Source: Crocinitomicaceae bacterium
Lineage (GTDB): Bacteria > Bacteroidota > Bacteroidia > Flavobacteriales_G > Salibacteraceae
Length of the DNA stretch: 64,000 nucleotides
Reading direction: 5' to 3'
Assembly (NCBI GenBank): GCA_002713215.1
Contig: PAVO01000042.1
Location: forward strand, 1 to 64,000
The notes under the pieces were generated by a model, which was not told the DNA's origin, searched no databases, and worked only from the letters and a program-made list of their open reading frames with translations. The position numbers and the translations under genes were made by a program. Of this stretch, positions 1 through 64,000 are shown piece after piece (the first letter of the stretch is position 1; every line of letters starts with the position of its first letter).

Positions 1-1692
1 AATAATGTTCTTCTTTGTACTTAAACCTGTAGAGCTAATGATTTGAAGTCCAATTCTTGGCCAAATTTGAGCGCTCATAATTTGGTTGCCATATACTTCG
101 ACTCCACCGGCGGTTTCCTCAAGTTGAATTGCCGCTACACCCTGGTAGGTGCTGTTCGATTTCAGATTATTAGAAGTTACATTAATATTTTCACCGTATT
201 TAATCCAAATTCCAGATCGATACTGGTTCTCGAACTTATTGTTTTTGAATGTAAGGTTTGATTGAAGTTTACTTTTCTCTCCTTCCATTCTCACTGCCCA
301 GGATCCGCCTATGAAACTACAGTTGCCAAACTCAAGATCACTGGTTAAGCCCTTGTTTCCAGATCCAACTAAATAGGCATTTGCACTAGAGCCAGAATAA
401 GACGACAAAATGTGACAATTTTCAAAAGAGAGGTTGTTTGCCCCATTTCTTATATCAATTACACCCGAATAAGAACTTCTGGATCCATTCGTAATACCAA
501 GGTCTGTAAATTTCAAGTAAGAAGCCCCATTATCAAATATTAATGAATAATTAGTATTTGCATTCGTAGATGTATCTGTTATGAAGCATGTTGTAGGATC
601 AGCTGACGCAGAGGTAAATGTGACCAGCCTGGCTTTAGAAGCTCCATAAAAACTTTGAATTGAAACGTTGGCCTTATTAATGGTGTCGTTTAACTTAAAA
701 ATAACCGGACCACAAACGCCTCTTAAGTTTAGGTCTATAATTGCCGAGTCTATAGTTGCATAATCAGGAGAGATGCCACCTACTTTATAGGTTCCATTTA
801 ATCCTTCAATAAGCACAAAATTAAGTGTATCATTTGATGCTAAGCTGTCTGGAACTCCATTAGGCATAGTTGTCCATGCTTTTAAGGTATCTCCATTTGC
901 CAGATTTCTGAAGAATTTTAACGAAGCAGTTCCAGTTAGACCCGGAGTCAGAGTCCCGCTATACTTTACAGGAGCTTGCAAGGAATCATTAATTGACCAA
1001 TTAACAATACAACTATCCATGGGAAGAAAACCATAGTTAGTAACAGCCAAAGAAAGAGAATCGGTTAATGTAGCACACACTGGAATTCCTGGATAAGGCA
1101 TTCCTGAAATACCCGCGTCATTATTGAATCCATAAACTTCATAATCAACCCAGCCCAAAAAACCCCTTGGGTGAAAGCTCATTGCAGCCTTACCACCACC
1201 ATAACCAACTCCGGGTCCGGTAATAATGGTCAGCTCATTACTATTAGTAAATGATGTAGGAGTTGAACTAGGCCAACTTGTACCTGTATTAAAGTAGCTC
1301 ATCGAACCGTCAATAACAAACCCCCAAGTTGTGTTGGCAGGTATAACCAGATTCATTAAACCTTTGGTTATAGCAACGGGGCCTGATCCGGTTCCTGATA
1401 CCGAATAACTTCCATAGGAAGTCCAACCTCCACCATTTGCATTCCAACCTGTAGTTGGATTATTAATTGGTGTTTGATTGTATAGAATTTCTGTACTGAT
1501 TGTACCACTGTTTAAGTACACTCCCATATCTTTAATAACTATTGGTGCACTTCCGGTCTTTAGATTAAAGGCCACACCTCCAGAGCCATTGTTGTTAATT
1601 AATGGTGGCATTGTGCCTACTCTTTTTGTCTGAGCAAAAAGGCTGGAAATGATAAGTAGTGATAGAGCTGTTCCTAGTAGAATTTTCTTCAT
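1..1692 (-). CDS. Secreted beta-helix (PbH1-type) protein, 5' part only
   Basis: The frame is open from an ATG at 1692 to the left window edge, giving 564 codons without a stop; the C-terminus lies outside. The first 21 or so residues form a Sec signal peptide (MKKILLGTALSLLIISSLFA, then QTKR). After about 200 residues of beta-rich sequence comes a module beginning GTYKVGGISPDYATIDSA, then Asn/Ser/Gly-rich coils of the parallel beta-helix kind (motifs such as NLSFENCHI, LTFKNNKFEN, NITVTSNNL-like). The same module start occurs twice in the large gene at the right end of the window, so the two are paralogous in part. Secretion by the type IX system is likely but the sorting domain is not visible. 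Function unknown; an adhesin or surface protein is an inference. Confidence 0.8.
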   Translation of the reverse strand, partial: MKKILLGTALSLLIISSLFAQTKRVGTMPPLINNNGSGGVAFNLKTGSAPIVIKDMGVYLNSGTISTEILYNQTPINNPTTGWNANGGGWTSYGSYSVSGTGSGPVAITKGLMNLVIPANTTWGFVIDGSMSYFNTGTSWPSSTPTSFTNSNELTIITGPGVGYGGGKAAMSFHPRGFLGWVDYEVYGFNNDAGISGMPYPGIPVCATLTDSLSLAVTNYGFLPMDSCIVNWSINDSLQAPVKYSGTLTPGLTGTASLKFFRNLANGDTLKAWTTMPNGVPDSLASNDTLNFVLIEGLNGTYKVGGISPDYATIDSAIIDLNLRGVCGPVIFKLNDTINKANVSIQSFYGASKARLVTFTSASADPTTCFITDTSTNANTNYSLIFDNGASYLKFTDLGITNGSRSSYSGVIDIRNGANNLSFENCHILSSYSGSSANAYLVGSGNKGLTSDLEFGNCSFIGGSWAVRMEGEKSKLQSNLTFKNNKFENQYRSGIWIKYGENINVTSNNLKSNSTYQGVAAIQLEETAGGVEVYGNQIMSAQIWPRIGLQIISSTGLSTKKNII

Positions 1693-1733
1693 AGACGTTG
1701 TTTTAGAAATTAATATTTACCCATTTTAACTCT

Positions 1734-1741
1734 CAAATATA
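1734..1741 (-). promoter_or_regulatory. Candidate -7 box TATATTTG for the beta-helix gene
   Basis: The minus strand reads TATATTTG, an exact match to the Bacteroidota -7 consensus TAnnTTTG, 42 bases upstream of the ATG at 1692. No good -33 TTTG box is seen at the usual distance, so this is a moderate call. Confidence 0.45.
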
Positions 1742-1786
1742 GCAACTTAAAATTTGCATTGTTGAAATATTTGTAAAATATGTTAA

Positions 1787-1802
1787 GGCTTTGTAAAAAG
1801 CC
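1787..1802 (-). terminator. Short hairpin after the FG-GAP gene
   Basis: GGCTTT-GTAA-AAAGCC forms a perfect 6-bp stem with a 4-base loop just downstream of the stop codon of the FG-GAP lipoprotein gene. The T tract following it on the minus strand is poor, so termination would be weak; it may only protect the 3' end. Confidence 0.4.
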
Positions 1803-1811
1803 CGTACAACC

Positions 1812-4800
1812 TTATTTAACGAGTCCAATAATTTGTGGTTGGGTATTATTCTTTCCTAAAACTAAGTATCGATCGTTGGATTTGTTCTTTATAAGTAGTG
1901 CAGATTTCGTGTCTCCCGGCGCATACAAACCAGATTTTAAATAAGGTATGGAAACCCATTTCTTTTCACTATTAAGCTTCAATAATGAACCAATTGATGC
2001 ATCAGCTCTTGGAGTTTCAACTTCAGAAGAATATAGATTGCCTAAAAGAATTGCTTCATTTTTTCCGTCCTTGTCGACGTCAGTAACTACAATAGAATTT
2101 ACCATTGAAAATTGAGCTTCTACCGGTAAGCTGGTAATTTTAAATTTTCCATTTCCAAGATTTTCCACATATACCGATGAGAAATTTGTAGCCTGGTAGT
2201 TTAGCGCTTTGTCAAGTTTGTCGCCATAAACATCCTGAATGGTTGCTACGGCAAACTCGTTGTATGTTGGGAATTTTTGTTTAATGAAAGGCATTTGCTC
2301 GGAGCTACATTGTCTTCCTCTTACCGGATAACATGCGCCATGATCGTAATAGCCTAGAACAATATCCAAGGTGCCATTATCATCAAAGTCATGACACCAT
2401 ATTTGGAACGGTGTTTCAGGTGTTGCCTTATACTTATAGTTTAATCCAAGATTACCAATCATGAAGTCCATATCTCCATCGTTGTCAAAATCATTGACAG
2501 CTAATCCACTCCACCATCCAACTTCTTTAGAAAGGTTGAGTTCTTTTTGCCAGGTTAGTTTTCCATTATCATTATTCATTAACATAATTGGCATCCATTC
2601 ACCAACTACAATTAGATCAAGGTCACTATCTCCATCGTAGTCTACCCATTGGCTATTAGTTACCAGCCCAGGATTCTTAAGTTCTGGAGCCACTTCAGAA
2701 GTAACATCCGAGTATTTCCCGTTTTCATATTTCAGCAACATACTTTGAGGGGCAAAAGGGTAAGTCTTTGGAACAAGTCTTCCCCCAACGAAAAGATCCA
2801 AATCCCCATCATTATCATAGTCTCCTGCGGAAACACTTTTTCCACTAATCTGGAAATCTGGCAGAACCCCATTTGTCTTCCGAAACTTTCCATTGCCTAG
2901 GTTTTCATACAGCCTATGCGTAAATAATGAGTTTCCAGATTCAAACTCATTCCCGCCGCTTGCCACGTATAAGTCATTGTCGCCATCACCATCAAAGTCA
3001 TAAATGAGTGCGCCAACATCTTCATTTTTACTATCAATCTCAAGAATTTCGGGAAATTTGCGGGTAAAGGTTCCGTTTTGGCTTTGGAAGAACATTCCTC
3101 CACGTTGATTTAATGCTCCTCCCATATAAACATCATCCAGTCCATCTCCATTTAAATCGCCCTTTGCGAGAGCCGGACCCATATTGGAATTTCCATGTGG
3201 CAGAAGGGTTTCCAATTCAAAATCATTGTACTTATTTTCTACATGAGTGAAATTAAGACCCAGTTGGTTTTCGGCATCCTTAAATAAAAAACCTTTTGAA
3301 TTATCTGGAGCTGCTTTTGCGGTGTTTCTTGCCTGATTAACCTTAATGCGTTTATTTACATCCGATTCATAATTTGAAACCGTTCCGTTAAGCCAGGATA
3401 CCTCAACGTTGACTTTTCCTGCATACTTACCAAGTCCAAAATGGAGAACAGGCTCCACACTTGATATGTATCCCCTGGTTGTATGATATTGTTGTACTTG
3501 TATACCTTGATTCGTGGTTACTTTAACAACCGCTCCGGAACTAACCGCATCCGGGTCTTCGAACTCAACGTATAAGTGATTGTTTTCTAATTGTTCGGCT
3601 TTGTTTTCATAAACCCAGGCAACGGACTCCATATTATTCATTACCAAATCAAGATCTCCATCGTTATCCAAATCTCCAAAAGCGGCACCTTGGGTAAACC
3701 CCTTTTTATGGAGTCCCCACTCGTAGGTTTTTTTCGAAAAAGTTAAGTCACCATTGTTCCTATAGATGTAGTTTGGCAATGGAGTGCTGGGTGTATTTTT
3801 AAACCTGTCCATAAGTTCAGCCTCGGTTAGGTTGGCCCTGTTGCTAAACTTTTTCTGAACTTGCCTGGAGTAGTCGTTGTCCCTGTCGTCCAGTCTATAT
3901 CCATTGGTAACCAAAAGATCTTTGTGACCATCGTTGTCAAAATCAGCGAAAAGAGGAGCCCAACTCCAGTCTGTACTTTGAACTCCAGCCAGCTGTCCAA
4001 TTTCTGAAAAAGTTCCATTTCCATTATTAAACTGAAGAGTATTATACATGTATTGGTGTGGAAGCCCGAAGTCAACCAACTCGTTAAAAGCAATAGGGTT
4101 CATTCCGCTCATTTGAGTTTTGGTTCTAACATGATCTTCTGCCGACATGTCCAAGGCCATGATATCCATTAATCCGTCATTGTTAAAATCAGCAATATCG
4201 TTACCCATACTGTATAGTGCAATATGATTGGTTCGCTTTTTAATTTCCTCCTTAAATGTCTTATCTCCTTGATTCATATAAAGGAAATCGGGTGAAGAAT
4301 AATCATTGGATACATATATATCCGTATATCCGTTTTGGTCTAAATCACCAATCACAACACCAAGACCGTACCCTCCAAATGATTCGAGCTTTAATCCAAC
4401 TTTTTTGGTAACATTTTTAAATTTCCCGTTTTCATTTTCATAAAACTGGTCTGCTCCAATTACCGCTCGTTTATAATGATCGCGTGACATTTTTTCATCT
4501 CCTTCCCAGCGATTGGGATGATTCAATACAAATAAATCCAAATCGCCATCGTTGTCATAATCAAAGAACACACTCTGGGTACTCCAACCTGTGTCTGCTA
4601 TTCCCATCTCATCAGCTTTGTCTGTAAATGTTAAATCGCCATTATTGATGAGCATGGCATTTTTCTTTTCTTCCGCACTTTTCATTCCACCTTTACTAAC
4701 ATATATATCGGTAAGGCCGTCGCCATTGATGTCAATCAAACAGACCCCGTTACTCCAGGAGTTGGGAAGTCCTGTTCCCGATTTTTCAGTGATATCTTCA

Positions 4801-5129
4801 AATGCAAGATCTCCTTTATTCAAGTATAGTTTGTTCTCAACTTCGTTGCCAGTAAAAAAAACATCGTTTTTTCCATCATTGTTGAAATCGGCAATTCCTA
4901 CTCCACCGCCATTGAATTGGTATTGAAATTCATAAAATTTAAGTTCGGCTTCTGCGGTGAAACTATTGTTAAAGGTAACACCGGTTTTTTCAGCGGGTAA
5001 GAATTCAAATAGTTCAGTCGCTTTCTTTTTTTCTTGCTTTTTATCATCGACAATTTCCTTCTTTTTATCGTCGAAACAGGAGCTTAGGAATAGGACTAGA
5101 GTTAATAAAAGTATGCCGTTAAATTTCAT
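1812..5129 (-). CDS. FG-GAP/VCBS repeat lipoprotein with ASPIC/UnbV domain
   Basis: A protein of 1105 residues, exported and lipid-anchored: the start MKFNGILLLTLVLFLSSC ends in a lipobox with Cys18. I chose ATG 5129 over an in-frame TTG two codons earlier. The body is built of about fifteen calcium-binding loops of the DxDxDG type (DFNNDGKND, DINGDGLTD, DYDNDGDLD and so on), as in integrin-like FG-GAP/VCBS beta-propellers, probably two propellers. Between them, roughly residues 510-600, lies an ASPIC/UnbV domain (GYISSVEPVLHFGLG, then VSWLNG). This architecture is the CRTAC1-like family common in Bacteroidota. It follows the response regulator gene by 7 bp and so is probably the last gene of the ABC transporter operon. 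Its ligand is not known. Not a SusD or enzyme by any motif I see. Confidence 0.85.
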   Translation of the reverse strand: MKFNGILLLTLVLFLSSCFDDKKKEIVDDKKQEKKKATELFEFLPAEKTGVTFNNSFTAEAELKFYEFQYQFNGGGVGIADFNNDGKNDVFFTGNEVENKLYLNKGDLAFEDITEKSGTGLPNSWSNGVCLIDINGDGLTDIYVSKGGMKSAEEKKNAMLINNGDLTFTDKADEMGIADTGWSTQSVFFDYDNDGDLDLFVLNHPNRWEGDEKMSRDHYKRAVIGADQFYENENGKFKNVTKKVGLKLESFGGYGLGVVIGDLDQNGYTDIYVSNDYSSPDFLYMNQGDKTFKEEIKKRTNHIALYSMGNDIADFNNDGLMDIMALDMSAEDHVRTKTQMSGMNPIAFNELVDFGLPHQYMYNTLQFNNGNGTFSEIGQLAGVQSTDWSWAPLFADFDNDGHKDLLVTNGYRLDDRDNDYSRQVQKKFSNRANLTEAELMDRFKNTPSTPLPNYIYRNNGDLTFSKKTYEWGLHKKGFTQGAAFGDLDNDGDLDLVMNNMESVAWVYENKAEQLENNHLYVEFEDPDAVSSGAVVKVTTNQGIQVQQYHTTRGYISSVEPVLHFGLGKYAGKVNVEVSWLNGTVSNYESDVNKRIKVNQARNTAKAAPDNSKGFLFKDAENQLGLNFTHVENKYNDFELETLLPHGNSNMGPALAKGDLNGDGLDDVYMGGALNQRGGMFFQSQNGTFTRKFPEILEIDSKNEDVGALIYDFDGDGDNDLYVASGGNEFESGNSLFTHRLYENLGNGKFRKTNGVLPDFQISGKSVSAGDYDNDGDLDLFVGGRLVPKTYPFAPQSMLLKYENGKYSDVTSEVAPELKNPGLVTNSQWVDYDGDSDLDLIVVGEWMPIMLMNNDNGKLTWQKELNLSKEVGWWSGLAVNDFDNDGDMDFMIGNLGLNYKYKATPETPFQIWCHDFDDNGTLDIVLGYYDHGACYPVRGRQCSSEQMPFIKQKFPTYNEFAVATIQDVYGDKLDKALNYQATNFSSVYVENLGNGKFKITSLPVEAQFSMVNSIVVTDVDKDGKNEAILLGNLYSSEVETPRADASIGSLLKLNSEKKWVSIPYLKSGLYAPGDTKSALLIKNKSNDRYLVLGKNNTQPQIIGLVK

Positions 5130-5136
5130 AGCCAAT

Positions 5137-6303
5137 CTATTTTGGATTCGAATACATGAGAATATCGTTTGCTTCGATTTTCTCGTCGCACAAAATTATA
5201 AGTCTTTCAATTATGTTTCTTAATTCACGGATGTTTCCTGTCCAGTTTATTTGCTCTAACTCCTTGATAGCCTTATCGCTAATTTTTTTAGGCGCAAGAC
5301 CCATTTCACCACAAATCAAATTCATGAAATGATTACTTAAGAGGGCAATGTCTTGTTTGCGATCGTTAAGTGAAGGGACCTTTATAAGAATAACGCTTAA
5401 CCGATGGTATAAATCTTCTCGAAAGTTCCCTTTCTCAATTTCTTTTTGCAGGTCTTTGTTGGTCGCTGCTAGAACCCTCACATCAACCTTAATGTCTTTT
5501 TCACTTCCAACCCTTGATATTTTGTGTTCTTGAAGAGCCCTCAAAACTTTGGCTTGGGCCGATAGACTCATATCACCAATTTCATCCAAAAACAAGGTAC
5601 CGTTTTGAGCTTGTTCAAACTTCCCTTTTTTCATTTTGACAGCGGAAGTAAACGCACCTTTTTCATGCCCGAACAGTTCACTTTCAATAAGTTCTGAAGG
5701 AATTGCTGCGCAATTAACCTCTACAAACGGGAGTTTTTTTCGCTTGCTTTGATCGTGAATTTCTCGTGCGACTAACTCCTTGCCTGATCCATTTGGCCCA
5801 GTTATCATTACCCTGGCAGCGGTAGGAGCAACTTTGCCAATCATTTCATGCACGCTTTTAATCTCCTTACTTTCACCAATAATGCTTCCTCCGTTAAACG
5901 ACTGGACTTTCTTTCTTAGGGTACGGGTTTCCTTTACTAACTCTTCTTTTTCGAGGCCATTACGAACAATAACCAGTAGTCGGTTTAAATCCAGTGGCTT
6001 GGCCAGGTAATCGTATGCGCCTTTTTTAATTGCTTCGACTGCGGTTTCAATGGTTCCATGGCCAGAAATCATGATAACGTTTAAATCGGGGTTGGTTTCG
6101 AAAGCCATCTCCAGGAATTCCAGCCCATCAAGCTTTGGCATTTTTACGTCGCATAGCACCAGGTCGTATTCATTTTTACGAGCCAGAGCTAATCCTGTCA
6201 TTCCGTCTTCTGCTTCATCGATTGAATGACCTTCATATTCCAGGACATCCTTTAATGAATTCCGAATACTTTTTTCATCGTCAACTACTAAAATTCTAGC
6301 CAT
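5137..6303 (-). CDS. NtrC-type sigma-54 activator, receiver plus AAA+, no DNA-binding domain
   Basis: 388 residues. Residues 1-120 are a receiver domain with acidic pocket DD at 8-9 and phospho-acceptor Asp52 (LVLCDVKMPKLDG). The AAA+ sigma-54 interaction domain follows, with Walker A GPNGSGKE, the sigma-54 contact loop GAFTSA (usual form GAFTGA), Walker B GTLFLDEIGD, and the arginine-finger region. The protein ends about 20 residues after the NWTGNIRELRNIIERL helix, where family members normally continue into a Fis-type helix-turn-helix of 50-60 residues. It may therefore act from solution or through a partner. No sensor kinase is adjacent. It sits 3 bp after the ABC permease gene and 7 bp before the FG-GAP lipoprotein gene, so all are likely co-transcribed. 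Confidence 0.88.
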   Translation of the reverse strand: MARILVVDDEKSIRNSLKDVLEYEGHSIDEAEDGMTGLALARKNEYDLVLCDVKMPKLDGLEFLEMAFETNPDLNVIMISGHGTIETAVEAIKKGAYDYLAKPLDLNRLLVIVRNGLEKEELVKETRTLRKKVQSFNGGSIIGESKEIKSVHEMIGKVAPTAARVMITGPNGSGKELVAREIHDQSKRKKLPFVEVNCAAIPSELIESELFGHEKGAFTSAVKMKKGKFEQAQNGTLFLDEIGDMSLSAQAKVLRALQEHKISRVGSEKDIKVDVRVLAATNKDLQKEIEKGNFREDLYHRLSVILIKVPSLNDRKQDIALLSNHFMNLICGEMGLAPKKISDKAIKELEQINWTGNIRELRNIIERLIILCDEKIEANDILMYSNPK

Positions 6304-6306
6304 AAC

Positions 6307-7647
6307 CTATTTGTTGCTATACCTTAACCATTTCCAGAGTTCTTTATAGGACGGTTTCTTTCCATACATCAGGATTCCTACTCTATAAATTTTAGCCGCA
6401 ATCCATACCACCAGGATAAACCCTAGAACTAATAAAACCATACTCAAGGCTACTTCCCAGATTGGGATTCCGCCTTCTCCAACCCCTAAAGCCACACGAA
6501 CCAGCATAATGATAGGTGAAGTCAGAGGGAAAATTGAAAGCCAAAATGCGATTGGGCCTTCCGGGTTTTTAATAATGGCCGCGGAAAAAATATAAGCAAT
6601 GCCCAGGGGTGCGGTTATAGGAATCATAAACTGCTGAGTATCCGTTTCATTATCTACAGCGGCTCCTACAGCAGCAAATAAGGCACTGTAAAGGAAGTAT
6701 CCACCAAAGAAATAGAACAAGAATAAGCTAATCATAACTGTCCAATTGGTTCTGTTTATGATACTGTTGGGGTCCATTATTCCTGATTTCGCGGCCCCTT
6801 CTGCCTGTAATTCTTCCATCACTTCTGGTGTCGCCTGTACTTGCTCGGTTAGCTTTTCGGGTGAATAGTAATTGTCGAGGATGGTTGCCTGAGCAATTCC
6901 AAAAATGCCCAGGGTGAGTGTAATCCACAGAACAATTTGTGTAAGACTAACCAAACCCACCCCAATTATTTTTCCCATCATTAGGTGAAATGGGCGAACC
7001 GATGTAATAATTACCTCAACAATCCGATTGGTTTTTTCTTCAATTACTCCTCGCATTACCTGAACACCGTATAGAAAAATGAACATGTAAATAAGAATGC
7101 CAAATCCAAAACCAATGTATGTGGCTCCTTTGTCCAACTCTTCCTCATCACCCGTTTCGCTATACTTAACTGGGTTTAGGGTAAAGTTGGTTTTAACATC
7201 ATAGAATTCCTTCCGGTCAATTTTATATTGATCCAACTTTAATTCTTCTACAACTGCTTCAACTTTATCTTCAATTCCCCGAATGACACTGGCACTTGGT
7301 TGTTTTTTGTAGTATAGTATGGCTATATTACCTGCTTCTATGTTTTTAGGTATGTACAGAATACATGAATAGTCGGAGTCGTAAAACATTTCTTTGGATT
7401 GTTGCAAATCCATGTTGTTGGCATAGTTAAATTTAATGTTTTGTGTGTTCGAAATACTATTGAAAGCAGGAGCCTTTTCATCAACAATAAGTACCTTATG
7501 TATTACATCTTCAGAAAGGCTTAAATAGATAATTACCGATAGCCCTAAGGCAAGTGCAATAGGGCCAAGAAGAGTAATTAATATAAAAGACATTTTTCGC
7601 ACCCGGGTCAGGTATTCTCTCTCTACGATTAACCAAATTTTATTCAT
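6307..7647 (-). CDS. ABC-2 type exporter permease (NatB-like)
   Basis: 446 residues with one N-terminal transmembrane segment after WLIVEREYLTRVRKMSF, a large extracytoplasmic domain of about 150 residues, and a C-terminal bundle of five to six membrane segments (for example FGILIYMFIFLYGVQVMRG followed by VIEEKTNRIVEVIITSVRP). The VIEEKTNRI-EVI loop is the signature of the ABC-2 family related to NatB. The start overlaps the stop of the ATPase gene by 4 bp (ATGA), so the two are translationally coupled and form one exporter. Substrate unknown; NatAB exports sodium in Bacillus, but this cannot be inferred here. Confidence 0.88.
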   Translation of the reverse strand: MNKIWLIVEREYLTRVRKMSFILITLLGPIALALGLSVIIYLSLSEDVIHKVLIVDEKAPAFNSISNTQNIKFNYANNMDLQQSKEMFYDSDYSCILYIPKNIEAGNIAILYYKKQPSASVIRGIEDKVEAVVEELKLDQYKIDRKEFYDVKTNFTLNPVKYSETGDEEELDKGATYIGFGFGILIYMFIFLYGVQVMRGVIEEKTNRIVEVIITSVRPFHLMMGKIIGVGLVSLTQIVLWITLTLGIFGIAQATILDNYYSPEKLTEQVQATPEVMEELQAEGAAKSGIMDPNSIINRTNWTVMISLFLFYFFGGYFLYSALFAAVGAAVDNETDTQQFMIPITAPLGIAYIFSAAIIKNPEGPIAFWLSIFPLTSPIIMLVRVALGVGEGGIPIWEVALSMVLLVLGFILVVWIAAKIYRVGILMYGKKPSYKELWKWLRYSNK

Positions 7648-8597
7648 ACAGCTTCTACCTCCAATTCTGCTTTATTAATTTCATTAACTCGCTGAATAAA
7701 TACGTCATTCATTGAAGGGATTTCTTCGTGTAATCCATGAATTTCCACATGAGGAATCAGTGCTTTTAATAGATCGTTCGGAGTTTTGTTGTTCAGCATT
7801 TTCACCTTGGCGACGTTGAGTTTTCCTTCGGTACTTGTCTCCAGCAGTTCCGCATCAATCCAAAGTGCTTGTGAGAATTTCATTTTATCGCCGGAAAAAG
7901 ATACGTTGTAAATATTTTCTTTACGTGCAGCCTTCACTTCCTTAACTCCACCTGAAAGAATTTTCTTTGACCGATAGATCAGGGCTATGTCGTCACATAT
8001 TTCCTCAACGGATGACATGTTATGCGTAGACAATATTACGGTGGCTCCATTCTCTTTTAATCGGAGTATTTCATCTCGAATGAGGGAGGCATTTATAGGG
8101 TCGAATCCCGAAAATGGCTCATCAAGAATCAATAATTCAGGCTCGTGTAACACGGTTACAATGAACTGAACTTTCTGTTGCATTCCCTTGGATAGTTCTT
8201 CAATTTTTTTGTCCCACCAGGAAGTAATCTCAAATTTTTCGAACCAGAATTTTAGTAATTCCATGGCTCTTTTTTTGGGAAGCCCTTTTAATCGAGCCAG
8301 GTAGAGGGCCTGTTCACCAACCTTCATCTTTTTATACAGCCCACGTTCTTCTGGTAAGTAACCAATTCTGGTTTCGTGAGATAGCGAAAGCTGTTCTCCA
8401 TTAAATAGTATCTGACCTTCGTCGGGAGCGGTGATTTGATTAATGATTCGGATTAGACTGGTTTTACCAGCTCCATTAGGGCCTAACAATCCAAAAATTT
8501 TGTTTTGGGGAACATCAATTGAAATCGAATCTAAAGCGGTGTGTTGTGCATACCGCTTGGTTACGCCTTGAATTGATAAAATGGGACTTGAGTTCAT
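7644..8597 (-). CDS. ABC transporter ATP-binding subunit (NatA-like)
   Basis: 317 residues: Walker A GPNGAGKTS near residue 40, Q-loop region, ABC signature LSKGMQQKVQ, Walker B LLILDEPFSGFDP and the H-loop STHNMSSVEEI. The last 90 residues form an accessory domain typical of NatA/CcmA-type ATPases that pair with ABC-2 permeases. It drives export through the permease encoded next to it, with which it overlaps by 4 bp. It is first in a four-gene unit, directly after the dnaJ terminator. Confidence 0.9.
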   Translation of the reverse strand: MNSSPILSIQGVTKRYAQHTALDSISIDVPQNKIFGLLGPNGAGKTSLIRIINQITAPDEGQILFNGEQLSLSHETRIGYLPEERGLYKKMKVGEQALYLARLKGLPKKRAMELLKFWFEKFEITSWWDKKIEELSKGMQQKVQFIVTVLHEPELLILDEPFSGFDPINASLIRDEILRLKENGATVILSTHNMSSVEEICDDIALIYRSKKILSGGVKEVKAARKENIYNVSFSGDKMKFSQALWIDAELLETSTEGKLNVAKVKMLNNKTPNDLLKALIPHVEIHGLHEEIPSMNDVFIQRVNEINKAELEVEAV

Positions 8598-8605
8598 TTA
8601 ACTAC

Positions 8606-8642
8606 AAAAAATAAGCGCCATCCAATCTGTTTGGACAGCGCT
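8606..8642 (-). terminator. Rho-independent terminator of the grpE-dnaJ operon
   Basis: On the minus strand a GC-rich stem (AGCGCTGTCCAA paired with TTGGATGGCGCT, one mismatch) with a short loop is followed by a T run (complement of the A run 8606-8611). It lies 31 bp after the dnaJ stop and before the ABC ATPase gene, separating the two operons. A TATATTTG -7-like box at 8643-8650 immediately precedes it. Confidence 0.8.
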
Positions 8643-8672
8643 CAAATATAGTAAGTCTAGCGTTGTTATTTC

Positions 8673-9785
8673 TTAATGAAAATAATCTTTCATTCTGTTG
8701 AAAAAACCTCCTTCCTTTCGGCTTTCATCGGGGTGAAAATTTTCGGATTCCCTCAGTTTTTCCAGCATCGATTTTTCTTCTTTAGTAAGAGTCTTTGGTG
8801 TCCAGACATTTACGTTGACCAACTGATCGCCATGTCCGTAAGAATTAACGCTTGGAAGTCCTTTTCCTTTTAATCGTAGGATTTTACCAGCTTGTGTGCC
8901 TGGAGCAATTTTGATCTTAACTTTTCCACCAAGTGTTGGTATTTCGGTATTGATTCCAAGTGCAGCATCAGCAAAATTCAAATACAGGTCGTAGTATAAA
9001 TTTTGTCCATCCCTCATTAGACTCTCGTGCTGTGTTTCTTCAACTACAATAATGAGGTCACCAGGGATACCACCAAATGGTCCTTCATTGCCCTTTCCTC
9101 TAAGGGAAAGTTGCATGCCATCTTCAACACCTGCAGGAATTTCAATTGATTCGATCAATTCCTTTCGAATTTGACCGTTGCTATCTGTTCCGGCACCTTT
9201 ACTCGTTACTTTTTTACCTGTACCGTGACAGCTTGGACAAGTTGAAGCGGTTTGCATCTGTCCAAGAATAGTGTTTGAGATTCGGGTTACCTGTCCGCTT
9301 CCACCACACTGAGAACAAGTTCCAAATTTAGTGTCCGAACTATTTACCAGTTTGTTAAGCTTTATCTTTTTGGTTACTCCATTGGCAATGTCCTCCAGGG
9401 TGAGCTTGACTTTTATTCTAAGGTTAGATCCTTTTACGCGAGCACTTCTTGCGCCTCCGCCGAATCCTCCGAAACCACCTCCGCCAAAGATGTCACCAAA
9501 CTGGCTGAAGATATCGTCCATGTTCATTCCGCTTCCGAAGCCTCCGCCTCCGGCAGCGCCGCTCATACCTGCATGACCAAATTGATCGTAGCGCGCCCTT
9601 TTGTTATCGTCGTTTAAGACTTCGTAGGCTTCAGCAGCTTCCTTAAATTTTTCTTCAGCTGCAGTATCGCCAGGGTTTTTATCAGGGTGATACTTGATGG
9701 CCATCTTTCGATAAGCTTTTTTGAGCTCATCTTTGGTTGCACTTTGAGATACACCTAATATCTCGTAAAAGTCTCTTTTCGCCAT
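8673..9785 (-). CDS. dnaJ: Chaperone DnaJ (Hsp40) with one zinc centre
   Basis: 370 residues. It stimulates DnaK ATPase and delivers unfolded clients. The J domain carries the HPD motif at residues 33-35, followed by a Gly/Phe-rich linker (about 75-110) and the client-binding domains. The cysteine-rich region shows only two CxxCxGxG motifs, CSQCGGSG and CPSCHGTG, corresponding to canonical motifs 2 and 3. Positions of motifs 1 and 4 read [10 protein letters not shown] and [11 protein letters not shown] with no Cys, so zinc centre I is absent and zinc centre II is kept. From my knowledge of the family this form is frequent in Flavobacteriia. It follows grpE by 2 bp; dnaK is not in the window. 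Confidence 0.97.
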
Positions 9786-9787
9786 AA

Positions 9788-10369
9788 TTATTCTCCAACT
9801 ACAACTTTGGCGTACCGCACAACTTTGTCATTCAGTTTATATCCTTTCTCGATAACGTCAACTACTCTTCCCTTTAACTTCTTATTGGGTGCAGGAATTT
9901 TGGTTAAGGCTTCATGCTCATCAATGTTAAATTCTTTGCCCATTGAATTCATTTCCTGAAGTCCTTTGCTTTTTAGGATGGAATGAAACTTTTGATGTAC
10001 CAGGGTCATTCCCTCTCGAATTGCATCGATATCATCAGATTCCTTATTGGTTTTTATTGCCCGGTCAAAGTCATCAAGTACAGGAATGATTTCAGACATC
10101 AGGCCCTCTGATGCGCTGGAGATCAGCTCCAGTTTTTCCTTTGCGGTTCTTCTTCTGAAATTTTCAAATTCAGAATAAATTCTCAGGTATTTGTCGTTAG
10201 CCACTTTCAATTCCTCCTCTAGTGCTGAAAATTTATCCAACTCGGGTTCCTTAGTCTCATTGCCGTCAGCGTTTTCAGAGGCTTCAAGATCTGCATTCTC
10301 TTGTTCATCCATTACTGCCTCATTCTCCTCTTTAAGCTCTTTTTCATCTGCCATTTTTTCCTCACTCAT
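9788..10369 (-). CDS. grpE: Nucleotide exchange factor GrpE
   Basis: About 193 residues from ATG 10369 ([12 protein letters not shown]); an ATG at 10396 would add MPRKKYNST and cannot be excluded, while the in-frame TTG at 10429 falls inside an inverted repeat and is unlikely. The N-terminal 60 residues are very acidic and low in complexity, then the long coiled coil ([21 protein letters not shown]) and the C-terminal beta domain ([26 protein letters not shown]) typical of GrpE. It releases ADP from DnaK. It forms a two-gene heat-shock operon with dnaJ, spaced by 2 bp. Confidence 0.95.
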
Positions 10370-10423
10370 CGTTGAATTGTATTTCTTTCGTGGCATAACT
10401 AAAATGCTGCCAAACGAAATAAT

Positions 10424-10436
10424 TGTCAAACTGACA
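10424..10436 (-). promoter_or_regulatory. Inverted repeat TGTCA-N3-TGACA upstream of grpE
   Basis: The minus strand reads TGTCAGTTTGACA, 27-55 bases upstream of the candidate start codons. It lies in the short interval between the tlpA terminator and grpE, where the heat-shock promoter must be. It does not resemble the HrcA/CIRCE operator (TTAGCACTC-N9-GAGTGCTAA). A role as an operator or sigma-factor site is an inference. Confidence 0.4.
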
Positions 10437-10442
10437 TAAAAT

Positions 10443-10473
10443 AAAAAAAGGCGGACATAACGTCTGCCTTTTT
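10443..10473 (-). terminator. Terminator between tlpA-like gene and grpE
   Basis: AAAAAGGCGGAC-ATAAC-GTCTGCCTTTTT: a 12-bp stem with one G-T wobble, flanked by A and T tracts on either side, so it can work in both directions. It lies 19 bp after the thioredoxin gene's stop codon. Confidence 0.85.
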
Positions 10474-10491
10474 ATCCGATAAAATATTTTT

Positions 10492-11055
10492 TTAGAGTTC
10501 TTTTACTAAAGCATCAATTGTTGTGTGTAGTCCCTGTCCCCGGAGCGAATTACCGGATGCCAGAATAATTCCATTCCCATCAATCAAGTAGCTCATCGGA
10601 ATGCCTTGTACGCCATAGTCTACGGCCGCTTTACAGTTCCAGAATTGCAAGTCACTCACATGATTTGGCCAATCTAGTTTATCCTGCTGAATTGCTGCTA
10701 ACCAAGCATTTTTTTGACGATCAAGGCTTACACTATATACGGTAAAACCATCTGCGTTTTTAAACTTAGCGTCCTTATATTTATTGTAAGCTGCCACTAT
10801 ATTGGGGTTTTCCGCTCTACAAGGTCTGCACCAGCTAGCCCAAAAGTCGATAAGTACAATTTTTCCCCTGAGCGAACTCAATGGGATAACCTTACCATCA
10901 GGATCTTGCAAAACAATTTCAGGAGCCCTGTCATTTACCCTTGTGCCTACAAGTGCCTTTTGTTCAGGATTACCACTGAATACCGTGTTACATGGCATAA
11001 TAAGAAAGAGTCCCAAGGCCAGGAAAGTTGCGGTTATTATTGTTTTAATTTTCAT
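10492..11055 (-). CDS. Exported TlpA/ResA-like thioredoxin
   Basis: 187 residues. The N-terminal 28 residues (ITATFLALGLFLIM core) form a Sec signal peptide; the preceding residues of C22 do not fit a lipobox. The rest is an AhpC/TSA-TlpA fold with the active site FWASWCRPCR, Cys76 and Cys79, preceded by LRGKIVLIDF, and the cis-Pro loop GIPMSYLID. It should act as a periplasmic thiol-disulfide oxidoreductase, possibly in cytochrome c or envelope protein maturation; the partner is not known. It follows murA by 21 bp and is the last gene of that unit. Confidence 0.85.
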   Translation of the reverse strand: MKIKTIITATFLALGLFLIMPCNTVFSGNPEQKALVGTRVNDRAPEIVLQDPDGKVIPLSSLRGKIVLIDFWASWCRPCRAENPNIVAAYNKYKDAKFKNADGFTVYSVSLDRQKNAWLAAIQQDKLDWPNHVSDLQFWNCKAAVDYGVQGIPMSYLIDGNGIILASGNSLRGQGLHTTIDALVKEL

Positions 11056-11076
11056 AATGTCTGTTTTTCGAAAAGC

Positions 11077-12381
11077 TTAGCACCTAACAATTTCCGCACC
11101 AATGTCATTTAGTCGCTTATCTATGTTTTCGTACCCCCGATCAATTTGTTCAATGTTGTGGATGGTACTTACACCTTCAGCGCTTAGAGCGGCAATAAGC
11201 AAAGATACACCAGCTCGAATATCAGGTGATGTCATCTCTATTGCTCTTAATGGGTATTGACGATTTAATCCGATAACGGTTGCCCGGTGTGGGTCACATA
11301 ATATAATTTGGGCCCCCATATCGATCAACTTATCGACAAAAAACAGGCGACTTTCGAACATCTTTTGGTGAACCAACATACTGCCCTTGGCTTGTGTAGC
11401 TACAACCAAAATAATACTTAACAAATCAGGAGTAAAGCCAGGCCAGGGTGCATCTGCTACAGTCATTATTGACCCGTCGATAAACGTATCAATTTCATAG
11501 TTTTTCTGTGATGGAACAATTATGTCATCATCCTTTTTTATGATGATGATGCCCATTCGTCTAAATATTTCAGGAATTATTCCCAGATGTTCAAATCCTA
11601 CATTTTTGATGGTTATTTCTGATCCGGTCATGGCAGCGAGACCAATGATACTTCCAATTTCAATCATGTCTGGCAAAACAGAGTGCTCACAACCGTGTAA
11701 CTCTTCCACGCCTTCTATGGTAAGTAAATTGGAGCCAATACCGGTAATCTTAGCGCCCATGCTATTCAACATGCGACATAATTGCTGAATATAGGGTTCG
11801 CAAGCTGCATTATAGATCGTCGTTTTTCCTTCGGCAAGAACTGCCGCCATCAAAATATTAGCAGTACCGGTTACACTAGCTTCGTCCAAAAGCATGTAAG
11901 TGCCGGTTAGTTTTTTAGCATGAGCCCGATAGATGTGATTTTCGGCTTCGAAGCTAAAAGTGGCTCCTAATTTTTCAAAACCAATGAAGTGAGTATCAAC
12001 TCTTCTTCTTCCGATTTTGTCGCCACCAGGCTTAGGAATATAGCCTTTGCCAAATCGACCCAAAAGTGGACCAACCAACATAATGGACCCTCTTAACCCT
12101 CCACCGCGTTTCAGGTATTCAGGCGAATGCATAAACTCTATATCAACTTCCTTTGCTTCAAACGAATAAGAATTTGCTTTAAGCTTTTCGACCTTTACGT
12201 TTAATGCACTTAATAAGTCAATTAGCTTATTGACATCAACAATATTTGGAATATTGTTGATGATTACTTTTTCCTTAGTTAGTAGAACAGCGCACAGTAT
12301 TTGAAGTGCTTCATTCTTGGCTCCTTGCGGTTGAAAATCTCCTCTAAGTTTACGACCGCCTGTTATTTTAAAAGTTCCCAT
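11077..12381 (-). CDS. murA: UDP-N-acetylglucosamine 1-carboxyvinyltransferase MurA (Asp-type active site)
   Basis: 434 residues, the usual length. It adds enolpyruvate from PEP to UDP-GlcNAc, the first committed step of peptidoglycan synthesis in the cytoplasm. Family signatures include QGAKNEALQI near the N-terminus, GLRGSIMLVGPLLGRFG, and the catalytic loop PGGDKIGRRRVDTH. In Escherichia coli the loop reads GGCTIGARPVD with Cys115; here the matching residue is Asp121 (codon at 12019-12021). Cys-to-Asp enzymes are active but are not alkylated by fosfomycin. The gene begins 10 bp after the DUF4290 gene. Confidence 0.97.
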   Translation of the reverse strand: MGTFKITGGRKLRGDFQPQGAKNEALQILCAVLLTKEKVIINNIPNIVDVNKLIDLLSALNVKVEKLKANSYSFEAKEVDIEFMHSPEYLKRGGGLRGSIMLVGPLLGRFGKGYIPKPGGDKIGRRRVDTHFIGFEKLGATFSFEAENHIYRAHAKKLTGTYMLLDEASVTGTANILMAAVLAEGKTTIYNAACEPYIQQLCRMLNSMGAKITGIGSNLLTIEGVEELHGCEHSVLPDMIEIGSIIGLAAMTGSEITIKNVGFEHLGIIPEIFRRMGIIIIKKDDDIIVPSQKNYEIDTFIDGSIMTVADAPWPGFTPDLLSIILVVATQAKGSMLVHQKMFESRLFFVDKLIDMGAQIILCDPHRATVIGLNRQYPLRAIEMTSPDIRAGVSLLIAALSAEGVSTIHNIEQIDRGYENIDKRLNDIGAEIVRC

Positions 12382-12391
12382 TGATGGTGTG

Positions 12392-12994
12392 TTATTTTCT
12401 TCTTTTCTTTTTTTGTTTATGGTTTTTGCGTTTAGGTCTGGGTGTGGAAACTTGTTCAGCCCTCACCAATTCTACGTCAGCATCAATGGTTAGTTTTCCT
12501 TCTGATAATCTCTTTAAATCATTGAAGATTTCTACATCTGTCACAGTAGCCTTATTAAAGGTTACGTATGCCTTTTTCATCATATTGGCGATATAATAAA
12601 CCAGGGCCTTTTTTTCTTCAGGGTCTTCAATTTTAATAGCCGCAGCAATGTATTTTCCAATGATTTGACCATAGTGTTTATTTTTTATGCGTGTTTCATT
12701 ATAGGGTAACCTCGAAGGTGCTGTTGCTACGGATTCCGGTGTTGGCTTGGGGTAGGGGGAGTCCACATCCAACCCAAAGTTGGATATAATTTGAAGGTGA
12801 TCCCACAATTTATGGCTGAAATCGTCCACATCCCTTAGGCTTGGATTCAGTTGACCCATTACCTTGATGATGCTTTTGGCTGCTTTATTTCTTTCTTCCC
12901 GGTCTTCAATTTCAATGGCCAGGTTCACCATTTTTTGAATGTGCCTTCCGTATTCCGGAATGATTAATTTTTCTCTACTTGTATTGTACTCCAT
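12392..12994 (-). CDS. DUF4290 family protein
   Basis: 200 residues, cytoplasmic, no signal or membrane segment. The start MEYNTSREKLIIPEYGRHIQ and the repeated A-IEIEDREERNKAAKSI / A-IKIEDPEEKKALVYYI segments suggest two related helical halves. I recognise it as the Bacteroidota-specific DUF4290 family, usually found directly upstream of murA as here (10 bp). The C-terminus is a strongly basic Lys/Arg tail (RPKRKNHKQKKKRRK), which suggests nucleic-acid or ribosome contact; that is inference. Function unknown. Confidence 0.8.
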   Translation of the reverse strand: MEYNTSREKLIIPEYGRHIQKMVNLAIEIEDREERNKAAKSIIKVMGQLNPSLRDVDDFSHKLWDHLQIISNFGLDVDSPYPKPTPESVATAPSRLPYNETRIKNKHYGQIIGKYIAAAIKIEDPEEKKALVYYIANMMKKAYVTFNKATVTDVEIFNDLKRLSEGKLTIDADVELVRAEQVSTPRPKRKNHKQKKKRRK

Positions 12995-13014
12995 GTGAAG
13001 ATATTATGAGTTTC

Positions 13015-13022
13015 CAAAATTA
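13015..13022 (-). promoter_or_regulatory. Candidate -7 box TAATTTTG for DUF4290-murA-tlpA
   Basis: The minus strand reads TAATTTTG, matching TAnnTTTG, 20 bases upstream of the DUF4290 start codon and just past the helicase stop codon. No clear -33 box. Confidence 0.35.
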
Positions 13023-13042
13023 GCCAATTGAGCTTGGCATGA

Positions 13043-15346
13043 CTATAGAATTTGAAGTTTGGCAAATTTTAATAATAAATTCTTGGAGCCAACCTGGTCA
13101 AACTCCACCGTTGCTTTCAAATTGCCTGAACTTCCTTCAAGTTTAATCACTTCACCTTTGCCAAATCGTTGGTGAAGTACCCGATCTCCTTTTTTTAAGT
13201 TAGATAAATCTGCTGCCTGGAAATTAGGGTCGGTCGGTTGGGCAGTCGCAACCTTTTTCAAGTTTCGTGTTTTGTTAATAAATGAGGGATTGGGTTTCTG
13301 ATTTAACCCACTGGTTGAAGGCTTAGGACTATAATTGAATTCAAAATCACTTCGACCTCTTTTTTCTACGGCTTGATCAATGTAACGGACATCCAATTCC
13401 TGTAAAAATCGACTTGGTTCTGCATAGGTTAGATTGCCCCATCGGTACCTTGTGGTAGAATAGGAAAGAGTTGCTTTAGTCTCAGCCCGGGTTAATGCAA
13501 CATAAAACAAACGACGTTCTTCTTCCAATTCAGTTCTTGAATTGATTGATAGTTGCGAGGGAAAGAGATTTTCTTCCATGCCAACTATATATACATACGG
13601 AAATTCCAATCCTTTTGATGCATGTATAGTCATTAACGAAACCACATTGCTATCACCTTTATTTTTGTCGGTGTCCGTAAGTAGTGCAATATCCTGCATA
13701 TAGATATCCAGGGTCCTTTTGTCATTCCCCTCCGGTAAATCTATTCCGTCCTCGATGGTATCCTGTTCGGTAAATTCTTTAATGCCGCTTAAGATCTCCT
13801 GAATGTTGTCGTACCTAGCAACACCCTCCACGGATTTATCTACATAAAGTTCTTTTAATATTCCTGAGGAACTGGCAATCTTGCTCGCCACATTAAAGGC
13901 ATCTCCCTTGTCAATTATTTTATGGTAGGAATCAATGAGGTCGCTAAACGACTTTAGTTTAGTAATCACTGCAGAAGAAAGTTGAACACCAAATTGCATC
14001 GGATTATGTACAACATCCAATACTGAAACTTCATTAGCATTGGCTGCAAGTAAAATCTTGTCCATGGTTGTTTTGCCAATACCACGTTTTGGGTAATTAA
14101 TTACCCGCTTTAAAGCTTCTTCATCTTTAGGGTTTATAGCTAATCGAAAATAGGCGAGTAGGTCTTTGATTTCCTTTCTATGATAAAATGAAAGCCCACC
14201 ATAGATTCGGTAAGGGATGTCTTTTTTACGAAGGGCTTCCTCAATCGCTCTTGATTGAGAATTCGTTCGGTATAAAATGGCGAATTCGGAATTTGCACGC
14301 TGCTCATTGGCTTTTTTATAAAAGATGTCATTCGCTACCTCAAAGCCTTCTTCATTGTCAGAGAGCGTCTTTATTATCTTTAGCTTTTCACCGACGGTAT
14401 TTTCCGTCCAGACATCCTTTTTAAGCTGTTCTTTATTTTTTGCAATTAAACCATTTGCGGCGTTTACAATGTTTTGTGTTGATCTATAATTCTGCTCCAA
14501 TTTAAAGACCTGGGCATCGGAGTATTCCTTTTGGAAGTTCAATATGTTTTGAATATTCGCTCCACGAAATGAATAAATACTTTGAGCATCGTCTCCAACC
14601 ACACAGATGTTTTCAAAACGCGCCGCCAGCTTTTTTAATATTAGGTATTGGGAGAAATTGGTATCCTGATACTCATCCACTAATATGTATCTGAATTTAT
14701 CCTGGTATTTTAAGAGTACTTCCTTGAAATCCCGAAACAGAATATTTGTTTTATATAATAGATCATCAAAATCCATGGCGCCCGCCTGAAAGCATCGCTT
14801 CTCGTAGATTTGAAAAATCCGTCCCAGTTCAGGTTTTCTCGACTGTGAATCTTCTTGTTGAATTACTGCATTATTGGCATAATTACTGGCTGAAATCAGG
14901 TTGTTTTTTGCAGAAGATATTCGACTTAAAACCAGGTTGGGTTTATATACTTTATCATCGAGATTTAATTCCTTTATTATTCTTTTAATAAGGCTCTTTG
15001 AGTCGTCCGTATCGTAAATGGTAAAGTTGCTCGGATAACCCAATAATTTTGCTTCTGATCGAAGTATACGGGCGAATACCGAATGGAAGGTGCCCATCCA
15101 AATATTGCGTGCTTCTGACTGGCCAATTTTTGAAGAAATTCGATCCTTCATTTCCCTGGCAGCCTTGTTGGTAAAGGTTAGCGCTAAAATGTTGAAAGGG
15201 TCGATGTTGTTTTCAATCATGTGGATGATTCGGTAGGTAAGTACCCGGGTTTTACCGGAACCTGCCCCGGCAATCACCATGATAGGACCATCAATCTTGA
15301 CGACTGCTTTTTTTTGTGCTTCGTTTAATTCATCCAGATAGGACAT
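13043..15346 (-). CDS. pcrA: ATP-dependent DNA helicase, PcrA/UvrD family
   Basis: 767 residues, a superfamily 1A 3'-to-5' helicase for repair and replication. Motif I AGAGSGKT is at residues 26-33; further motifs are ALTFTNKAA (Ia), VDEYQDTN (II), VGDDAQSIYSFRGA (III), LEQNYRSTQNIV (IV), VSLMTIHASKGLEFPYVYIVG (V) and LFYVALTRAE (VI). The C-terminal 45 residues (GDRVLHQRFGKGEV) are the Tudor-like domain found in PcrA and UvrD that contacts RNA polymerase. It is divergent from the ribosomal cluster and ends 48 bp before the DUF4290 gene. PcrA and UvrD cannot be separated by motif alone. Confidence 0.93.
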   Translation of the reverse strand: MSYLDELNEAQKKAVVKIDGPIMVIAGAGSGKTRVLTYRIIHMIENNIDPFNILALTFTNKAAREMKDRISSKIGQSEARNIWMGTFHSVFARILRSEAKLLGYPSNFTIYDTDDSKSLIKRIIKELNLDDKVYKPNLVLSRISSAKNNLISASNYANNAVIQQEDSQSRKPELGRIFQIYEKRCFQAGAMDFDDLLYKTNILFRDFKEVLLKYQDKFRYILVDEYQDTNFSQYLILKKLAARFENICVVGDDAQSIYSFRGANIQNILNFQKEYSDAQVFKLEQNYRSTQNIVNAANGLIAKNKEQLKKDVWTENTVGEKLKIIKTLSDNEEGFEVANDIFYKKANEQRANSEFAILYRTNSQSRAIEEALRKKDIPYRIYGGLSFYHRKEIKDLLAYFRLAINPKDEEALKRVINYPKRGIGKTTMDKILLAANANEVSVLDVVHNPMQFGVQLSSAVITKLKSFSDLIDSYHKIIDKGDAFNVASKIASSSGILKELYVDKSVEGVARYDNIQEILSGIKEFTEQDTIEDGIDLPEGNDKRTLDIYMQDIALLTDTDKNKGDSNVVSLMTIHASKGLEFPYVYIVGMEENLFPSQLSINSRTELEEERRLFYVALTRAETKATLSYSTTRYRWGNLTYAEPSRFLQELDVRYIDQAVEKRGRSDFEFNYSPKPSTSGLNQKPNPSFINKTRNLKKVATAQPTDPNFQAADLSNLKKGDRVLHQRFGKGEVIKLEGSSGNLKATVEFDQVGSKNLLLKFAKLQIL

Positions 15347-15641
15347 ACTGCAAATCTATCATTAGCAGTGGAAATATGCCCTGCCAAATCAGTAGAGTTT
15401 TTAACCACGTTTTATCACCCGTTTTAGGAACAATTTGGTGTTAATTTTTAATCTTAAAATTTGTATTTATTCCATCCTTTTGCTTAGGTCGAAATAATCT
15501 GCATCCTTTTCATGGAATTTTAGACGGAATAACTTCTAATGTTAAATCGCTGAAAACCTGAAATTTCAAGGATTAGATCAGTGTTAAATAGTTGGATAAA
15601 AAATAGTTCTGAATGAGATGGATTTTAAGAAATAAAAGACA

Positions 15642-15649
15642 TACATTTG
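15642..15649 (+). promoter_or_regulatory. Candidate -7 box TACATTTG of the ribosomal operon
   Basis: TACATTTGC fits the Bacteroidota -7 consensus TAnnTTTG, 60 bp before the rpsL start codon, and is the only exact match in this intergenic region. The identical core TACATTTGC precedes trxB. The -33 region is AT-rich without TTTG. Confidence 0.55.
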
Positions 15650-15666
15650 CCGGCTCGAAAAAAACA

Positions 15667-15683
15667 TGGGTAATTATTGCCCA
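15667..15683 (+). promoter_or_regulatory. Palindrome in the rpsL leader
   Basis: TGGGTAAT-T-ATTGCCCA, 8-bp arms with one mismatch that would be a G-U pair in the RNA of one strand. It lies about 18 bp after the -7 box, in the first part of the presumed leader, 27 bp before rpsL. It could be an operator or an mRNA structure; no known counterpart. Confidence 0.35.
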
Positions 15684-15709
15684 AAAATGAAAATTACATT
15701 TAGAACTAT

Positions 15710-16084
15710 ATGCCTACTATACAGCAGTTAGTTAGAAAAGGAAGGAAGAGCAAGATTAAGACATCTAAATCCGCTGCTCTTGATGCATGCCCGCAAAGAC
15801 GTGGTGTGTGTGTACGTGTGTACACAACTACTCCAAAGAAACCGAACTCAGCCATGAGGAAAGTGGCTAGGGTCAGATTGTCAAACGGAAACGAAGTAAA
15901 CAGTTACATTGGTGGTGAAGGGCACAACCTTCAGGAGCACTCGATTGTGCTGGTACGAGGTGGAAGGGTAAAAGATCTTCCAGGGGTTCGTTATCACGTA
16001 GTACGTGGTGCATTGGATACCGCTGGTGTTGAAGGTCGTACTCAAAGAAGGTCTAAGTACGGAACTAAGCGTCCTAAAAAATAA
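15710..16084 (+). CDS. rpsL: Ribosomal protein uS12
   Basis: 124 residues, 30S decoding-centre protein. The segments [12 protein letters not shown] (Lys43 region) and [12 protein letters not shown] (Lys88 and the Asp89 modification site) are wild type, so no streptomycin-resistance substitution is seen. It is the first gene of the cluster and is followed by rpsG after 17 bp, as in the str operon of most bacteria. Confidence 0.98.
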
Positions 16085-16101
16085 TTTGGAGGAAGTAAAA
16101 A

Positions 16102-16572
16102 ATGAGAAAATCAAGAGCTAGAGGGCATGTAATTGCTCCGGATCCAGTTTATAATGACGTAATGGTTACCACATTCGTGAATAACCTTATGTTAGACGGA
16201 AAGAAAAATACTGCATTCAAAATATTCTACTCTGCGTTGGATATTGTTGCTAAAAAAACCGAAGAGGAAGATAGTCTTGCTGTTTGGAAAAAAGCAATAG
16301 CTAATGTAACTCCACAAGTTGAGGTTAGAAGTAGAAGAGTAGGTGGTGCTACTTTCCAAATTCCACAAGAAATCAGAAACAGTAGAAAGCTTTCTCAAGC
16401 AATGAAATGGATGATCTCTTTTGCTAGAAAAAGAAATGGTCGTTCAATGGCTGAGAAATTAGCTGACGAAATTGTAGCAGCTTCCAGAGAAGAAGGTGGC
16501 TCATACAAGAAGAAAGAAGATACACATAGAATGGCGGATGCGAACAAAGCGTTCTCTCATTTTAGATTTTAA
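16102..16572 (+). CDS. rpsG: Ribosomal protein uS7
   Basis: 156 residues, primary binder that nucleates the 30S head and, in Escherichia coli, translational repressor of the str operon. Start [20 protein letters not shown] and the [20 protein letters not shown] segment are typical. The start codon has a real Shine-Dalgarno, GGAGGA at 16088-16093, 8 bases upstream, which is rare in this cluster and in Bacteroidota generally. Confidence 0.98.
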
Positions 16573-16593
16573 GCATAGTATAGAAGACTTAAA

Positions 16594-18693
16594 ATGGCAA
16601 AAAGAGATTTAAAACTTACAAGAAACATTGGGATTATGGCTCACGTTGACGCGGGTAAAACCACAACAACGGAGCGTATTCTTTATTACACTGGTATCAG
16701 TCACAAAATTGGTGAAGTACACGATGGTGCTGCTACTATGGACTGGATGGAGCAAGAGCAGGAAAGAGGGATTACTATTACTTCTGCTGCAACTACTTGT
16801 TCTTGGAACTACCGAGATACTGAGTATAAAATTAACATCATTGACACTCCAGGTCACGTTGACTTTACTGTTGAGGTAGAGCGTTCATTGCGTGTATTGG
16901 ATGGTGCGGTTGCATTAATATGTGCTGCTTCAGGTGTTGAACCACAATCTGAAACGGTTTGGAGGCAAGCTGATAAATATGGAGTGCCAAGAATCTGTTT
17001 TGTAAACAAAATGGATCGTGCCGGTGCTGACTTTTTCAGATGTGTTGAGGAAGTAAAAGAACGATTGGGTGGAAATCCTATTCCGCTTCAAATTCCAATT
17101 GGTGCAGAAGATGATTTTGCTGGTGTTGTTGACTTGATCAACAACCGAGGTATTGCTTGGAACGAGCACGATAAGGGAATGACTTGGGAAGAAATTCCAA
17201 TTCCTGAAGAATTGTTGGATACAGTTGCTGAATGGAGAGAGAAATTGGTTGAGGCGGTTGCTGAAACGAATGATGAGTTGATGGAGAAATTCTTCGAGGA
17301 TCCGGATTCAATTACGGAGGAGGAGATGTTGGTTGCTATTCGAGAAGCAACGATCAATATGTCAATTCAGCCCGTAATGTGTGGTTCTGCTTTCAAAAAC
17401 AAAGGAGTTCAGACTATGTTGGATGCGGTTATGGCCTTCTTGCCTTCCCCGTTGGATAAAGGTGCTGTTGAAGGACATGATATTAACGATGAAGAAGTTG
17501 TTGTTAAACGTGAGCCAAATGTAGCTGAGCCATTTTCAGCTTTAGCATTTAAGATTGCTACTGATCCTTATGTAGGTCGTTTGTGTTTCTTTAGATGTTA
17601 TTCTGGAAAATTGGATGCTGGTTCTTACGTGTTGAATACAAGAACAGGAAAGAAAGAGAGAATTTCTCGAATCTTCCAAATGCATTCAAACAAGCAAAAT
17701 TCTATTCCTGCGATCGAAGCAGGTGATATAGGTGCTGGTGTTGGGTTTAAAGATATCCGAACTGGTGATACTTTATGTGATGAGAAAAAGCCATTGGTTC
17801 TTGAATCAATGACGTTCCCAGAGCCCGTAATTGGTGTTGCAATCGAGCCTAAAACTCAAGCTGATGTCGATAAGATGGGAATTGCGTTAGGAAAGCTTTC
17901 TGAAGAAGATCCAACTTTTAAAGTGAAGACAGATGATGATTCCGGTCAAACCGTAATTAGCGGTATGGGTGAGCTTCACTTGGAAATTCTTATCGAAAGA
18001 ATGAGAAGAGAGTTCAACGTTGATTGTAATCAAGGTGCTCCTCAAGTATCATACAAAGAAGCAATTACTACTGGTGTTAAACATCGCGAGATATACAAAA
18101 AACAGTCTGGTGGACGTGGTAAGTTTGCCGATATTGACTTTGAAGTAGAGCCAGGAGAAGAAGGTAAAATGGGTCTTGAGTTCATTAATAAAATTAAAGG
18201 TGGTAACATTCCTAAAGAATTTATCCCTTCAATTGAAAAAGGATTTAAAGATGCTATGACTAATGGCCCTCTTGCTGGCTATCCTTTGGATTCATTAAAG
18301 GTGACATTGAATGACGGGTCTTTCCATGCGGTGGATTCAGATGCACTTTCATTTGAGATCTGTGCGAAACTAGCTTACAGGAATTCACTTAAACAAGCTG
18401 GTCCTGTATTGTTAGAGCCTATTATGAAATTGGAAGTAGTAACTCCTGAGGCAAACATGGGAGATATTGTTGCTGACTTGAACAGAAGAAGAGGTCAGGT
18501 TCAGGGAATGGATAGTAAAGGTAATTCACAAATTGTAAAAGCAATTGTTCCATTGTCTCAAATGTTTGGTTATGTAACTGCTATTAGAACTATTTCTTCT
18601 GGTAGAGCAACTTCAACTATGGAGTTCTCTCACTACGAGGTGGTTCCAAATAATATTGCAAAAGAGGTTGTATCAAAAGTAACTGGAGAGTAA
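16594..18693 (+). CDS. fusA: Translation elongation factor G
   Basis: 699 residues, the usual length for EF-G. G1 [14 protein letters not shown]2/switch [13 protein letters not shown]3 DTPGHVDFT and G4 NKMDRAGAD are intact; domains II to V follow, with [10 protein letters not shown]-like C-terminal segment. It translocates tRNA and mRNA and takes part in ribosome recycling. It sits between rpsG and rpsJ without a separate promoter or tuf, so str and S10 operons are fused here. Confidence 0.98.
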
Positions 18694-18705
18694 TACAAGT
18701 AAATC

Positions 18706-19011
18706 ATGGCACAAAAAATTAGAATAAAACTAAAGTCTTACGATCACAATTTGGTAGACAAGTCTGCCGAGAAGATTGTAAAAACGGTAAAGTCAACTGG
18801 TGCGGTAGTTAGTGGTCCTATTCCTCTTCCTACTCACAAGAAAATATTTACTGTATTACGTTCACCTCACGTGAATAAAAAGGCAAGAGAGCAATTTGAG
18901 TTAAATGCATTTAAGCGTTTGCTTGATATCTATTCTTCGTCTTCAAAAACAGTTGATGCATTAATGAAGCTGGAGTTACCTAGCGGAGTTGATGTTGAGA
19001 TTAAAGTATAA
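18706..19011 (+). CDS. rpsJ: Ribosomal protein uS10
   Basis: 101 residues. It belongs to the 30S head and, with NusB, to antitermination complexes. [23 protein letters not shown] and the [27 protein letters not shown] loop are diagnostic. It opens the S10 part of the cluster, 12 bp after fusA. Confidence 0.98.
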
Positions 19012-19030
19012 AGAATAAAAAAGGAATATA

Positions 19031-19648
19031 ATGCCTGGATTAATTGGTAGAAAAATCGGAATGACAAGTGTGTTCAACGAGGCGGGTAAAAACCTCCCTT
19101 GTACGGTCATTGCTGCTGGTCCTTGTGTGGTAACACAATTAAGGACTGAGGAGAAAGACGGATACACCGCTGTACAAATCGGGTATGAAGAGAAGTCAGA
19201 AAAGCGCTCTTCCGCTGCTCAAAAAGGACATTTTAAGGCTGCTGGTACTACTCCTAAAAAACACGTTATGGAATTTGACGCGTTCGAAGGAGAAGTTAAA
19301 ACTGGTGATACAGTTGATGTTTCTCTTTTTGAAGAAGGAGAATTTGTTGATGTAACTGGTACCTCTAAAGGAAAAGGTTTCGCAGGTGTAATGAAGCGTT
19401 ACAATTTCCATGGTGTTGGTGATGCCTCTCACGGAACAAAAGATGTTGGTCGTACGCCAGGTTCTATTGGTATGGCTTCAACTCCTTCTCGTGTAATGAA
19501 AGGGATGCGAATGGCAGGTAGAATGGGTTCGGATAAAGTTAAAGTTCAGAACCTATTGGTGTTGAAAGTATTGGCTGATAAAAACCTGTTGGTTGTAAAA
19601 GGGGCTGTTCCTGGTCCTAAAGGTTCAATCGTTACAATTGAGAAGTAA
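19031..19648 (+). CDS. rplC: Ribosomal protein uL3
   Basis: 205 residues. It initiates 50S assembly near the peptidyl transferase centre. [14 protein letters not shown] at the start and [20 protein letters not shown] in the extended loop are typical; the loop carries His-Gly residues where other bacteria have the methylated Gln segment. Ends one base before rplD starts. Confidence 0.97.
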
Positions 19649-19649
19649 G

Positions 19650-20276
19650 ATGAAAGTTGATATTTATAAAGCAGACGGATCGAAAGCGAGTAAAAAAGCT
19701 GAGCTTAAGGATTCAATTTTCGGGGCTGAAGTAAACGAACATGCTATTTATTTAGATGTTAAACAATACTTGGCTCACCAAAGACAAGGGACTCATAGTT
19801 CGAAAGAACGAGCTCAAATAGTTGGTAGTACTCGAAAGATTAAGAAACAAAAAGGAACTGGAACTGCTCGTGCAGGTAGCATTAAGTCACCGATCTTTAG
19901 AGGTGGTGGTAGAGTGTTTGGTCCCGAACCAAGATTTTATGGTTTTAAGGTAAATAAGAAAACCAAGCAAGTTGCCCGTAAATCGGCTTTGTCTTCAAAG
20001 GCTAAGGCTGATGAAATTATGGTAGTTGATAAGATTGAGTTGAAAGCTCCAAAAACCAGCGATATGGTTAAGCTGATTGACAATCTAAAGCTATCAGGCA
20101 AAAAAACCCTGCTGGTGTTGCCGGAGCCGGATAAAAATGTATATTTGTCGACCCGAAATTTAAGGGCTGTTTCGTACATAACTGCTTCAGAATTAAATAC
20201 TTACAGTATTTTGAATAATGAAAAAGTTGTTTTTTGCGAAGCTTCAATAGGAACGATTGAATCTATTTTAAGTTAA
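19650..20276 (+). CDS. rplD: Ribosomal protein uL4
   Basis: 208 residues from ATG 19650 (MKVDIYKADGSK), one base after the rplC stop; an in-frame TTG at 19638 overlaps rplC and is not needed. The exit-tunnel loop KQKGTGTARAGSIKSPIFRGGG is complete and wild type for macrolide contact. In Escherichia coli L4 represses the S10 operon; no such leader is evident here. Confidence 0.97.
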   Translation: MKVDIYKADGSKASKKAELKDSIFGAEVNEHAIYLDVKQYLAHQRQGTHSSKERAQIVGSTRKIKKQKGTGTARAGSIKSPIFRGGGRVFGPEPRFYGFKVNKKTKQVARKSALSSKAKADEIMVVDKIELKAPKTSDMVKLIDNLKLSGKKTLLVLPEPDKNVYLSTRNLRAVSYITASELNTYSILNNEKVVFCEASIGTIESILS

Positions 20277-20282
20277 GAAGCA

Positions 20283-20573
20283 ATGAATATTTTGCTAAAA
20301 CCGGTTATCACAGAAAAGATGTCTCGCGATGGAGAAGACTTCAATCGTTATGGCTTTGTGGTGCCGAGAAACGTAAATAAAGTTGAAATTAAAAATGCCG
20401 TGGAATCCATGTATGGCGTTACTGTTAAGTCAGTAAATACAATGGTTACTCCTGGTAAATCGAAATCCAGATACACCAAGAGGGGTGTTGTTCAGGGAAG
20501 TACAAGCACTGTTAAAAAAGCGGTTGTAACCTTGGTTGATGGAGATATAATTGATTTCTATAGTAGTATATAA
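20283..20573 (+). CDS. rplW: Ribosomal protein uL23
   Basis: 96 residues at the tunnel exit, docking site for trigger factor and SRP. LLKPVITEKM, RYGFVVPRNVNKVEIKNAVE and the GKSKSRYTKRG loop are typical. Start MNILLKP 6 bp after rplD. Confidence 0.97.
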   Translation: MNILLKPVITEKMSRDGEDFNRYGFVVPRNVNKVEIKNAVESMYGVTVKSVNTMVTPGKSKSRYTKRGVVQGSTSTVKKAVVTLVDGDIIDFYSSI

Positions 20574-20594
20574 TAAAGGAATAATTCACCGATA

Positions 20595-21416
20595 ATGGCT
20601 GTTAGAAAATTTAATCCGGTTACACCTGGTCAACGTCACAAAGTACAAGTTACGTTTGATGACATAACTACAGGTACTCCAGAAAAAAGCTTACTCGTTA
20701 CGCAAAAAAGAAGCGGCGGGAGAAATAGCGCTGGAAAGATGACCGTTCGATATAAGGGTGGAGGCCACAAAAAGAAATACCGTGTTATTGACTTTAAAAG
20801 AGATAATCATGGTATCCCAGGTAAGGTAACTTCAGTTGAATATGATCCAAACCGTACTGCACGTATTGCTTTGGTTGTTTATGCAAATGGAGACAAACGT
20901 TACATTGTTGCCCCCGCAGGACTTACTGTTGGACAAGAAATATTAAGTGGAGAAAAAGCTGCTCCTGAAATTGGAAATGCACTTTTCCTAAAAGATATTC
21001 CACTTGGTACTGTAATTCATAATATAGAAATGAATCCGGGGCAAGGAGGAAAATTAGCGCGTAGTGCTGGTTCTTATGCACAGTTGAATGCAAAGGACGG
21101 TAAGTATGCTATTGTTAAAATGCCTTCTGGGGAAACAAGAATGATTTTGCTTACTTGTTTAGCAACTATTGGATCTGTTTCTAATTCAGAGCACAGTCTT
21201 CAAATCAGTGGTAAAGCTGGTAGAAGCCGTTGGCAAGGAAAACGTCCTCGTACCAGAGGAGTTGCAATGAATCCGGTGGATCATCCAATGGGTGGTGGTG
21301 AAGGCCGTCAGTCTGGAGGTCATCCTCGTTCAAGAAATGGAATCCCTGCAAAAGGATTCAAAACTAGGTCTAAGAAAAAAGCGAGCAATCGCTATATAAT
21401 AACAAAGCGCAAGTAA
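20595..21416 (+). CDS. rplB: Ribosomal protein uL2
   Basis: 273 residues, required for subunit joining and peptidyl transfer. The segment [19 protein letters not shown] contains the conserved His of the peptidyl transferase region; [13 protein letters not shown] at the N-terminus is the usual beginning. Confidence 0.98.
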
Positions 21417-21437
21417 TCCAATAGATAAGTTAGCATT

Positions 21438-21713
21438 ATGAGTCGTTCATTAAAAAAGCCACCTTTCGTTCATTACAAACTCCAAAAGAGAGTTGATGAT
21501 ATGCAAGCAGGTGGAAAGAAATCGGTGATCAAAACTTGGAGCAGGGCTTCACTTATTACTCCTGATTTTGTGGGTCTTACTATTGGAGTACACAATGGAA
21601 GACAATTCATTCCGGTTTTCGTAACTGAAAATATGGTTGGACACAAATTGGGTGAATTTTCACCTACAAGAAACTGGCGGGGACACGCGGGTAAAAAAGA
21701 TAAAAGAAAATAG
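21438..21713 (+). CDS. rpsS: Ribosomal protein uS19
   Basis: 91 residues, 30S head partner of S13. [14 protein letters not shown] and [18 protein letters not shown] are diagnostic. Confidence 0.98.
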
Positions 21714-21724
21714 TTTAAGAAATT

Positions 21725-22120
21725 ATGGGAGCCAGAAAAAGACTTAAAGCTGAAGAGCGAAAAGAGGCACGTAAGGAGCAATACATTGCTCGCTTAAACG
21801 ATTGCCCTTCCTCACCCAGGAAGATGAGATTAGTTGCCGATTTGGTTAGAGGCGAAGAAATTGTAAAAGCTTCAAACATTTTAAAATTCCACAAGCAGGC
21901 AGCTTCAGAAAAACTTGAAAAATTACTGTGGTCTGCGGTGTACAACTTCGAAGAGAAATCGGGAGAAAGTTGGGAAAATGCAGGTCTGTTTGTAAAAGAA
22001 ATTAAAGTCGACGGAGCGCGTACCCTAAAGCGAATTAAACCTCGTGCACAAGGAAGAGCAAATCGAATTAGAAAAAGATCAAATCACGTAACATTGGTTC
22101 TTGGAACCCAAGAGCAATAA
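21725..22120 (+). CDS. rplV: Ribosomal protein uL22
   Basis: 131 residues. NDCPSSPRKMRLVADLVRG and the tunnel hairpin RTLKRIKPRAQGRANRIRKRSNH are complete, with no deletion of the kind that gives macrolide resistance. A short N-terminal basic extension (GARKRLKAEERKEARKEQ) precedes the core, as is usual in Bacteroidota. Confidence 0.97.
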   Translation: MGARKRLKAEERKEARKEQYIARLNDCPSSPRKMRLVADLVRGEEIVKASNILKFHKQAASEKLEKLLWSAVYNFEEKSGESWENAGLFVKEIKVDGARTLKRIKPRAQGRANRIRKRSNHVTLVLGTQEQ

Positions 22121-22129
22121 GATAGTAAG

Positions 22130-22840
22130 ATGGGACAAAAGACAAATCCAATTGCAAACAGATTAGGTTTTATCCGAGGATGGGATTCTAACTGGTACGG
22201 AGGAGATAAGTACGAAGACAAGCTAGTCGAAGACTATAACATTCGTCGATATTTAAATGTTCGTCTTCAAAAAGCGAGTGTTTCAAAAATCGTTATTGAG
22301 CGTACGCTTAAATTGATTACGGTTACAATTAGAACTGCACGACCTGGTATTATTATCGGAAAAGGTGGATCCGAGGTTGATAAACTGAAAGAGGAGATTA
22401 AGAATATTACCAAGAAGGATGTTCAAATAAACATATTTGAGATCAAGAGACCAGAGCTTGACGCTCGTTTGGTTGCTGATAGTATTTCTCGTCAAATTGA
22501 AGGACGTATTTCTTTTAGAAGAGCTGCTAAAATGGCGGTTGCTTCAACTATGAGAATGGGTGCCGAAGGAATTAAGATTACCATTTCCGGTAGACTTAAC
22601 GGAGCTGAGATGGCACGTACCGAGCATGTTAAAGATGGAAGAATTCCATTACATACGTTCAGAGCAGATATTGATTATGCTTTGAGTGAAGCCAAAACTA
22701 CTTACGGTAGAATTGGTGTTAAAGTATGGATTTGCAACGGTGAAGTTCTTGGAAAGAGAGATTTATCTCCAGTTGTAGAACAACAAAAGAAAGGCCCTGC
22801 TAGACAACAGAAGTTCAATAGCAGAAAGAAAAGAAACTAA
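22130..22840 (+). CDS. rpsC: Ribosomal protein uS3
   Basis: 236 residues, mRNA entry channel. [19 protein letters not shown] at the start and the KH-domain [17 protein letters not shown] motif are clear. Confidence 0.98.
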
Positions 22841-22866
22841 TTGTTTAAATATTAAGCGATAGTAAA

Positions 22867-23289
22867 ATGTTACAACCCAAGAAGGTAAAACACAGAAAGG
22901 TTCAAAAGGGCCGAATTAAAGGAAACGCACAAAGAGGTGCTATGCTTGCTTTTGGTTCATTTGGTATTAAAACCACTGTTGAAGGTAGATTAACCGGAAG
23001 GCAAATTGAGTCTGCAAGGATTGCGGTAACTCGTTACATGAAAAGAGAGGGGCAGGTATGGATTCGAATCTTTCCTGATACTCCAATAACGAGTAAGCCA
23101 GCAGAAGTAAGGATGGGAAAAGGAAAAGGTGCTCTCGATCATTGGGTTGCTAAAATTAAGCCAGGGAGAATTCTTTTTGAAATTGATGGTGTAGATTCTG
23201 TTACAGCTAAAGAAGCGTTAAGATTGGCTGCTCAGAAACTTCCTGTAGTTTGCAAATTCGTAACTCGTCGCGATTACGACGGTAAATAA
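22867..23289 (+). CDS. rplP: Ribosomal protein uL16
   Basis: 140 residues, organises the A site of the 50[36 protein letters not shown] and [14 protein letters not shown] are diagnostic. Confidence 0.98.
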
Positions 23290-23297
23290 GAGGCAAG

Positions 23298-23498
23298 ATG
23301 AAACAGTCGGTAATAAACGAATTAAAAACAGAAGAGCTTTTCGAAAGATTGGAAGATGAGCAAAGCTCTTTGAACAAGCTGAACATTAACCATGTTGTTT
23401 CTCAATTGGAAAGCCCAATTGTATTGAGACAAAAGAGAAGAACTATTGCTCGATTGAAAACCGAGATTAGAAAGAGAGAATTAGCGCAATCTAAATAA
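23298..23498 (+). CDS. rpmC: Ribosomal protein uL29
   Basis: 66 residues, a two-helix protein at the tunnel exit. [18 protein letters not shown] and [18 protein letters not shown] match the family. Its TAA overlaps the rpsQ start codon (TAATG). Confidence 0.95.
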
Positions 23499-23761
23499 TG
23501 GACAAGGTGCAAAGAAATCTTAGAAAAGAAAGAGTTGGGGTTGTAACTAGTGCTTCTATGAATAAATCCATAGTAGTAAAAGTTGAACGTAAAAAGAAAC
23601 ACCCTAAGTACGGAAAATTCGTAAAAATCACGAACAAATTCATGGCTCATGACGAAAAGGAAGAGTGTGGTGTTGGTGATACGGTAAAAATAATGGAAAC
23701 AAGACCTTTGTCGAAAAGCAAAAGGTGGAGACTTTCCGAGGTATTAGAGAAAGCTAAGTAA
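23498..23761 (+). CDS. rpsQ: Ribosomal protein uS17
   Basis: 87 residues. [32 protein letters not shown] segment and the [18 protein letters not shown] end are typical of S17. Overlaps rpmC by one base, implying coupled translation. Confidence 0.97.
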
Positions 23762-23770
23762 TTAGAAGCA

Positions 23771-24139
23771 ATGATTCAACAAGAAAGTAGATTGCAGGTT
23801 GCCGATAACAGTGGCGCAAAAGAAGTACTTTGTATAAGAGTACTTGGTGGTACCAGGCGTAGATATGCATCTGTAGGAGACAAGATTGTAGTCTCTGTAA
23901 AAGATGCAATGCCTTCAGGTAATATCAAAAAAGGTACAGTTTCTCAAGCTGTTGTTGTTAGAACTAAAAAAGAAGTTCGAAGAGCTGATGGATCATATAT
24001 CCGCTTCGATAACAATGCTTGTGTTTTATTAGGTACTACAGGTGAGATTAGAGGAACCAGGATTTTTGGTCCTGTTGCCCGTGAATTGCGTGAGAAGCAA
24101 TACATGAAAATTGTGTCATTGGCTCCTGAGGTGCTTTAA
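23771..24139 (+). CDS. rplN: Ribosomal protein uL14
   Basis: 122 residues, the exact usual length. [38 protein letters not shown] and [12 protein letters not shown] are diagnostic. L14 opens the spc part of the cluster. Confidence 0.98.
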
Positions 24140-24151
24140 GATTTATAGGTG

Positions 24152-24472
24152 ATGAAAATCCATATCAAAAAAGACGATACAGTAAAAGTTCTTGCCGGAG
24201 AAGGTAAGGGTAAAACAGGAAGAGTTCTTTCTGTGGATGCTGCTAAGTACAGAGCTCGTGTTGAGGGCGTTAACATGATTAAGAAACATAACAAGCCAAG
24301 TGCTGAAAATCCTGACGGTGGAATCGTTGAGATGGAAGGAACTATTCATGTTTCTAACCTTATGTTGGTTGACTCTAGCGGAGAAGCTACTAGAATCAGA
24401 AGAGGTAAAAATGACAAAGGAAATTCAGTTAGAATTTCTGTAAAATCAAAATCAGGGGAGGAAATTAAGTAA
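24152..24472 (+). CDS. rplX: Ribosomal protein uL24
   Basis: 106 residues from ATG 24152 ([16 protein letters not shown]); a GTG one codon upstream is in frame but unlikely. The KOW motif [19 protein letters not shown] is clear. Its stop overlaps the rplE start (TAATG). Confidence 0.96.
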
Positions 24473-25017
24473 TGTATCAGCCCAGGTTAAAAGCAGATTA
24501 TAAAGACCGCATTGTAGGTAGTTTGATGGACAAATTCAAATACTCTACTCCCATGCAGGTACCTAAAGTAGAGAAGATTGTTATCAGTCAGGGAATGGGT
24601 AAGGCCACTACTGACAAAAAGATTATGGAATCTGCTTTAGAAGAGTTAGCTCTTATAACAGGTCAAAAGGCAATCGCTTGTAAAGCGAAGAAAGACGTTT
24701 CTAACTTCAAGATTCGTAAAGGAATGCCAATAGGAACTAAAGTCACTTTAAGGTCTAATCAAATGTATGATTTCTTAGATCGACTAATCTCTTTGGCTTT
24801 GCCAAGAACTCGAGATTTCAGAGGAATTAAAAAAGAAGGTTTTGACGGTAGAGGAAACTACACTCTTGGAGTAAAAGAACAGATCATTTTTCCGGAAATT
24901 GACATTGATAAGATCAAAGAAATTAATGGAATGGATATCACTTTTGTTACTACGGCAAATACTGACGAAGAGGCAAAAGCATTGTTAACAGAATTTGGAT
25001 TACCCTTTAAAAAATAA
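24472..25017 (+). CDS. rplE: Ribosomal protein uL5
   Basis: 181 residues, binds 5S rRNA and contacts P-site t[35 protein letters not shown] and [20 protein letters not shown] are diagnostic. One-base overlap with rplX. Confidence 0.98.
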
Positions 25018-25020
25018 GTA

Positions 25021-25290
25021 ATGGCTAAAGAATCGATGAAAGCTCGCGAAAGAAAACGCGAAAGATTAGTTGCTCAATACGCTGAAAGACGTGCTGCTTT
25101 AAAAGCTGAAGGAGATTGGGAAGCCTTGCAAAAACTTCCAAAGAATTCTTCTAAGGTAAGACTACACAACCGTTGTAAACTTACCGGACGTCCAAGAGGA
25201 TACATGAGAAACTTTGGTATTTCCAGGGTAACGTTTAGAGAAATGGCGACTCAGGGATTAATTCCAGGAGTTAAAAAAGCAAGTTGGTAA
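25021..25290 (+). CDS. rpsN: Ribosomal protein uS14, zinc-free (C-minus) long form
   Basis: 89 residues, the long form without the two CxxC pairs: the C-terminal part [19 protein letters not shown] keeps a single Cys. [24 protein letters not shown] is the standard end. The zinc-free state matches that of L36 in this cluster. Confidence 0.97.
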
Positions 25291-25310
25291 AAGCATTATA
25301 ATACGAGATC

Positions 25311-25709
25311 ATGAATACAGATCCTATAGCAGATTATCTTACACGAATTAGAAACGGCATTGGCGCAGGAAACAAAGTAGTTGAGATTCCTGCATCGAAC
25401 ATAAAAAAGCAGATGACTAAAATCCTTTTTGACAAAGGATACATCTTGAACTATAAGTTTGAAGAAGAAGGTCCTCAGGGAAGTATTAAAATAGCCTTGA
25501 AATACTCTCAATCTAACAACACTTCAGCGATTAAATCCTTGCAAAGGGTTTCTACTCCTGGAATGAGACAATATACCAACTCTAAGGAATTGCCTAGAGT
25601 GTTAAATGGTTTGGGTATAGCTATTATTTCTACTTCTCAAGGTTTGATGACCGATAAGGAAGCAAGAAAATTGAATGTAGGTGGAGAAGTTCTTTGCCAC
25701 GTTTATTAA
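25311..25709 (+). CDS. rpsH: Ribosomal protein uS8
   Basis: 132 residues; in Escherichia coli it also represses the spc operon. TDPIADYLTRIRNGIGAG, RVSTPGMRQYT and LGIAIISTSQGLMTDKEARK are diagnostic. Confidence 0.98.
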   Translation: MNTDPIADYLTRIRNGIGAGNKVVEIPASNIKKQMTKILFDKGYILNYKFEEEGPQGSIKIALKYSQSNNTSAIKSLQRVSTPGMRQYTNSKELPRVLNGLGIAIISTSQGLMTDKEARKLNVGGEVLCHVY

Positions 25710-25728
25710 TAAATAAAGAGAAAGTAAA

Positions 25729-26280
25729 ATGTCACGGATAGGAAAAGCACCTATTACGATTCCTGAAAGCGCAACAGTTACCATTGAAGGTAATGTTGTT
25801 AATGTTAAGGGTCCTAAAGGAGAGTTGTCAGAAACAATCTCCGACCACGTAAGCGTGTCTATTGAAGATAACGTACTTATTGTGAGTAGAAAAGATGAGT
25901 CGAAAGATTCAAGGTCAAGACACGGATTGTACCGGTCATTGATCAACAACATGATTGTAGGGGTAACGGAAGGTTACAAAAAAGAACTTGAACTTAATGG
26001 TGTGGGTTACCGTGCCGTTGCAAGAGGTCAGGAATTGGAATTAACCATTGGATATTCGCATAACGTTGTATTCCATTTACCACCTGAAATTAAAGTGCAG
26101 GCAGAAACTGAAAGAGGTAAGCCGCCATTGGTACACCTTCAATCGCACGATAAGCAATTGGTTGGTATGGTTGCCGCTAAAATCAGATCGTTTAGACCAC
26201 CTGAGCCTTACAAAGGAAAAGGAATTAAATACGCAGGTGAATACATTAGAAGAAAAGCTGGTAAGTCAGCAGCCAAATAA
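25729..26280 (+). CDS. rplF: Ribosomal protein uL6
   Basis: 183 residues, two similar halves. [16 protein letters not shown] at the start, [25 protein letters not shown] in the middle and [24 protein letters not shown] at the end are typical. Confidence 0.98.
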
Positions 26281-26288
26281 TATATAGC

Positions 26289-26642
26289 ATGGGACTCACT
26301 AAGTTAGAAAGAAGAAAAAGAATTAAAAGAAGAGTACGGAAACACATTTCCGGAACTACTTCTATCCCAAGGTTATCTGTGTTCAGAAGTAACAAAGAGT
26401 TTTACGCTCAGTTAATCGATGACGAATCTGGGAACACACTTGCAGCGGTATCTTCATTAAACAATAAAGAAGCTGCAAAAGGAAATAAAATTGAAAGAGC
26501 TGCCCTTATTGGAAAAGCATTAGCTGAAAAAGCAAGTGGAGCAGGGATTCAAGAAGTAAAATTTGATAGAAACGGTTACTTGTTTCACGGCAGAATTAAA
26601 GCATTTGCTGATGCTGCCAGAGAGGCTGGGTTAAAATTCTAG
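26289..26642 (+). CDS. rplR: Ribosomal protein uL18
   Basis: 117 residues, 5S rRNA binder. [31 protein letters not shown] and the [24 protein letters not shown] end match the family. Confidence 0.98.
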
Positions 26643-26649
26643 TAATAAA

Positions 26650-27168
26650 ATGGCAAACGATAACATCAAAAGAGTACGGTCAAGCGAGATCGAGTTAAAA
26701 GATAAGCTTGTAAACATCCGTAGGGTTACTAAGGTAACCAAGGGTGGACGTACATTCGGATTCTCTGCATTGGTTGTTGTAGGAGACGAAAACGGAGTAG
26801 TTGGCTTTGGTACTGGAAAAGCAAAAGAAGTAACCAGTGCAATTGCTAAGGGAATTGACGACGCAAAAAAGAACTTGGTAAAAGTTCCGATTTTGAATGG
26901 TACCATTCCTCATCAACAAACTGCACGTTTCGGTGGAGCAAGCATTTATATTCAGCCTGCTTCTCATGGTACCGGTGTAATCGCTGGTGGTGCAATGAGG
27001 GCCGTTTTAGAGAGTGTTGGAGTTACAGACGTATTAGCAAAATCTAAAGGATCTTCAAATCCTCAGAATGTTGTTAAAGCTACTGTAAAAGCACTTACTG
27101 AATTGAGAGATGGAGTAACTGTCGCTAATCACAGGGGAGTTAGTTTAAGTAAAGTTTATAACGGCTAA
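26650..27168 (+). CDS. rpsE: Ribosomal protein uS5
   Basis: 172 residues, fidelity protein of the 30[28 protein letters not shown] and the [24 protein letters not shown] helix are diagnostic; the spectinomycin loop near residue 20-30 looks wild type. Confidence 0.98.
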
Positions 27169-27180
27169 ATCGTAGAGGAA

Positions 27181-27363
27181 ATGGCTAAGATAAAAGTAAC
27201 TCAGGTAAGGTCGAATATTAAACGACCAGAAGGACAGAAAAGAACGCTTGTAGCTCTTGGGCTCAAGAAAATTAATCAGTCGGTTGAGCATGAGGCTACT
27301 CCTCAAATCAAAGGAATGATTAATACAGTTAAGCATTTGGTGAAAACTGAAGAAGTTAAATAA
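27181..27363 (+). CDS. rpmD: Ribosomal protein uL30
   Basis: 60 residues. KIKVTQVRSNIKRPEGQKRTLVALGLKK and the VKHLVKTEEV end are the usual L30 pattern. Present in its normal place between S5 and L15. Confidence 0.96.
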   Translation: MAKIKVTQVRSNIKRPEGQKRTLVALGLKKINQSVEHEATPQIKGMINTVKHLVKTEEVK

Positions 27364-27380
27364 GAAATTTCGCTTTCGCA

Positions 27381-27827
27381 ATGAAATTACATGAATTAAA
27401 ACCCGCAAAAGGGGCTGTCAAAGACGGAAAAAGAATTGGTCGAGGAGAAGGAAGCGGAAGAGGCGGTACTTCTACTAGAGGACATAAAGGTGCTCAGTCA
27501 AGATCTGGCTATTCAAGAAAAATCGGATTTGAGGGAGGGCAAATGCCACTTCAAAGAAGAGTGCCAAAATTTGGTTTCAAAAATATTAACCGTGTTGAGT
27601 ATCGTGCAATTAACCTTTCTACACTCCAAGATTTGGTAGATAGAAAGAAAATTACTGAGGTAAACAAAGAGGTTCTTATGGACAATGGTCTGGTTGCTAA
27701 AAATGATTTAGTGAAGATTTTGGGTTCTGGAGAACTAAAAGCTAAACTTAAGGTTACAGCAAACGCATACTCGGTAAGTGCTAAAAAAGCGATAGAAGAT
27801 AACGGAGGAGAAGCCATTACACTATAA
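27381..27827 (+). CDS. rplO: Ribosomal protein uL15
   Basis: 148 residues. MKLHELKPAKGAVKDGKRIGRGEGSGRG at the start with the Gly/Arg-rich extension (STRGHKGAQSRSGY) is typical; the C-terminal half folds on the 50S surface. Followed by secY after 12 bp. Confidence 0.98.
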   Translation: MKLHELKPAKGAVKDGKRIGRGEGSGRGGTSTRGHKGAQSRSGYSRKIGFEGGQMPLQRRVPKFGFKNINRVEYRAINLSTLQDLVDRKKITEVNKEVLMDNGLVAKNDLVKILGSGELKAKLKVTANAYSVSAKKAIEDNGGEAITL

Positions 27828-27839
27828 AGAATCATTTGA

Positions 27840-29177
27840 ATGAAGCGTTTAATTACAACAATCCAAAACATTTATAAAATTGACGACCTAAGAATTCGTA
27901 TTCTGAACACCTTAGGTTTTCTACTTATATACCGATTAGGATCATTCGTTGTTTTACCCGGAGTTGACTCTGTGGTACTGGAAGCTAATGCTCAACAGGC
28001 AACTGGATTGGCAGCATTGATTAACATGTTTGCCGGTGGTGCTTTTAGTAGAGCTTCTATATTCGCTTTAGGTATAATGCCTTATATCTCTGCTTCAATT
28101 GTTATGCAGCTTATGGGCATAGCAGTTCCTCAATTTGCTAAAATGCAGAAAGAAGGAGAAAGCGGTAGAAAGAAAATTACACAATGGACTCGATTTTTGA
28201 CCATTGGTATTTGCCTGGCTCAGGCGCCATCCTACATTGCTACTTCTGTAGACCCTAGGGCAATCATTGAGAATACACCTTTCTTTTGGATTAGTTCTAC
28301 CGTTCTTTTAATTACCGGAACCATGTTCGTAATGTGGTTGGGAGAAAGAATTACCGATAAGGGATTAGGAAATGGTATTTCATTGTTGATAATGATCGGA
28401 ATCATTGCCAACTTCCCTACAGCGCTTGTGTTTGAATTCCAATCACAAAATAGTGTTGAAGGTGGTGGTTTGGTTATGTTCTTAGTTGAGTTGGTATTCT
28501 TGTTACTCGTTACTATTGCCACTATATTGTTGGTGCAGGGGGTAAGAAGAGTTCCAGTGAATTTTGCTAAAAACGTTGTTGGAAGTCGTCAAATTGGTGG
28601 TGCTCGTCAGTACATTCCTTTAAAGGTAAATGCTGCAGGTGTAATGCCAATTATCTTTGCTCAGGCGTTGATGTTTATTCCAATGAGTTTTGTAAGCATT
28701 ACCGATTCAGATGCTGCAACAAGCTTTGCGTCGTTGTTTGCTGACATAACTGGCTTCTGGTACAATTTGGTATTCTTTGTAATGATTATTGCGTTTACGT
28801 ATTTCTATACTGCAATTACGGTGAATCCAAATCAGATGGCTGATGATTTAAAGAAAAATGGTGGGTTTGTTCCAGGCATTCGTCCTGGGAAGGATACCTC
28901 TGATTTCTTGGATAATATCATTTCAAAAATTACACTTCCAGGGTCTATTTTCCTTGGAATTATTTCAATCTTACCTGCATTTGCGATGATCGCAGGTGTA
29001 AACAACAACTTCGCGTATTTCTTCGGGGGTACCAGTTTGTTGATTATGGTAGGAGTTATATTAGACACATTACAACAAGTAGAAAGTTATTTGTTGATGC
29101 GTGAATACGATGGTTTGATGAAGTCTGGTCGCATAAGCGGTCGTTCAAATGCCGGGAGTTACGGAGTTGCTCAATAA
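27840..29177 (+). CDS. secY: Protein translocase subunit SecY
   Basis: 445 residues with ten predicted membrane segments; the central pore of the Sec translocon in the inner membrane. RIRILNTLGFLLIYRLGSFV, GIMPYISASIVMQLM and the cytosolic loops (RQIGGARQYIPLKVNAAGVMPIIFA, FVPGIRPGKDTSDFL) are diagnostic. Its stop overlaps the map start (TAATG). All exported proteins in this window would pass through it. Confidence 0.98.
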   Translation: MKRLITTIQNIYKIDDLRIRILNTLGFLLIYRLGSFVVLPGVDSVVLEANAQQATGLAALINMFAGGAFSRASIFALGIMPYISASIVMQLMGIAVPQFAKMQKEGESGRKKITQWTRFLTIGICLAQAPSYIATSVDPRAIIENTPFFWISSTVLLITGTMFVMWLGERITDKGLGNGISLLIMIGIIANFPTALVFEFQSQNSVEGGGLVMFLVELVFLLLVTIATILLVQGVRRVPVNFAKNVVGSRQIGGARQYIPLKVNAAGVMPIIFAQALMFIPMSFVSITDSDAATSFASLFADITGFWYNLVFFVMIIAFTYFYTAITVNPNQMADDLKKNGGFVPGIRPGKDTSDFLDNIISKITLPGSIFLGIISILPAFAMIAGVNNNFAYFFGGTSLLIMVGVILDTLQQVESYLLMREYDGLMKSGRISGRSNAGSYGVAQ

Positions 29178-29962
29178 TGAGTCAGATCTTTTATAAGACT
29201 GACGAAGAAATTGAGATTCTTCGGGAGAGTTGTTTGCTTGTTGGAAAAACCTTGGCTGAAGTAGCTAAGTTAATTGAACCTGGTGCTGATCCGCTGAAGC
29301 TCGATAGAGTAGCGGAGGAGTTTATTAGGGACAATGGAGCTAAGCCGGGTTTTAAAGGATATGGAGGTTTTCCAAATACACTTTGCTTTTCTGTGAATGA
29401 GCAGGTTGTACATGGAATTCCAACAGAAAGACCACTTGAAAGCGGAGATGTTGTTTCCGTTGATTGTGGAGTTGTTCTTAATGATTTTTGTGGAGATTCT
29501 GCTTACACTTTTGAAGTAGGTGAGGTTGACCCTGAAGTAAAAAAATTACTGCAGGTTACTAAAGAATCTTTGTATTTGGGTATTGAAGCTGCTGTTTCAG
29601 GAAACAGAACCGGTGATATTGGTAATGCGGTTCAAACTCATGCAGAATCTCACGGGTATGGTGTTGTTCGCGAATTGGTTGGACACGGTTTAGGTCGAAG
29701 TTTGCACGAAGGTCCTGAAGTTCCAAATTATGGAAAGAGGGGGAGAGGCAAGCAGTTAAAACGAGGATTAACCATTGCCATTGAACCCATGATTAATATG
29801 GGAGGAAAGGCAGTGAAACAATTAAACGATGGCTGGACCATTGTTACCCGGGATGGGAAACCATCAGCACATTTTGAGCACGACGTGGCAATTAGAGATG
29901 GAAAGGCAGATATTCTGTCAAGTTTTGAAGAAATTGAAAAAGTATTAGAAAATAAAAAATAA
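29177..29962 (+). CDS. map: Methionine aminopeptidase, type I
   Basis: 261 residues. It removes initiator Met from new proteins. The dinuclear metal site is intact: Asp in [17 protein letters not shown] (two Asp), His in [15 protein letters not shown], Glu in [10 protein letters not shown] and Glu in AHFEHDVAI. One-base overlap with secY, then infA after 2 bp. Confidence 0.97.
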
Positions 29963-29964
29963 GT

Positions 29965-30183
29965 ATGGCCAAACAGGCATCGATAGAGCAGGACGGTAAA
30001 ATTATTGAGGCATTGTCAAACGCAATGTTCAGAGTAGAACTCGAAAATGGACACGTTATAACTGCACACATTTCAGGTAAAATGAGAATGTTTTACATTA
30101 AAATTTTGCCCGGAGACAAAGTGAAAGTAGAGATGTCACCATATGATTTAACAAAAGGAAGAATTACCTTCAGATACAAATAA
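29965..30183 (+). CDS. infA: Translation initiation factor IF-1
   Basis: 72 residues, the standard length. One S1/OB domain: [26 protein letters not shown] and [18 protein letters not shown] are diagnostic. It occupies the A site during initiation. Confidence 0.97.
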
Positions 30184-30184
30184 G

Positions 30185-30301
30185 ATGAAGACAAGAGCAT
30201 CGATAAAAAAGAGAAGTGAAGACTGTAAAATAGTCCGGAGAAAAGGACGCCTTTACGTCATCAACAAGAAGAATCCGAAATTTAAACAAAGACAAGGTTA
30301 A
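30185..30301 (+). CDS. rpmJ: Ribosomal protein bL36, zinc-free form
   Basis: 38 residues, too short for most ORF thresholds. It reads [20 protein letters not shown] and ends NPKFKQRQG. The family's zinc ligands are Cys11, Cys14, Cys27 and His32; here the matching residues are Ser, Cys, Asn and Phe, so no zinc can be held. It starts one base after the infA stop and precedes rpsM by 9 bp, the normal order. Confidence 0.95.
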
Positions 30302-30310
30302 TTTAGAATT

Positions 30311-30688
30311 ATGGCTCGTATAGCAGGAATAGATTTACCAAAGAATAAAAGAGGAGTTATAGGTCTAACCTATATCTATGGAATTGGTCCCTCTAAGGCT
30401 AAAGAAATTTTGAACGAAGCTGGAGTAGATCCAAGCATTCGTGTTCAAGATTGGGACGACAGTCAGTTGTCTGCCATTAGAAACTACATTAACTCTACGT
30501 TTAAAGTTGAAGGTGCCCTTCGATCTGAAGTTCAGTTAAACATCAAGCGTTTAATGGACATCGGTTGTTATCGTGGTATTCGTCATCGTTCTGGTCTTCC
30601 ATTAAGAGGACAAAGAACCAAGAACAACTGTAGAACAAGAAAAGGAAAAAGAAAAACAGTAGCGAACAAAAAAATTGCTTCTAAATAA
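30311..30688 (+). CDS. rpsM: Ribosomal protein uS13
   Basis: 125 residues. [26 protein letters not shown] and the end [26 protein letters not shown] are diagnostic. First gene of the alpha-operon part. Confidence 0.98.
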
Positions 30689-30697
30689 TAAGTAGTT

Positions 30698-31081
30698 ATG
30701 GCAAAGTCTAGCGCTAAAAAACTTAAAGTAAAAATTGATGCAGTTGGAGAAGCTCATATCAAAGCTTCATTCAATAACATCATCATAACCCTTACCAATG
30801 CACAAGGTCAAACCATTTCATGGTCTTCAGCTGGTAAATTAGGGTTTAGAGGTTCTAAAAAGAATACTCCTTATGCTGCTCAACAAGCAGCTCAGGATGC
30901 TTCTCAAGCTGCGTACGATGCTGGGTTGAGAAAGGTTAAGTTGTATGTAAAAGGACCTGGATCAGGTCGTGAATCTGCAATTAGAACCATTCACAATACC
31001 GGGATTCAAGTAATGGAAATTGTTGATGTGACTCCATTGCCACACAATGGTTGCAGACCTCCAAAAAGAAGAAGAGTATAA
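30698..31081 (+). CDS. rpsK: Ribosomal protein uS11
   Basis: 127 residues. [34 protein letters not shown] and the C-terminal [16 protein letters not shown] are diagnostic of S11 on the 30S platform. Confidence 0.98.
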
Positions 31082-31157
31082 TAATTAATAACTGGGAAGG
31101 AATCAGGTTGTCGAAGGAAATGCCTTAATTCATAACCCCTTTCTAAAAAACAGATAG
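31082..31157 (+). other. 76-bp spacer before rpsD, possibly structured
   Basis: The longest gap inside the ribosomal cluster. It can fold as nested stems: GGG and GAAT on the left pair with ATTC and CCC on the right, with an inner AAGG-AAATG-CCTT hairpin. S4 is an autorepressor in other phyla; a regulatory role here is an inference only. Confidence 0.3.
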
Positions 31158-31766
31158 ATGGCAAGATACAGAGGACCCAAGTCCAAAATCGCAAGAAAGT
31201 TTCAGGATCCAATTTTTGGACCTGACAAAGTGTTAGACCGAAAGAACTACCCTCCAGGGCAGCACGGTCCTAACAGAAGACGTCAAAAGAAATCGGAATA
31301 TTCGGTTCAGTTGGCAGAGAAACAAAAAGCAAAGTATACCTATGGTATCCTTGAGCGTCAATTCGCTAACTTGTTTAACAAAGCATCCCGATCAAAAGGG
31401 ATTACTGGTGAAAACTTGTTGAAATTGTGTGAAGCAAGGTTAGACAATACCGTTTTCCGAATGGGTATTTCTCCTACAAGAGATGGAGCTCGTCAATTGG
31501 TATCGCACAGACACATTACCGTGAATGGAAATATTGTAAATATTCCTTCATACCATGTGCGTCCGGGTGATGTGGTTGGTGTTCGTGAAAAATCGAAAGG
31601 TATGGAAGCTATTCGAAGCTCAATTGCGTCTTCGAATACAGCTAACTACCCTTGGATCGAGTTTAACCGCGAAACAATGTCCGGTACATTCATTCAGAAC
31701 CCAGAAAGAGAGGAAATTCCTGAGAACATCAAGGAACAACTGATCGTCGAATTATATTCTAAATAA
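31158..31766 (+). CDS. rpsD: Ribosomal protein uS4
   Basis: 202 residues, 30S assembly initiator. [20 protein letters not shown] at the start lacks the CxxC pairs of the zinc form; the S4 RNA-binding domain is [31 protein letters not shown] segment. Separated from rpsK by 76 bp. Confidence 0.98.
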
Positions 31767-31789
31767 AACTTTAAATCATAACTTAAGAT

Positions 31790-32779
31790 ATGGCAATTTT
31801 AGATTTTCAAAAGCCTGATAAAGTAATCATGATCGAGTCTGACGATAAAGTCGGACAATTCGAATTCAGACCTCTTGAACCTGGATACGGAATAACTATT
31901 GGAAATGCTCTTAGAAGAATCTTATTATCTTCTCTAGAAGGGTTTGCAATCACCAGTATTAAGATTGACGGTGTGGATCATGAATTTTCAACTGTACCTG
32001 GTGTAGTTGAAGATGTTACCGAAGTTATCCTTGCGTTGAAACAAGTTCGTTTCAAACAACAAATAGAAGACATTAACAGCGAAAGAGTAATCGTAAAAGT
32101 TTCAGGTAAAAATGAAATTACCGCTGGCGATATAGGTCAGTTTACTTCTGCATTTCAGGTATTAAACCCTGAGCACGTTATTGCTACCATTGATGAGGGT
32201 GCTGATTTCCAAATGGAACTTACAGTTGGAAAAGGTCGTGGTTATGTGCCTGCTGAAGAAAACAACAGCGAAGGTGCTTTGGGATTGATTCCAATTGATT
32301 CAATTTACACTCCAATCAGGAACGTAAAATATTCAGTTGAGAATTATCGTGTTGAGCAAAAAACCGATTACGAAAAGTTGGTTTTCGAAATTGAATCTGA
32401 CGGATCAGTTCATCCTAAAGATGCACTTAAGGAAGCTGCTAAAATTTTGATTCACCACTTCATGCTTTTCTCTGATGAGAAAATCACATTGGATACAGAG
32501 GAGCAAGCTGCTGAAGAAGAATTTGACGAAACTTCACTTCACATGCGTCAATTGCTTAAAACTAAGTTGGTTGATTTGGATTTAAGTGTTCGTGCATTGA
32601 ACTGCTTAAAAGCTGCTGAGATTGAAACTCTTGGTGACTTGGTTCAATTTGACAAAAACGACATGTTGAAATTCAGAAACTTTGGTAAGAAATCTCTTAC
32701 TGAGTTAGAAGAATTGGTTGAGAATAAAGGCTTGTCTTTCGGAATGAACCTTTCGAAGTATAAGCTAGATAAGGATTAA
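31790..32779 (+). CDS. rpoA: RNA polymerase alpha subunit
   Basis: 329 residues. The N-terminal dimerisation domain has [26 protein letters not shown]; an acidic linker ([12 protein letters not shown]) leads to the C-terminal domain with [23 protein letters not shown] and [13 protein letters not shown], which binds UP elements and activators. In the usual place between S4 and L17. Confidence 0.98.
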
Positions 32780-32808
32780 GATCCATCATTTATTGAATAG
32801 GAATAAAA

Positions 32809-33540
32809 ATGAGACATAATAATAAAACCAAGAGCTTAGGTAGATTAGCAGGTCATAGAAAGGCCATGCTGGCGAATATGGCTTGCTCGCTAATTGAGCA
32901 CAAGCGTATTAATACCACTGTTGCTAAGGGTAAAGTTCTTCGTCGCTATATAGAGCCTCTTCTTACAAAAGCTAAGACAGATACTACTCACTCTCGAAGA
33001 GTTGTATTCAGCTACTTGCAAAACAAAGAAGTAGTTTCTGAATTATTTGGTGAGGTTGCTTCAAAAATTGCAGATCGTCCGGGCGGTTATACCCGAATTA
33101 TCAAAACCGGATCAAGGGTTGGTGATGCTGCAGATATGTGTATGATTGAGTTGGTTGATTTCAACGAGATCTACGGAAAAGAAGAGAAGAAGAAAACACG
33201 CCGTAAGAGAAGAAGCGGAGCTAAGAATCAAGATACACCTGCAACTAAAGCTGCAGCAGTTGAAACACCTGCTGAAGAGCCGGTTGTTGAAGACGCAGTT
33301 GTGGTTGAAGAAGAGACCGTGGCTGAAAGTGCTCCTGCTGCTGAGGCTAGTGCCCCTGCTGAAGCTACAGACGACGCGGAGAAGGAAGAAAAAGCTCCTG
33401 AGACTGAAGCGAAGGTAGAAACACCAGAAGCTGAAGCTCCAGTGGTTGAAGAGCCAAAAGCTGAAGCTGATGACGCCGAAGATAGTGCCTCTGCTGAAGC
33501 TAATGGTGATACGCAGAAAAAGGAAGAAGGAAAAGAGTAA
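32809..33540 (+). CDS. rplQ: Ribosomal protein bL17 with long acidic tail
   Basis: 243 residues against about 120-130 for most bacteria. Residues 1-117 are a normal L17 core ([21 protein letters not shown], then [20 protein letters not shown]). A basic hinge [15 protein letters not shown] follows, and about 100 residues made almost only of Ala, Glu, Pro, Val, Thr and Asp. Extended L17 is known in Bacteroidota, but this tail is long. It is the last gene of the cluster, followed by a terminator. Confidence 0.97.
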
Positions 33541-33573
33541 AGTTGAAATTTTTCAGATTGCAATAACATTTAG

Positions 33574-33609
33574 AAAAGGATAAGGCGTTAAGTCTTGTCC
33601 TTTTTTTTT
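33574..33609 (+). terminator. Terminator of the ribosomal protein cluster
   Basis: AAAAGGATAAG-loop of 9-CTTGTCCTTTT, an 11-bp stem with one G-T wobble, followed by nine T. It lies 33 bp after rplQ and 12 bp before carA, so carA needs its own promoter or read-through. Confidence 0.85.
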
Positions 33610-33621
33610 ATCTAAAAACGA

Positions 33622-34731
33622 ATGAAATTTAAACACAGACCTGACGCAGTACTACTTCTACAAGATGGTACTGTATTTCGTGGCAAAGCCGTAGGACAAA
33701 TTGGTACAGCTACCGGAGAAATTGCTTTTAATACTGGAATGTATGGCTATCAAGAAATATTTACCGATCCTTCCTATTATGGGCAGATGTTGTTGCTAAC
33801 AACATCGCATGTTGGGAATTACGGAATAGCCGCTGATGAAATTGAGTCTGAATCCATTAAAATTGAGGGGTTAGTTTGCAAGAAGTTCTCTGAGAATTAC
33901 TCTCGGCCAGCAGCAGTGGAGAGCTTACAGGATTACTTCGTTAAGAATAACCGGGTAGGGATTTCCGATGTGGATACAAGAGCCTTAACTCGACATATTC
34001 GTTCCCAGGGGGCTATGAATGCCATTGTGTCTTCTGAAACTTCTGATATCGAAGAATTGAAGGCCAAGCTGAAGGAAGTACCTTCGATGGAGGGCCTTGA
34101 ATTGTCTTCAAAGGTGTCAACCAAGGAGGCGTTTTTCTTTGGAGACGAAAGCGCCAGTCACAGGGTAGCAGTGCTTGATTTAGGAGTTAAAAAGAACATT
34201 TTGCGATGTTTGGCTGAACGGGATTGCTACTTAAATGTATTTCCACATGACGCTTCTTTTGAAGAAATGGAAAAATGGAACCCAGATGCTTATATGTTGT
34301 CTAATGGTCCTGGAGATCCTTCTGTAATGGAAGAACAGATAAAAACCGTTGGAAAAATTATTGATTCCGGGAAACCTACTTTCGGTATTTGCCTCGGTCA
34401 TCAGGTGTTGGCTTTAAGTCAGGGACTAACTACTTCCAAGATGCACAATGGGCATCGTGGGGTAAACCATCCGGTAAAAAACCTGGCAACAAGCCGTTGT
34501 GAAGTTACTTCACAGAATCATGGATTTGTGGTTGATTGGGCGTCAGCAGAAGCCAATGAAAATATTGAGATTACGCATCAGCATCTAAATGATGATACCC
34601 TGGCAGGAATAAAGGTATTAAATAAGAATGCTTTTTCAGTTCAGTATCACCCCGAGTCTTCAGCAGGACCAAACGATTCTCGTTATTTATTCGATCAGTT
34701 TATAAACAACATTAAAAAACATAAATCATAA
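33622..34731 (+). CDS. carA: Carbamoyl-phosphate synthase small subunit (glutaminase)
   Basis: 369 residues. It hydrolyses glutamine and passes ammonia to CarB for pyrimidine and arginine synthesis. The N-terminal small-subunit domain (VLLLQDGTVFRGKAVG, FNTGMYGYQEIFTDPSYYGQ) precedes a class I glutamine amidotransferase with nucleophile Cys in FGICLGHQVLAL and the His-Glu pair in VQYHPESSAGP. carB is not in the window. Followed by eno after 14 bp. Confidence 0.97.
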   Translation: MKFKHRPDAVLLLQDGTVFRGKAVGQIGTATGEIAFNTGMYGYQEIFTDPSYYGQMLLLTTSHVGNYGIAADEIESESIKIEGLVCKKFSENYSRPAAVESLQDYFVKNNRVGISDVDTRALTRHIRSQGAMNAIVSSETSDIEELKAKLKEVPSMEGLELSSKVSTKEAFFFGDESASHRVAVLDLGVKKNILRCLAERDCYLNVFPHDASFEEMEKWNPDAYMLSNGPGDPSVMEEQIKTVGKIIDSGKPTFGICLGHQVLALSQGLTTSKMHNGHRGVNHPVKNLATSRCEVTSQNHGFVVDWASAEANENIEITHQHLNDDTLAGIKVLNKNAFSVQYHPESSAGPNDSRYLFDQFINNIKKHKS

Positions 34732-34739
34732 TATTTTAG

Positions 34740-36035
<1,296 letters not shown>

Positions 36036-36190
36036 GCCCTTTTCAATCTTATTAGAAGGCAATTCTAATTGAATATTGGCTAGGAAAAATGCGTGTTGCG
36101 ATGTATATTCGCAATATGGCAGAATTCGCCTATAAATTACTTTGTAAAAATATAAGTAATTGATTTATAACACTAAACGAGGAGAGTAGC
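36036..36190 (+). promoter_or_regulatory. gltA upstream region with two inverted repeats
   Basis: Two dyads are visible: ATTAGAA-N5-TTCTAAT at 36051-36069, perhaps the 3' end structure of eno mRNA, and TTGCGA-N7-TCGCAA at 36096-36114, 77 bp upstream of the citrate synthase start, a candidate operator. No TAnnTTTG box is exact here. Confidence 0.35.
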
Positions 36191-37477
36191 ATGGGAGATA
36201 CAGCATCAATTTCATACAACGGAGAGACTTACGAGTTTCCTGTAATTGAAGGAACGGAAAATGAAAAAGGAATTGACATTTCCAAGTTGCGTGCAAGTAC
36301 CGGTTTGGTTACCTTGGATTTAGGGTTTAAAAACACGGGCTCTACTAAAAGTGCGATTACCTACCTTGATGGTGAAAATGGTATTTTAAGGTACCGTGGC
36401 TACTCCATTGAAGACCTTGCTGAAAACTCTTCCTTTTTGGAAGTTTCTTACCTTGTAATATTTGGTGAGCTTCCTACCAAAGAGCAATTTGAAAAATTCA
36501 ACAGAGACATTACCCAGCATACATTGGTTCATGAGGAGATTAAAAACATCCTGGATGGATTTCCTTCCAATGCGCATCCCATGGGAGTGTTGTCCGCATT
36601 GATATCGTCATTAACTGCTTTTTATCCTTCTTCGTTAGACCCTAATCGTTCCGCTGATGAAGTGTATATGAGCATTATACGAATTGTTGCTAAACTTCCA
36701 ACAATTGCAGCGTGGGCTTTTAAAAACGAATTGGGGCATCCTGTAAATTATCCGGATAACAGTTTGGAGTATTGTTCAAACTTCCTGAAAATGATGTTTG
36801 CAATTCCTTCTGAAGAGTATAAACCCGATCCCGTGGTTGCTGATGCATTGAATAAGTTGTTGATTCTACATGTAGATCACGAGCAAAACTGTTCAACTTC
36901 TACCGTAAGAATTGTAGGCTCAAGTCATGCCAGTTTATATTCTTCAATTTCAGCAGGTATTTCGGCCTTATGGGGTCCACTTCATGGTGGAGCAAATCAG
37001 GCTGTAATTGAAATGCTTGAGGCAATAAGAGCCGATGGAGGAGATGTGGAGAAATACATGGCTAAAGCTAAAGATAAAGACGATCCTTTCAGACTTATGG
37101 GCTTTGGACACAGGGTATATAAAAACTTTGACCCAAGGGCTCGTATCATCAAGAAAGCTGCTGATACGGTATTGGCTAAATTGGGCGTAAACGATCCGGT
37201 TCTAGAAATTGCTAAAGGGCTGGAAGAAGTGGCTCTTAAGGACCCGTATTTCGTTGAGCGTAAGCTATATCCTAATGTGGACTTTTATTCAGGAATTATT
37301 TACCGAGCGCTTGGAATTCCAACTCAAATGTTCACCGTGATGTTTGCCTTAGGTCGACTTCCTGGCTGGATTGCTCAGTGGAAGGAAATGCGTGAGAATA
37401 ATGAACCCATTGGCCGCCCTCGTCAAATTTATACAGGAGCGACAGAGCGTCCATTTGTAAATATGGGAGACCGATAG
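36191..37477 (+). CDS. gltA: Citrate synthase
   Basis: 428 residues, type II enzyme of the TCA cycle. Catalytic His in LHVDHEQNCSTSTVR and PLHGGANQAV, and GFGHRVYKNFDPRARI with the substrate-binding His and Arg are all present. It has a proper Shine-Dalgarno, GAGGAG at 36179-36184, 6 bases before ATG. It ends in a strong terminator. Confidence 0.97.
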   Translation: MGDTASISYNGETYEFPVIEGTENEKGIDISKLRASTGLVTLDLGFKNTGSTKSAITYLDGENGILRYRGYSIEDLAENSSFLEVSYLVIFGELPTKEQFEKFNRDITQHTLVHEEIKNILDGFPSNAHPMGVLSALISSLTAFYPSSLDPNRSADEVYMSIIRIVAKLPTIAAWAFKNELGHPVNYPDNSLEYCSNFLKMMFAIPSEEYKPDPVVADALNKLLILHVDHEQNCSTSTVRIVGSSHASLYSSISAGISALWGPLHGGANQAVIEMLEAIRADGGDVEKYMAKAKDKDDPFRLMGFGHRVYKNFDPRARIIKKAADTVLAKLGVNDPVLEIAKGLEEVALKDPYFVERKLYPNVDFYSGIIYRALGIPTQMFTVMFALGRLPGWIAQWKEMRENNEPIGRPRQIYTGATERPFVNMGDR

Positions 37478-37501
37478 TCTTCGAAAAAACACTAATAATA
37501 G

Positions 37502-37527
37502 AAAGGCTGCCTATGGCGGCCTTTTTT
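37502..37527 (+). terminator. Terminator of gltA
   Basis: AAAGGCTGCC-TAT-GGCGGCCTTTTTT: a 10-bp stem with one wobble and a T run, 24 bp after the citrate synthase stop. The minus-strand gene that follows ends 22 bp further on, so it may serve both. Confidence 0.85.
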
Positions 37528-37548
37528 ATGAATATTGGTTGACTCTGT

Positions 37549-39024
37549 TTAGCTCCACATCTCTTTTATTGATTTGGGATTGGTTAAACGTTTATTGACG
37601 AAGAAGAATTGATAGAGTTCGAAAAACCAGACCCGTTTCCCAATGTTGTTGTACCAGAACATCGCCTTTCGAAGCCTTCGATCGCGATGAAAAAGCCATC
37701 TTCCAATGGCCTTTGGTCTTATTTGCATGAGTACTTCCATAAGTTTGACCAGGAGAATAACCTTCCAGGGTTTTACATAAGGAGTTTCTAAAACCTGGTG
37801 TTTATAGTCCCAAAGCGATTGATCATCCAAAATAATATTCTTGGATTCTACTTCTTTAAAGTAGGGAGTCCATTGGTGAGGCGTTACATAGAGTAACTGA
37901 ACCTGGTCGGGATCGTAGGCCAGCAGTTGCCTGAAACTGTTGTAAAAATCAATGAGTTTTTCTTCTCCAAAGCCAACAACATAAGTAGCCATAGATAAAA
38001 TATCGTACTTTCTGAGCAATTCAATGGCCTTCTTGTCTTTTACCGCTGAACCAGCCTTCTTGATTTTTTCAAGAACAACCTCATCGTAGTTTTCGATGCC
38101 AAGCAGAAATCGTTCAAACCCTGCCTGTTTATACAAATGAAGATGCTTTTCGTCTCGAACAATGTTGTCTGCTCGTATGGAACCTACCAGAATCATATTC
38201 AGGTTTTTCCGGATTAATGCTTCCAGGAATAATTTCCATTCATGTTTGTTCGTTGAAGGGTTTTCGTCGGCAAAATTGATAACCTCTATTCCGTAATCAT
38301 GGTGTAGCATTTCAATTTCATCCGCTAACAACTGAGGGTTTCGGTTTCTCCATTTTTTCCAAAACAGGCTTTGCCCACAATAGTTGCAAGGGTAGGGGCA
38401 GCCTCTTGAAAATTGCAACACAACTGCTTTCTTTTTGCCCCAGTAGGTATAATGGTAACCTTCCATTAACTCCCATGCGATTCTATAATTGTCTAATTTC
38501 TCAATAAGGGGCCTGGCTTTTGATTTTATTGTTTCGGTTTTTGCTCGGTAGGCAATCCCCATAACGTTCTCTATACGTTCCGATTTATTTAACGCTTGGA
38601 TCAATTGCAAGGTCGTTTCTTCTCCTTCACCACATACAACATAATCAATGTGCTCATTTTCTACCAGGATTTGTTTCCAGTGGTAGGTGGGAAATACGCC
38701 GCCTATAATAACCTTAATGGTTGAATTGATACCTTTTATTTCTTGTGCCAGTTCATTAATTATTGGCTGTGCCGAAGTGGAACCCGAATGTCCCATTAAA
38801 ACGATATCAGGCTGGATTTGGTTGACATTATTAAGGATTTTATTAACCTTCATATTGCTATAATCGGCATCCAATAATTCGGGTTGAAAACCTGCATCAA
38901 TTAATGGGCCGGCTATGGATAGTAGACCGAGTGGAGGTAAGTGTTCATTAGGGATTCTACTTCCAATTGATTTATGAGGTGGATTGATGAGTAGAATTTT
39001 GAAGTTGCTTTTCAATACGTGCAT
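37549..39024 (-). CDS. BchE-like cobalamin-binding radical SAM protein, function unknown
   Basis: 491 residues from ATG 39024 (MHVLKSNFKILLINPP); an in-frame TTG at 39057 lies in a repeat and is unlikely. Residues 1-140 resemble a B12-binding Rossmann domain (LPPLGLLSIAGPLIDAGF, VIIGGVFPTYHW, VVCGEGEETTLQL) but lack a DxHxxG cobalamin motif. The radical SAM centre is CPYPCNYC, i.e. Cx3Cx2C, followed by FADENPSTNKHEW. The C-terminal part (LLYVTPHQWTPYF, WDYKHQVLETPYVKPW) belongs to a branch often annotated as Mg-protoporphyrin monomethyl ester cyclase (BchE). No chlorophyll genes are nearby, so the substrate is open. It stands alone on the minus strand. Confidence 0.8.
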   Translation of the reverse strand: MHVLKSNFKILLINPPHKSIGSRIPNEHLPPLGLLSIAGPLIDAGFQPELLDADYSNMKVNKILNNVNQIQPDIVLMGHSGSTSAQPIINELAQEIKGINSTIKVIIGGVFPTYHWKQILVENEHIDYVVCGEGEETTLQLIQALNKSERIENVMGIAYRAKTETIKSKARPLIEKLDNYRIAWELMEGYHYTYWGKKKAVVLQFSRGCPYPCNYCGQSLFWKKWRNRNPQLLADEIEMLHHDYGIEVINFADENPSTNKHEWKLFLEALIRKNLNMILVGSIRADNIVRDEKHLHLYKQAGFERFLLGIENYDEVVLEKIKKAGSAVKDKKAIELLRKYDILSMATYVVGFGEEKLIDFYNSFRQLLAYDPDQVQLLYVTPHQWTPYFKEVESKNIILDDQSLWDYKHQVLETPYVKPWKVILLVKLMEVLMQIRPKAIGRWLFHRDRRLRKAMFWYNNIGKRVWFFELYQFFFVNKRLTNPKSIKEMWS

Positions 39025-39046
39025 GAGCAATTTGGTTGTGGTTGAC

Positions 39047-39078
39047 GGCCCAACCAACTATTGATTAGGCCCAACCAA
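39047..39078 (-). repeat. Two direct 11-bp repeats, 21 bp apart, upstream of the radical SAM gene
   Basis: GGCCCAACCAA occurs at 39047-39057 and again at 39068-39078 on the plus strand (TTGGTTGGGCC on the coding strand). The period of 21 bp is two helical turns and the pair lies 23-54 bp before the start codon, a typical place for a transcription factor. No known factor recognised. Confidence 0.55.
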
Positions 39079-39173
39079 TTTCATGTACATAGCCCATCAG
39101 TTATCGTTCAAAAGGATTGTAAAAATTAACAAGTAAATTATTATGATTTTCAGATCTACAATTAGCAGGTGTA

Positions 39174-40172
39174 TCAGAAGTGTATGGTAGCCTTGGGTAA
39201 TTTTTTGCGAATCAAGTCTTTTTGTTCCTGATTCAGTGGGTTTTTTTCTAGGTTAATTAGCTTTAGCTTCAGCTGGTAAAACTCAGGTGGCAGTACTTTT
39301 AAGTCATTCTTTATCAATGATATTTCCCGTAGTTTTTTCAGATTTATGATTTCCGAGGGGAGGTTTTGAATTCTACAATCATCGAGGATTAAATATTTGA
39401 GCGACTTTAGTTTACAAATTGGGATCAAAGCTGTATTGGAATACAAATTACAATGGCTTGCATCCAGGTATTCCAGTTTTGGAAAAGAGCTGGCCGTTAT
39501 CTGTTTGAGATCAATGGGGTTATCTCCAAGAACCAATTTAAGAATTCGCCCAAAAACTAAATTCTTAGGGATACTATCCAGCTTGGTTCGAAATAAGCTT
39601 AGCCTCTCTAATTGTGTTGAATAGGTAAATGCTTGTTCAGCATTTCTAAGTGGATTAGCATCCATATTAAAATGCTGAAGTCTCGATAAACTAATTTGGT
39701 TTGGTGGCAATTGAGTTATGTAGTTATAGTTTAACGAAAGAGTTGTAAGCTCCATTAGTTCGTTGTTCAATTCAGGAAATTCCAGTAGTTGATTAAAATC
39801 AAGATGGAGCTCTTTTAATTGTGTTAAGCAATTGTCCGGAATTTCTATTTCGCGAATCTTGTTGTTTTTTATACTTAAGTAGACCAAGTTATTGAGTTGG
39901 TTGCTCCTCAATGGAATTTGCTCAATTTCGTTCTCATTAAGAACCAAGTATTGAAGGTTTTCAAATTGAAAGATTTCCTGTGGAAACGATTTTAATTCTT
40001 GTCGACTAAGATTAAGACGATGAACCAACTCCTTCGATTGCAAGGCAATTCGTAAATCGGTGTACACTTTTTCTGTTATGGTGGATGCATAAAAAGACTG
40101 ACTTTCCTGAGAAAACCCGGAGTGCAAAAACACCAATAAAAGGAAGTTTATTTGTACTAGCCTTAGTAACAT
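39174..40172 (-). CDS. Exported leucine-rich repeat protein
   Basis: 332 residues with a Sec signal peptide (LVQINFLLLVFLHSGFSQ). From about residue 50 to the end there are roughly eleven LRR units of 22-24 residues, e.g. LQYLVLNENEIEQIPL, LVYLSIKNNKIREIEI, LTTLSLNYNYITQLPP and LREISLIKNDLKVLPP. No other domain or anchor is visible. LRR proteins usually bind other proteins; the partner is unknown. Divergent from the small ORF that begins 4 bp away. Confidence 0.85.
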   Translation of the reverse strand: MLLRLVQINFLLLVFLHSGFSQESQSFYASTITEKVYTDLRIALQSKELVHRLNLSRQELKSFPQEIFQFENLQYLVLNENEIEQIPLRSNQLNNLVYLSIKNNKIREIEIPDNCLTQLKELHLDFNQLLEFPELNNELMELTTLSLNYNYITQLPPNQISLSRLQHFNMDANPLRNAEQAFTYSTQLERLSLFRTKLDSIPKNLVFGRILKLVLGDNPIDLKQITASSFPKLEYLDASHCNLYSNTALIPICKLKSLKYLILDDCRIQNLPSEIINLKKLREISLIKNDLKVLPPEFYQLKLKLINLEKNPLNQEQKDLIRKKLPKATIHF

Positions 40173-40175
40173 ATT

Positions 40176-40301
40176 GTGAAAGTAAAAATAGTTGTTTCCA
40201 TTCTGGTAGGTTTCCTTCTATTGGGATTGAACTATCTTTTTTTTCCAAAGATTATAAGCGGAGAATCGCGCAATAACTATTGGAAACTGATTAAGAAATA
40301 G
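40176..40301 (+). CDS. Possible 41-residue single-span membrane protein
   Basis: A GTG-started ORF reads MKVKIVVSILVGFLLLGLNY and then LFFPKIISGESRNNYWKLIKK. One clear hydrophobic helix near the N-terminus followed by a short polar basic tail is the layout of real small membrane proteins, but there is no ribosome binding site or family match that I know, and it begins 3 bp from the divergent LRR start. Treat as a candidate. Confidence 0.25.
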   Translation: MKVKIVVSILVGFLLLGLNYLFFPKIISGESRNNYWKLIKK

Positions 40302-40430
40302 ATTCAGATGTTGGGGATATCATTTTGGCTCTTAGTGCTGAATTTAATCCAGTACTTGGAACAGTAGAAAGACAATAAAGAGGGAGTACTTAAAGATTTT
40401 ACACACCTGGTGTTTCTATAATCAATCAAG

Positions 40431-41366
40431 CTACTTAACTATATTATTCAATTGTTCGAGCTCTTTTTTATTGATTAGAAACTTTTTGCCGGAATTACCA
40501 CCAACATCACCAAACAAGCCTAATTCCAAAGATAGGGCAGGACCGTCAAGCGCACCATAAACCTCTCCGGTTGCCGCATCGCTAATATATACTCTATGAA
40601 AATGTTTTCCACCCATTGCAGCGATTATATAATAGGCAACTGCAACTTCCGTATTTTTTTCAAGAATAGCATCTTCTACTTCCGACAATTCTACAAATTC
40701 TAAATCGTAAGGGTAGGCTTTCAAAATTTCCGCTCTTGTCAATTTCGGATTTAGATATGCTTTTGGAATGTAGAGCGTTTTTTCTGCGACTTTATGCCCA
40801 ATAGACTTTACATATCCCCTTGATTTCATAAGGCTGGAAAACTTCTCTTCATACAAGTTGGTAAACAGAATATTCATCTGCTGTACGGCAAATGCTGCAG
40901 TAGCATTGGACATAGGTCCTTCGTATCGAGGAAGCCAGGCATTAGAAATTGGTTTAGGTGTATAAACACTTAGTTTTTCCGCATATGAAACCCATTTATA
41001 GGTGGGCCCGATACTTCCAGGTGTATTATTTCTTGTAGTTGATTTAGATTCTCCAATATCAATAGTAATGTAGCAGAATCCATCATTGGCTTCAATATAT
41101 GCTTTGGCATCATCAAGTGTCATGAAATCGTGAATTTCGTTGAAATCCCAAAAATTCTTCATGGCAAACTCAAGTGCTTTATTTGTTGAGTCCACAAGTG
41201 CCTTTTTCTCGTCATCCGCGTCTTCGGGATAATCCTGGTAGGCTACAATAATCTTCTTGGCTTTAACCTCTTTGGCATGATTGGAGTTGGTGTTTTGAGC
41301 ATTAGTCAATAGGGAAGTAAGTAATAGTATTATACTAGTTAGTAATAAACTCGCGAAATTTTTCAT
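40431..41366 (-). CDS. Unknown exported protein
   Basis: 311 residues with a Sec signal peptide (MKNFASLLLTSIILLLTSLL, cut near NAQ). I do not recognise the family. The mature part is mixed alpha/beta, without Cys clusters, membrane segments or a C-terminal sorting domain. Noticeable are KKIIVAYQDYPEDADDEKKA near the start, and EKTLYIPKAYLNPKLTRAEI and RVYISDAATGEVYGALDG later. Likely periplasmic. It stands alone between the LRR gene and the DEAD-box helicase on the same strand. Confidence 0.75.
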   Translation of the reverse strand: MKNFASLLLTSIILLLTSLLTNAQNTNSNHAKEVKAKKIIVAYQDYPEDADDEKKALVDSTNKALEFAMKNFWDFNEIHDFMTLDDAKAYIEANDGFCYITIDIGESKSTTRNNTPGSIGPTYKWVSYAEKLSVYTPKPISNAWLPRYEGPMSNATAAFAVQQMNILFTNLYEEKFSSLMKSRGYVKSIGHKVAEKTLYIPKAYLNPKLTRAEILKAYPYDLEFVELSEVEDAILEKNTEVAVAYYIIAAMGGKHFHRVYISDAATGEVYGALDGPALSLELGLFGDVGGNSGKKFLINKKELEQLNNIVK

Positions 41367-41474
41367 GATATAAATCTATTTGGTTTTGTTAATTCAAAGT
41401 GCTTTCAAAAATATGTAAACGGATGGAATACGATGTGCATCCATTGGCAAAGATTCCCCCCCTAAAAAAAATGA

Positions 41475-42755
41475 TTACTTGCCTTTACCCTGAGTATTAT
41501 GGTTTTTGCCCTTGCCTTTGAACGGCTTCTTCCCCTTATTCTTGAATTTTCTGAAAGGTTTTTTTCTTCTGCCTTTATTCTTGTCCCTGGACTTTCGAAT
41601 TTGTGCCGAAGGATCATACACCGGACTTTCTCCAATTTCAACAGGGGTGTCCAATTTGTCCAGGGTTCTTTCAATTAATTCCTCGACATTCATCATTTTG
41701 GTTTGATCTTCTTCATTAACGAATGAAATGGCAGTACCCTTTTTAGCCGCCCGTGCAGTTCTACCAATTCGATGAACATAATCTGCTGCATCATTAGGCA
41801 TGTCAAAATTGAGTACGTGGCTCAAATCATCAATATCGATTCCCCGACTCAGTACATCGGTGGCCACCAAAACTTTAATCTTACCAGCCTTAAAATCGCG
41901 CAATCGCGCCTGGCGTACATCCTGATCCCTTCCTGAGTGAAGGCTTTTTACGGAAACCTTAGCCTGAATTAATTTCCGTTCAATCTGATCGACCATTTCC
42001 TTTCGCGAGGCAAATACAATCATGTTACCAACCTCGGTGTTTTTGATAATGTGAATAAGGAGGTCTATCTTATTGGGATTGTACACGTTGTATATGACCT
42101 GATTTACTCCTTCGGCCGGCTTGGCTATGGCCAGGTTTATTTGCTTGGGGTGATGCAATATCTGCTTGGCCAATATGCGAATCTGAGTTGCCATGGTTGC
42201 TGAAAACATCAGTGTTTGCCTTTTTTGAGGACAGGACTTAATTATCTTTTGAATGTCTTCAATGAATCCCATATCCAACATTCGGTCAGCCTCATCAAGA
42301 ATAAGTACCTCCAATTTTGATAAATCTACATAACCCAGGTTCATATGTGCAATTAGCCTCCCTGGTGTTGCTATTAAGATATCTGCACCCTCCTGAATGG
42401 CCTTTTTCTGTACAGCAAAATCACTTCCTGCACCTCCCCCATAAATGGGAATAGAACTTACGCCTAAAAAATATCCAATGGCCTGTACTTGTTCATCAAT
42501 TTGTGACGCCAATTCCCTGGTGGGAACTACAATTAATGACTTTATGGTATCGTGATCATTGGTTCTTAGTTTCTCAAGAATGGGGATTAAAAATGCGGCT
42601 GTTTTTCCGGTTCCGGTTTGGGCGCAACCAATCAGGTCTTTGCCATCGAGAATTGCTGGTATTGCTTCGGCTTGTATAGGGGTACATTCTTCAAACCCCA
42701 TGTATCCGACAGCCTCCTCAAGTTCAGAGGAAATGTTTAGTTCTTTAAATTTCAT
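41475..42755 (-). CDS. DEAD-box RNA helicase (RhlE-like)
   Basis: 426 residues from ATG 42755 (MKFKELNISSELEEAVGYMG); a TTG three codons upstream is in frame. Q motif GFEECTPIQAEAIP, motif I AQTGTGKT (residues 45-52), PTRELASQ (Ia), DEADRMLDMGF (II), FSATMA (III), VATDVLSRGIDI (V) and HRIGRTARA (VI) are intact. The last 40 residues are a Lys/Gly-rich basic tail that would bind RNA. It probably remodels rRNA or mRNA structure, often in the cold. Confidence 0.93.
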   Translation of the reverse strand: MKFKELNISSELEEAVGYMGFEECTPIQAEAIPAILDGKDLIGCAQTGTGKTAAFLIPILEKLRTNDHDTIKSLIVVPTRELASQIDEQVQAIGYFLGVSSIPIYGGGAGSDFAVQKKAIQEGADILIATPGRLIAHMNLGYVDLSKLEVLILDEADRMLDMGFIEDIQKIIKSCPQKRQTLMFSATMATQIRILAKQILHHPKQINLAIAKPAEGVNQVIYNVYNPNKIDLLIHIIKNTEVGNMIVFASRKEMVDQIERKLIQAKVSVKSLHSGRDQDVRQARLRDFKAGKIKVLVATDVLSRGIDIDDLSHVLNFDMPNDAADYVHRIGRTARAAKKGTAISFVNEEDQTKMMNVEELIERTLDKLDTPVEIGESPVYDPSAQIRKSRDKNKGRRKKPFRKFKNKGKKPFKGKGKNHNTQGKGK

Positions 42756-43112
42756 ATTTGCCAAAGATGCGGTAAAAAGAAAGAAAGTATACAGTTTCTA
42801 TTTAATGTTATGGAGGCTTATTCCAATAATATTCTTAGTCTTTCATTTCAGGGACAGTATTACTAATACAATCAGAATGATTTTTTGTTGATAATTTAGA
42901 TTAGGACCAGATAAATTTGAATTAAAGATGAACGAATATGAATTGATCCGCCAAGTTTTCAAACGGCTACTTTAAGTTTATCCTGAGTTTGTTTTTAAGG
43001 AAACAGGACCTTAATTCTCTGCTTTGTCCGGGTATTTTGATAGTCTGTTAATTGCTCAGGATGAGCCAAATAAAAATAAAATGTACCTTTCACCTAAATC
43101 AATCCCAATTGT
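42756..43112. other. Divergent intergenic region between helicase and broken repeat-protein gene
   Basis: 357 bp, AT-rich. A TAAATTTG (TAnnTTTG) box at 42912-42919 faces right and is followed at 42928 by ATG with only a 14-codon frame, so it may be the promoter of the secreted protein gene with a long leader, or chance. No RNA gene or stable hairpin recognised. Confidence 0.5.
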
Positions 43113-45566
43113 ATGAAGAAAACTCTTCTTATATTCTCGTCCTTATTAGTCTCGTTTTTTGCTTTTTCCCAACTTCCTTCATTATTAAATACGGAAGTAT
43201 TAACAAAGCCCAATTGCTAAAAATGGGATAGCGCATCCATTAAACTGGTGTTTTCTTCAGGTGTAGACACAACTGATGCAATTTGTTTGAACCGTCAGTT
43301 TGACACCATTATTTATTCTGCAAATCGCGATACGGCTACCGTGTTGAATTTAAGGTATGATTCTTCTACCGTCTTTAGTCCTAAAGGAGTAAATGGATGG
43401 GATTCGAATTACTCGAAATATGCTTTATATACTTATGGTTGGTTGCATGATGAGCTTAAAATTTATATTGACAGTTCAAGTAGCAATTGTAGTTTAAAAA
43501 TTCCAATTGATACGGTGAAAATCAAAAGTGGGGCTCGATGGTTAAGTGGTACCCCTTTTTATGCAAACGCTTGTGGTAGAAAAGATAGCATTGATTTGGA
43601 TTTTTTGGGCCCTTCACCTGTATTACTTACGGTAAAAAATCAATCAAATGTGTATCAAACTTTTCATAAATTCTCAGCGCATGACCTATGCTTTGGAAGC
43701 AATGGAGTAACCATTTATAGAACATGTACAAATTATAAATTTTCGGTAAAAATGGCTGATGGATGCCCGGCAGTTGAAGGTGGTCAATTATATAATGCAG
43801 GTAATTGGGCATTTCACGTTTACGTGCAACCTGTTTATGATCCCGATACGGTTCATCACCTAGTTTGCAAGGGCGATTCCATTCAGTTTTCGAATTATAA
43901 AATGGAGGCTACGAAATCGACTTTTGTTACTGATTACGTTGAATATAGTATGGGCTGCGATACAAATCGAACCCACAGTATTAAGGTAATTGAACATTTG
44001 GATAGTGCTGTTTTCGACACCATTAGAATTTGCCCGGGCGATACTGCTTTTTTTGCGGATAGTAGTTATTCTCTTCAGGCTACTTCCGACACTACCGTTA
44101 TAAATTCTAATGCGATCTGTGACAGCGTTATAATTACCATGGTATTAATGCAGCCAACCTTTGTTCAGAACATTCAGGATAGTATTTGCCATGGTCAGAC
44201 CTACTATTTTCCGGATGGGGATAGTGCTACAGAGTCGGTTGTTGACACTAGTATTTTACAAACCGTTAATGGCTGTGACAGTTCCATCATTACTTCATTG
44301 ACTGTATTTTACACAAGATCTAATGACACGCTGCAACATTTGATTTGCAAGGGTGATAGTGTGCTGATTGGAAATAAATACATTACTAATTCATCTTTTG
44401 TAACGGATACGGTTAATTCATTTTGTGATACAATAAAGGTTCATCAGGTAGAGGTTTTCGATCCCTATAAAACCCCTCATTTTGTTCAATTAAATATTTG
44501 TCCCGGAGACACCGCATATTTTGCTGACTCTACTTATGCAACAACTGCGGTTACTGATACGGCGGTGCTTAAGGGTGCTAACCAATGTGACAGCATTATC
44601 ATAGCCACTGTGAACATGCTAACTCCAGGGTTTTATCAATTTTCCGACACCATATGTTCAGGAAATACCTACACATTTCCAGACGGTGACACCTCTTCCA
44701 CGACTAAAATAGATACAAGTGTTTTCGTTGGAGCAAATGGTTGTGATAGCATTGTGGTTGTTGACTTAAAGGTAAACCCAACCTCCTTAATTCAGTTTAA
44801 TGCAGCAATTTGTTTGGGATCGTGGTACGTCTTTCCTGATGGCGATAGTTCTAACTCAAATGGAATAGATACAAGTACATTTTTAAATCAATTTGGTTGT
44901 GACAGCCTTATTATCGTAAACCTAAAAATAAATCAGCCCTCCCTTACTAATTTACAGGCTGATGTTTGCCAGGGGGATTGGTATATTTTTCCCGATGGAG
45001 ATAGTTCAAATAAGGCCGTAACCGATACCAGTATATTATCAAATCAGTTTGGTTGTGATAGCGTTATTTATGCTCAAACAAAGATCATTAACATAGACTC
45101 ATCAATTAAAGTAGTTGCAGATACAATTGAAGCAATCTCTGGTTATGATTCGTACCAATGGTTAAGCTGTTTTGGGGGAGGGTATGCAGTGGTAGTTGGG
45201 GATACCACTCACAAATTGGTGCCTAGTTCTTCAGGTAACTACGCTGTGAAAATAGGAGAGAAGCATTGTGTTGATGCTTCAAGTTGCCTGGCAATATCAC
45301 TATCTCCGATTATTATAAAAAGTGTTGGTGAGGTAAAACATGGTCCATCAAGGTTTGTCTATCCAAATCCTTTTAGCGAACTGTTAACTTTTGATCCTGC
45401 CTTAGAAAAAGCTAGAATTATAATTTACAATTCACTGGGGCAAAAGGTCTTTGAAAAGACAGATGTTAGCGGGGAAGTTCTAGAACTTCAATTGCCCGAG
45501 GGAAAATATGTATTGGAAATCCAGGAAGATGGAATTAGTGAGAGATTTAGGTTAATAAGGAATTAA
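43113..45566 (+). pseudogene. Type IX secreted GCDS-repeat protein interrupted by one in-frame stop
   Basis: The natural start is ATG 43113, giving a good signal peptide MKKTLLIFSSLLVSFFAFSQ, then 15 residues to NC and an in-frame TAA at 43218-43220. The same frame continues for 781 codons to 45566, so only one base separates it from an intact gene of about 817 residues. A GTG at 43248 would start inside the mature protein and lose the signal. The body has eight modules ending in GCDS/GCDT plus a beta strand; the last three repeat every 156 bp (at 44739, 44895, 45051), with SICxGxxYxFPDGDSS at their heads. The C-terminal 85 residues are a type A T9SS sorting domain (FVYPNPFSELLTF, IIYNSLGQKVF, LPEGKYVLEI). 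Function of the repeats unknown. Confidence 0.85.
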
Positions 45567-47338
45567 TAACAGTACTTATTCTCTTCAATCATTTTCAACG
45601 CAATGCCTTGTCTGGCAGCTTTTGAATTGAATGGATCAACCTTGGTAAAACGCTTCATTCCCATAAGCTGCATTCTCAATTCGTCTCCTTCTGCAAAAGC
45701 ATTCAGTGCATCCTTACCTGCCTTATTTATTTTATCGGCAACATCGTAGACATAGGTTTGTACCATGGCTTTTTGAAGATCAATACCGTCTTCGCCATTA
45801 ATTTGAGCCATTTTCTCTACACGAAGCAACACACTTTCTGCCGCGTAAACCCAGATTACCATGTCAGCAATATTCAACAGAATTTCCTGTTCCTTTGCTA
45901 AAGTCATCATTAGCTTTTGAGCAGCAGAACCGGCAACCATTAATATCGCTTTCTTAAAGTTCCCCAGGTATTTCTTTTCTTTTTCAAAGAGTGCATCACC
46001 TGGCTCAGAAAAATCGGGAATGGACATGAGTTCATCGGCCACTTTCATGGCGGGAGTCATTAAATCCAAAGTTCCCTTCATGGCCTTTTTTAGCAACATG
46101 TCTACAATGAGCATGCGATTGATTTCATTGGTACCTTCAAATATTCTGTTGATTCTTGCATCGCGATAAGCTCGATCCATAGGGGCTTCAGCTGAAAAGC
46201 CCATACCACCAAAAATCTGTACGCCTTCATCCATGACGTAATCAGCAACTTCAGAACCCAACACTTTTAGAATAGCTGCTTCAGTAGCAAATTGCTCTAC
46301 ACCTTTCAAAATGGCTTCACCATGGTCCATTCCTCCTGCTTCCAATTCGCGAATGGCGTTTCCCATATCCCGGGTGCAGCGGTAAAGTGCTGACTCAACA
46401 ACAAAGGTTTGAATGGCTTGCTCTGCCATTTTATAGCGAATGGCCCCGTACTTAGAAATTGGCCTCCCGAATTGGTTCCTTTCGTTGGCATAATTCACGG
46501 AGATATCAATGCCTTTTTTACATCCACCCAAACAAGCTCCGGCAAGTTTAATTCTACCAATGTTAAGAATGTTCAGGGCAATTTTGAACCCCTTGCTTCT
46601 TTCATAAAGAAGGTTTTCTACGGGAACTTTACAATCATTAAAAAACACCTGAACCGTGGAGGAACCTTTAATCCCCATCTTCTTTTCTTCTGCACCAAGG
46701 GTTATTCCCTCATGCCCACGTTCTACAATAAATGCAGATAAATCCTCATCGTCATCGATCTTGGCAAACACCGTATAAACGTCAGCAAACCCGCCATTTG
46801 TAATCCACATTTTTTGACCGTTGATGAGGTAGTGCTTCCCATCTTCCGTTAAGGTAGCTTTGGTTTTTCCTGAGTTAGCGTCGGACCCTGAGCTGGGTTC
46901 TGTAAGGCAATAAGAAGCTTTCCATTCTCCCGAAGCGAGCTTTGGAATATATTTCTGCTTTTGGTCTTTGTTACCATAATACAGAATGGGAAGTGTGCCT
47001 ATTCCGGAATGTGCAGATAGTGCTACTGCAAAAGAATGACCAGCACCAGTACATTCTGTAACCAGCATTCCCGTTACGAAGTCTTTTCCAAAACCGCCAT
47101 ATTCTTCCGGTACCGAAATGCCAAGCAATCCCAGTTCACCGGCCTTATCCAATAAAGAGGGCATAAGACCTTCTTCCATGGCATCAATTCTGTCCAGGTT
47201 TGGAAATACTTCCTGCTCTAAAAAATCACGACACGTTTGAGCAATCATTTTTTGCTCTTCATCCCATTCTTCCGGAATGAAAATATCTTTAGCTTCAGTT
47301 TCACGGATTAGAAATTCTCCACCTTTTATCGCACTCAT
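45563..47338 (-). CDS. fadE: Acyl-CoA dehydrogenase, FadE type
   Basis: 591 residues, close to the 594 of Bacillus subtilis FadE. First step of beta-oxidation, FAD-dependent. Segments SYCLTEPSSGSDA, KMWITNGGFADVYTVFA (flavin site) and INRIFEGTNEINRM (catalytic Glu) are clear. The extra C-terminal domain of about 180 residues is usual for this long form. Last gene of the fad operon, 100 bp after fadA; its final bases overlap the end of the convergent repeat-protein gene by 4 bp. Confidence 0.93.
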   Translation of the reverse strand: MSAIKGGEFLIRETEAKDIFIPEEWDEEQKMIAQTCRDFLEQEVFPNLDRIDAMEEGLMPSLLDKAGELGLLGISVPEEYGGFGKDFVTGMLVTECTGAGHSFAVALSAHSGIGTLPILYYGNKDQKQKYIPKLASGEWKASYCLTEPSSGSDANSGKTKATLTEDGKHYLINGQKMWITNGGFADVYTVFAKIDDDEDLSAFIVERGHEGITLGAEEKKMGIKGSSTVQVFFNDCKVPVENLLYERSKGFKIALNILNIGRIKLAGACLGGCKKGIDISVNYANERNQFGRPISKYGAIRYKMAEQAIQTFVVESALYRCTRDMGNAIRELEAGGMDHGEAILKGVEQFATEAAILKVLGSEVADYVMDEGVQIFGGMGFSAEAPMDRAYRDARINRIFEGTNEINRMLIVDMLLKKAMKGTLDLMTPAMKVADELMSIPDFSEPGDALFEKEKKYLGNFKKAILMVAGSAAQKLMMTLAKEQEILLNIADMVIWVYAAESVLLRVEKMAQINGEDGIDLQKAMVQTYVYDVADKINKAGKDALNAFAEGDELRMQLMGMKRFTKVDPFNSKAARQGIALKMIEENKYCY

Positions 47339-47438
47339 TGCTTTAGTTTTTATTTGCGAATGTTTAACGTGAATGGCTGATTATTGTTTGTTAAAGTTGC
47401 TGGTTGTTTATTCCACATACTACATTCTTCATTCAACA

Positions 47439-48611
47439 TTATAATAGTTCATATACTCCAGCAGCACCTTGCCCGGTTCCCACACACATGGTCACCATAC
47501 CATATTTTTGCTTTCTTCTTCTCATTTCATCAAACAATTGGACAGATAGTTTAGCTCCGGTACACCCTAACGGATGTCCCAGGGCAATAGCTCCCCCGTT
47601 TACGTTTACAATTTCAGGATCAAGTCCTAACTCTCGAATAACAGCTACGCTTTGAGAAGCAAATGCTTCGTTCAATTCAATTTGCTCGATATCATTTAAG
47701 GACATTCCGGCTAACTCCAACGCCTTTGGAACCGCCTTTACGGGACCAATTCCCATGATCTTTGGTTCTACACCCACCGGTGCATAAGAAACCAACCGGG
47801 CAATGGGTGTAAGCTCCAATTCTTTAACCATTCGCTCGCTCATAACAACCACAAAGGCAGCTCCATCACTGGTTTGCGAAGAATTCCCTGCGGTTACCGA
47901 CCCCTTGGCATTAAAAACGGGTCTTAGTTTGGCAAGAACTTCTGTCTTGGTATTGGCACGAACACCTTCATCAGTATCTACAGTAAATGTTCGTTTTTCC
48001 CGCTTTCCATCTTTAAGGAATACCTCTTCAACTTCAATCGGTACAATACCATTTTTAAAGTTTCCATTCTTGATCGCTTCTGCTGCTTTTCGGTGTGAAT
48101 GAAAGGCAAACTCATCCTGAGCTTCCCGGCTAATCTCAAATCGCTTAGCTACCTCTTCTGCTGTAAGACCCATTCCCCAATACCAGCCTGGGTTTTCTTT
48201 ACCAATTCTTTGATTAGGAACTACTCTCCAGCCACCCATGGGGATTAAACTCATGCTTTCTGTTCCACCAGCAATAATGCAGTCGGCCATTCCTGCTCTA
48301 ATTTTAGCAGTGGCAATGGCAATTGTTTCCAACCCTGAACTACAATATCTATTGACGGTTTGCCCTGGGATTTTATCGGTGTCAAAGCTCATGAGAGAAA
48401 TTAGGCGACCTACGTTTAATCCCTGCTCTGCTTCCGGCATTGCATTTCCAACGATGAGGTCATCAATGCGATTTACGTCAAGCTGAGGAACTTCCTTAAG
48501 GAGCCCTTTTATAACCTGAGCCGCTAAGTCATCTGGTCTCAAGAATCTAAAACCACCGCGGTTCGCTTTACCAACGGCACTTCTTTTTGCTGCTACAATA
48601 TATGCTTCCAT
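47439..48611 (-). CDS. fadA: Acetyl-CoA C-acyltransferase (3-ketoacyl-CoA thiolase)
   Basis: 390 residues. It splits 3-ketoacyl-CoA with CoA, the last step of beta-oxidation. The nucleophilic Cys is in [14 protein letters not shown], the His in [17 protein letters not shown] and the second Cys in [12 protein letters not shown]. It pairs with fadN upstream; the normal short spacing is broken by the inserted four-helix element, whose left repeat begins 7 bp before this gene's start. Confidence 0.96.
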
Positions 48612-48628
48612 TGTTTTGCTGTACTATG

Positions 48629-48665
48629 TACAACGTACCTCGCTAGTGCGTTATAGTACGTTGTA
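48629..48665 (-). repeat. Internal hairpin at the left end of the IVS-like element
   Basis: TACAACGTAC at 48629-48638 and GTACGTTGTA at 48656-48665 are perfect inverted copies with a 17-base loop that contains the stop codon of the four-helix gene. The left arm is shared with the outer inverted repeat, so two alternative stems are possible. Confidence 0.75.
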
Positions 48666-48997
48666 GCTTGTATGACATATTCTTTATTTTATCAATTCGA
48701 TCATTAATGATCTCATTTCTTTCTTTTTCCAAGTAATCCAACCTAAATGCAATTTCTAACTGAGTTTCAATTTCGTAGCATGACCCGAGCGCTATTCCGA
48801 TAAATTGATTAAACTCTTTGGGATTATTGCGGCCAGTACCTTCTGTAATATTGGAAGGGACAGATACAGCTGCCCTTCTTAACTGCGAACCAAGAGCATA
48901 TTTCTCAAACTCTGGAAATGAAGCAACCACATTATAGATTTCAACTACCATGTCCAATTGATTCTTGCCAAACTCTTAATTCTTTATATCTATTCAT
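48643..48997 (-). pseudogene. Four-helix-bundle protein (S23/IVS family), one-base frameshift near the start
   Basis: Family members start MNRYKELRVWQES-like and run on directly. Here ATG 48997 gives MNRYKELRVWQES, then frame is lost at 48956-48958, where the coding strand has ATTG instead of ATG; the next 105 residues follow in the other frame (MDMVVEIYNVVASFPEFEKY, ending YKLQRTITH). Removing one T restores a protein of 117 residues, the normal length. The core LGSQLRRAAVSVPSNITEGTG and FIGIALGSCYEIETQLEIA is well kept, so the break is recent or an error. Structures of the family are pentameric helical bundles; no cellular role is proven. It sits inside the inverted-repeat element in the fad operon. 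Confidence 0.75.
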
Positions 48998-49041
48998 TTC
49001 TTTCTATAATGGTAATACATGATACGTTGTACATAATGCAA

Positions 49042-51447
49042 CTAATTCCTTAACACCTTTCCGGTTTTGATTATACTTTGTAATCTTTCCAAAGTCTTTC
49101 TTTCAGCACATAGCTCCAGAAATGCTCTACGCTCCATATCCAGTAGATATTGTTCACTCACTTCGGTTTCTTCTGATAAATCTCCACCGCATAGTACCCA
49201 TCCTAACTTTTCTGAGATGAGTTGGTCGTGTTCTGAGATATAATCTCCTGATTTCATGGAGTTGGCGCCTACGTACACAATTCCCAATCCTTCCTGGCCG
49301 AGTACGGTAATGTCAGTTCTTGGTTGTGGCTGGGTATATCCCTTCTTAGCCATTTGAAGGGCCGCTTCTTTTGCTCTACTGAGTTGGAGCTTTCTGCTTA
49401 CTACGACCTCGTCAATTCCTTCTCTTAAGTATCCCAGGTCGAAAGCCTCATAAGCTGAAGTTGCAACTTTGGCCTGACCAATGGTTAAGAATTTGTTCCT
49501 AAGTGTATTGATTTTAACATCACCTTCCCGGAACTCATCACTGCATCTTAATGCAAATTCTTTAGTGCCTCCACCTCCGGGAATAACACCAACTCCAAAC
49601 TCAACCAGCCCCATATAAAGCTCTGCATGGGTTACGACTTTATCAGCGTGCATACTCATTTCACACCCGCCTCCAAGTGCTAAATTATGAGGTGCTACAA
49701 CCACAGGGATACTTGAAAACCTTAAGCGGGTCATTGTTTTTTGAAAGGCCCGGATGGCAAAGTCCAATTCATCCCATTCCTGTTCCACCGCCATCATGAA
49801 GATCATTCCAACATTGGCCCCGGCAGAAAAATTGTCGCCGGTATTGGATATAACCAAACCTTCGTAATTAGATTCAGCCAGATCAATCGCCTTGTTAATT
49901 CCAGCTAAAACCTCACCGCCAATGGTATTCATTTTAGTGTGAAACTCCAGGTTGAGAATTCCATCTCCAAGGTTGGTAATAGTAGTGCCAGAGTTTTTCC
50001 AAACTGTATTGGACTCTCGAATGACATCCAAATCCAGAATTTGATCTGCACCGGGAATCAATGTCTGAGTTTTACTTGTTATATCATAGAACGACTTTGA
50101 CCCTTCCAGGCTTGAATAAAAACCAGGAGAGCCGGACGCTAACATTTCTTCAACCCAGGGAGCGGGAGAGAAACCCTCGGCTTTCATTTGCTTCAAAGTA
50201 GATTCTACACCCAGGACATCCCAGGTGGCAAATGGGCCTAGTTTCCATCCAAATCCGGCACAAACCGCATCGTCAATTTTATAGAGTTCATCAGAAATTT
50301 CCGGAATTCGATTGGTCGCATATTCAAATATGGAAAAGAACATTTTTCTATAGAACTCACCAGCCTTATCCTTGCCTTGAAGCAACATTGGAAGACGTTT
50401 TAGTATATCGTCAACCGGTTTGGTCATTTCTAATGTGGCGAATTTTACTTTTTGTTTAGGCTCATATTCTAGGCTTTTTAGGTTGAGAGACAGAATCTGC
50501 GATTTTCCGTCATCGCCCTTAACCTTCTTGTAAAACCCTTGTTTTGATTTGCTCCCCAACCAACCGTTTTCAACCATTTTGGAAACATAATCAGGAACCA
50601 AAAAGGTGTTGTTCTTTTCATCTTTTGGTGCTGCAGCCTTAAGACCATTGGCAACGTGAACCAGGGTATCTAATCCAACTACGTCGCAGGTACGAAACGT
50701 AGCTGATTTGGGACGACCAATAACTGGTCCAGTAAGTTTATCCACCTCGTCAACCGTAAGTCCCATTTCTTCAACCAAATGAAAAAGAGCCATAATGGAA
50801 TAAACGCCAACACGATTGGCAATAAATGCTGGAGTGTCTTTACACAAAACAGTTTCCTTTCCAAGAAACCGTTGTCCGTAATCCATTAAAAAGTCAGTGA
50901 CCTCTGGTGAAGTATATTTAGAGGGGATAATTTCCAACAAGGGCAAATACCTTGGCGGATTAAAAAAGTGGGTTCCGCAAAAGTGTTTTTTGAAATCTTC
51001 ACTTCTGCCTTCAGCCATAAAATTGATAGGAATCCCAGAAGTGTTTGAAGTAATTAGTGTCCCCGGAGTTCGAATGTTTTCGACCTTCTCGAAGAGGGAT
51101 TTCTTAATGTTCAGATTCTCGATAATTACCTCCACAATCCAATCGCAATCTTTGACCTTTTTTAAATCATCGTCAAAGTTTCCGGTAGAGATTTTTTTGG
51201 CAAACGATTTTCTGTAAATGGGTGAGGGGTTACTCTTTAAGGCAAATTGAAGTGAATCGTTAACAATTCGATTTCGAACTGCCTTACTATCTACGGTTAA
51301 CCCCTTTGACAATTCTTTTTCATTGGGCTCTTTTGGTATAATATCCAATAAGAGAACTTTGAGCCCAACGTTTGCAAAATGACATGCAATCCGGGAGCCC
51401 ATCACTCCCGAACCCAAGACTGCTACTTTTTTAATTCGTCGTTTCAT
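49042..51447 (-). CDS. fadN: 3-hydroxyacyl-CoA dehydrogenase/enoyl-CoA hydratase, FadN type
   Basis: 801 residues from ATG 51447 (MKRRIKKVAVLGSGVMGSRI). It catalyses hydration and NAD-dependent oxidation of enoyl-CoA. Domain order is dehydrogenase NAD domain (1-190; GSGVMGSRIACHFA), dehydrogenase C-terminal domains (200-470), and enoyl-CoA hydratase at the C-terminus (500-720; NTGDNFSAGANVG, ALGGGCEMSMHADKVV, VGVIPGGGGTKE). This order, the reverse of E. coli FadB, is that of Bacillus subtilis FadN. The start overlaps the MarR gene by 17 bp, so they are co-transcribed. Confidence 0.92.
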   Translation of the reverse strand: MKRRIKKVAVLGSGVMGSRIACHFANVGLKVLLLDIIPKEPNEKELSKGLTVDSKAVRNRIVNDSLQFALKSNPSPIYRKSFAKKISTGNFDDDLKKVKDCDWIVEVIIENLNIKKSLFEKVENIRTPGTLITSNTSGIPINFMAEGRSEDFKKHFCGTHFFNPPRYLPLLEIIPSKYTSPEVTDFLMDYGQRFLGKETVLCKDTPAFIANRVGVYSIMALFHLVEEMGLTVDEVDKLTGPVIGRPKSATFRTCDVVGLDTLVHVANGLKAAAPKDEKNNTFLVPDYVSKMVENGWLGSKSKQGFYKKVKGDDGKSQILSLNLKSLEYEPKQKVKFATLEMTKPVDDILKRLPMLLQGKDKAGEFYRKMFFSIFEYATNRIPEISDELYKIDDAVCAGFGWKLGPFATWDVLGVESTLKQMKAEGFSPAPWVEEMLASGSPGFYSSLEGSKSFYDITSKTQTLIPGADQILDLDVIRESNTVWKNSGTTITNLGDGILNLEFHTKMNTIGGEVLAGINKAIDLAESNYEGLVISNTGDNFSAGANVGMIFMMAVEQEWDELDFAIRAFQKTMTRLRFSSIPVVVAPHNLALGGGCEMSMHADKVVTHAELYMGLVEFGVGVIPGGGGTKEFALRCSDEFREGDVKINTLRNKFLTIGQAKVATSAYEAFDLGYLREGIDEVVVSRKLQLSRAKEAALQMAKKGYTQPQPRTDITVLGQEGLGIVYVGANSMKSGDYISEHDQLISEKLGWVLCGGDLSEETEVSEQYLLDMERRAFLELCAERKTLERLQSIIKTGKVLRN

Positions 51448-51895
51448 ATTTTGATAATTCTTCAAATATGTTTTCGTTTTTCAATGTGTCGTTTATGATT
51501 TCCATTACCTCGAAGAACTTCTTCTTCAAAGCTGGAGGAACTTTTTGATCGAGGTATTCATTAAAGTGTAGTACCGCTTGTCTTGATACCTCTCGTTTTT
51601 CTTTTCCTAATTCAGTCAGGCATATTCTTACTCGTCTGCCATCGGTTTCATCTCCTGCTTTGCAGATGTAGCCTTTTTCTTCCATTGTTTTTAGAGTTCT
51701 GGTAAGGCTTCCGGGTTCCATTCCAATCTTTGGCCCTAACTGGGTACTTGGTGTACCATCGCTCATGTCAATGTTTAGTAGAACATAACCCATTGTCATA
51801 GTAAGGTCATGTCTAGAGGCAATTAAATTGTAATGCCTTTGCACTCCGTGCCATGCCCATCGCAGAGGAAAATCAAAAGTTTCTTCAGGTTTCAT
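51431..51895 (-). CDS. MarR family regulator of the fad operon
   Basis: 154 residues from ATG 51895 (MKPEETFDFPLRWAWHG); the in-frame TTG three codons upstream is inside the promoter. The winged helix-turn-helix is GTPSTQLGPKIGMEPGSLTR with the wing region GDETDGRRVRICLTELGK, both typical of MarR. It is the first gene of the unit and overlaps fadN. A perfect palindrome lies just upstream, so repression of its own operon, relieved by an acyl-CoA or fatty acid, is the likely control; the ligand is inference. Confidence 0.9.
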   Translation of the reverse strand: MKPEETFDFPLRWAWHGVQRHYNLIASRHDLTMTMGYVLLNIDMSDGTPSTQLGPKIGMEPGSLTRTLKTMEEKGYICKAGDETDGRRVRICLTELGKEKREVSRQAVLHFNEYLDQKVPPALKKKFFEVMEIINDTLKNENIFEELSKYETTN

Positions 51896-51901
51896 TGATC
51901 C

Positions 51902-51909
51902 CAAAGCTA
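51902..51909 (-). promoter_or_regulatory. Candidate -7 box TAGCTTTG of the fad operon, leaderless start
   Basis: The minus strand reads TAGCTTTG (TAnnTTTG) ending 6 bases before ATG 51895. Transcription starting about 6-7 bases after the box would begin at the start codon itself, giving a leaderless mRNA. Confidence 0.45.
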
Positions 51910-51913
51910 GGAA

Positions 51914-51939
51914 AAAATACTATGCGCGCATAGTATTTT
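51914..51939. promoter_or_regulatory. Perfect 26-bp palindrome, likely MarR operator
   Basis: The half-site AAAATACTATGCG is followed immediately by its exact reverse complement, with no mismatch. It lies 19-44 bp before the MarR start codon and covers the -12 to -38 region of the candidate promoter, so bound protein would block RNA polymerase. The core TACTATGCGCGCATAGTA is the kind of site bound by MarR dimers. Confidence 0.8.
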
Positions 51940-51959
51940 ATGATATTTTTTGAGAATAA

Positions 51960-52706
51960 CTATCCTTCGAACGTAAAGGACACCAAAAAGATTCTGGATT
52001 TAAGATACTGGAGAGGCCCAGCGAACATGGTTCCATCCTGAACCAGGTTGTTATTTAGTCCCATTGAAAGCTTAAACTCAGGGCTAAATTTAAAATACTC
52101 CAGGAAGAAATCGAAACCTACACCTACCTGATAGCTGTACATATTCTTGTTTACTGCAACAATAATATCATCGGGATTAAAGGATTCATTTTTTACGCCT
52201 TCCTGGCTGGTAAGGTCATAGCTATACATAAAACCTCCAACGACATAAGCCGCAAAGTTTCCGGATCGCAAGCTTTTCAGCTTTAGATTCAATGGAAAGT
52301 CGAGGTAAGTAGACTCGACCGGTTTGGAAAAGAAAGTAGACTTTTCATTGCCAGGGGTTCTAAAAGTGTATTCCAGGTTACGTTGGCAAAAAGAAAGGGT
52401 GGGAATAAATCGAAAATCAAAGAAACGACCCATATGAAGGTCAACAACAATCCCTAGGTTAAAGCCCAATGTTGGATTAGATTCTACTTTTAATAAACTG
52501 TCATTCTTACTAACATCGGCTTCCAGCAGGAAATCGGCTGAGTTTATTCCGAGTGAAAACCCAAAATGGATGAATTTGTCTTCAAACCGATCCAGGTTTT
52601 CAATTTTTTTCTTTCTATAGGTATTTCGCTGTGCGGATAGATGGATGCCAAAACTCAACAGAAGAATCAGGACAAATGAGGTATGTAGAATTCGTTTGAG
52701 CATCAT
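51960..52706 (-). CDS. porT: Type IX secretion/gliding protein PorT (SprT)
   Basis: 248 residues with a Sec signal peptide (LHTSFVLILLLSFGIHLSAQ). The remainder is an outer-membrane beta-barrel of the outer-membrane protein beta-barrel 2 type (alternating strands such as FIHFGFSLGINSADFLL, YSYQVGVGFDFFLEYFKF, ending in IFLVSFTFEG). Length, barrel pattern and position directly after ubiE match PorT, needed for type IX secretion and gliding. Its start ATGATG overlaps the ubiE stop by 4 bp. The two beta-helix proteins and the broken repeat protein in this window would be clients. Confidence 0.78.
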   Translation of the reverse strand: MMLKRILHTSFVLILLLSFGIHLSAQRNTYRKKKIENLDRFEDKFIHFGFSLGINSADFLLEADVSKNDSLLKVESNPTLGFNLGIVVDLHMGRFFDFRFIPTLSFCQRNLEYTFRTPGNEKSTFFSKPVESTYLDFPLNLKLKSLRSGNFAAYVVGGFMYSYDLTSQEGVKNESFNPDDIIVAVNKNMYSYQVGVGFDFFLEYFKFSPEFKLSMGLNNNLVQDGTMFAGPLQYLKSRIFLVSFTFEG

Positions 52707-53431
52707 TTTTTGCTTGCAAAGTAAATGGAAGCAATGCCTAAAGCTAACGGAATTGCCTTTGCTTCATTGTAACCGACCTTATTTAATACGTCTAAAAACT
52801 CTTTACCGTGTGGAAATGCCCCAACTGACTCAGGTAAATAGGTGTATGCCCGGGCATCTTTACTGACCATTCTTCCAATTCCAGGCAGAATTTTGTTGAA
52901 GTAGAAGTTATAGATTTGCTTTATTGGAAATTTCTGAGGTTGAGAAAATTCAATGATTGCCACGTGACCGCCCGGCTTAACCACTCGAAGCATTTCCGAA
53001 AGTCCCTGTTCTAGGTTTTCGAAATTCCTAACGCCGAACGCGACTGTAAGTGCATCAAAAGTATTTGATTCAAATTCGAGCTCTTCCGAGTCACCATATT
53101 TTAATTCGATTTTTTCGCCAAGGTTCTTGCGTTTGATTTTTTCGCATCCAACGGCTACCATATCCCGGCTTATGTCAACCCCAATTACTTTGTCGGGGTT
53201 TAAGGACAAGGACTCAATTGCAAAATCGCCGGTGCCTGTGGCTACGTCCAATATCATTTTTGGAGCGTAGGGTTTAAACAACCGAATGGCCTTTTTCCTC
53301 CACAGAATATCTATTCCCATGGATAGAAAGTGGTTTAGAAAATCATAATTTCCAGCAATGTTGTCAAACATTTCTGCAACCTGGACTTTTTTTCCAGCAC
53401 TATTCTGGTATGGAGTAATCTGCTTATTCAT
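52703..53431 (-). CDS. ubiE: Demethylmenaquinone methyltransferase
   Basis: 242 residues from ATG 53431 (MNKQITPYQNSAGKKVQVAE). It methylates demethylmenaquinone with SAM, the last step of menaquinone synthesis. DVATGTGDFAIESLSL is the SAM site, LTVAFGVRNFENLEQGLSEM and VKPGGHVAIIEFSQP are typical of UbiE/MenG. It overlaps the kinase gene upstream by 8 bp and porT downstream by 4 bp. Confidence 0.95.
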   Translation of the reverse strand: MNKQITPYQNSAGKKVQVAEMFDNIAGNYDFLNHFLSMGIDILWRKKAIRLFKPYAPKMILDVATGTGDFAIESLSLNPDKVIGVDISRDMVAVGCEKIKRKNLGEKIELKYGDSEELEFESNTFDALTVAFGVRNFENLEQGLSEMLRVVKPGGHVAIIEFSQPQKFPIKQIYNFYFNKILPGIGRMVSKDARAYTYLPESVGAFPHGKEFLDVLNKVGYNEAKAIPLALGIASIYFASKK

Positions 53432-54431
53432 GTTCACCGTCGCATAAGGAAATGCACTCTTTCAATAAGGTTTGCTTATCCACAGGAACTACTCCTACTT
53501 TTTCACAAACTAGTCCTCCGGCCAAGTTGGACATTTTTGCAATCCATACGCCTGGTATTTTTTTAGCTAGACACAGGCTTGCGACGGAAATTACTGTATC
53601 TCCTGCACCAGATACATCAGCGATTCTTCTAATGTGAGCAGGCAGTATTTCTGCGCCGTTCTCATCGCCAACAAATACACCCAGTTCCGACATGGTAATT
53701 AGAGATATTTTATGGTTGAGATGCTCAGTTAGCTTTAGATTGGCCTGAATTAGTTCTTCTACTGATCGGGTAGGTAAGTCAATATTCAATCCTTCCGCCA
53801 ACTCTTTAAGGTTAGGTTTGAACAAATCAACAAAATGATAGTCCAGAAAGTTGTTCTTTTTAGGGTCAACTGCAACAGGAATATCGTTTATGTGGGCATA
53901 ACTAACTACTGCTTTAATTAAGCTGGCATCAATTAATCCTTTGTCGTAATCTTCAAACATGATTACATCAATATCATATCGATCGATCAGCTCTTTAATC
54001 TTGTTTTCGAAGTGTACCTTTTCTTCATTAGAAAGTGGTTTAATCTCTTCCTCGTCAACACGAATCATCTGTTGACTACCAGACATAATTCTGGTTTTAA
54101 CCGTCGTAATTCTTTCTTTCGAGGTTAGGATTCCGTCTGCAGGAAGTGCTTCTTTTTCCAAAATATCGAAGAACCGGGAACCTGATAAATCATTTCCAAT
54201 TACTGAACATAGAATTGGAGTTGCTCCCAACGCCTTAATATTTCTCGCCACATTTGCAGCACCACCAAGTCTTTTTTCACTTCTGTTTACATGAACAACC
54301 GGAACAGGCGCTTCCGGGCTTATTCGGTCAACTTTTCCTCTGAAATAGGAATCAATCATAACGTCGCCGATAACAAGCACACGCATATGATCAAATGATT
54401 CAAAAAGACGGGTAATATCGTTTCTCGTCAT
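53424..54431 (-). CDS. rfaE1: D-glycero-beta-D-manno-heptose 7-phosphate kinase type (RfaE domain I)
   Basis: 335 residues, PfkB/ribokinase fold. GDVMIDSYFRGKVDRISPEAPVPV is the RfaE-type N-terminus, GGAANVARNIKALGA the sugar-binding glycine pair, and DVSGAGDTVISVA the catalytic Asp and anion hole. The second domain of HldE (nucleotidyltransferase) is absent, so this is the kinase-only form that acts in ADP-heptose synthesis for lipopolysaccharide. It lies between the aminotransferase and ubiE on the same strand. Confidence 0.88.
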   Translation of the reverse strand: MTRNDITRLFESFDHMRVLVIGDVMIDSYFRGKVDRISPEAPVPVVHVNRSEKRLGGAANVARNIKALGATPILCSVIGNDLSGSRFFDILEKEALPADGILTSKERITTVKTRIMSGSQQMIRVDEEEIKPLSNEEKVHFENKIKELIDRYDIDVIMFEDYDKGLIDASLIKAVVSYAHINDIPVAVDPKKNNFLDYHFVDLFKPNLKELAEGLNIDLPTRSVEELIQANLKLTEHLNHKISLITMSELGVFVGDENGAEILPAHIRRIADVSGAGDTVISVASLCLAKKIPGVWIAKMSNLAGGLVCEKVGVVPVDKQTLLKECISLCDGEHE

Positions 54432-54435
54432 AGGT

Positions 54436-55632
54436 TTATTTTAGCAATGCGAGCGTGTTTTTAATTCTACTCACAGCTTCAATTAATTCTGAGTCGCTTG
54501 CCGCGTATGAAATTCTAACACATTCGGGATTTCCAAAGGCTTCACCAGTTACCAGTGCAACCCTTCCTTCTTCAAGCAAAAACATACAAAGATCTCCGGC
54601 ATTTTGAATGGGTCTTCCTTGATACGATTTACCAAAGTAAAAGCTTATATCGGGAAATAAATAAAATGCACCGGTTGGAATAGCGCAATCAATTCCTTCA
54701 ATCTCATTTAATAATTTGAGCATTAAATCCCTTCTTTTTTTGAAAGTGATTTTCATATGCTCTACTTGTTTTGGATCAGCTTCAATACCAGCCTGGGCCG
54801 CTTTTTGCGAAATTCCTGAAGTAGCACTTGTAAACTGTCCCTGCATTTTTGTACAGGCCTTTGCAATCCAGGTAGGTGCTCCAATGTAGCCAACCCTCCA
54901 GCCCGTCATAGCAAATCCTTTGGAGACTCCGTTTACCGTTATCACCTGATTATAGATATCATCAAACGATGCCAAAGAAGTATGCTTAGATTCAAAGTTG
55001 ATCATTTCATAAATCTCGTCAGAAATCACAAAAAATCCTGGGTGCTGGACAATTACATTTTTTAATCCTTCCAATTCAGCCTGGGAATAAACAGCGCCAC
55101 TGGGGTTACATGGAGAGCTGAAAATCATCAATTTCGATTTTTCAGTGATCGCATTTTTAAGCTGTTCCGGTCTAATCTTAAACTCGTTTTCAATACTTGA
55201 GGGAACAAATACAGGAACACCCCCGGCTAGTTTTATCAGCTCCAGATAACTCACCCAATATGGAGTGGGTAAGATCACCTCATCCCCTTCGTTCACCAGA
55301 CTTAAAATTACATTGGCAAGTGATTGCTTAGCTCCCGTAGAAACTACGATTTGTTCCGCAGAATAGTTCAGGTTATTATCTCTCTTGAACTTAGCAGATA
55401 TGACCTGGCGCAATTCTAAATAACCGGGAACAGGTGGATAGTGTGAGTAGTCTTCATTTATGGCTTCAATTGCCGCTTCTTTAATAAACTCCGGCGTGTT
55501 GAAATCGGGTTCGCCAAGGCTTAAACTTATAACATCAATTCCGTTCTGTTTCATCTCCCGACTCTTGGCTGACATCGCTATGGTTTGCGATTCTGAGAGT
55601 GATTTTATTCTGATTGAAAGATGTTTATCCAT
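54436..55632 (-). CDS. Class I aminotransferase, aspartate aminotransferase type Ib
   Basis: 398 residues, PLP-dependent. SESQTIAMSAKSREMKQNG, SLGEPDFNTPEF, TPYWVSYLEL, SSPCNPSGAVYS and VNGVSKGFAMTGWRVGY (with the PLP lysine in SKG) match the Ib aspartate/prephenate aminotransferases. It moves the amino group between aspartate and 2-oxoglutarate; aromatic substrates are possible. It ends 4 bp before the kinase gene. Confidence 0.92.
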   Translation of the reverse strand: MDKHLSIRIKSLSESQTIAMSAKSREMKQNGIDVISLSLGEPDFNTPEFIKEAAIEAINEDYSHYPPVPGYLELRQVISAKFKRDNNLNYSAEQIVVSTGAKQSLANVILSLVNEGDEVILPTPYWVSYLELIKLAGGVPVFVPSSIENEFKIRPEQLKNAITEKSKLMIFSSPCNPSGAVYSQAELEGLKNVIVQHPGFFVISDEIYEMINFESKHTSLASFDDIYNQVITVNGVSKGFAMTGWRVGYIGAPTWIAKACTKMQGQFTSATSGISQKAAQAGIEADPKQVEHMKITFKKRRDLMLKLLNEIEGIDCAIPTGAFYLFPDISFYFGKSYQGRPIQNAGDLCMFLLEEGRVALVTGEAFGNPECVRISYAASDSELIEAVSRIKNTLALLK

Positions 55633-55741
55633 ATTGCACGCAAAACTATAAAATTGGCTATTGTAATAATCATTGTTCTCGGTCGTTTGTATTTGTTTTT
55701 ATTATTGATTTGCGAAAGATTGTTGTACTTATCATTTTGAC

Positions 55742-56266
55742 ATGGAAATAATACTGGAATTATTAAAAATTACAATACCAGCAGTTGCCGTTATGGTGAC
55801 TTCATACTTTGTTATTAAACACATGCTTGATGCGCAATACCGAAGGCAGGAATTGGAGCTAAGAAGGGAGATTTCGAAGTCCATTACTCCTAATAAGATA
55901 AACGCATATGAACGAATTGTTCTTTTTCTCGAGCGAATTCATCCTGCAGAACTAGTATTGCGAGTTCATCGCAAGGGAATGAACTCGCAAAAGTTCCAGG
56001 CCGAATTGGTAAAAACGGTACGGGAAGAGTTTCAGCACAATTTGACGCAACAACTTTATGTATCAAATACGGCATGGGGATACATTAGAAATTCGAAAGA
56101 AGAGACCATTAAGCTAATTAATGTAGCAAGTTCAAAAGTTCCTGACAATGCCTCTGCCATCGACTTGAGTAATATGATCTTTCAGATAATGGGCAAAATT
56201 GAACAACATCCGGTTGATATTGCAAAAGATTATCTGAAGCAGGAGTTGAGAAAAGTGCTCAGGTAA
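55742..56266 (+). CDS. Conserved membrane-anchored protein, function unknown
   Basis: 174 residues. One N-terminal membrane helix (ITIPAVAVMVTSYFVIKHML) is followed by a charged helical domain without Cys or metal motifs (RREISKSITPNKINAYERIV, then VREEFQHNLTQQLYVSNTAWGYI). I have seen similar proteins in many Bacteroidota genomes but no function. Divergent from the aminotransferase gene; its 3' end overlaps that of meaB by 8 bp. Confidence 0.8.
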   Translation: MEIILELLKITIPAVAVMVTSYFVIKHMLDAQYRRQELELRREISKSITPNKINAYERIVLFLERIHPAELVLRVHRKGMNSQKFQAELVKTVREEFQHNLTQQLYVSNTAWGYIRNSKEETIKLINVASSKVPDNASAIDLSNMIFQIMGKIEQHPVDIAKDYLKQELRKVLR

Positions 56267-57281
56267 AGCTTTTGGCAAAAGCTTCGATAATTTCATCTAC
56301 TGCCTGAAAGGGACTTATTTGCCCGGAGAGGATCTTAGTTTCATTGGTTTTTATTAAATCAGAAATCTCAGGTTTTCCAATAATTAGCTCCTGAAATTGG
56401 GTTGACAGGGTCTTTTGAAACCAATCGCTATTCTGCTGACTTCTGTTGGAAATTAAATATCCGTTTTTTAGCTGTTGTTTTTCAAAGTCCAGGCAGGTTT
56501 GCCATATTTCGTCGATTCCGACATTTTCCAATGCTGAGCAGGTCATTGTCTTTACAGCCCACCCTGATTTATGCGGAGGGAAATAGTGCAAAGCACTTTG
56601 CAAAAGTTTCTTGGCTCCTTTGGCCTTGGTTACATTAGTCCCATCAGCTTTATTAATTACAATGAGGTCTGCCATTTCCATGATGCCTCGTTTTATGCCT
56701 TGCAGTTCATCTCCTGCACCTGCGAGCATAAGCAGTAGAAAGAAATCTACCATGGAGTGTACTTCGGTTTCTGACTGACCTACACCAACTGTTTCTATCA
56801 AAATGATATCAAAACCAGCAGCTTCGCAGAGGAGAATGCTTTCTCTGGTACTTCGGGCAACGCCTCCCAGGTTTTTACCAGAAGGTGAGGGGCGAATAAA
56901 AACCCTGGGGTTTCTTCCCAGCTGTTCCATTCTGGTTTTATCTCCAAGAATACTTCCTCCCGTGTGTTGACTACTTGGGTCAACGGCGAGAACCGCTATT
57001 TTTTTGTTGGATTTAGTGATTAATTCTCCAAATGACTCAATAAACGTGCTTTTACCGACACCTGGAACTCCTGTAATTCCAATCCGTAACGATGGGTTTG
57101 TTTTGGTGCTACAAAGCTGGATTAGCTCGTTGGAAATTTGTTTATCAGCAGGTTTACAACTTTCCGTAATTGTTATCGCACGGGACAGTGATGAAATATC
57201 ACCATTTGTAATGCCCTTATAGATTTCTTGGGTAGTGGAGGCAGTCTTTTTTTTTAAAATGTAATTCTTGTTCGTTGCCAC
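56259..57281 (-). CDS. meaB: Methylmalonyl-CoA mutase-associated GTPase MeaB
   Basis: 340 residues from GTG 57281 (or TTG one codon before); an in-frame TGA lies directly upstream and no ATG exists before the G domain. G1 GVPGVGKSTFIESFG, G3 region ILIETVGVGQSETEV and G4 NKADGTN are intact, with family motif DPSSQHTGGSILGDKTRM. It protects and loads adenosylcobalamin in methylmalonyl-CoA mutase; the mutase is not in the window. It follows the lipoprotein gene by 18 bp. Confidence 0.92.
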   Translation of the reverse strand: MATNKNYILKKKTASTTQEIYKGITNGDISSLSRAITITESCKPADKQISNELIQLCSTKTNPSLRIGITGVPGVGKSTFIESFGELITKSNKKIAVLAVDPSSQHTGGSILGDKTRMEQLGRNPRVFIRPSPSGKNLGGVARSTRESILLCEAAGFDIILIETVGVGQSETEVHSMVDFFLLLMLAGAGDELQGIKRGIMEMADLIVINKADGTNVTKAKGAKKLLQSALHYFPPHKSGWAVKTMTCSALENVGIDEIWQTCLDFEKQQLKNGYLISNRSQQNSDWFQKTLSTQFQELIIGKPEISDLIKTNETKILSGQISPFQAVDEIIEAFAKSFT

Positions 57282-57299
57282 CAATCAAATTTAGAAGAT

Positions 57300-57653
57300 T
57301 TATCGAAGTTTTTGGTCAAATGAAATTATAGGCGAATCACAATTTCCATCTTCCGTTTCGTTAATCAGGCCCGTAAATGAATTCCCTTTGAATGCCTGGT
57401 TGGCTTTGATTTTGTCTTTTGTAAATTGTGTGTTTCTAAGTTTCCCCAAATCTTGCATTTCTCTACTGAGACTTCCTGAACTGAATTCAACCCAAACAGT
57501 GAAAATACTATCGCCCTCTACAATTTCACCATTGAATTCATGCGAATGAACCGTTGCATAAAATTTATTTTGCGTCCATTCACAGGGAGCCTCGCTCGAT
57601 CCTCCGCAAGCGGAAATTGTGATGACACTTAAGAATAAAACTAACCACTTCAT
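57300..57653 (-). CDS. Small lipoprotein of unknown function
   Basis: 117 residues from ATG 57653 (MKWLVLFLSVITISACGGSS), with lipobox ISAC and Cys16. The upstream in-frame codons are not needed. The mature part has about 100 residues, beta-rich, with two further Cys (APCEW and DGNCDSP) that could pair. No family recognised. Upstream of meaB on the same strand, so probably co-transcribed. Confidence 0.75.
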   Translation of the reverse strand: MKWLVLFLSVITISACGGSSEAPCEWTQNKFYATVHSHEFNGEIVEGDSIFTVWVEFSSGSLSREMQDLGKLRNTQFTKDKIKANQAFKGNSFTGLINETEDGNCDSPIISFDQKLR

Positions 57654-57778
57654 TTTAGGGAATCTTAAAAATACAATTTGATAACGGAGTTGCATAAATA
57701 GTAAATCAATTAAGAAAAACCTTTAAAAAATGTGTTAATGTGTGCCTTAGATTACTAAACAACTTGAATAACAAAATT

Positions 57779-57786
57779 TACATTTG
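57779..57786 (+). promoter_or_regulatory. Candidate -7 box TACATTTG of trxB
   Basis: TACATTTGC, matching TAnnTTTG, 28 bp before the trxB start codon; the same core is found before rpsL. The -33 region is poor. Confidence 0.5.
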
Positions 57787-57813
57787 CACACTTATTTTGA
57801 GAAACGATAAACA

Positions 57814-58761
57814 ATGGAAATAAAAGAACATCACAAGTGTGTTATAATTGGCTCAGGGCCAGCAGGATATACGGCGGCAATTTATGCTGCCAGGGCAGAT
57901 ATGAGCCCGGTTATGATTACGGGAATGCAACCTGGTGGTCAACTAATGGATACCACGGAAGTGGATAATTTTCCAGGTTATCCTGAGGGGATCACCGGTC
58001 CGGTTATGATGGAAGACCTTAAAAAACAAGCTGAACGCTTTGATACTGAGGTACGTTCTGGTTTTGTGACTGAGGTTGATTTTTCGGGACCTGTGCATAA
58101 AATTCAAGTAGAAAATGGAGATTGGGTTTCAGCGGACTCAGTAATTATTTCTACAGGAGCTTCTGCCAAATGGTTAGGGCTTGAAAGCGAATTGAGATTG
58201 CGAGATGCCGGTGGTGGGGTTTCGGCCTGTGCAGTATGCGATGGGTTTTTCTATAGAGGAAAGGATGTGGCCATAGTTGGAGCCGGAGATACTGCAGCAG
58301 AGGAAGCTACCTACCTGGCTAAACTTTGCAATAAGGTTTATATGATTGTTCGCAGGGATGAGTTTAGAGCATCGAAGGCCATGCAACACCGGGTTGAAAA
58401 AGCGGAGAACATTGAAGTGATTTTCAATAGCGAAACAGTAGAAGTATTAGGTGATGAATATGTTGTTGGAGCTAAGATTAAGAACAACGTTACGAATGAA
58501 GAAGGTACGTTAAAAATAGACGGTTTTTTTGTTGCAATTGGCCATAAGCCCAATACGGACATCTTTAAAAATTGGCTAAAAATGGACGATGTCGGATACC
58601 TTTTGAATAAACCAGGTACCGCTCAAACGAATGTAGATGGAGTTTTTGTGTCGGGAGATGCAGCGGATAAGACTTATAGGCAGGCAATTACAGCCGCAGG
58701 AACCGGGTGTATGGCAGCCTTGGATGCTGAACGGTACCTTGCTTCTAAAGGAATTCATTGA
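57814..58761 (+). CDS. trxB: Thioredoxin reductase (NADPH)
   Basis: 315 residues. FAD site GSGPAGYTAAIYAARA near the N-terminus, redox pair CAVCDG at Cys139 and Cys142, NADPH site VGAGDTAAEEATYL, and the C-terminal FAD segment GVFVSGDAADKTYRQ are all intact. It reduces cytoplasmic thioredoxin with NADPH. Single-gene unit with its own promoter and terminator. Confidence 0.97.
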   Translation: MEIKEHHKCVIIGSGPAGYTAAIYAARADMSPVMITGMQPGGQLMDTTEVDNFPGYPEGITGPVMMEDLKKQAERFDTEVRSGFVTEVDFSGPVHKIQVENGDWVSADSVIISTGASAKWLGLESELRLRDAGGGVSACAVCDGFFYRGKDVAIVGAGDTAAEEATYLAKLCNKVYMIVRRDEFRASKAMQHRVEKAENIEVIFNSETVEVLGDEYVVGAKIKNNVTNEEGTLKIDGFFVAIGHKPNTDIFKNWLKMDDVGYLLNKPGTAQTNVDGVFVSGDAADKTYRQAITAAGTGCMAALDAERYLASKGIH

Positions 58762-58782
58762 GAATAAACTTAAACTATGTTT

Positions 58783-58811
58783 AAAAGCAGCCCAACGGCT
58801 GCTTTTTTTTT
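58783..58811 (+). terminator. Terminator of trxB
   Basis: AAAAGCAGCC-CAAC-GGCTGCTTTT, a perfect 10-bp stem followed by five more T, 21 bp after the stop codon. Confidence 0.9.
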
Positions 58812-58860
58812 GACGTTTTATAGGGTTAAGAACGCATTTTACTGGTAAACAATAATTTAA

Positions 58861-58892
58861 TTTGTTTCTTTGGTAAATAATGCTAAAATTTG
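58861..58892 (+). promoter_or_regulatory. Promoter of the large beta-helix gene
   Basis: TTTG at 58861-58864, 19 bp spacer, then TAAAATTTG at 58884-58892, close to the Bacteroidota consensus TTTG-N19-TAnnTTTG with one extra base inside the -7 box. It lies 30 bp before the ATG at 58922. Confidence 0.6.
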
Positions 58893-58921
58893 GATTGTTT
58901 AAAACCATTTAATTTTTTGAA

Positions 58922-61900
58922 ATGAAAAAGTTTTTATTAGTCTTTGTTGCTGCCTGTTTTTCATCAATTTCATTTGCCCAAATGAGTGGGTCATATACGA
59001 TTGGTGGAACCGGAGCAAACTTTAGTTCGGTAGTTCAAGCTGTTGATACACTTAATGCAAATGGTGTGAACGGTGCCGTTGTTTTTAATATTCGTTCTGG
59101 TACGTATACTGGCCAGGCTAAAATAAATAACCCTACCGGTACTTCTGCTACCAATACGGTTTTATTCCGGCCCGATACTGGGAATACGGCTGCGGTTATA
59201 ATTCAGCATAGCAGTACTTCTACTACAAATAACGGTACTGTAATTTTAAATGGTTCTAAGTATATCTCATTCGATAGTTTGACAATAAGGGCCAGGGGAT
59301 CTTCTTATTCAACAGTGGTAGGGTTTCAAGGTGCTCCGGAAAAAATTACCTTCAATGGTTGTAAGCTTGAAGGTTATGCGTTCGCAACCACTAGTACTTG
59401 GCAGTCAATTATTTACGACAATTCAGGCTCAAATAATCAGGCTAAGGACATTACGTTCAAAGACAATGACATAAAAAATGGCTCATATGGAGTTTATTCC
59501 CGGGGTGCTAGTACGTCCAATCAGCAAACTGGTTGGAAAATTACCAATAACCGATTTACCAACCAGTATTACATGGGGGCATATTTTTATTATACCAATG
59601 TAAGCTTTAACGGTAATAGCGTAAAATCTCCATCAACAGGAGGATACAGATACCCTTATGGAGCATATTTCTACTATTGCTATAATACTGAGGTAAGAAA
59701 AAACAACATTCAAATGGTTAGTTCAGGGGCTACCTATTCTTATGGAGTATACATGTATTACTGCCATGCTACAAGTTCTTCCAGAAAGTTCGTGGCAAAT
59801 AATATGGTTTACTGTTCCAAGTCTTACTATGCCTTCTATTTTTACCGTCCAAATTATGTGGACTTCGTGCATAATACAGTAAAATCAGGAACGGGTTATA
59901 ACTGCCTTTATACTCTTTATTATTATCCTGGGACTAACAATAATAACCGCAACAACATTTTCTACAATTCAACCGGTGGTTACGCTATGTATCAAATTAG
60001 TAACCCAAGTGCTCGTACGCACAACAATTATTACTCAACGGGAACTGCCACGAATTTCACAAGGGGAAGTACGGAAAAAACGTTAGACCCTATGTTTGTG
60101 AGTACATCTGATTTACACATCACAAATATTGCTTTGAATAATTCAGGAACTAACATTTCTGCGATTACTACTGATATTGATGGTGATGCTCGTACTTCTT
60201 CAAGAGATATGGGTGCTGATGAGGTCACACCAGATACACTGGATTTAAAACTTTTATCCTTAAAGCAAACCTACTGTTCAGGAAGTCAGAGTGTGAAGCT
60301 CGATGTTATGAATTTTGGGTTGGATACAATTAAATCAGCTAAGATTAGCTGGAAGTTGGCCAAAAACGGAGGGACACCAGTTACACAGACACCCTATGCG
60401 TTTAGTGGAAATTTAGTATCAGGTGCGGTTGCGTCTTGGACTCTAGGAACGTTTACATTCAATCTAGATACGACTTATCAAATTTGGGCATATATCGATA
60501 CGGTTAATTCTAGAAAGGACTTGGATTTGACTAACGATACAACTCAAACAGATACCTTTAGAACGGCACTCAGTGGTGTGTATACAGTAGGAGGTTCAAT
60601 GCCGGATTATGCGACACCAGCATTGGCAGTTGCTGCAGCAAAAGCCTATGGTTTATGTGGAGCGACAACATTTAAGATAAGAAGTGGTACATACAATGCT
60701 GCATTAACCATTAATAATATTCCCGGCATATCATCTACTAATACACTAAGGTTTACAAGTGATACGGGTGCAACTCAACCGGTTATTACGAGTACAACCA
60801 TGACTCCTACACTAAGATTTGATGGGATTTCGTATGTAACCTTCGACCGACTTTCACTTACGAGTCGGGTTAGTGGTGGTACTGTTGCCGAGTTTACCAA
60901 GAAGAACACAAAAATCACATTCGATAGCTGTTATATGCGCACGGATACAAATTCTACTGGATTTAATTGTAGAGTTATATCCAACCTTAACAATAACCCG
61001 CTGCATGGCTTAACAGTAAAAAATTCAAAACTTATTGGAGGGTACTATAGTGTTTATTTGAGAGGAAATAATACAACTGCATTAGATAGTAGCTTCACAT
61101 TGACTAATTCTGAATTACTTCAGTTTTATTATTACGGAATCTACCAGTTTTACTGTACTAAACCAGTAATTACTAAAAATAAAATAGATAACTGGGGTCG
61201 TAGACTTGCACCATCCTTTACTTATGGTGTTTACATGTATTACACCGATCATTTTAAATTAAACGGAAACTACATCCGTACTTCGGCAACACAAACGCCT
61301 TATAGCTTATACATATATTATTGTGATGGAACCTCTTCGAGCAGAAGTGAACTTCGAAACAATATGATTACGGCTCCTCGTAAGACCTACTTAACCAGTA
61401 GAACATTCTATAATATTAGAATTTATAATTCAAGGTATATGGATTTTCAATACAACAATATCTTGCTGAATAGTGGAGGTGCAGGAGCATATTGTGCTTA
61501 TGTATATGGCCCTAATATGAACCTTAAAAATAATAACATCACGAATTTGAGTAGTGGATATGCTTACTACCGTTTAAGTACAGGTATTACTGAAACCTAT
61601 AATAACATATACGCTCCAAATGGTACCCGATCCAATGTAGGTTTTGGTACAGGAACTATTAATGTTGACCCCGAATACATTTCAGATCATGATTTGCACG
61701 TACAGTCGATTTCCTTAAATAATACTGGAAATAGAATTACCGGAATTACTACGGATTACGATGGAGATACTCGTGCTACTACCCCTGATATTGGTGCTGA
61801 TGAGTTTACGCCACCTGCAAACGACCTTCGTCCGTATGCCGTAATCTCGCCGGAGTTTGGTGCTTGTGGTCAAGACAGTGCAGATGTAATTATTCTGGTT

Positions 61901-64000
61901 AAAAACAACGGTACAGCGACTCAAACAACGCAACCAACTACCGTAATCGTAACGTCTCCAATACGGGATACTTTAACTGCTACAGGAAGTAAAACAATCG
62001 CAACGAACAGAATTGATACGGTTAGACTTGGTAAAATCAATACTTCAATAGGTGGTAACTTTACTTTTAAGTTGATCACAAGCCTTTCTGGTGATCAGAG
62101 AAAGGAGAATGATACCCTGGAGATTACAGGACATAAAATATTTAAGTCTCCCAGGAACCCTGTGGTTGGTAACAATATTGTTGTTTGTAATAACATTGAT
62201 ACCGGATTGTTTGCCAATACCAATGCGAATCGGGTATACTGGTATGAACACCCCGATAGTGCATCGTTTTATACTGGAGATACACTTGTAGTTAACAAGA
62301 ATAGCAGAGATACGTTGTGGGTTCGAGGTTCTGATGATTATAAATCAAGGCTTGGAATACTAAATAATAGCGTTGGATTTGGTAACTACCTAACCGTTAA
62401 TTCAAACTATGGATTAAGGTTTGATGTTGTTAAAACATTGACTATCGATACAGTTACGGTGTATCAGCAAACAGCTGGAAATGTTAGGGTCAGGTTATAC
62501 AGTTCCGGGGGTACAACCTTGGAGGATACAACTTTTGCAGTAAATTCTGCAGGTATTGCAAAACTCCCAATTGGATTTAAGGTAATTCCGGGTAAAGGTT
62601 ATAAACTAGATGCTACCGGTTCAAACACCAGGTTATATTATACATATAGTGGAGTAAATTATCCTTATCGTGATATTGATTCGGCCATATTTATTACGGC
62701 AGCTTCGAATGGTTCTACCAGACAATACTACTTCTTCTACGATTGGAAAATAAGTGTAGAAGGTTGTGAGTCTGATTTGGTAAAAGTTCCTATTGATGTC
62801 CGTCCTTCATTAACGGTCAATATTGGTCCGGATACAGGGTATTGTGTTGGTTCTACATTTAATTATACGCTTAATGCAACCACTACAGGTGGCGTTGTAT
62901 ATAAATGGCAAAACAATACTACCGCTGCAACTTATACGGTAAACAGCGGCGGAACATATTGGGTAGATGTTACTTCCGGTAATGGTTGTGTTAGCAGGGA
63001 TTCTGTTGTAGTATCTGTCGTGCCAATTCCAACGGTTACATTTACTGGTGGACATTATTGTACGAACCAGGGTGGACTGGCTATTAATGGAAGTCCCGGA
63101 CCAGGAAGAATATCCGGCTCGGGTGTTTCAAATAACCTGTATTACCCAGGTGTAGTTGGAGTTGGAAGTCATAGTTTAACATATACTTATACAGACAGTA
63201 TTGGTTGCTCGAATAGTGCTGTGGGAACCATGGTTGTGGATACGGCACCGGCAGTAACTTTAACGCCACCCCCGACTATTTGTCAAAATAAATTATCCGT
63301 TCCTTTGTCCGGAGGTGCTCCAGCTGGAGGTTACTACTTCGGTAAAAACATTCAGGGAAATAAAATTCTTCCCAAGACCCTGGGAGTAGATACTATAAAC
63401 TACGTGTATTACTCACTAAATGGATGTCATGATACTGCTCAAAAGACAGTGACTATCATTTCATCTCCTCAAGTTACGTGGGCAAATATCCCTGATCAGT
63501 GTCAAAATACTCCACCATTTACATTAAATGGTAGTCCGGCAGGTGGAATCTATTCGGGCCCAGGTATATCAGGTAGTACTTATGATCCTGCAGCTGGTGG
63601 TGTAGGTCTTCAGAAATTGTCCTACACCGTTACCGGAGGAAATGGTTGTTCTACTGTTGAAACAAAAGAGGTTAGGGTATATCCAAAACCTTATGTAAGC
63701 TTTGGAAGTCTGGTGAGTGCATGTGAGCACGAAAAGACCTATAAATTAGTTACTGGTGGCCCAGGTGGTGGAACTTATTCCGGCGCTCATGTTGATCCGG
63801 TAACCAGAACCTTTGATGTTCAGGCTGCAGGACCAGGAACTTATCCAATTGTTTATATGAGGAGCAATCAATACGGTTGTAAGGATTCACTTACGCAGAA
63901 TCTGGTTATTAATCCTACACCCAAAGCAAATTTTGGTGGAGATAAGCAAATTTGTGGTGGTCAAACTGTAACACTAGATGCTCAAAACACAGGAGGCAAG
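58922..64000 (+). CDS. Giant secreted beta-helix and Ig-like/PKD repeat protein, 5' part
   Basis: Open from ATG 58922 to the right edge, 1693 codons without stop. The signal peptide is MKKFLLVFVAACFSSISFAQ. Two beta-helix modules follow, each opening GxYTxGG-xx-F/YA, at about residues 25 and 560, and each closing with DxDGDxRxxxxDMGADE or DIGADE (codons near 60180 and 61760), as in choice-of-anchor PbH1 proteins. Their coils have a period near 28 residues with repeated Y-GAYFYYC-like tyrosine clusters. From about residue 1295 come Ig-like repeats of about 75-85 residues (VNIGPDTGYCVGSTF, then QCQNTPPFTLNGSPAGG). A T9SS sorting domain is expected beyond the edge. Likely a cell-surface adhesin; inference. 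Confidence 0.85.
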   Translation, partial: MKKFLLVFVAACFSSISFAQMSGSYTIGGTGANFSSVVQAVDTLNANGVNGAVVFNIRSGTYTGQAKINNPTGTSATNTVLFRPDTGNTAAVIIQHSSTSTTNNGTVILNGSKYISFDSLTIRARGSSYSTVVGFQGAPEKITFNGCKLEGYAFATTSTWQSIIYDNSGSNNQAKDITFKDNDIKNGSYGVYSRGASTSNQQTGWKITNNRFTNQYYMGAYFYYTNVSFNGNSVKSPSTGGYRYPYGAYFYYCYNTEVRKNNIQMVSSGATYSYGVYMYYCHATSSSRKFVANNMVYCSKSYYAFYFYRPNYVDFVHNTVKSGTGYNCLYTLYYYPGTNNNNRNNIFYNSTGGYAMYQISNPSARTHNNYYSTGTATNFTRGSTEKTLDPMFVSTSDLHITNIALNNSGTNISAITTDIDGDARTSSRDMGADEVTPDTLDLKLLSLKQTYCSGSQSVKLDVMNFGLDTIKSAKISWKLAKNGGTPVTQTPYAFSGNLVSGAVASWTLGTFTFNLDTTYQIWAYIDTVNSRKDLDLTNDTTQTDTFRTALSGVYTVGGSMPDYATPALAVAAAKAYGLCGATTFKIRSGTYNAALTINNIPGISSTNTLRFTSDTGATQPVITSTTMTPTLRFDGISYVTFDRLSLTSRVSGGTVAEFTKKNTKITFDSCYMRTDTNSTGFNCRVISNLNNNPLHGLTVKNSKLIGGYYSVYLRGNNTTALDSSFTLTNSELLQFYYYGIYQFYCTKPVITKNKIDNWGRRLAPSFTYGVYMYYTDHFKLNGNYIRTSATQTPYSLYIYYCDGTSSSRSELRNNMITAPRKTYLTSRTFYNIRIYNSRYMDFQYNNILLNSGGAGAYCAYVYGPNMNLKNNNITNLSSGYAYYRLSTGITETYNNIYAPNGTRSNVGFGTGTINVDPEYISDHDLHVQSISLNNTGNRITGITTDYDGDTRATTPDIGADEFTPPANDLRPYAVISPEFGACGQDSADVIILVKNNGTATQTTQPTTVIVTSPIRDTLTATGSKTIATNRIDTVRLGKINTSIGGNFTFKLITSLSGDQRKENDTLEITGHKIFKSPRNPVVGNNIVVCNNIDTGLFANTNANRVYWYEHPDSASFYTGDTLVVNKNSRDTLWVRGSDDYKSRLGILNNSVGFGNYLTVNSNYGLRFDVVKTLTIDTVTVYQQTAGNVRVRLYSSGGTTLEDTTFAVNSAGIAKLPIGFKVIPGKGYKLDATGSNTRLYYTYSGVNYPYRDIDSAIFITAASNGSTRQYYFFYDWKISVEGCESDLVKVPIDVRPSLTVNIGPDTGYCVGSTFNYTLNATTTGGVVYKWQNNTTAATYTVNSGGTYWVDVTSGNGCVSRDSVVVSVVPIPTVTFTGGHYCTNQGGLAINGSPGPGRISGSGVSNNLYYPGVVGVGSHSLTYTYTDSIGCSNSAVGTMVVDTAPAVTLTPPPTICQNKLSVPLSGGAPAGGYYFGKNIQGNKILPKTLGVDTINYVYYSLNGCHDTAQKTVTIISSPQVTWANIPDQCQNTPPFTLNGSPAGGIYSGPGISGSTYDPAAGGVGLQKLSYTVTGGNGCSTVETKEVRVYPKPYVSFGSLVSACEHEKTYKLVTGGPGGGTYSGAHVDPVTRTFDVQAAGPGTYPIVYMRSNQYGCKDSLTQNLVINPTPKANFGGDKQICGGQTVTLDAQNTGGK

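Follow-up and report, generated by a model that had tools for sequence, protein, structure and literature searches.

The gene at 37549..39024 on the minus strand of the window (the whole 64,000-nucleotide stretch of DNA analysed here) encodes a radical SAM protein whose close relatives carry the database name bchE, raising the question of whether the product is an anaerobic Mg-protoporphyrin cyclase, which turns Mg-protoporphyrin monomethyl ester into protochlorophyllide, or an enzyme of another kind. The open reading frame lies where a preliminary description of the locus had placed it; to this we add the strand. It runs from an ATG at 39024 to a stop codon at 37549-37551 and specifies 491 amino acids plus the stop, with an alternative TTG start that would extend the frame up to 39057. 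Since 18 homologues at 63-76% identity match the product in nearly full-length alignments, we conclude that this is a real gene and not a chance open reading frame.

The protein has a B12-binding (Rossmann) domain at residues 29-140 (38605..38940, minus strand; PF02310, 1.8e-19) followed by a radical SAM domain at residues 204-354 (37963..38415, minus strand; PF04055, 6.2e-21), both above cut-off and in the order seen in class 1 cobalamin-dependent radical SAM enzymes. The Cx3Cx2C cluster site reported earlier reads in translation as CPYPCNYC (38377..38400, minus strand), a CxxxCxxC [4Fe-4S] motif made up of C209, C213 and C216, as in class 1 enzymes; these cysteines are invariant in the protein's own clade and also in BchE. 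A predicted structure (pLDDT 80, pTM 0.80, with residues 206-223 around the cluster poorly modelled) has strands at residues 9-13, 47-51, 74-77, 104-108 and 128-130, then a hairpin at 157-167. This five-stranded Rossmann fold plus hairpin is that of the class 1 enzymes, and the top matches of the model among solved structures are TsrM, CysS, OxsB and TokK (Foldseek E 1e-16 to 1e-13), which share the fold but are only about 15-18% identical to the window protein. From domains, motif and fold we assign the protein to class 1, and it would presumably hold the corresponding cofactors.

The best NCBIfam model for the protein is TIGR02026 (BchE), at 468.4 bits, under the curated equivalog cut-off of 481.35 bits. 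BchE proteins of phototrophs score 756-938 bits against the same model: 938 in a genome read as Chloroflexus, 847 in Roseinatronobacter, where the gene lies within a bch cluster, 776 in a genome read as Chloroherpeton, 757 in a green sulfur genome and 756 in Pseudanabaena. The identifications as Chloroflexus, Roseiflexus, Chloroherpeton and Chlorobiaceae are our own reading of the genomes, based partly on gene content. Relatives within the subfamily straddle the cut-off, at 481, 501 (L001), 523 (L012) and 669 bits (Allocoleopsis). With some members passing at 501-669 bits and others falling short, the model is too broad and its cut-off a borderline and non-specific test, which accounts for the label bchE on plasmid records of close relatives in Sphingobium and Allocoleopsis.

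Phylogeny, which the preliminary description had proposed as a check, separates the two groups. In a tree of 47 proteins, the window protein belongs to a clade of 21 (support 100/99) that includes the Sphingobium and Allocoleopsis proteins and is joined next by four Chloroflexota proteins at 38-40% identity (95/98), and BchE forms a clade of its own (99/98). The split was kept in a tree without the long-branch rows, with support of 100/99 for the subfamily, 98/99 for BchE proper and 100/100 for the whole BchE side; the protein thus lies outside the BchE clade of phototrophs, the two clades being separate and each supported. Identity to BchE averages 27% (25-29%), and 63 positions are fixed in both groups yet differ between them. 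Examples (subfamily/BchE) are ADENP/ADEEP, C-x-Y-C-G-Q/C-x-F-C-S-Q and WDYKHQ/YNFVTP, the last of which falls in the C-terminal WDYKHQVLETPYVKPW stretch singled out earlier, now located at residues 405-420 (37765..37812, minus strand), and is invariant in the close subfamily. A profile-profile alignment with BchE (hhalign) spans residues 3-413 with probability 100 and leaves the last ~78 residues outside, so the earlier remark on a C-terminal half unlike that of canonical BchE was right. This unaligned region (residues 414-491; 37552..37785, minus strand) is mostly helical, basic and aromatic: residues 406-480 hold 16 K/R against 5 D/E, together with 15 W/F/Y, and predicted helices span residues 419-476. 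Such a C terminus would fit contact with a membrane surface, which we regard as possible. A BchE-type tail is missing, the protein having 491 residues against ~550 or more in BchE. What the two families have in common is domain order, the cluster site, homology over residues 3-413 and about 60 other fixed positions.

Trees, discriminating positions and the unalignable C terminus together support the separate subfamily that had been suggested. We conclude that the protein belongs, with very little doubt, to an uncharacterised sister subfamily of BchE and is not a Mg-protoporphyrin cyclase. Proteins that resemble BchE without being BchE have a known precedent, mutants of three Synechocystis bchE homologues having shown no cyclase phenotype (PMC4500134); what is new here is the delimitation of the subfamily, its carriers and a gene cassette described below. 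Separately, two orphan proteins (L103 in G088 and L104 in G213) branch off basally to BchE in the tree, as a third BchE-like lineage; their genomes have no BchL match over cut-off, and they are further candidates for a misnamed bchE.

Genome content, judged by BchL and BchH as markers of chlorophyll synthesis, separates the groups in the same way. No BchL match over the model's cut-off was found in the gene's own genome, in 19 other carrier genomes or in four genomes of the sister clade; matches to the BchL family in the own genome fall far below it. BchH gave no match in the own genome and none at cut-off in any carrier or in the four sister-clade genomes, and two sub-threshold matches, on the Sphingobium plasmid and in G446, are probably the related CobN. 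Genomes with BchE, in contrast, have these genes. Eleven genomes encoding BchE-clade proteins were tested, and BchL exceeded its cut-off in 10 of them, as it did on the Roseinatronobacter plasmid; the eleventh (G093) carries three BchH genes that pass the cut-off for BchH, and BchH is present in the control genomes with BchE. For Sphingobium and Allocoleopsis the search covered the plasmids only, and Allocoleopsis, a cyanobacterium, makes chlorophyll; the marker test is therefore uninformative on those two hosts. A rhodopsin-family search of the own genome, run without a positive control, was empty. The genome-wide search for bch genes proposed in the preliminary description thus yielded neither a BchL above cut-off nor a BchH match, and the lack of bchL and bchH at cut-off supports the view that carriers do not synthesise chlorophyll. 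Neither a firm placement within BchE nor a full bch set was found.

Plasmid records give members of the subfamily the name bchE, yet its carriers lack the tested genes of the chlorophyll pathway. The name is therefore misleading, and counts based on it can wrongly imply phototrophy, as they could for Asgard and Planctomycete assemblies too (loci L011-L013). A large set of Bacteroidota proteins at 30% identity was considered as coming from gut bacteria, which is ruled out by its two genera testing positive for BchL/BchH; the tree identifies these proteins as true BchE, and we read the genera as Chlorobiaceae. A 34%-identical relative (L098, 7509-8951, minus strand) occurs in a green sulfur genome (G202) that also has true BchE and bchL, and a Rhodobacteraceae plasmid (L110, CP049029.1, 6004-8248) has bchE and bchJ, with no further bch gene in the 13 kb read.

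Neighbours of the gene in the window, read from their translations, are eno, gltA and genes for a leucine-rich-repeat protein, a DEAD helicase and an acyl-CoA dehydrogenase. No pigment gene was read among them, in keeping with the housekeeping surroundings noted earlier. The gene is present in only 1 of 42 genomes of its own order and in 10 of 200 from the family of its nearest relatives, and an even phylum sample of 395 genomes contained no second member of the subfamily. Fifteen GTDB loci at 63-76% identity are spread over several phyla, with labels that include Heimdallarchaeota/Asgard, Planctomycetaceae and Chloroflexi, some of which may be binning errors. Kin of the own genome have the eno-gltA ... 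LRR ... DEAD block without the gene at the same site, and in one of them the DEAD helicase directly follows gltA. Given this sporadic presence and the empty eno-gltA site in kin, the gene was probably acquired horizontally, and the subfamily has probably moved between phyla. At third codon positions the gene has a GC content of 0.42, near the top of the 45 window genes, for which the mean is 0.346 +/- 0.043; this is a modest sign of foreign origin. Virus contigs scanned with the subfamily alignment yielded no relative. Near-identical copies in two Asgard assemblies (L012 and L013) adjoin near-identical bacterial-type sigma-factor-like genes, surroundings that could reflect an island or shared contamination.

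The preliminary description called the gene an orphan, which holds in its own genome but not in several Crocinitomix-related genomes, where it lies within a cassette. At five such loci it is grouped with Coq4-like, DUF4184 and DgkA genes, and the group lies below an HTH_34 regulator; the DUF4184 protein also matches Zn-dependent phospholipase C. The order is Coq4, radical SAM, membrane gene(s), DUF4184, DgkA at three loci (L001, L004, L015), Coq4, DUF4184, radical SAM, DgkA at another (L005) and radical SAM, Coq4, DUF4184, DgkA at the last (L006). Linkage that is kept despite such shuffling suggests a shared function. On the cyanobacterial Allocoleopsis plasmid DUF4184 is directly upstream of the gene. 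Six carriers have DUF4184, and in every one of them its distance from the radical SAM gene is about 2 kb or less. The Coq4-like proteins of the cassette retain the HDxxH-x11-E motif (described in PMC8826242), and the substrates of COQ4 are precursors of isoprenoid quinones (PMC11495197). The cassette points, weakly, to a hydrophobic, isoprenoid or lipid substrate; the hint is weak because the own genome and most carriers do not have the cassette, and because five of the six cases come from one bacterial family. No DUF4184 or Coq4-like match was found in the own genome, and most carriers have unrelated neighbours, with no lipid genes close by. We conclude that the cassette is not an obligate set of partners, and it may consequently not report the substrate. 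In G803, a genome that does not carry this radical SAM gene, DUF4184 lies 0.7 kb from a weak Coq4-like match. In the literature searched we found no paper on DUF4184 or on a BchE-like orphan subfamily. In a Bacteroidales assembly (L009), a GMC-oxidoreductase-like gene at 4577-6175 immediately precedes the radical SAM gene and is a possible partner.

A further difference from BchE lies in the B12-binding domain. Strand 3 of the predicted structure (residues 74-77) is followed by a GHSGSTSA loop (residues 78-85; 38770..38793, minus strand) that is missing in BchE. Its H79 (38788-38790) is kept in 20 of 21 rows of the clade (Tyr in one) and in four of five sister rows (Asn in one), whereas BchE has a gap at this position in both alignments. 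The loop after strand 3 supplies the residue beneath the cobalt in related enzymes: Asn186 in OxsB, Arg69 in TsrM and Trp76 in TokK (PMC13331322). In the HMMER alignment OxsB Asn186 is an insert that immediately precedes the histidine, and the two residues coincide only if the loop is read without gaps. On the strength of the loop's position and the OxsB alignment, we propose H79 as a candidate lower ligand of the cobalt in the window protein. None of the four solved full-length structures that PMC13331322 reviews for these enzymes has a protein histidine below the cobalt. A bolder combination, in which a mobile stand-alone enzyme performs a new reaction on a membrane isoprenoid or lipid with H79 below the cobalt, seems to us distinctly unlikely.

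By analogy with the two protein families, the cluster at C209/C213/C216 would cleave SAM to a 5'-deoxyadenosyl radical. This would take hydrogen from a hydrophobic substrate, probably one associated with the membrane, and the substrate radical would then be methylated from methylcobalamin in the N-terminal domain. Taken singly, methyl transfer falls just short of an even chance, and a substrate of this kind, be it an isoprenoid, a quinone or a lipid, is a somewhat more tentative proposal. The second-best NCBIfam match, the hopanoid C-3 methylase HpnR (TIGR04367), is likewise a cobalamin radical SAM enzyme and works on a membrane lipid; its score of 121.5 bits over residues 28-416, against a cut-off of 650, places the protein outside that family. 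Our preference for methyl transfer comes from cobalamin radical SAM enzymes at large, most of which are presumed to be methylases (PMC13142503), and not from any feature found here; no sequence feature that we found separates methylases from non-methylases. The explanation as a whole, a horizontally acquired, largely stand-alone, non-cyclase sister of BchE that carries out radical methylation of a hydrophobic substrate, we regard as evenly poised between right and wrong.

Its main rival, less probable but a serious contender, is a BchE-type oxidation (hydroxylation, or ketone or ring formation) without methyl transfer, acting on a substrate other than a Mg-porphyrin. BchE is the nearest characterised family and is not a methylase (PMC13142503), and the cluster cysteines and about 60 other positions are common to both groups. 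However, the window protein has GHSG in the loop that follows strand 3, where BchE shows a gap, and with 63 positions fixed differently the same reaction type is not to be assumed. This combination of a common scaffold and cluster with another cobalt-side loop and another C terminus makes the subfamily a natural comparison set for BchE. The comparison could help to show what makes cobalamin radical SAM enzymes oxidise and not methylate, a choice called poorly understood in PMC13142503.

Methylation of a hydrophobic substrate must also be weighed against two other substrate classes. Modification of a soluble specialised metabolite, for instance a peptide or a phosphonate, with the lipid-flavoured cassette a coincidence, would agree with the absence of nearby lipid genes in most carriers and with weak matches to a PhpK-family P-methyltransferase (TIGR04479, third-best at 114.8 bits) and a RiPP C-methyltransferase (83 bits). 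Both scores are far below cut-off (600 for TIGR04479), no phosphonate cluster was seen, and we recognised neither a precursor peptide nor a biosynthetic cluster next to the gene in the window or the neighbourhoods read; we consider this reading unlikely. A tetrapyrrole other than Mg-protoporphyrin, such as a haem precursor or a corrinoid, is very unlikely: porphyrin is the nearest characterised substrate class, through BchE, but many BchE-fixed positions are replaced throughout the subfamily, and no haem or corrin gene was recognised adjoining the gene in the neighbourhoods read. A true anaerobic Mg-protoporphyrin cyclase, as a phototroph relic or a recent loan, is scarcely credible, since the bchE name of close relatives and the passing TIGR02026 scores of L001, L012 and Allocoleopsis are outweighed by the separate clade, the replaced BchE-fixed residues, the contradicting genome content of carriers without a BchL or BchH family member over cut-off, and the Synechocystis precedent (PMC4500134).

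Elsewhere in the own genome (G000), contig C36 has five more B12-binding radical SAM genes within 17 kb (53-70 kb; L121). Their products are 22-27% identical to the window protein, and the genes lie among methyltransferase and other genes in what is possibly a biosynthetic cluster.
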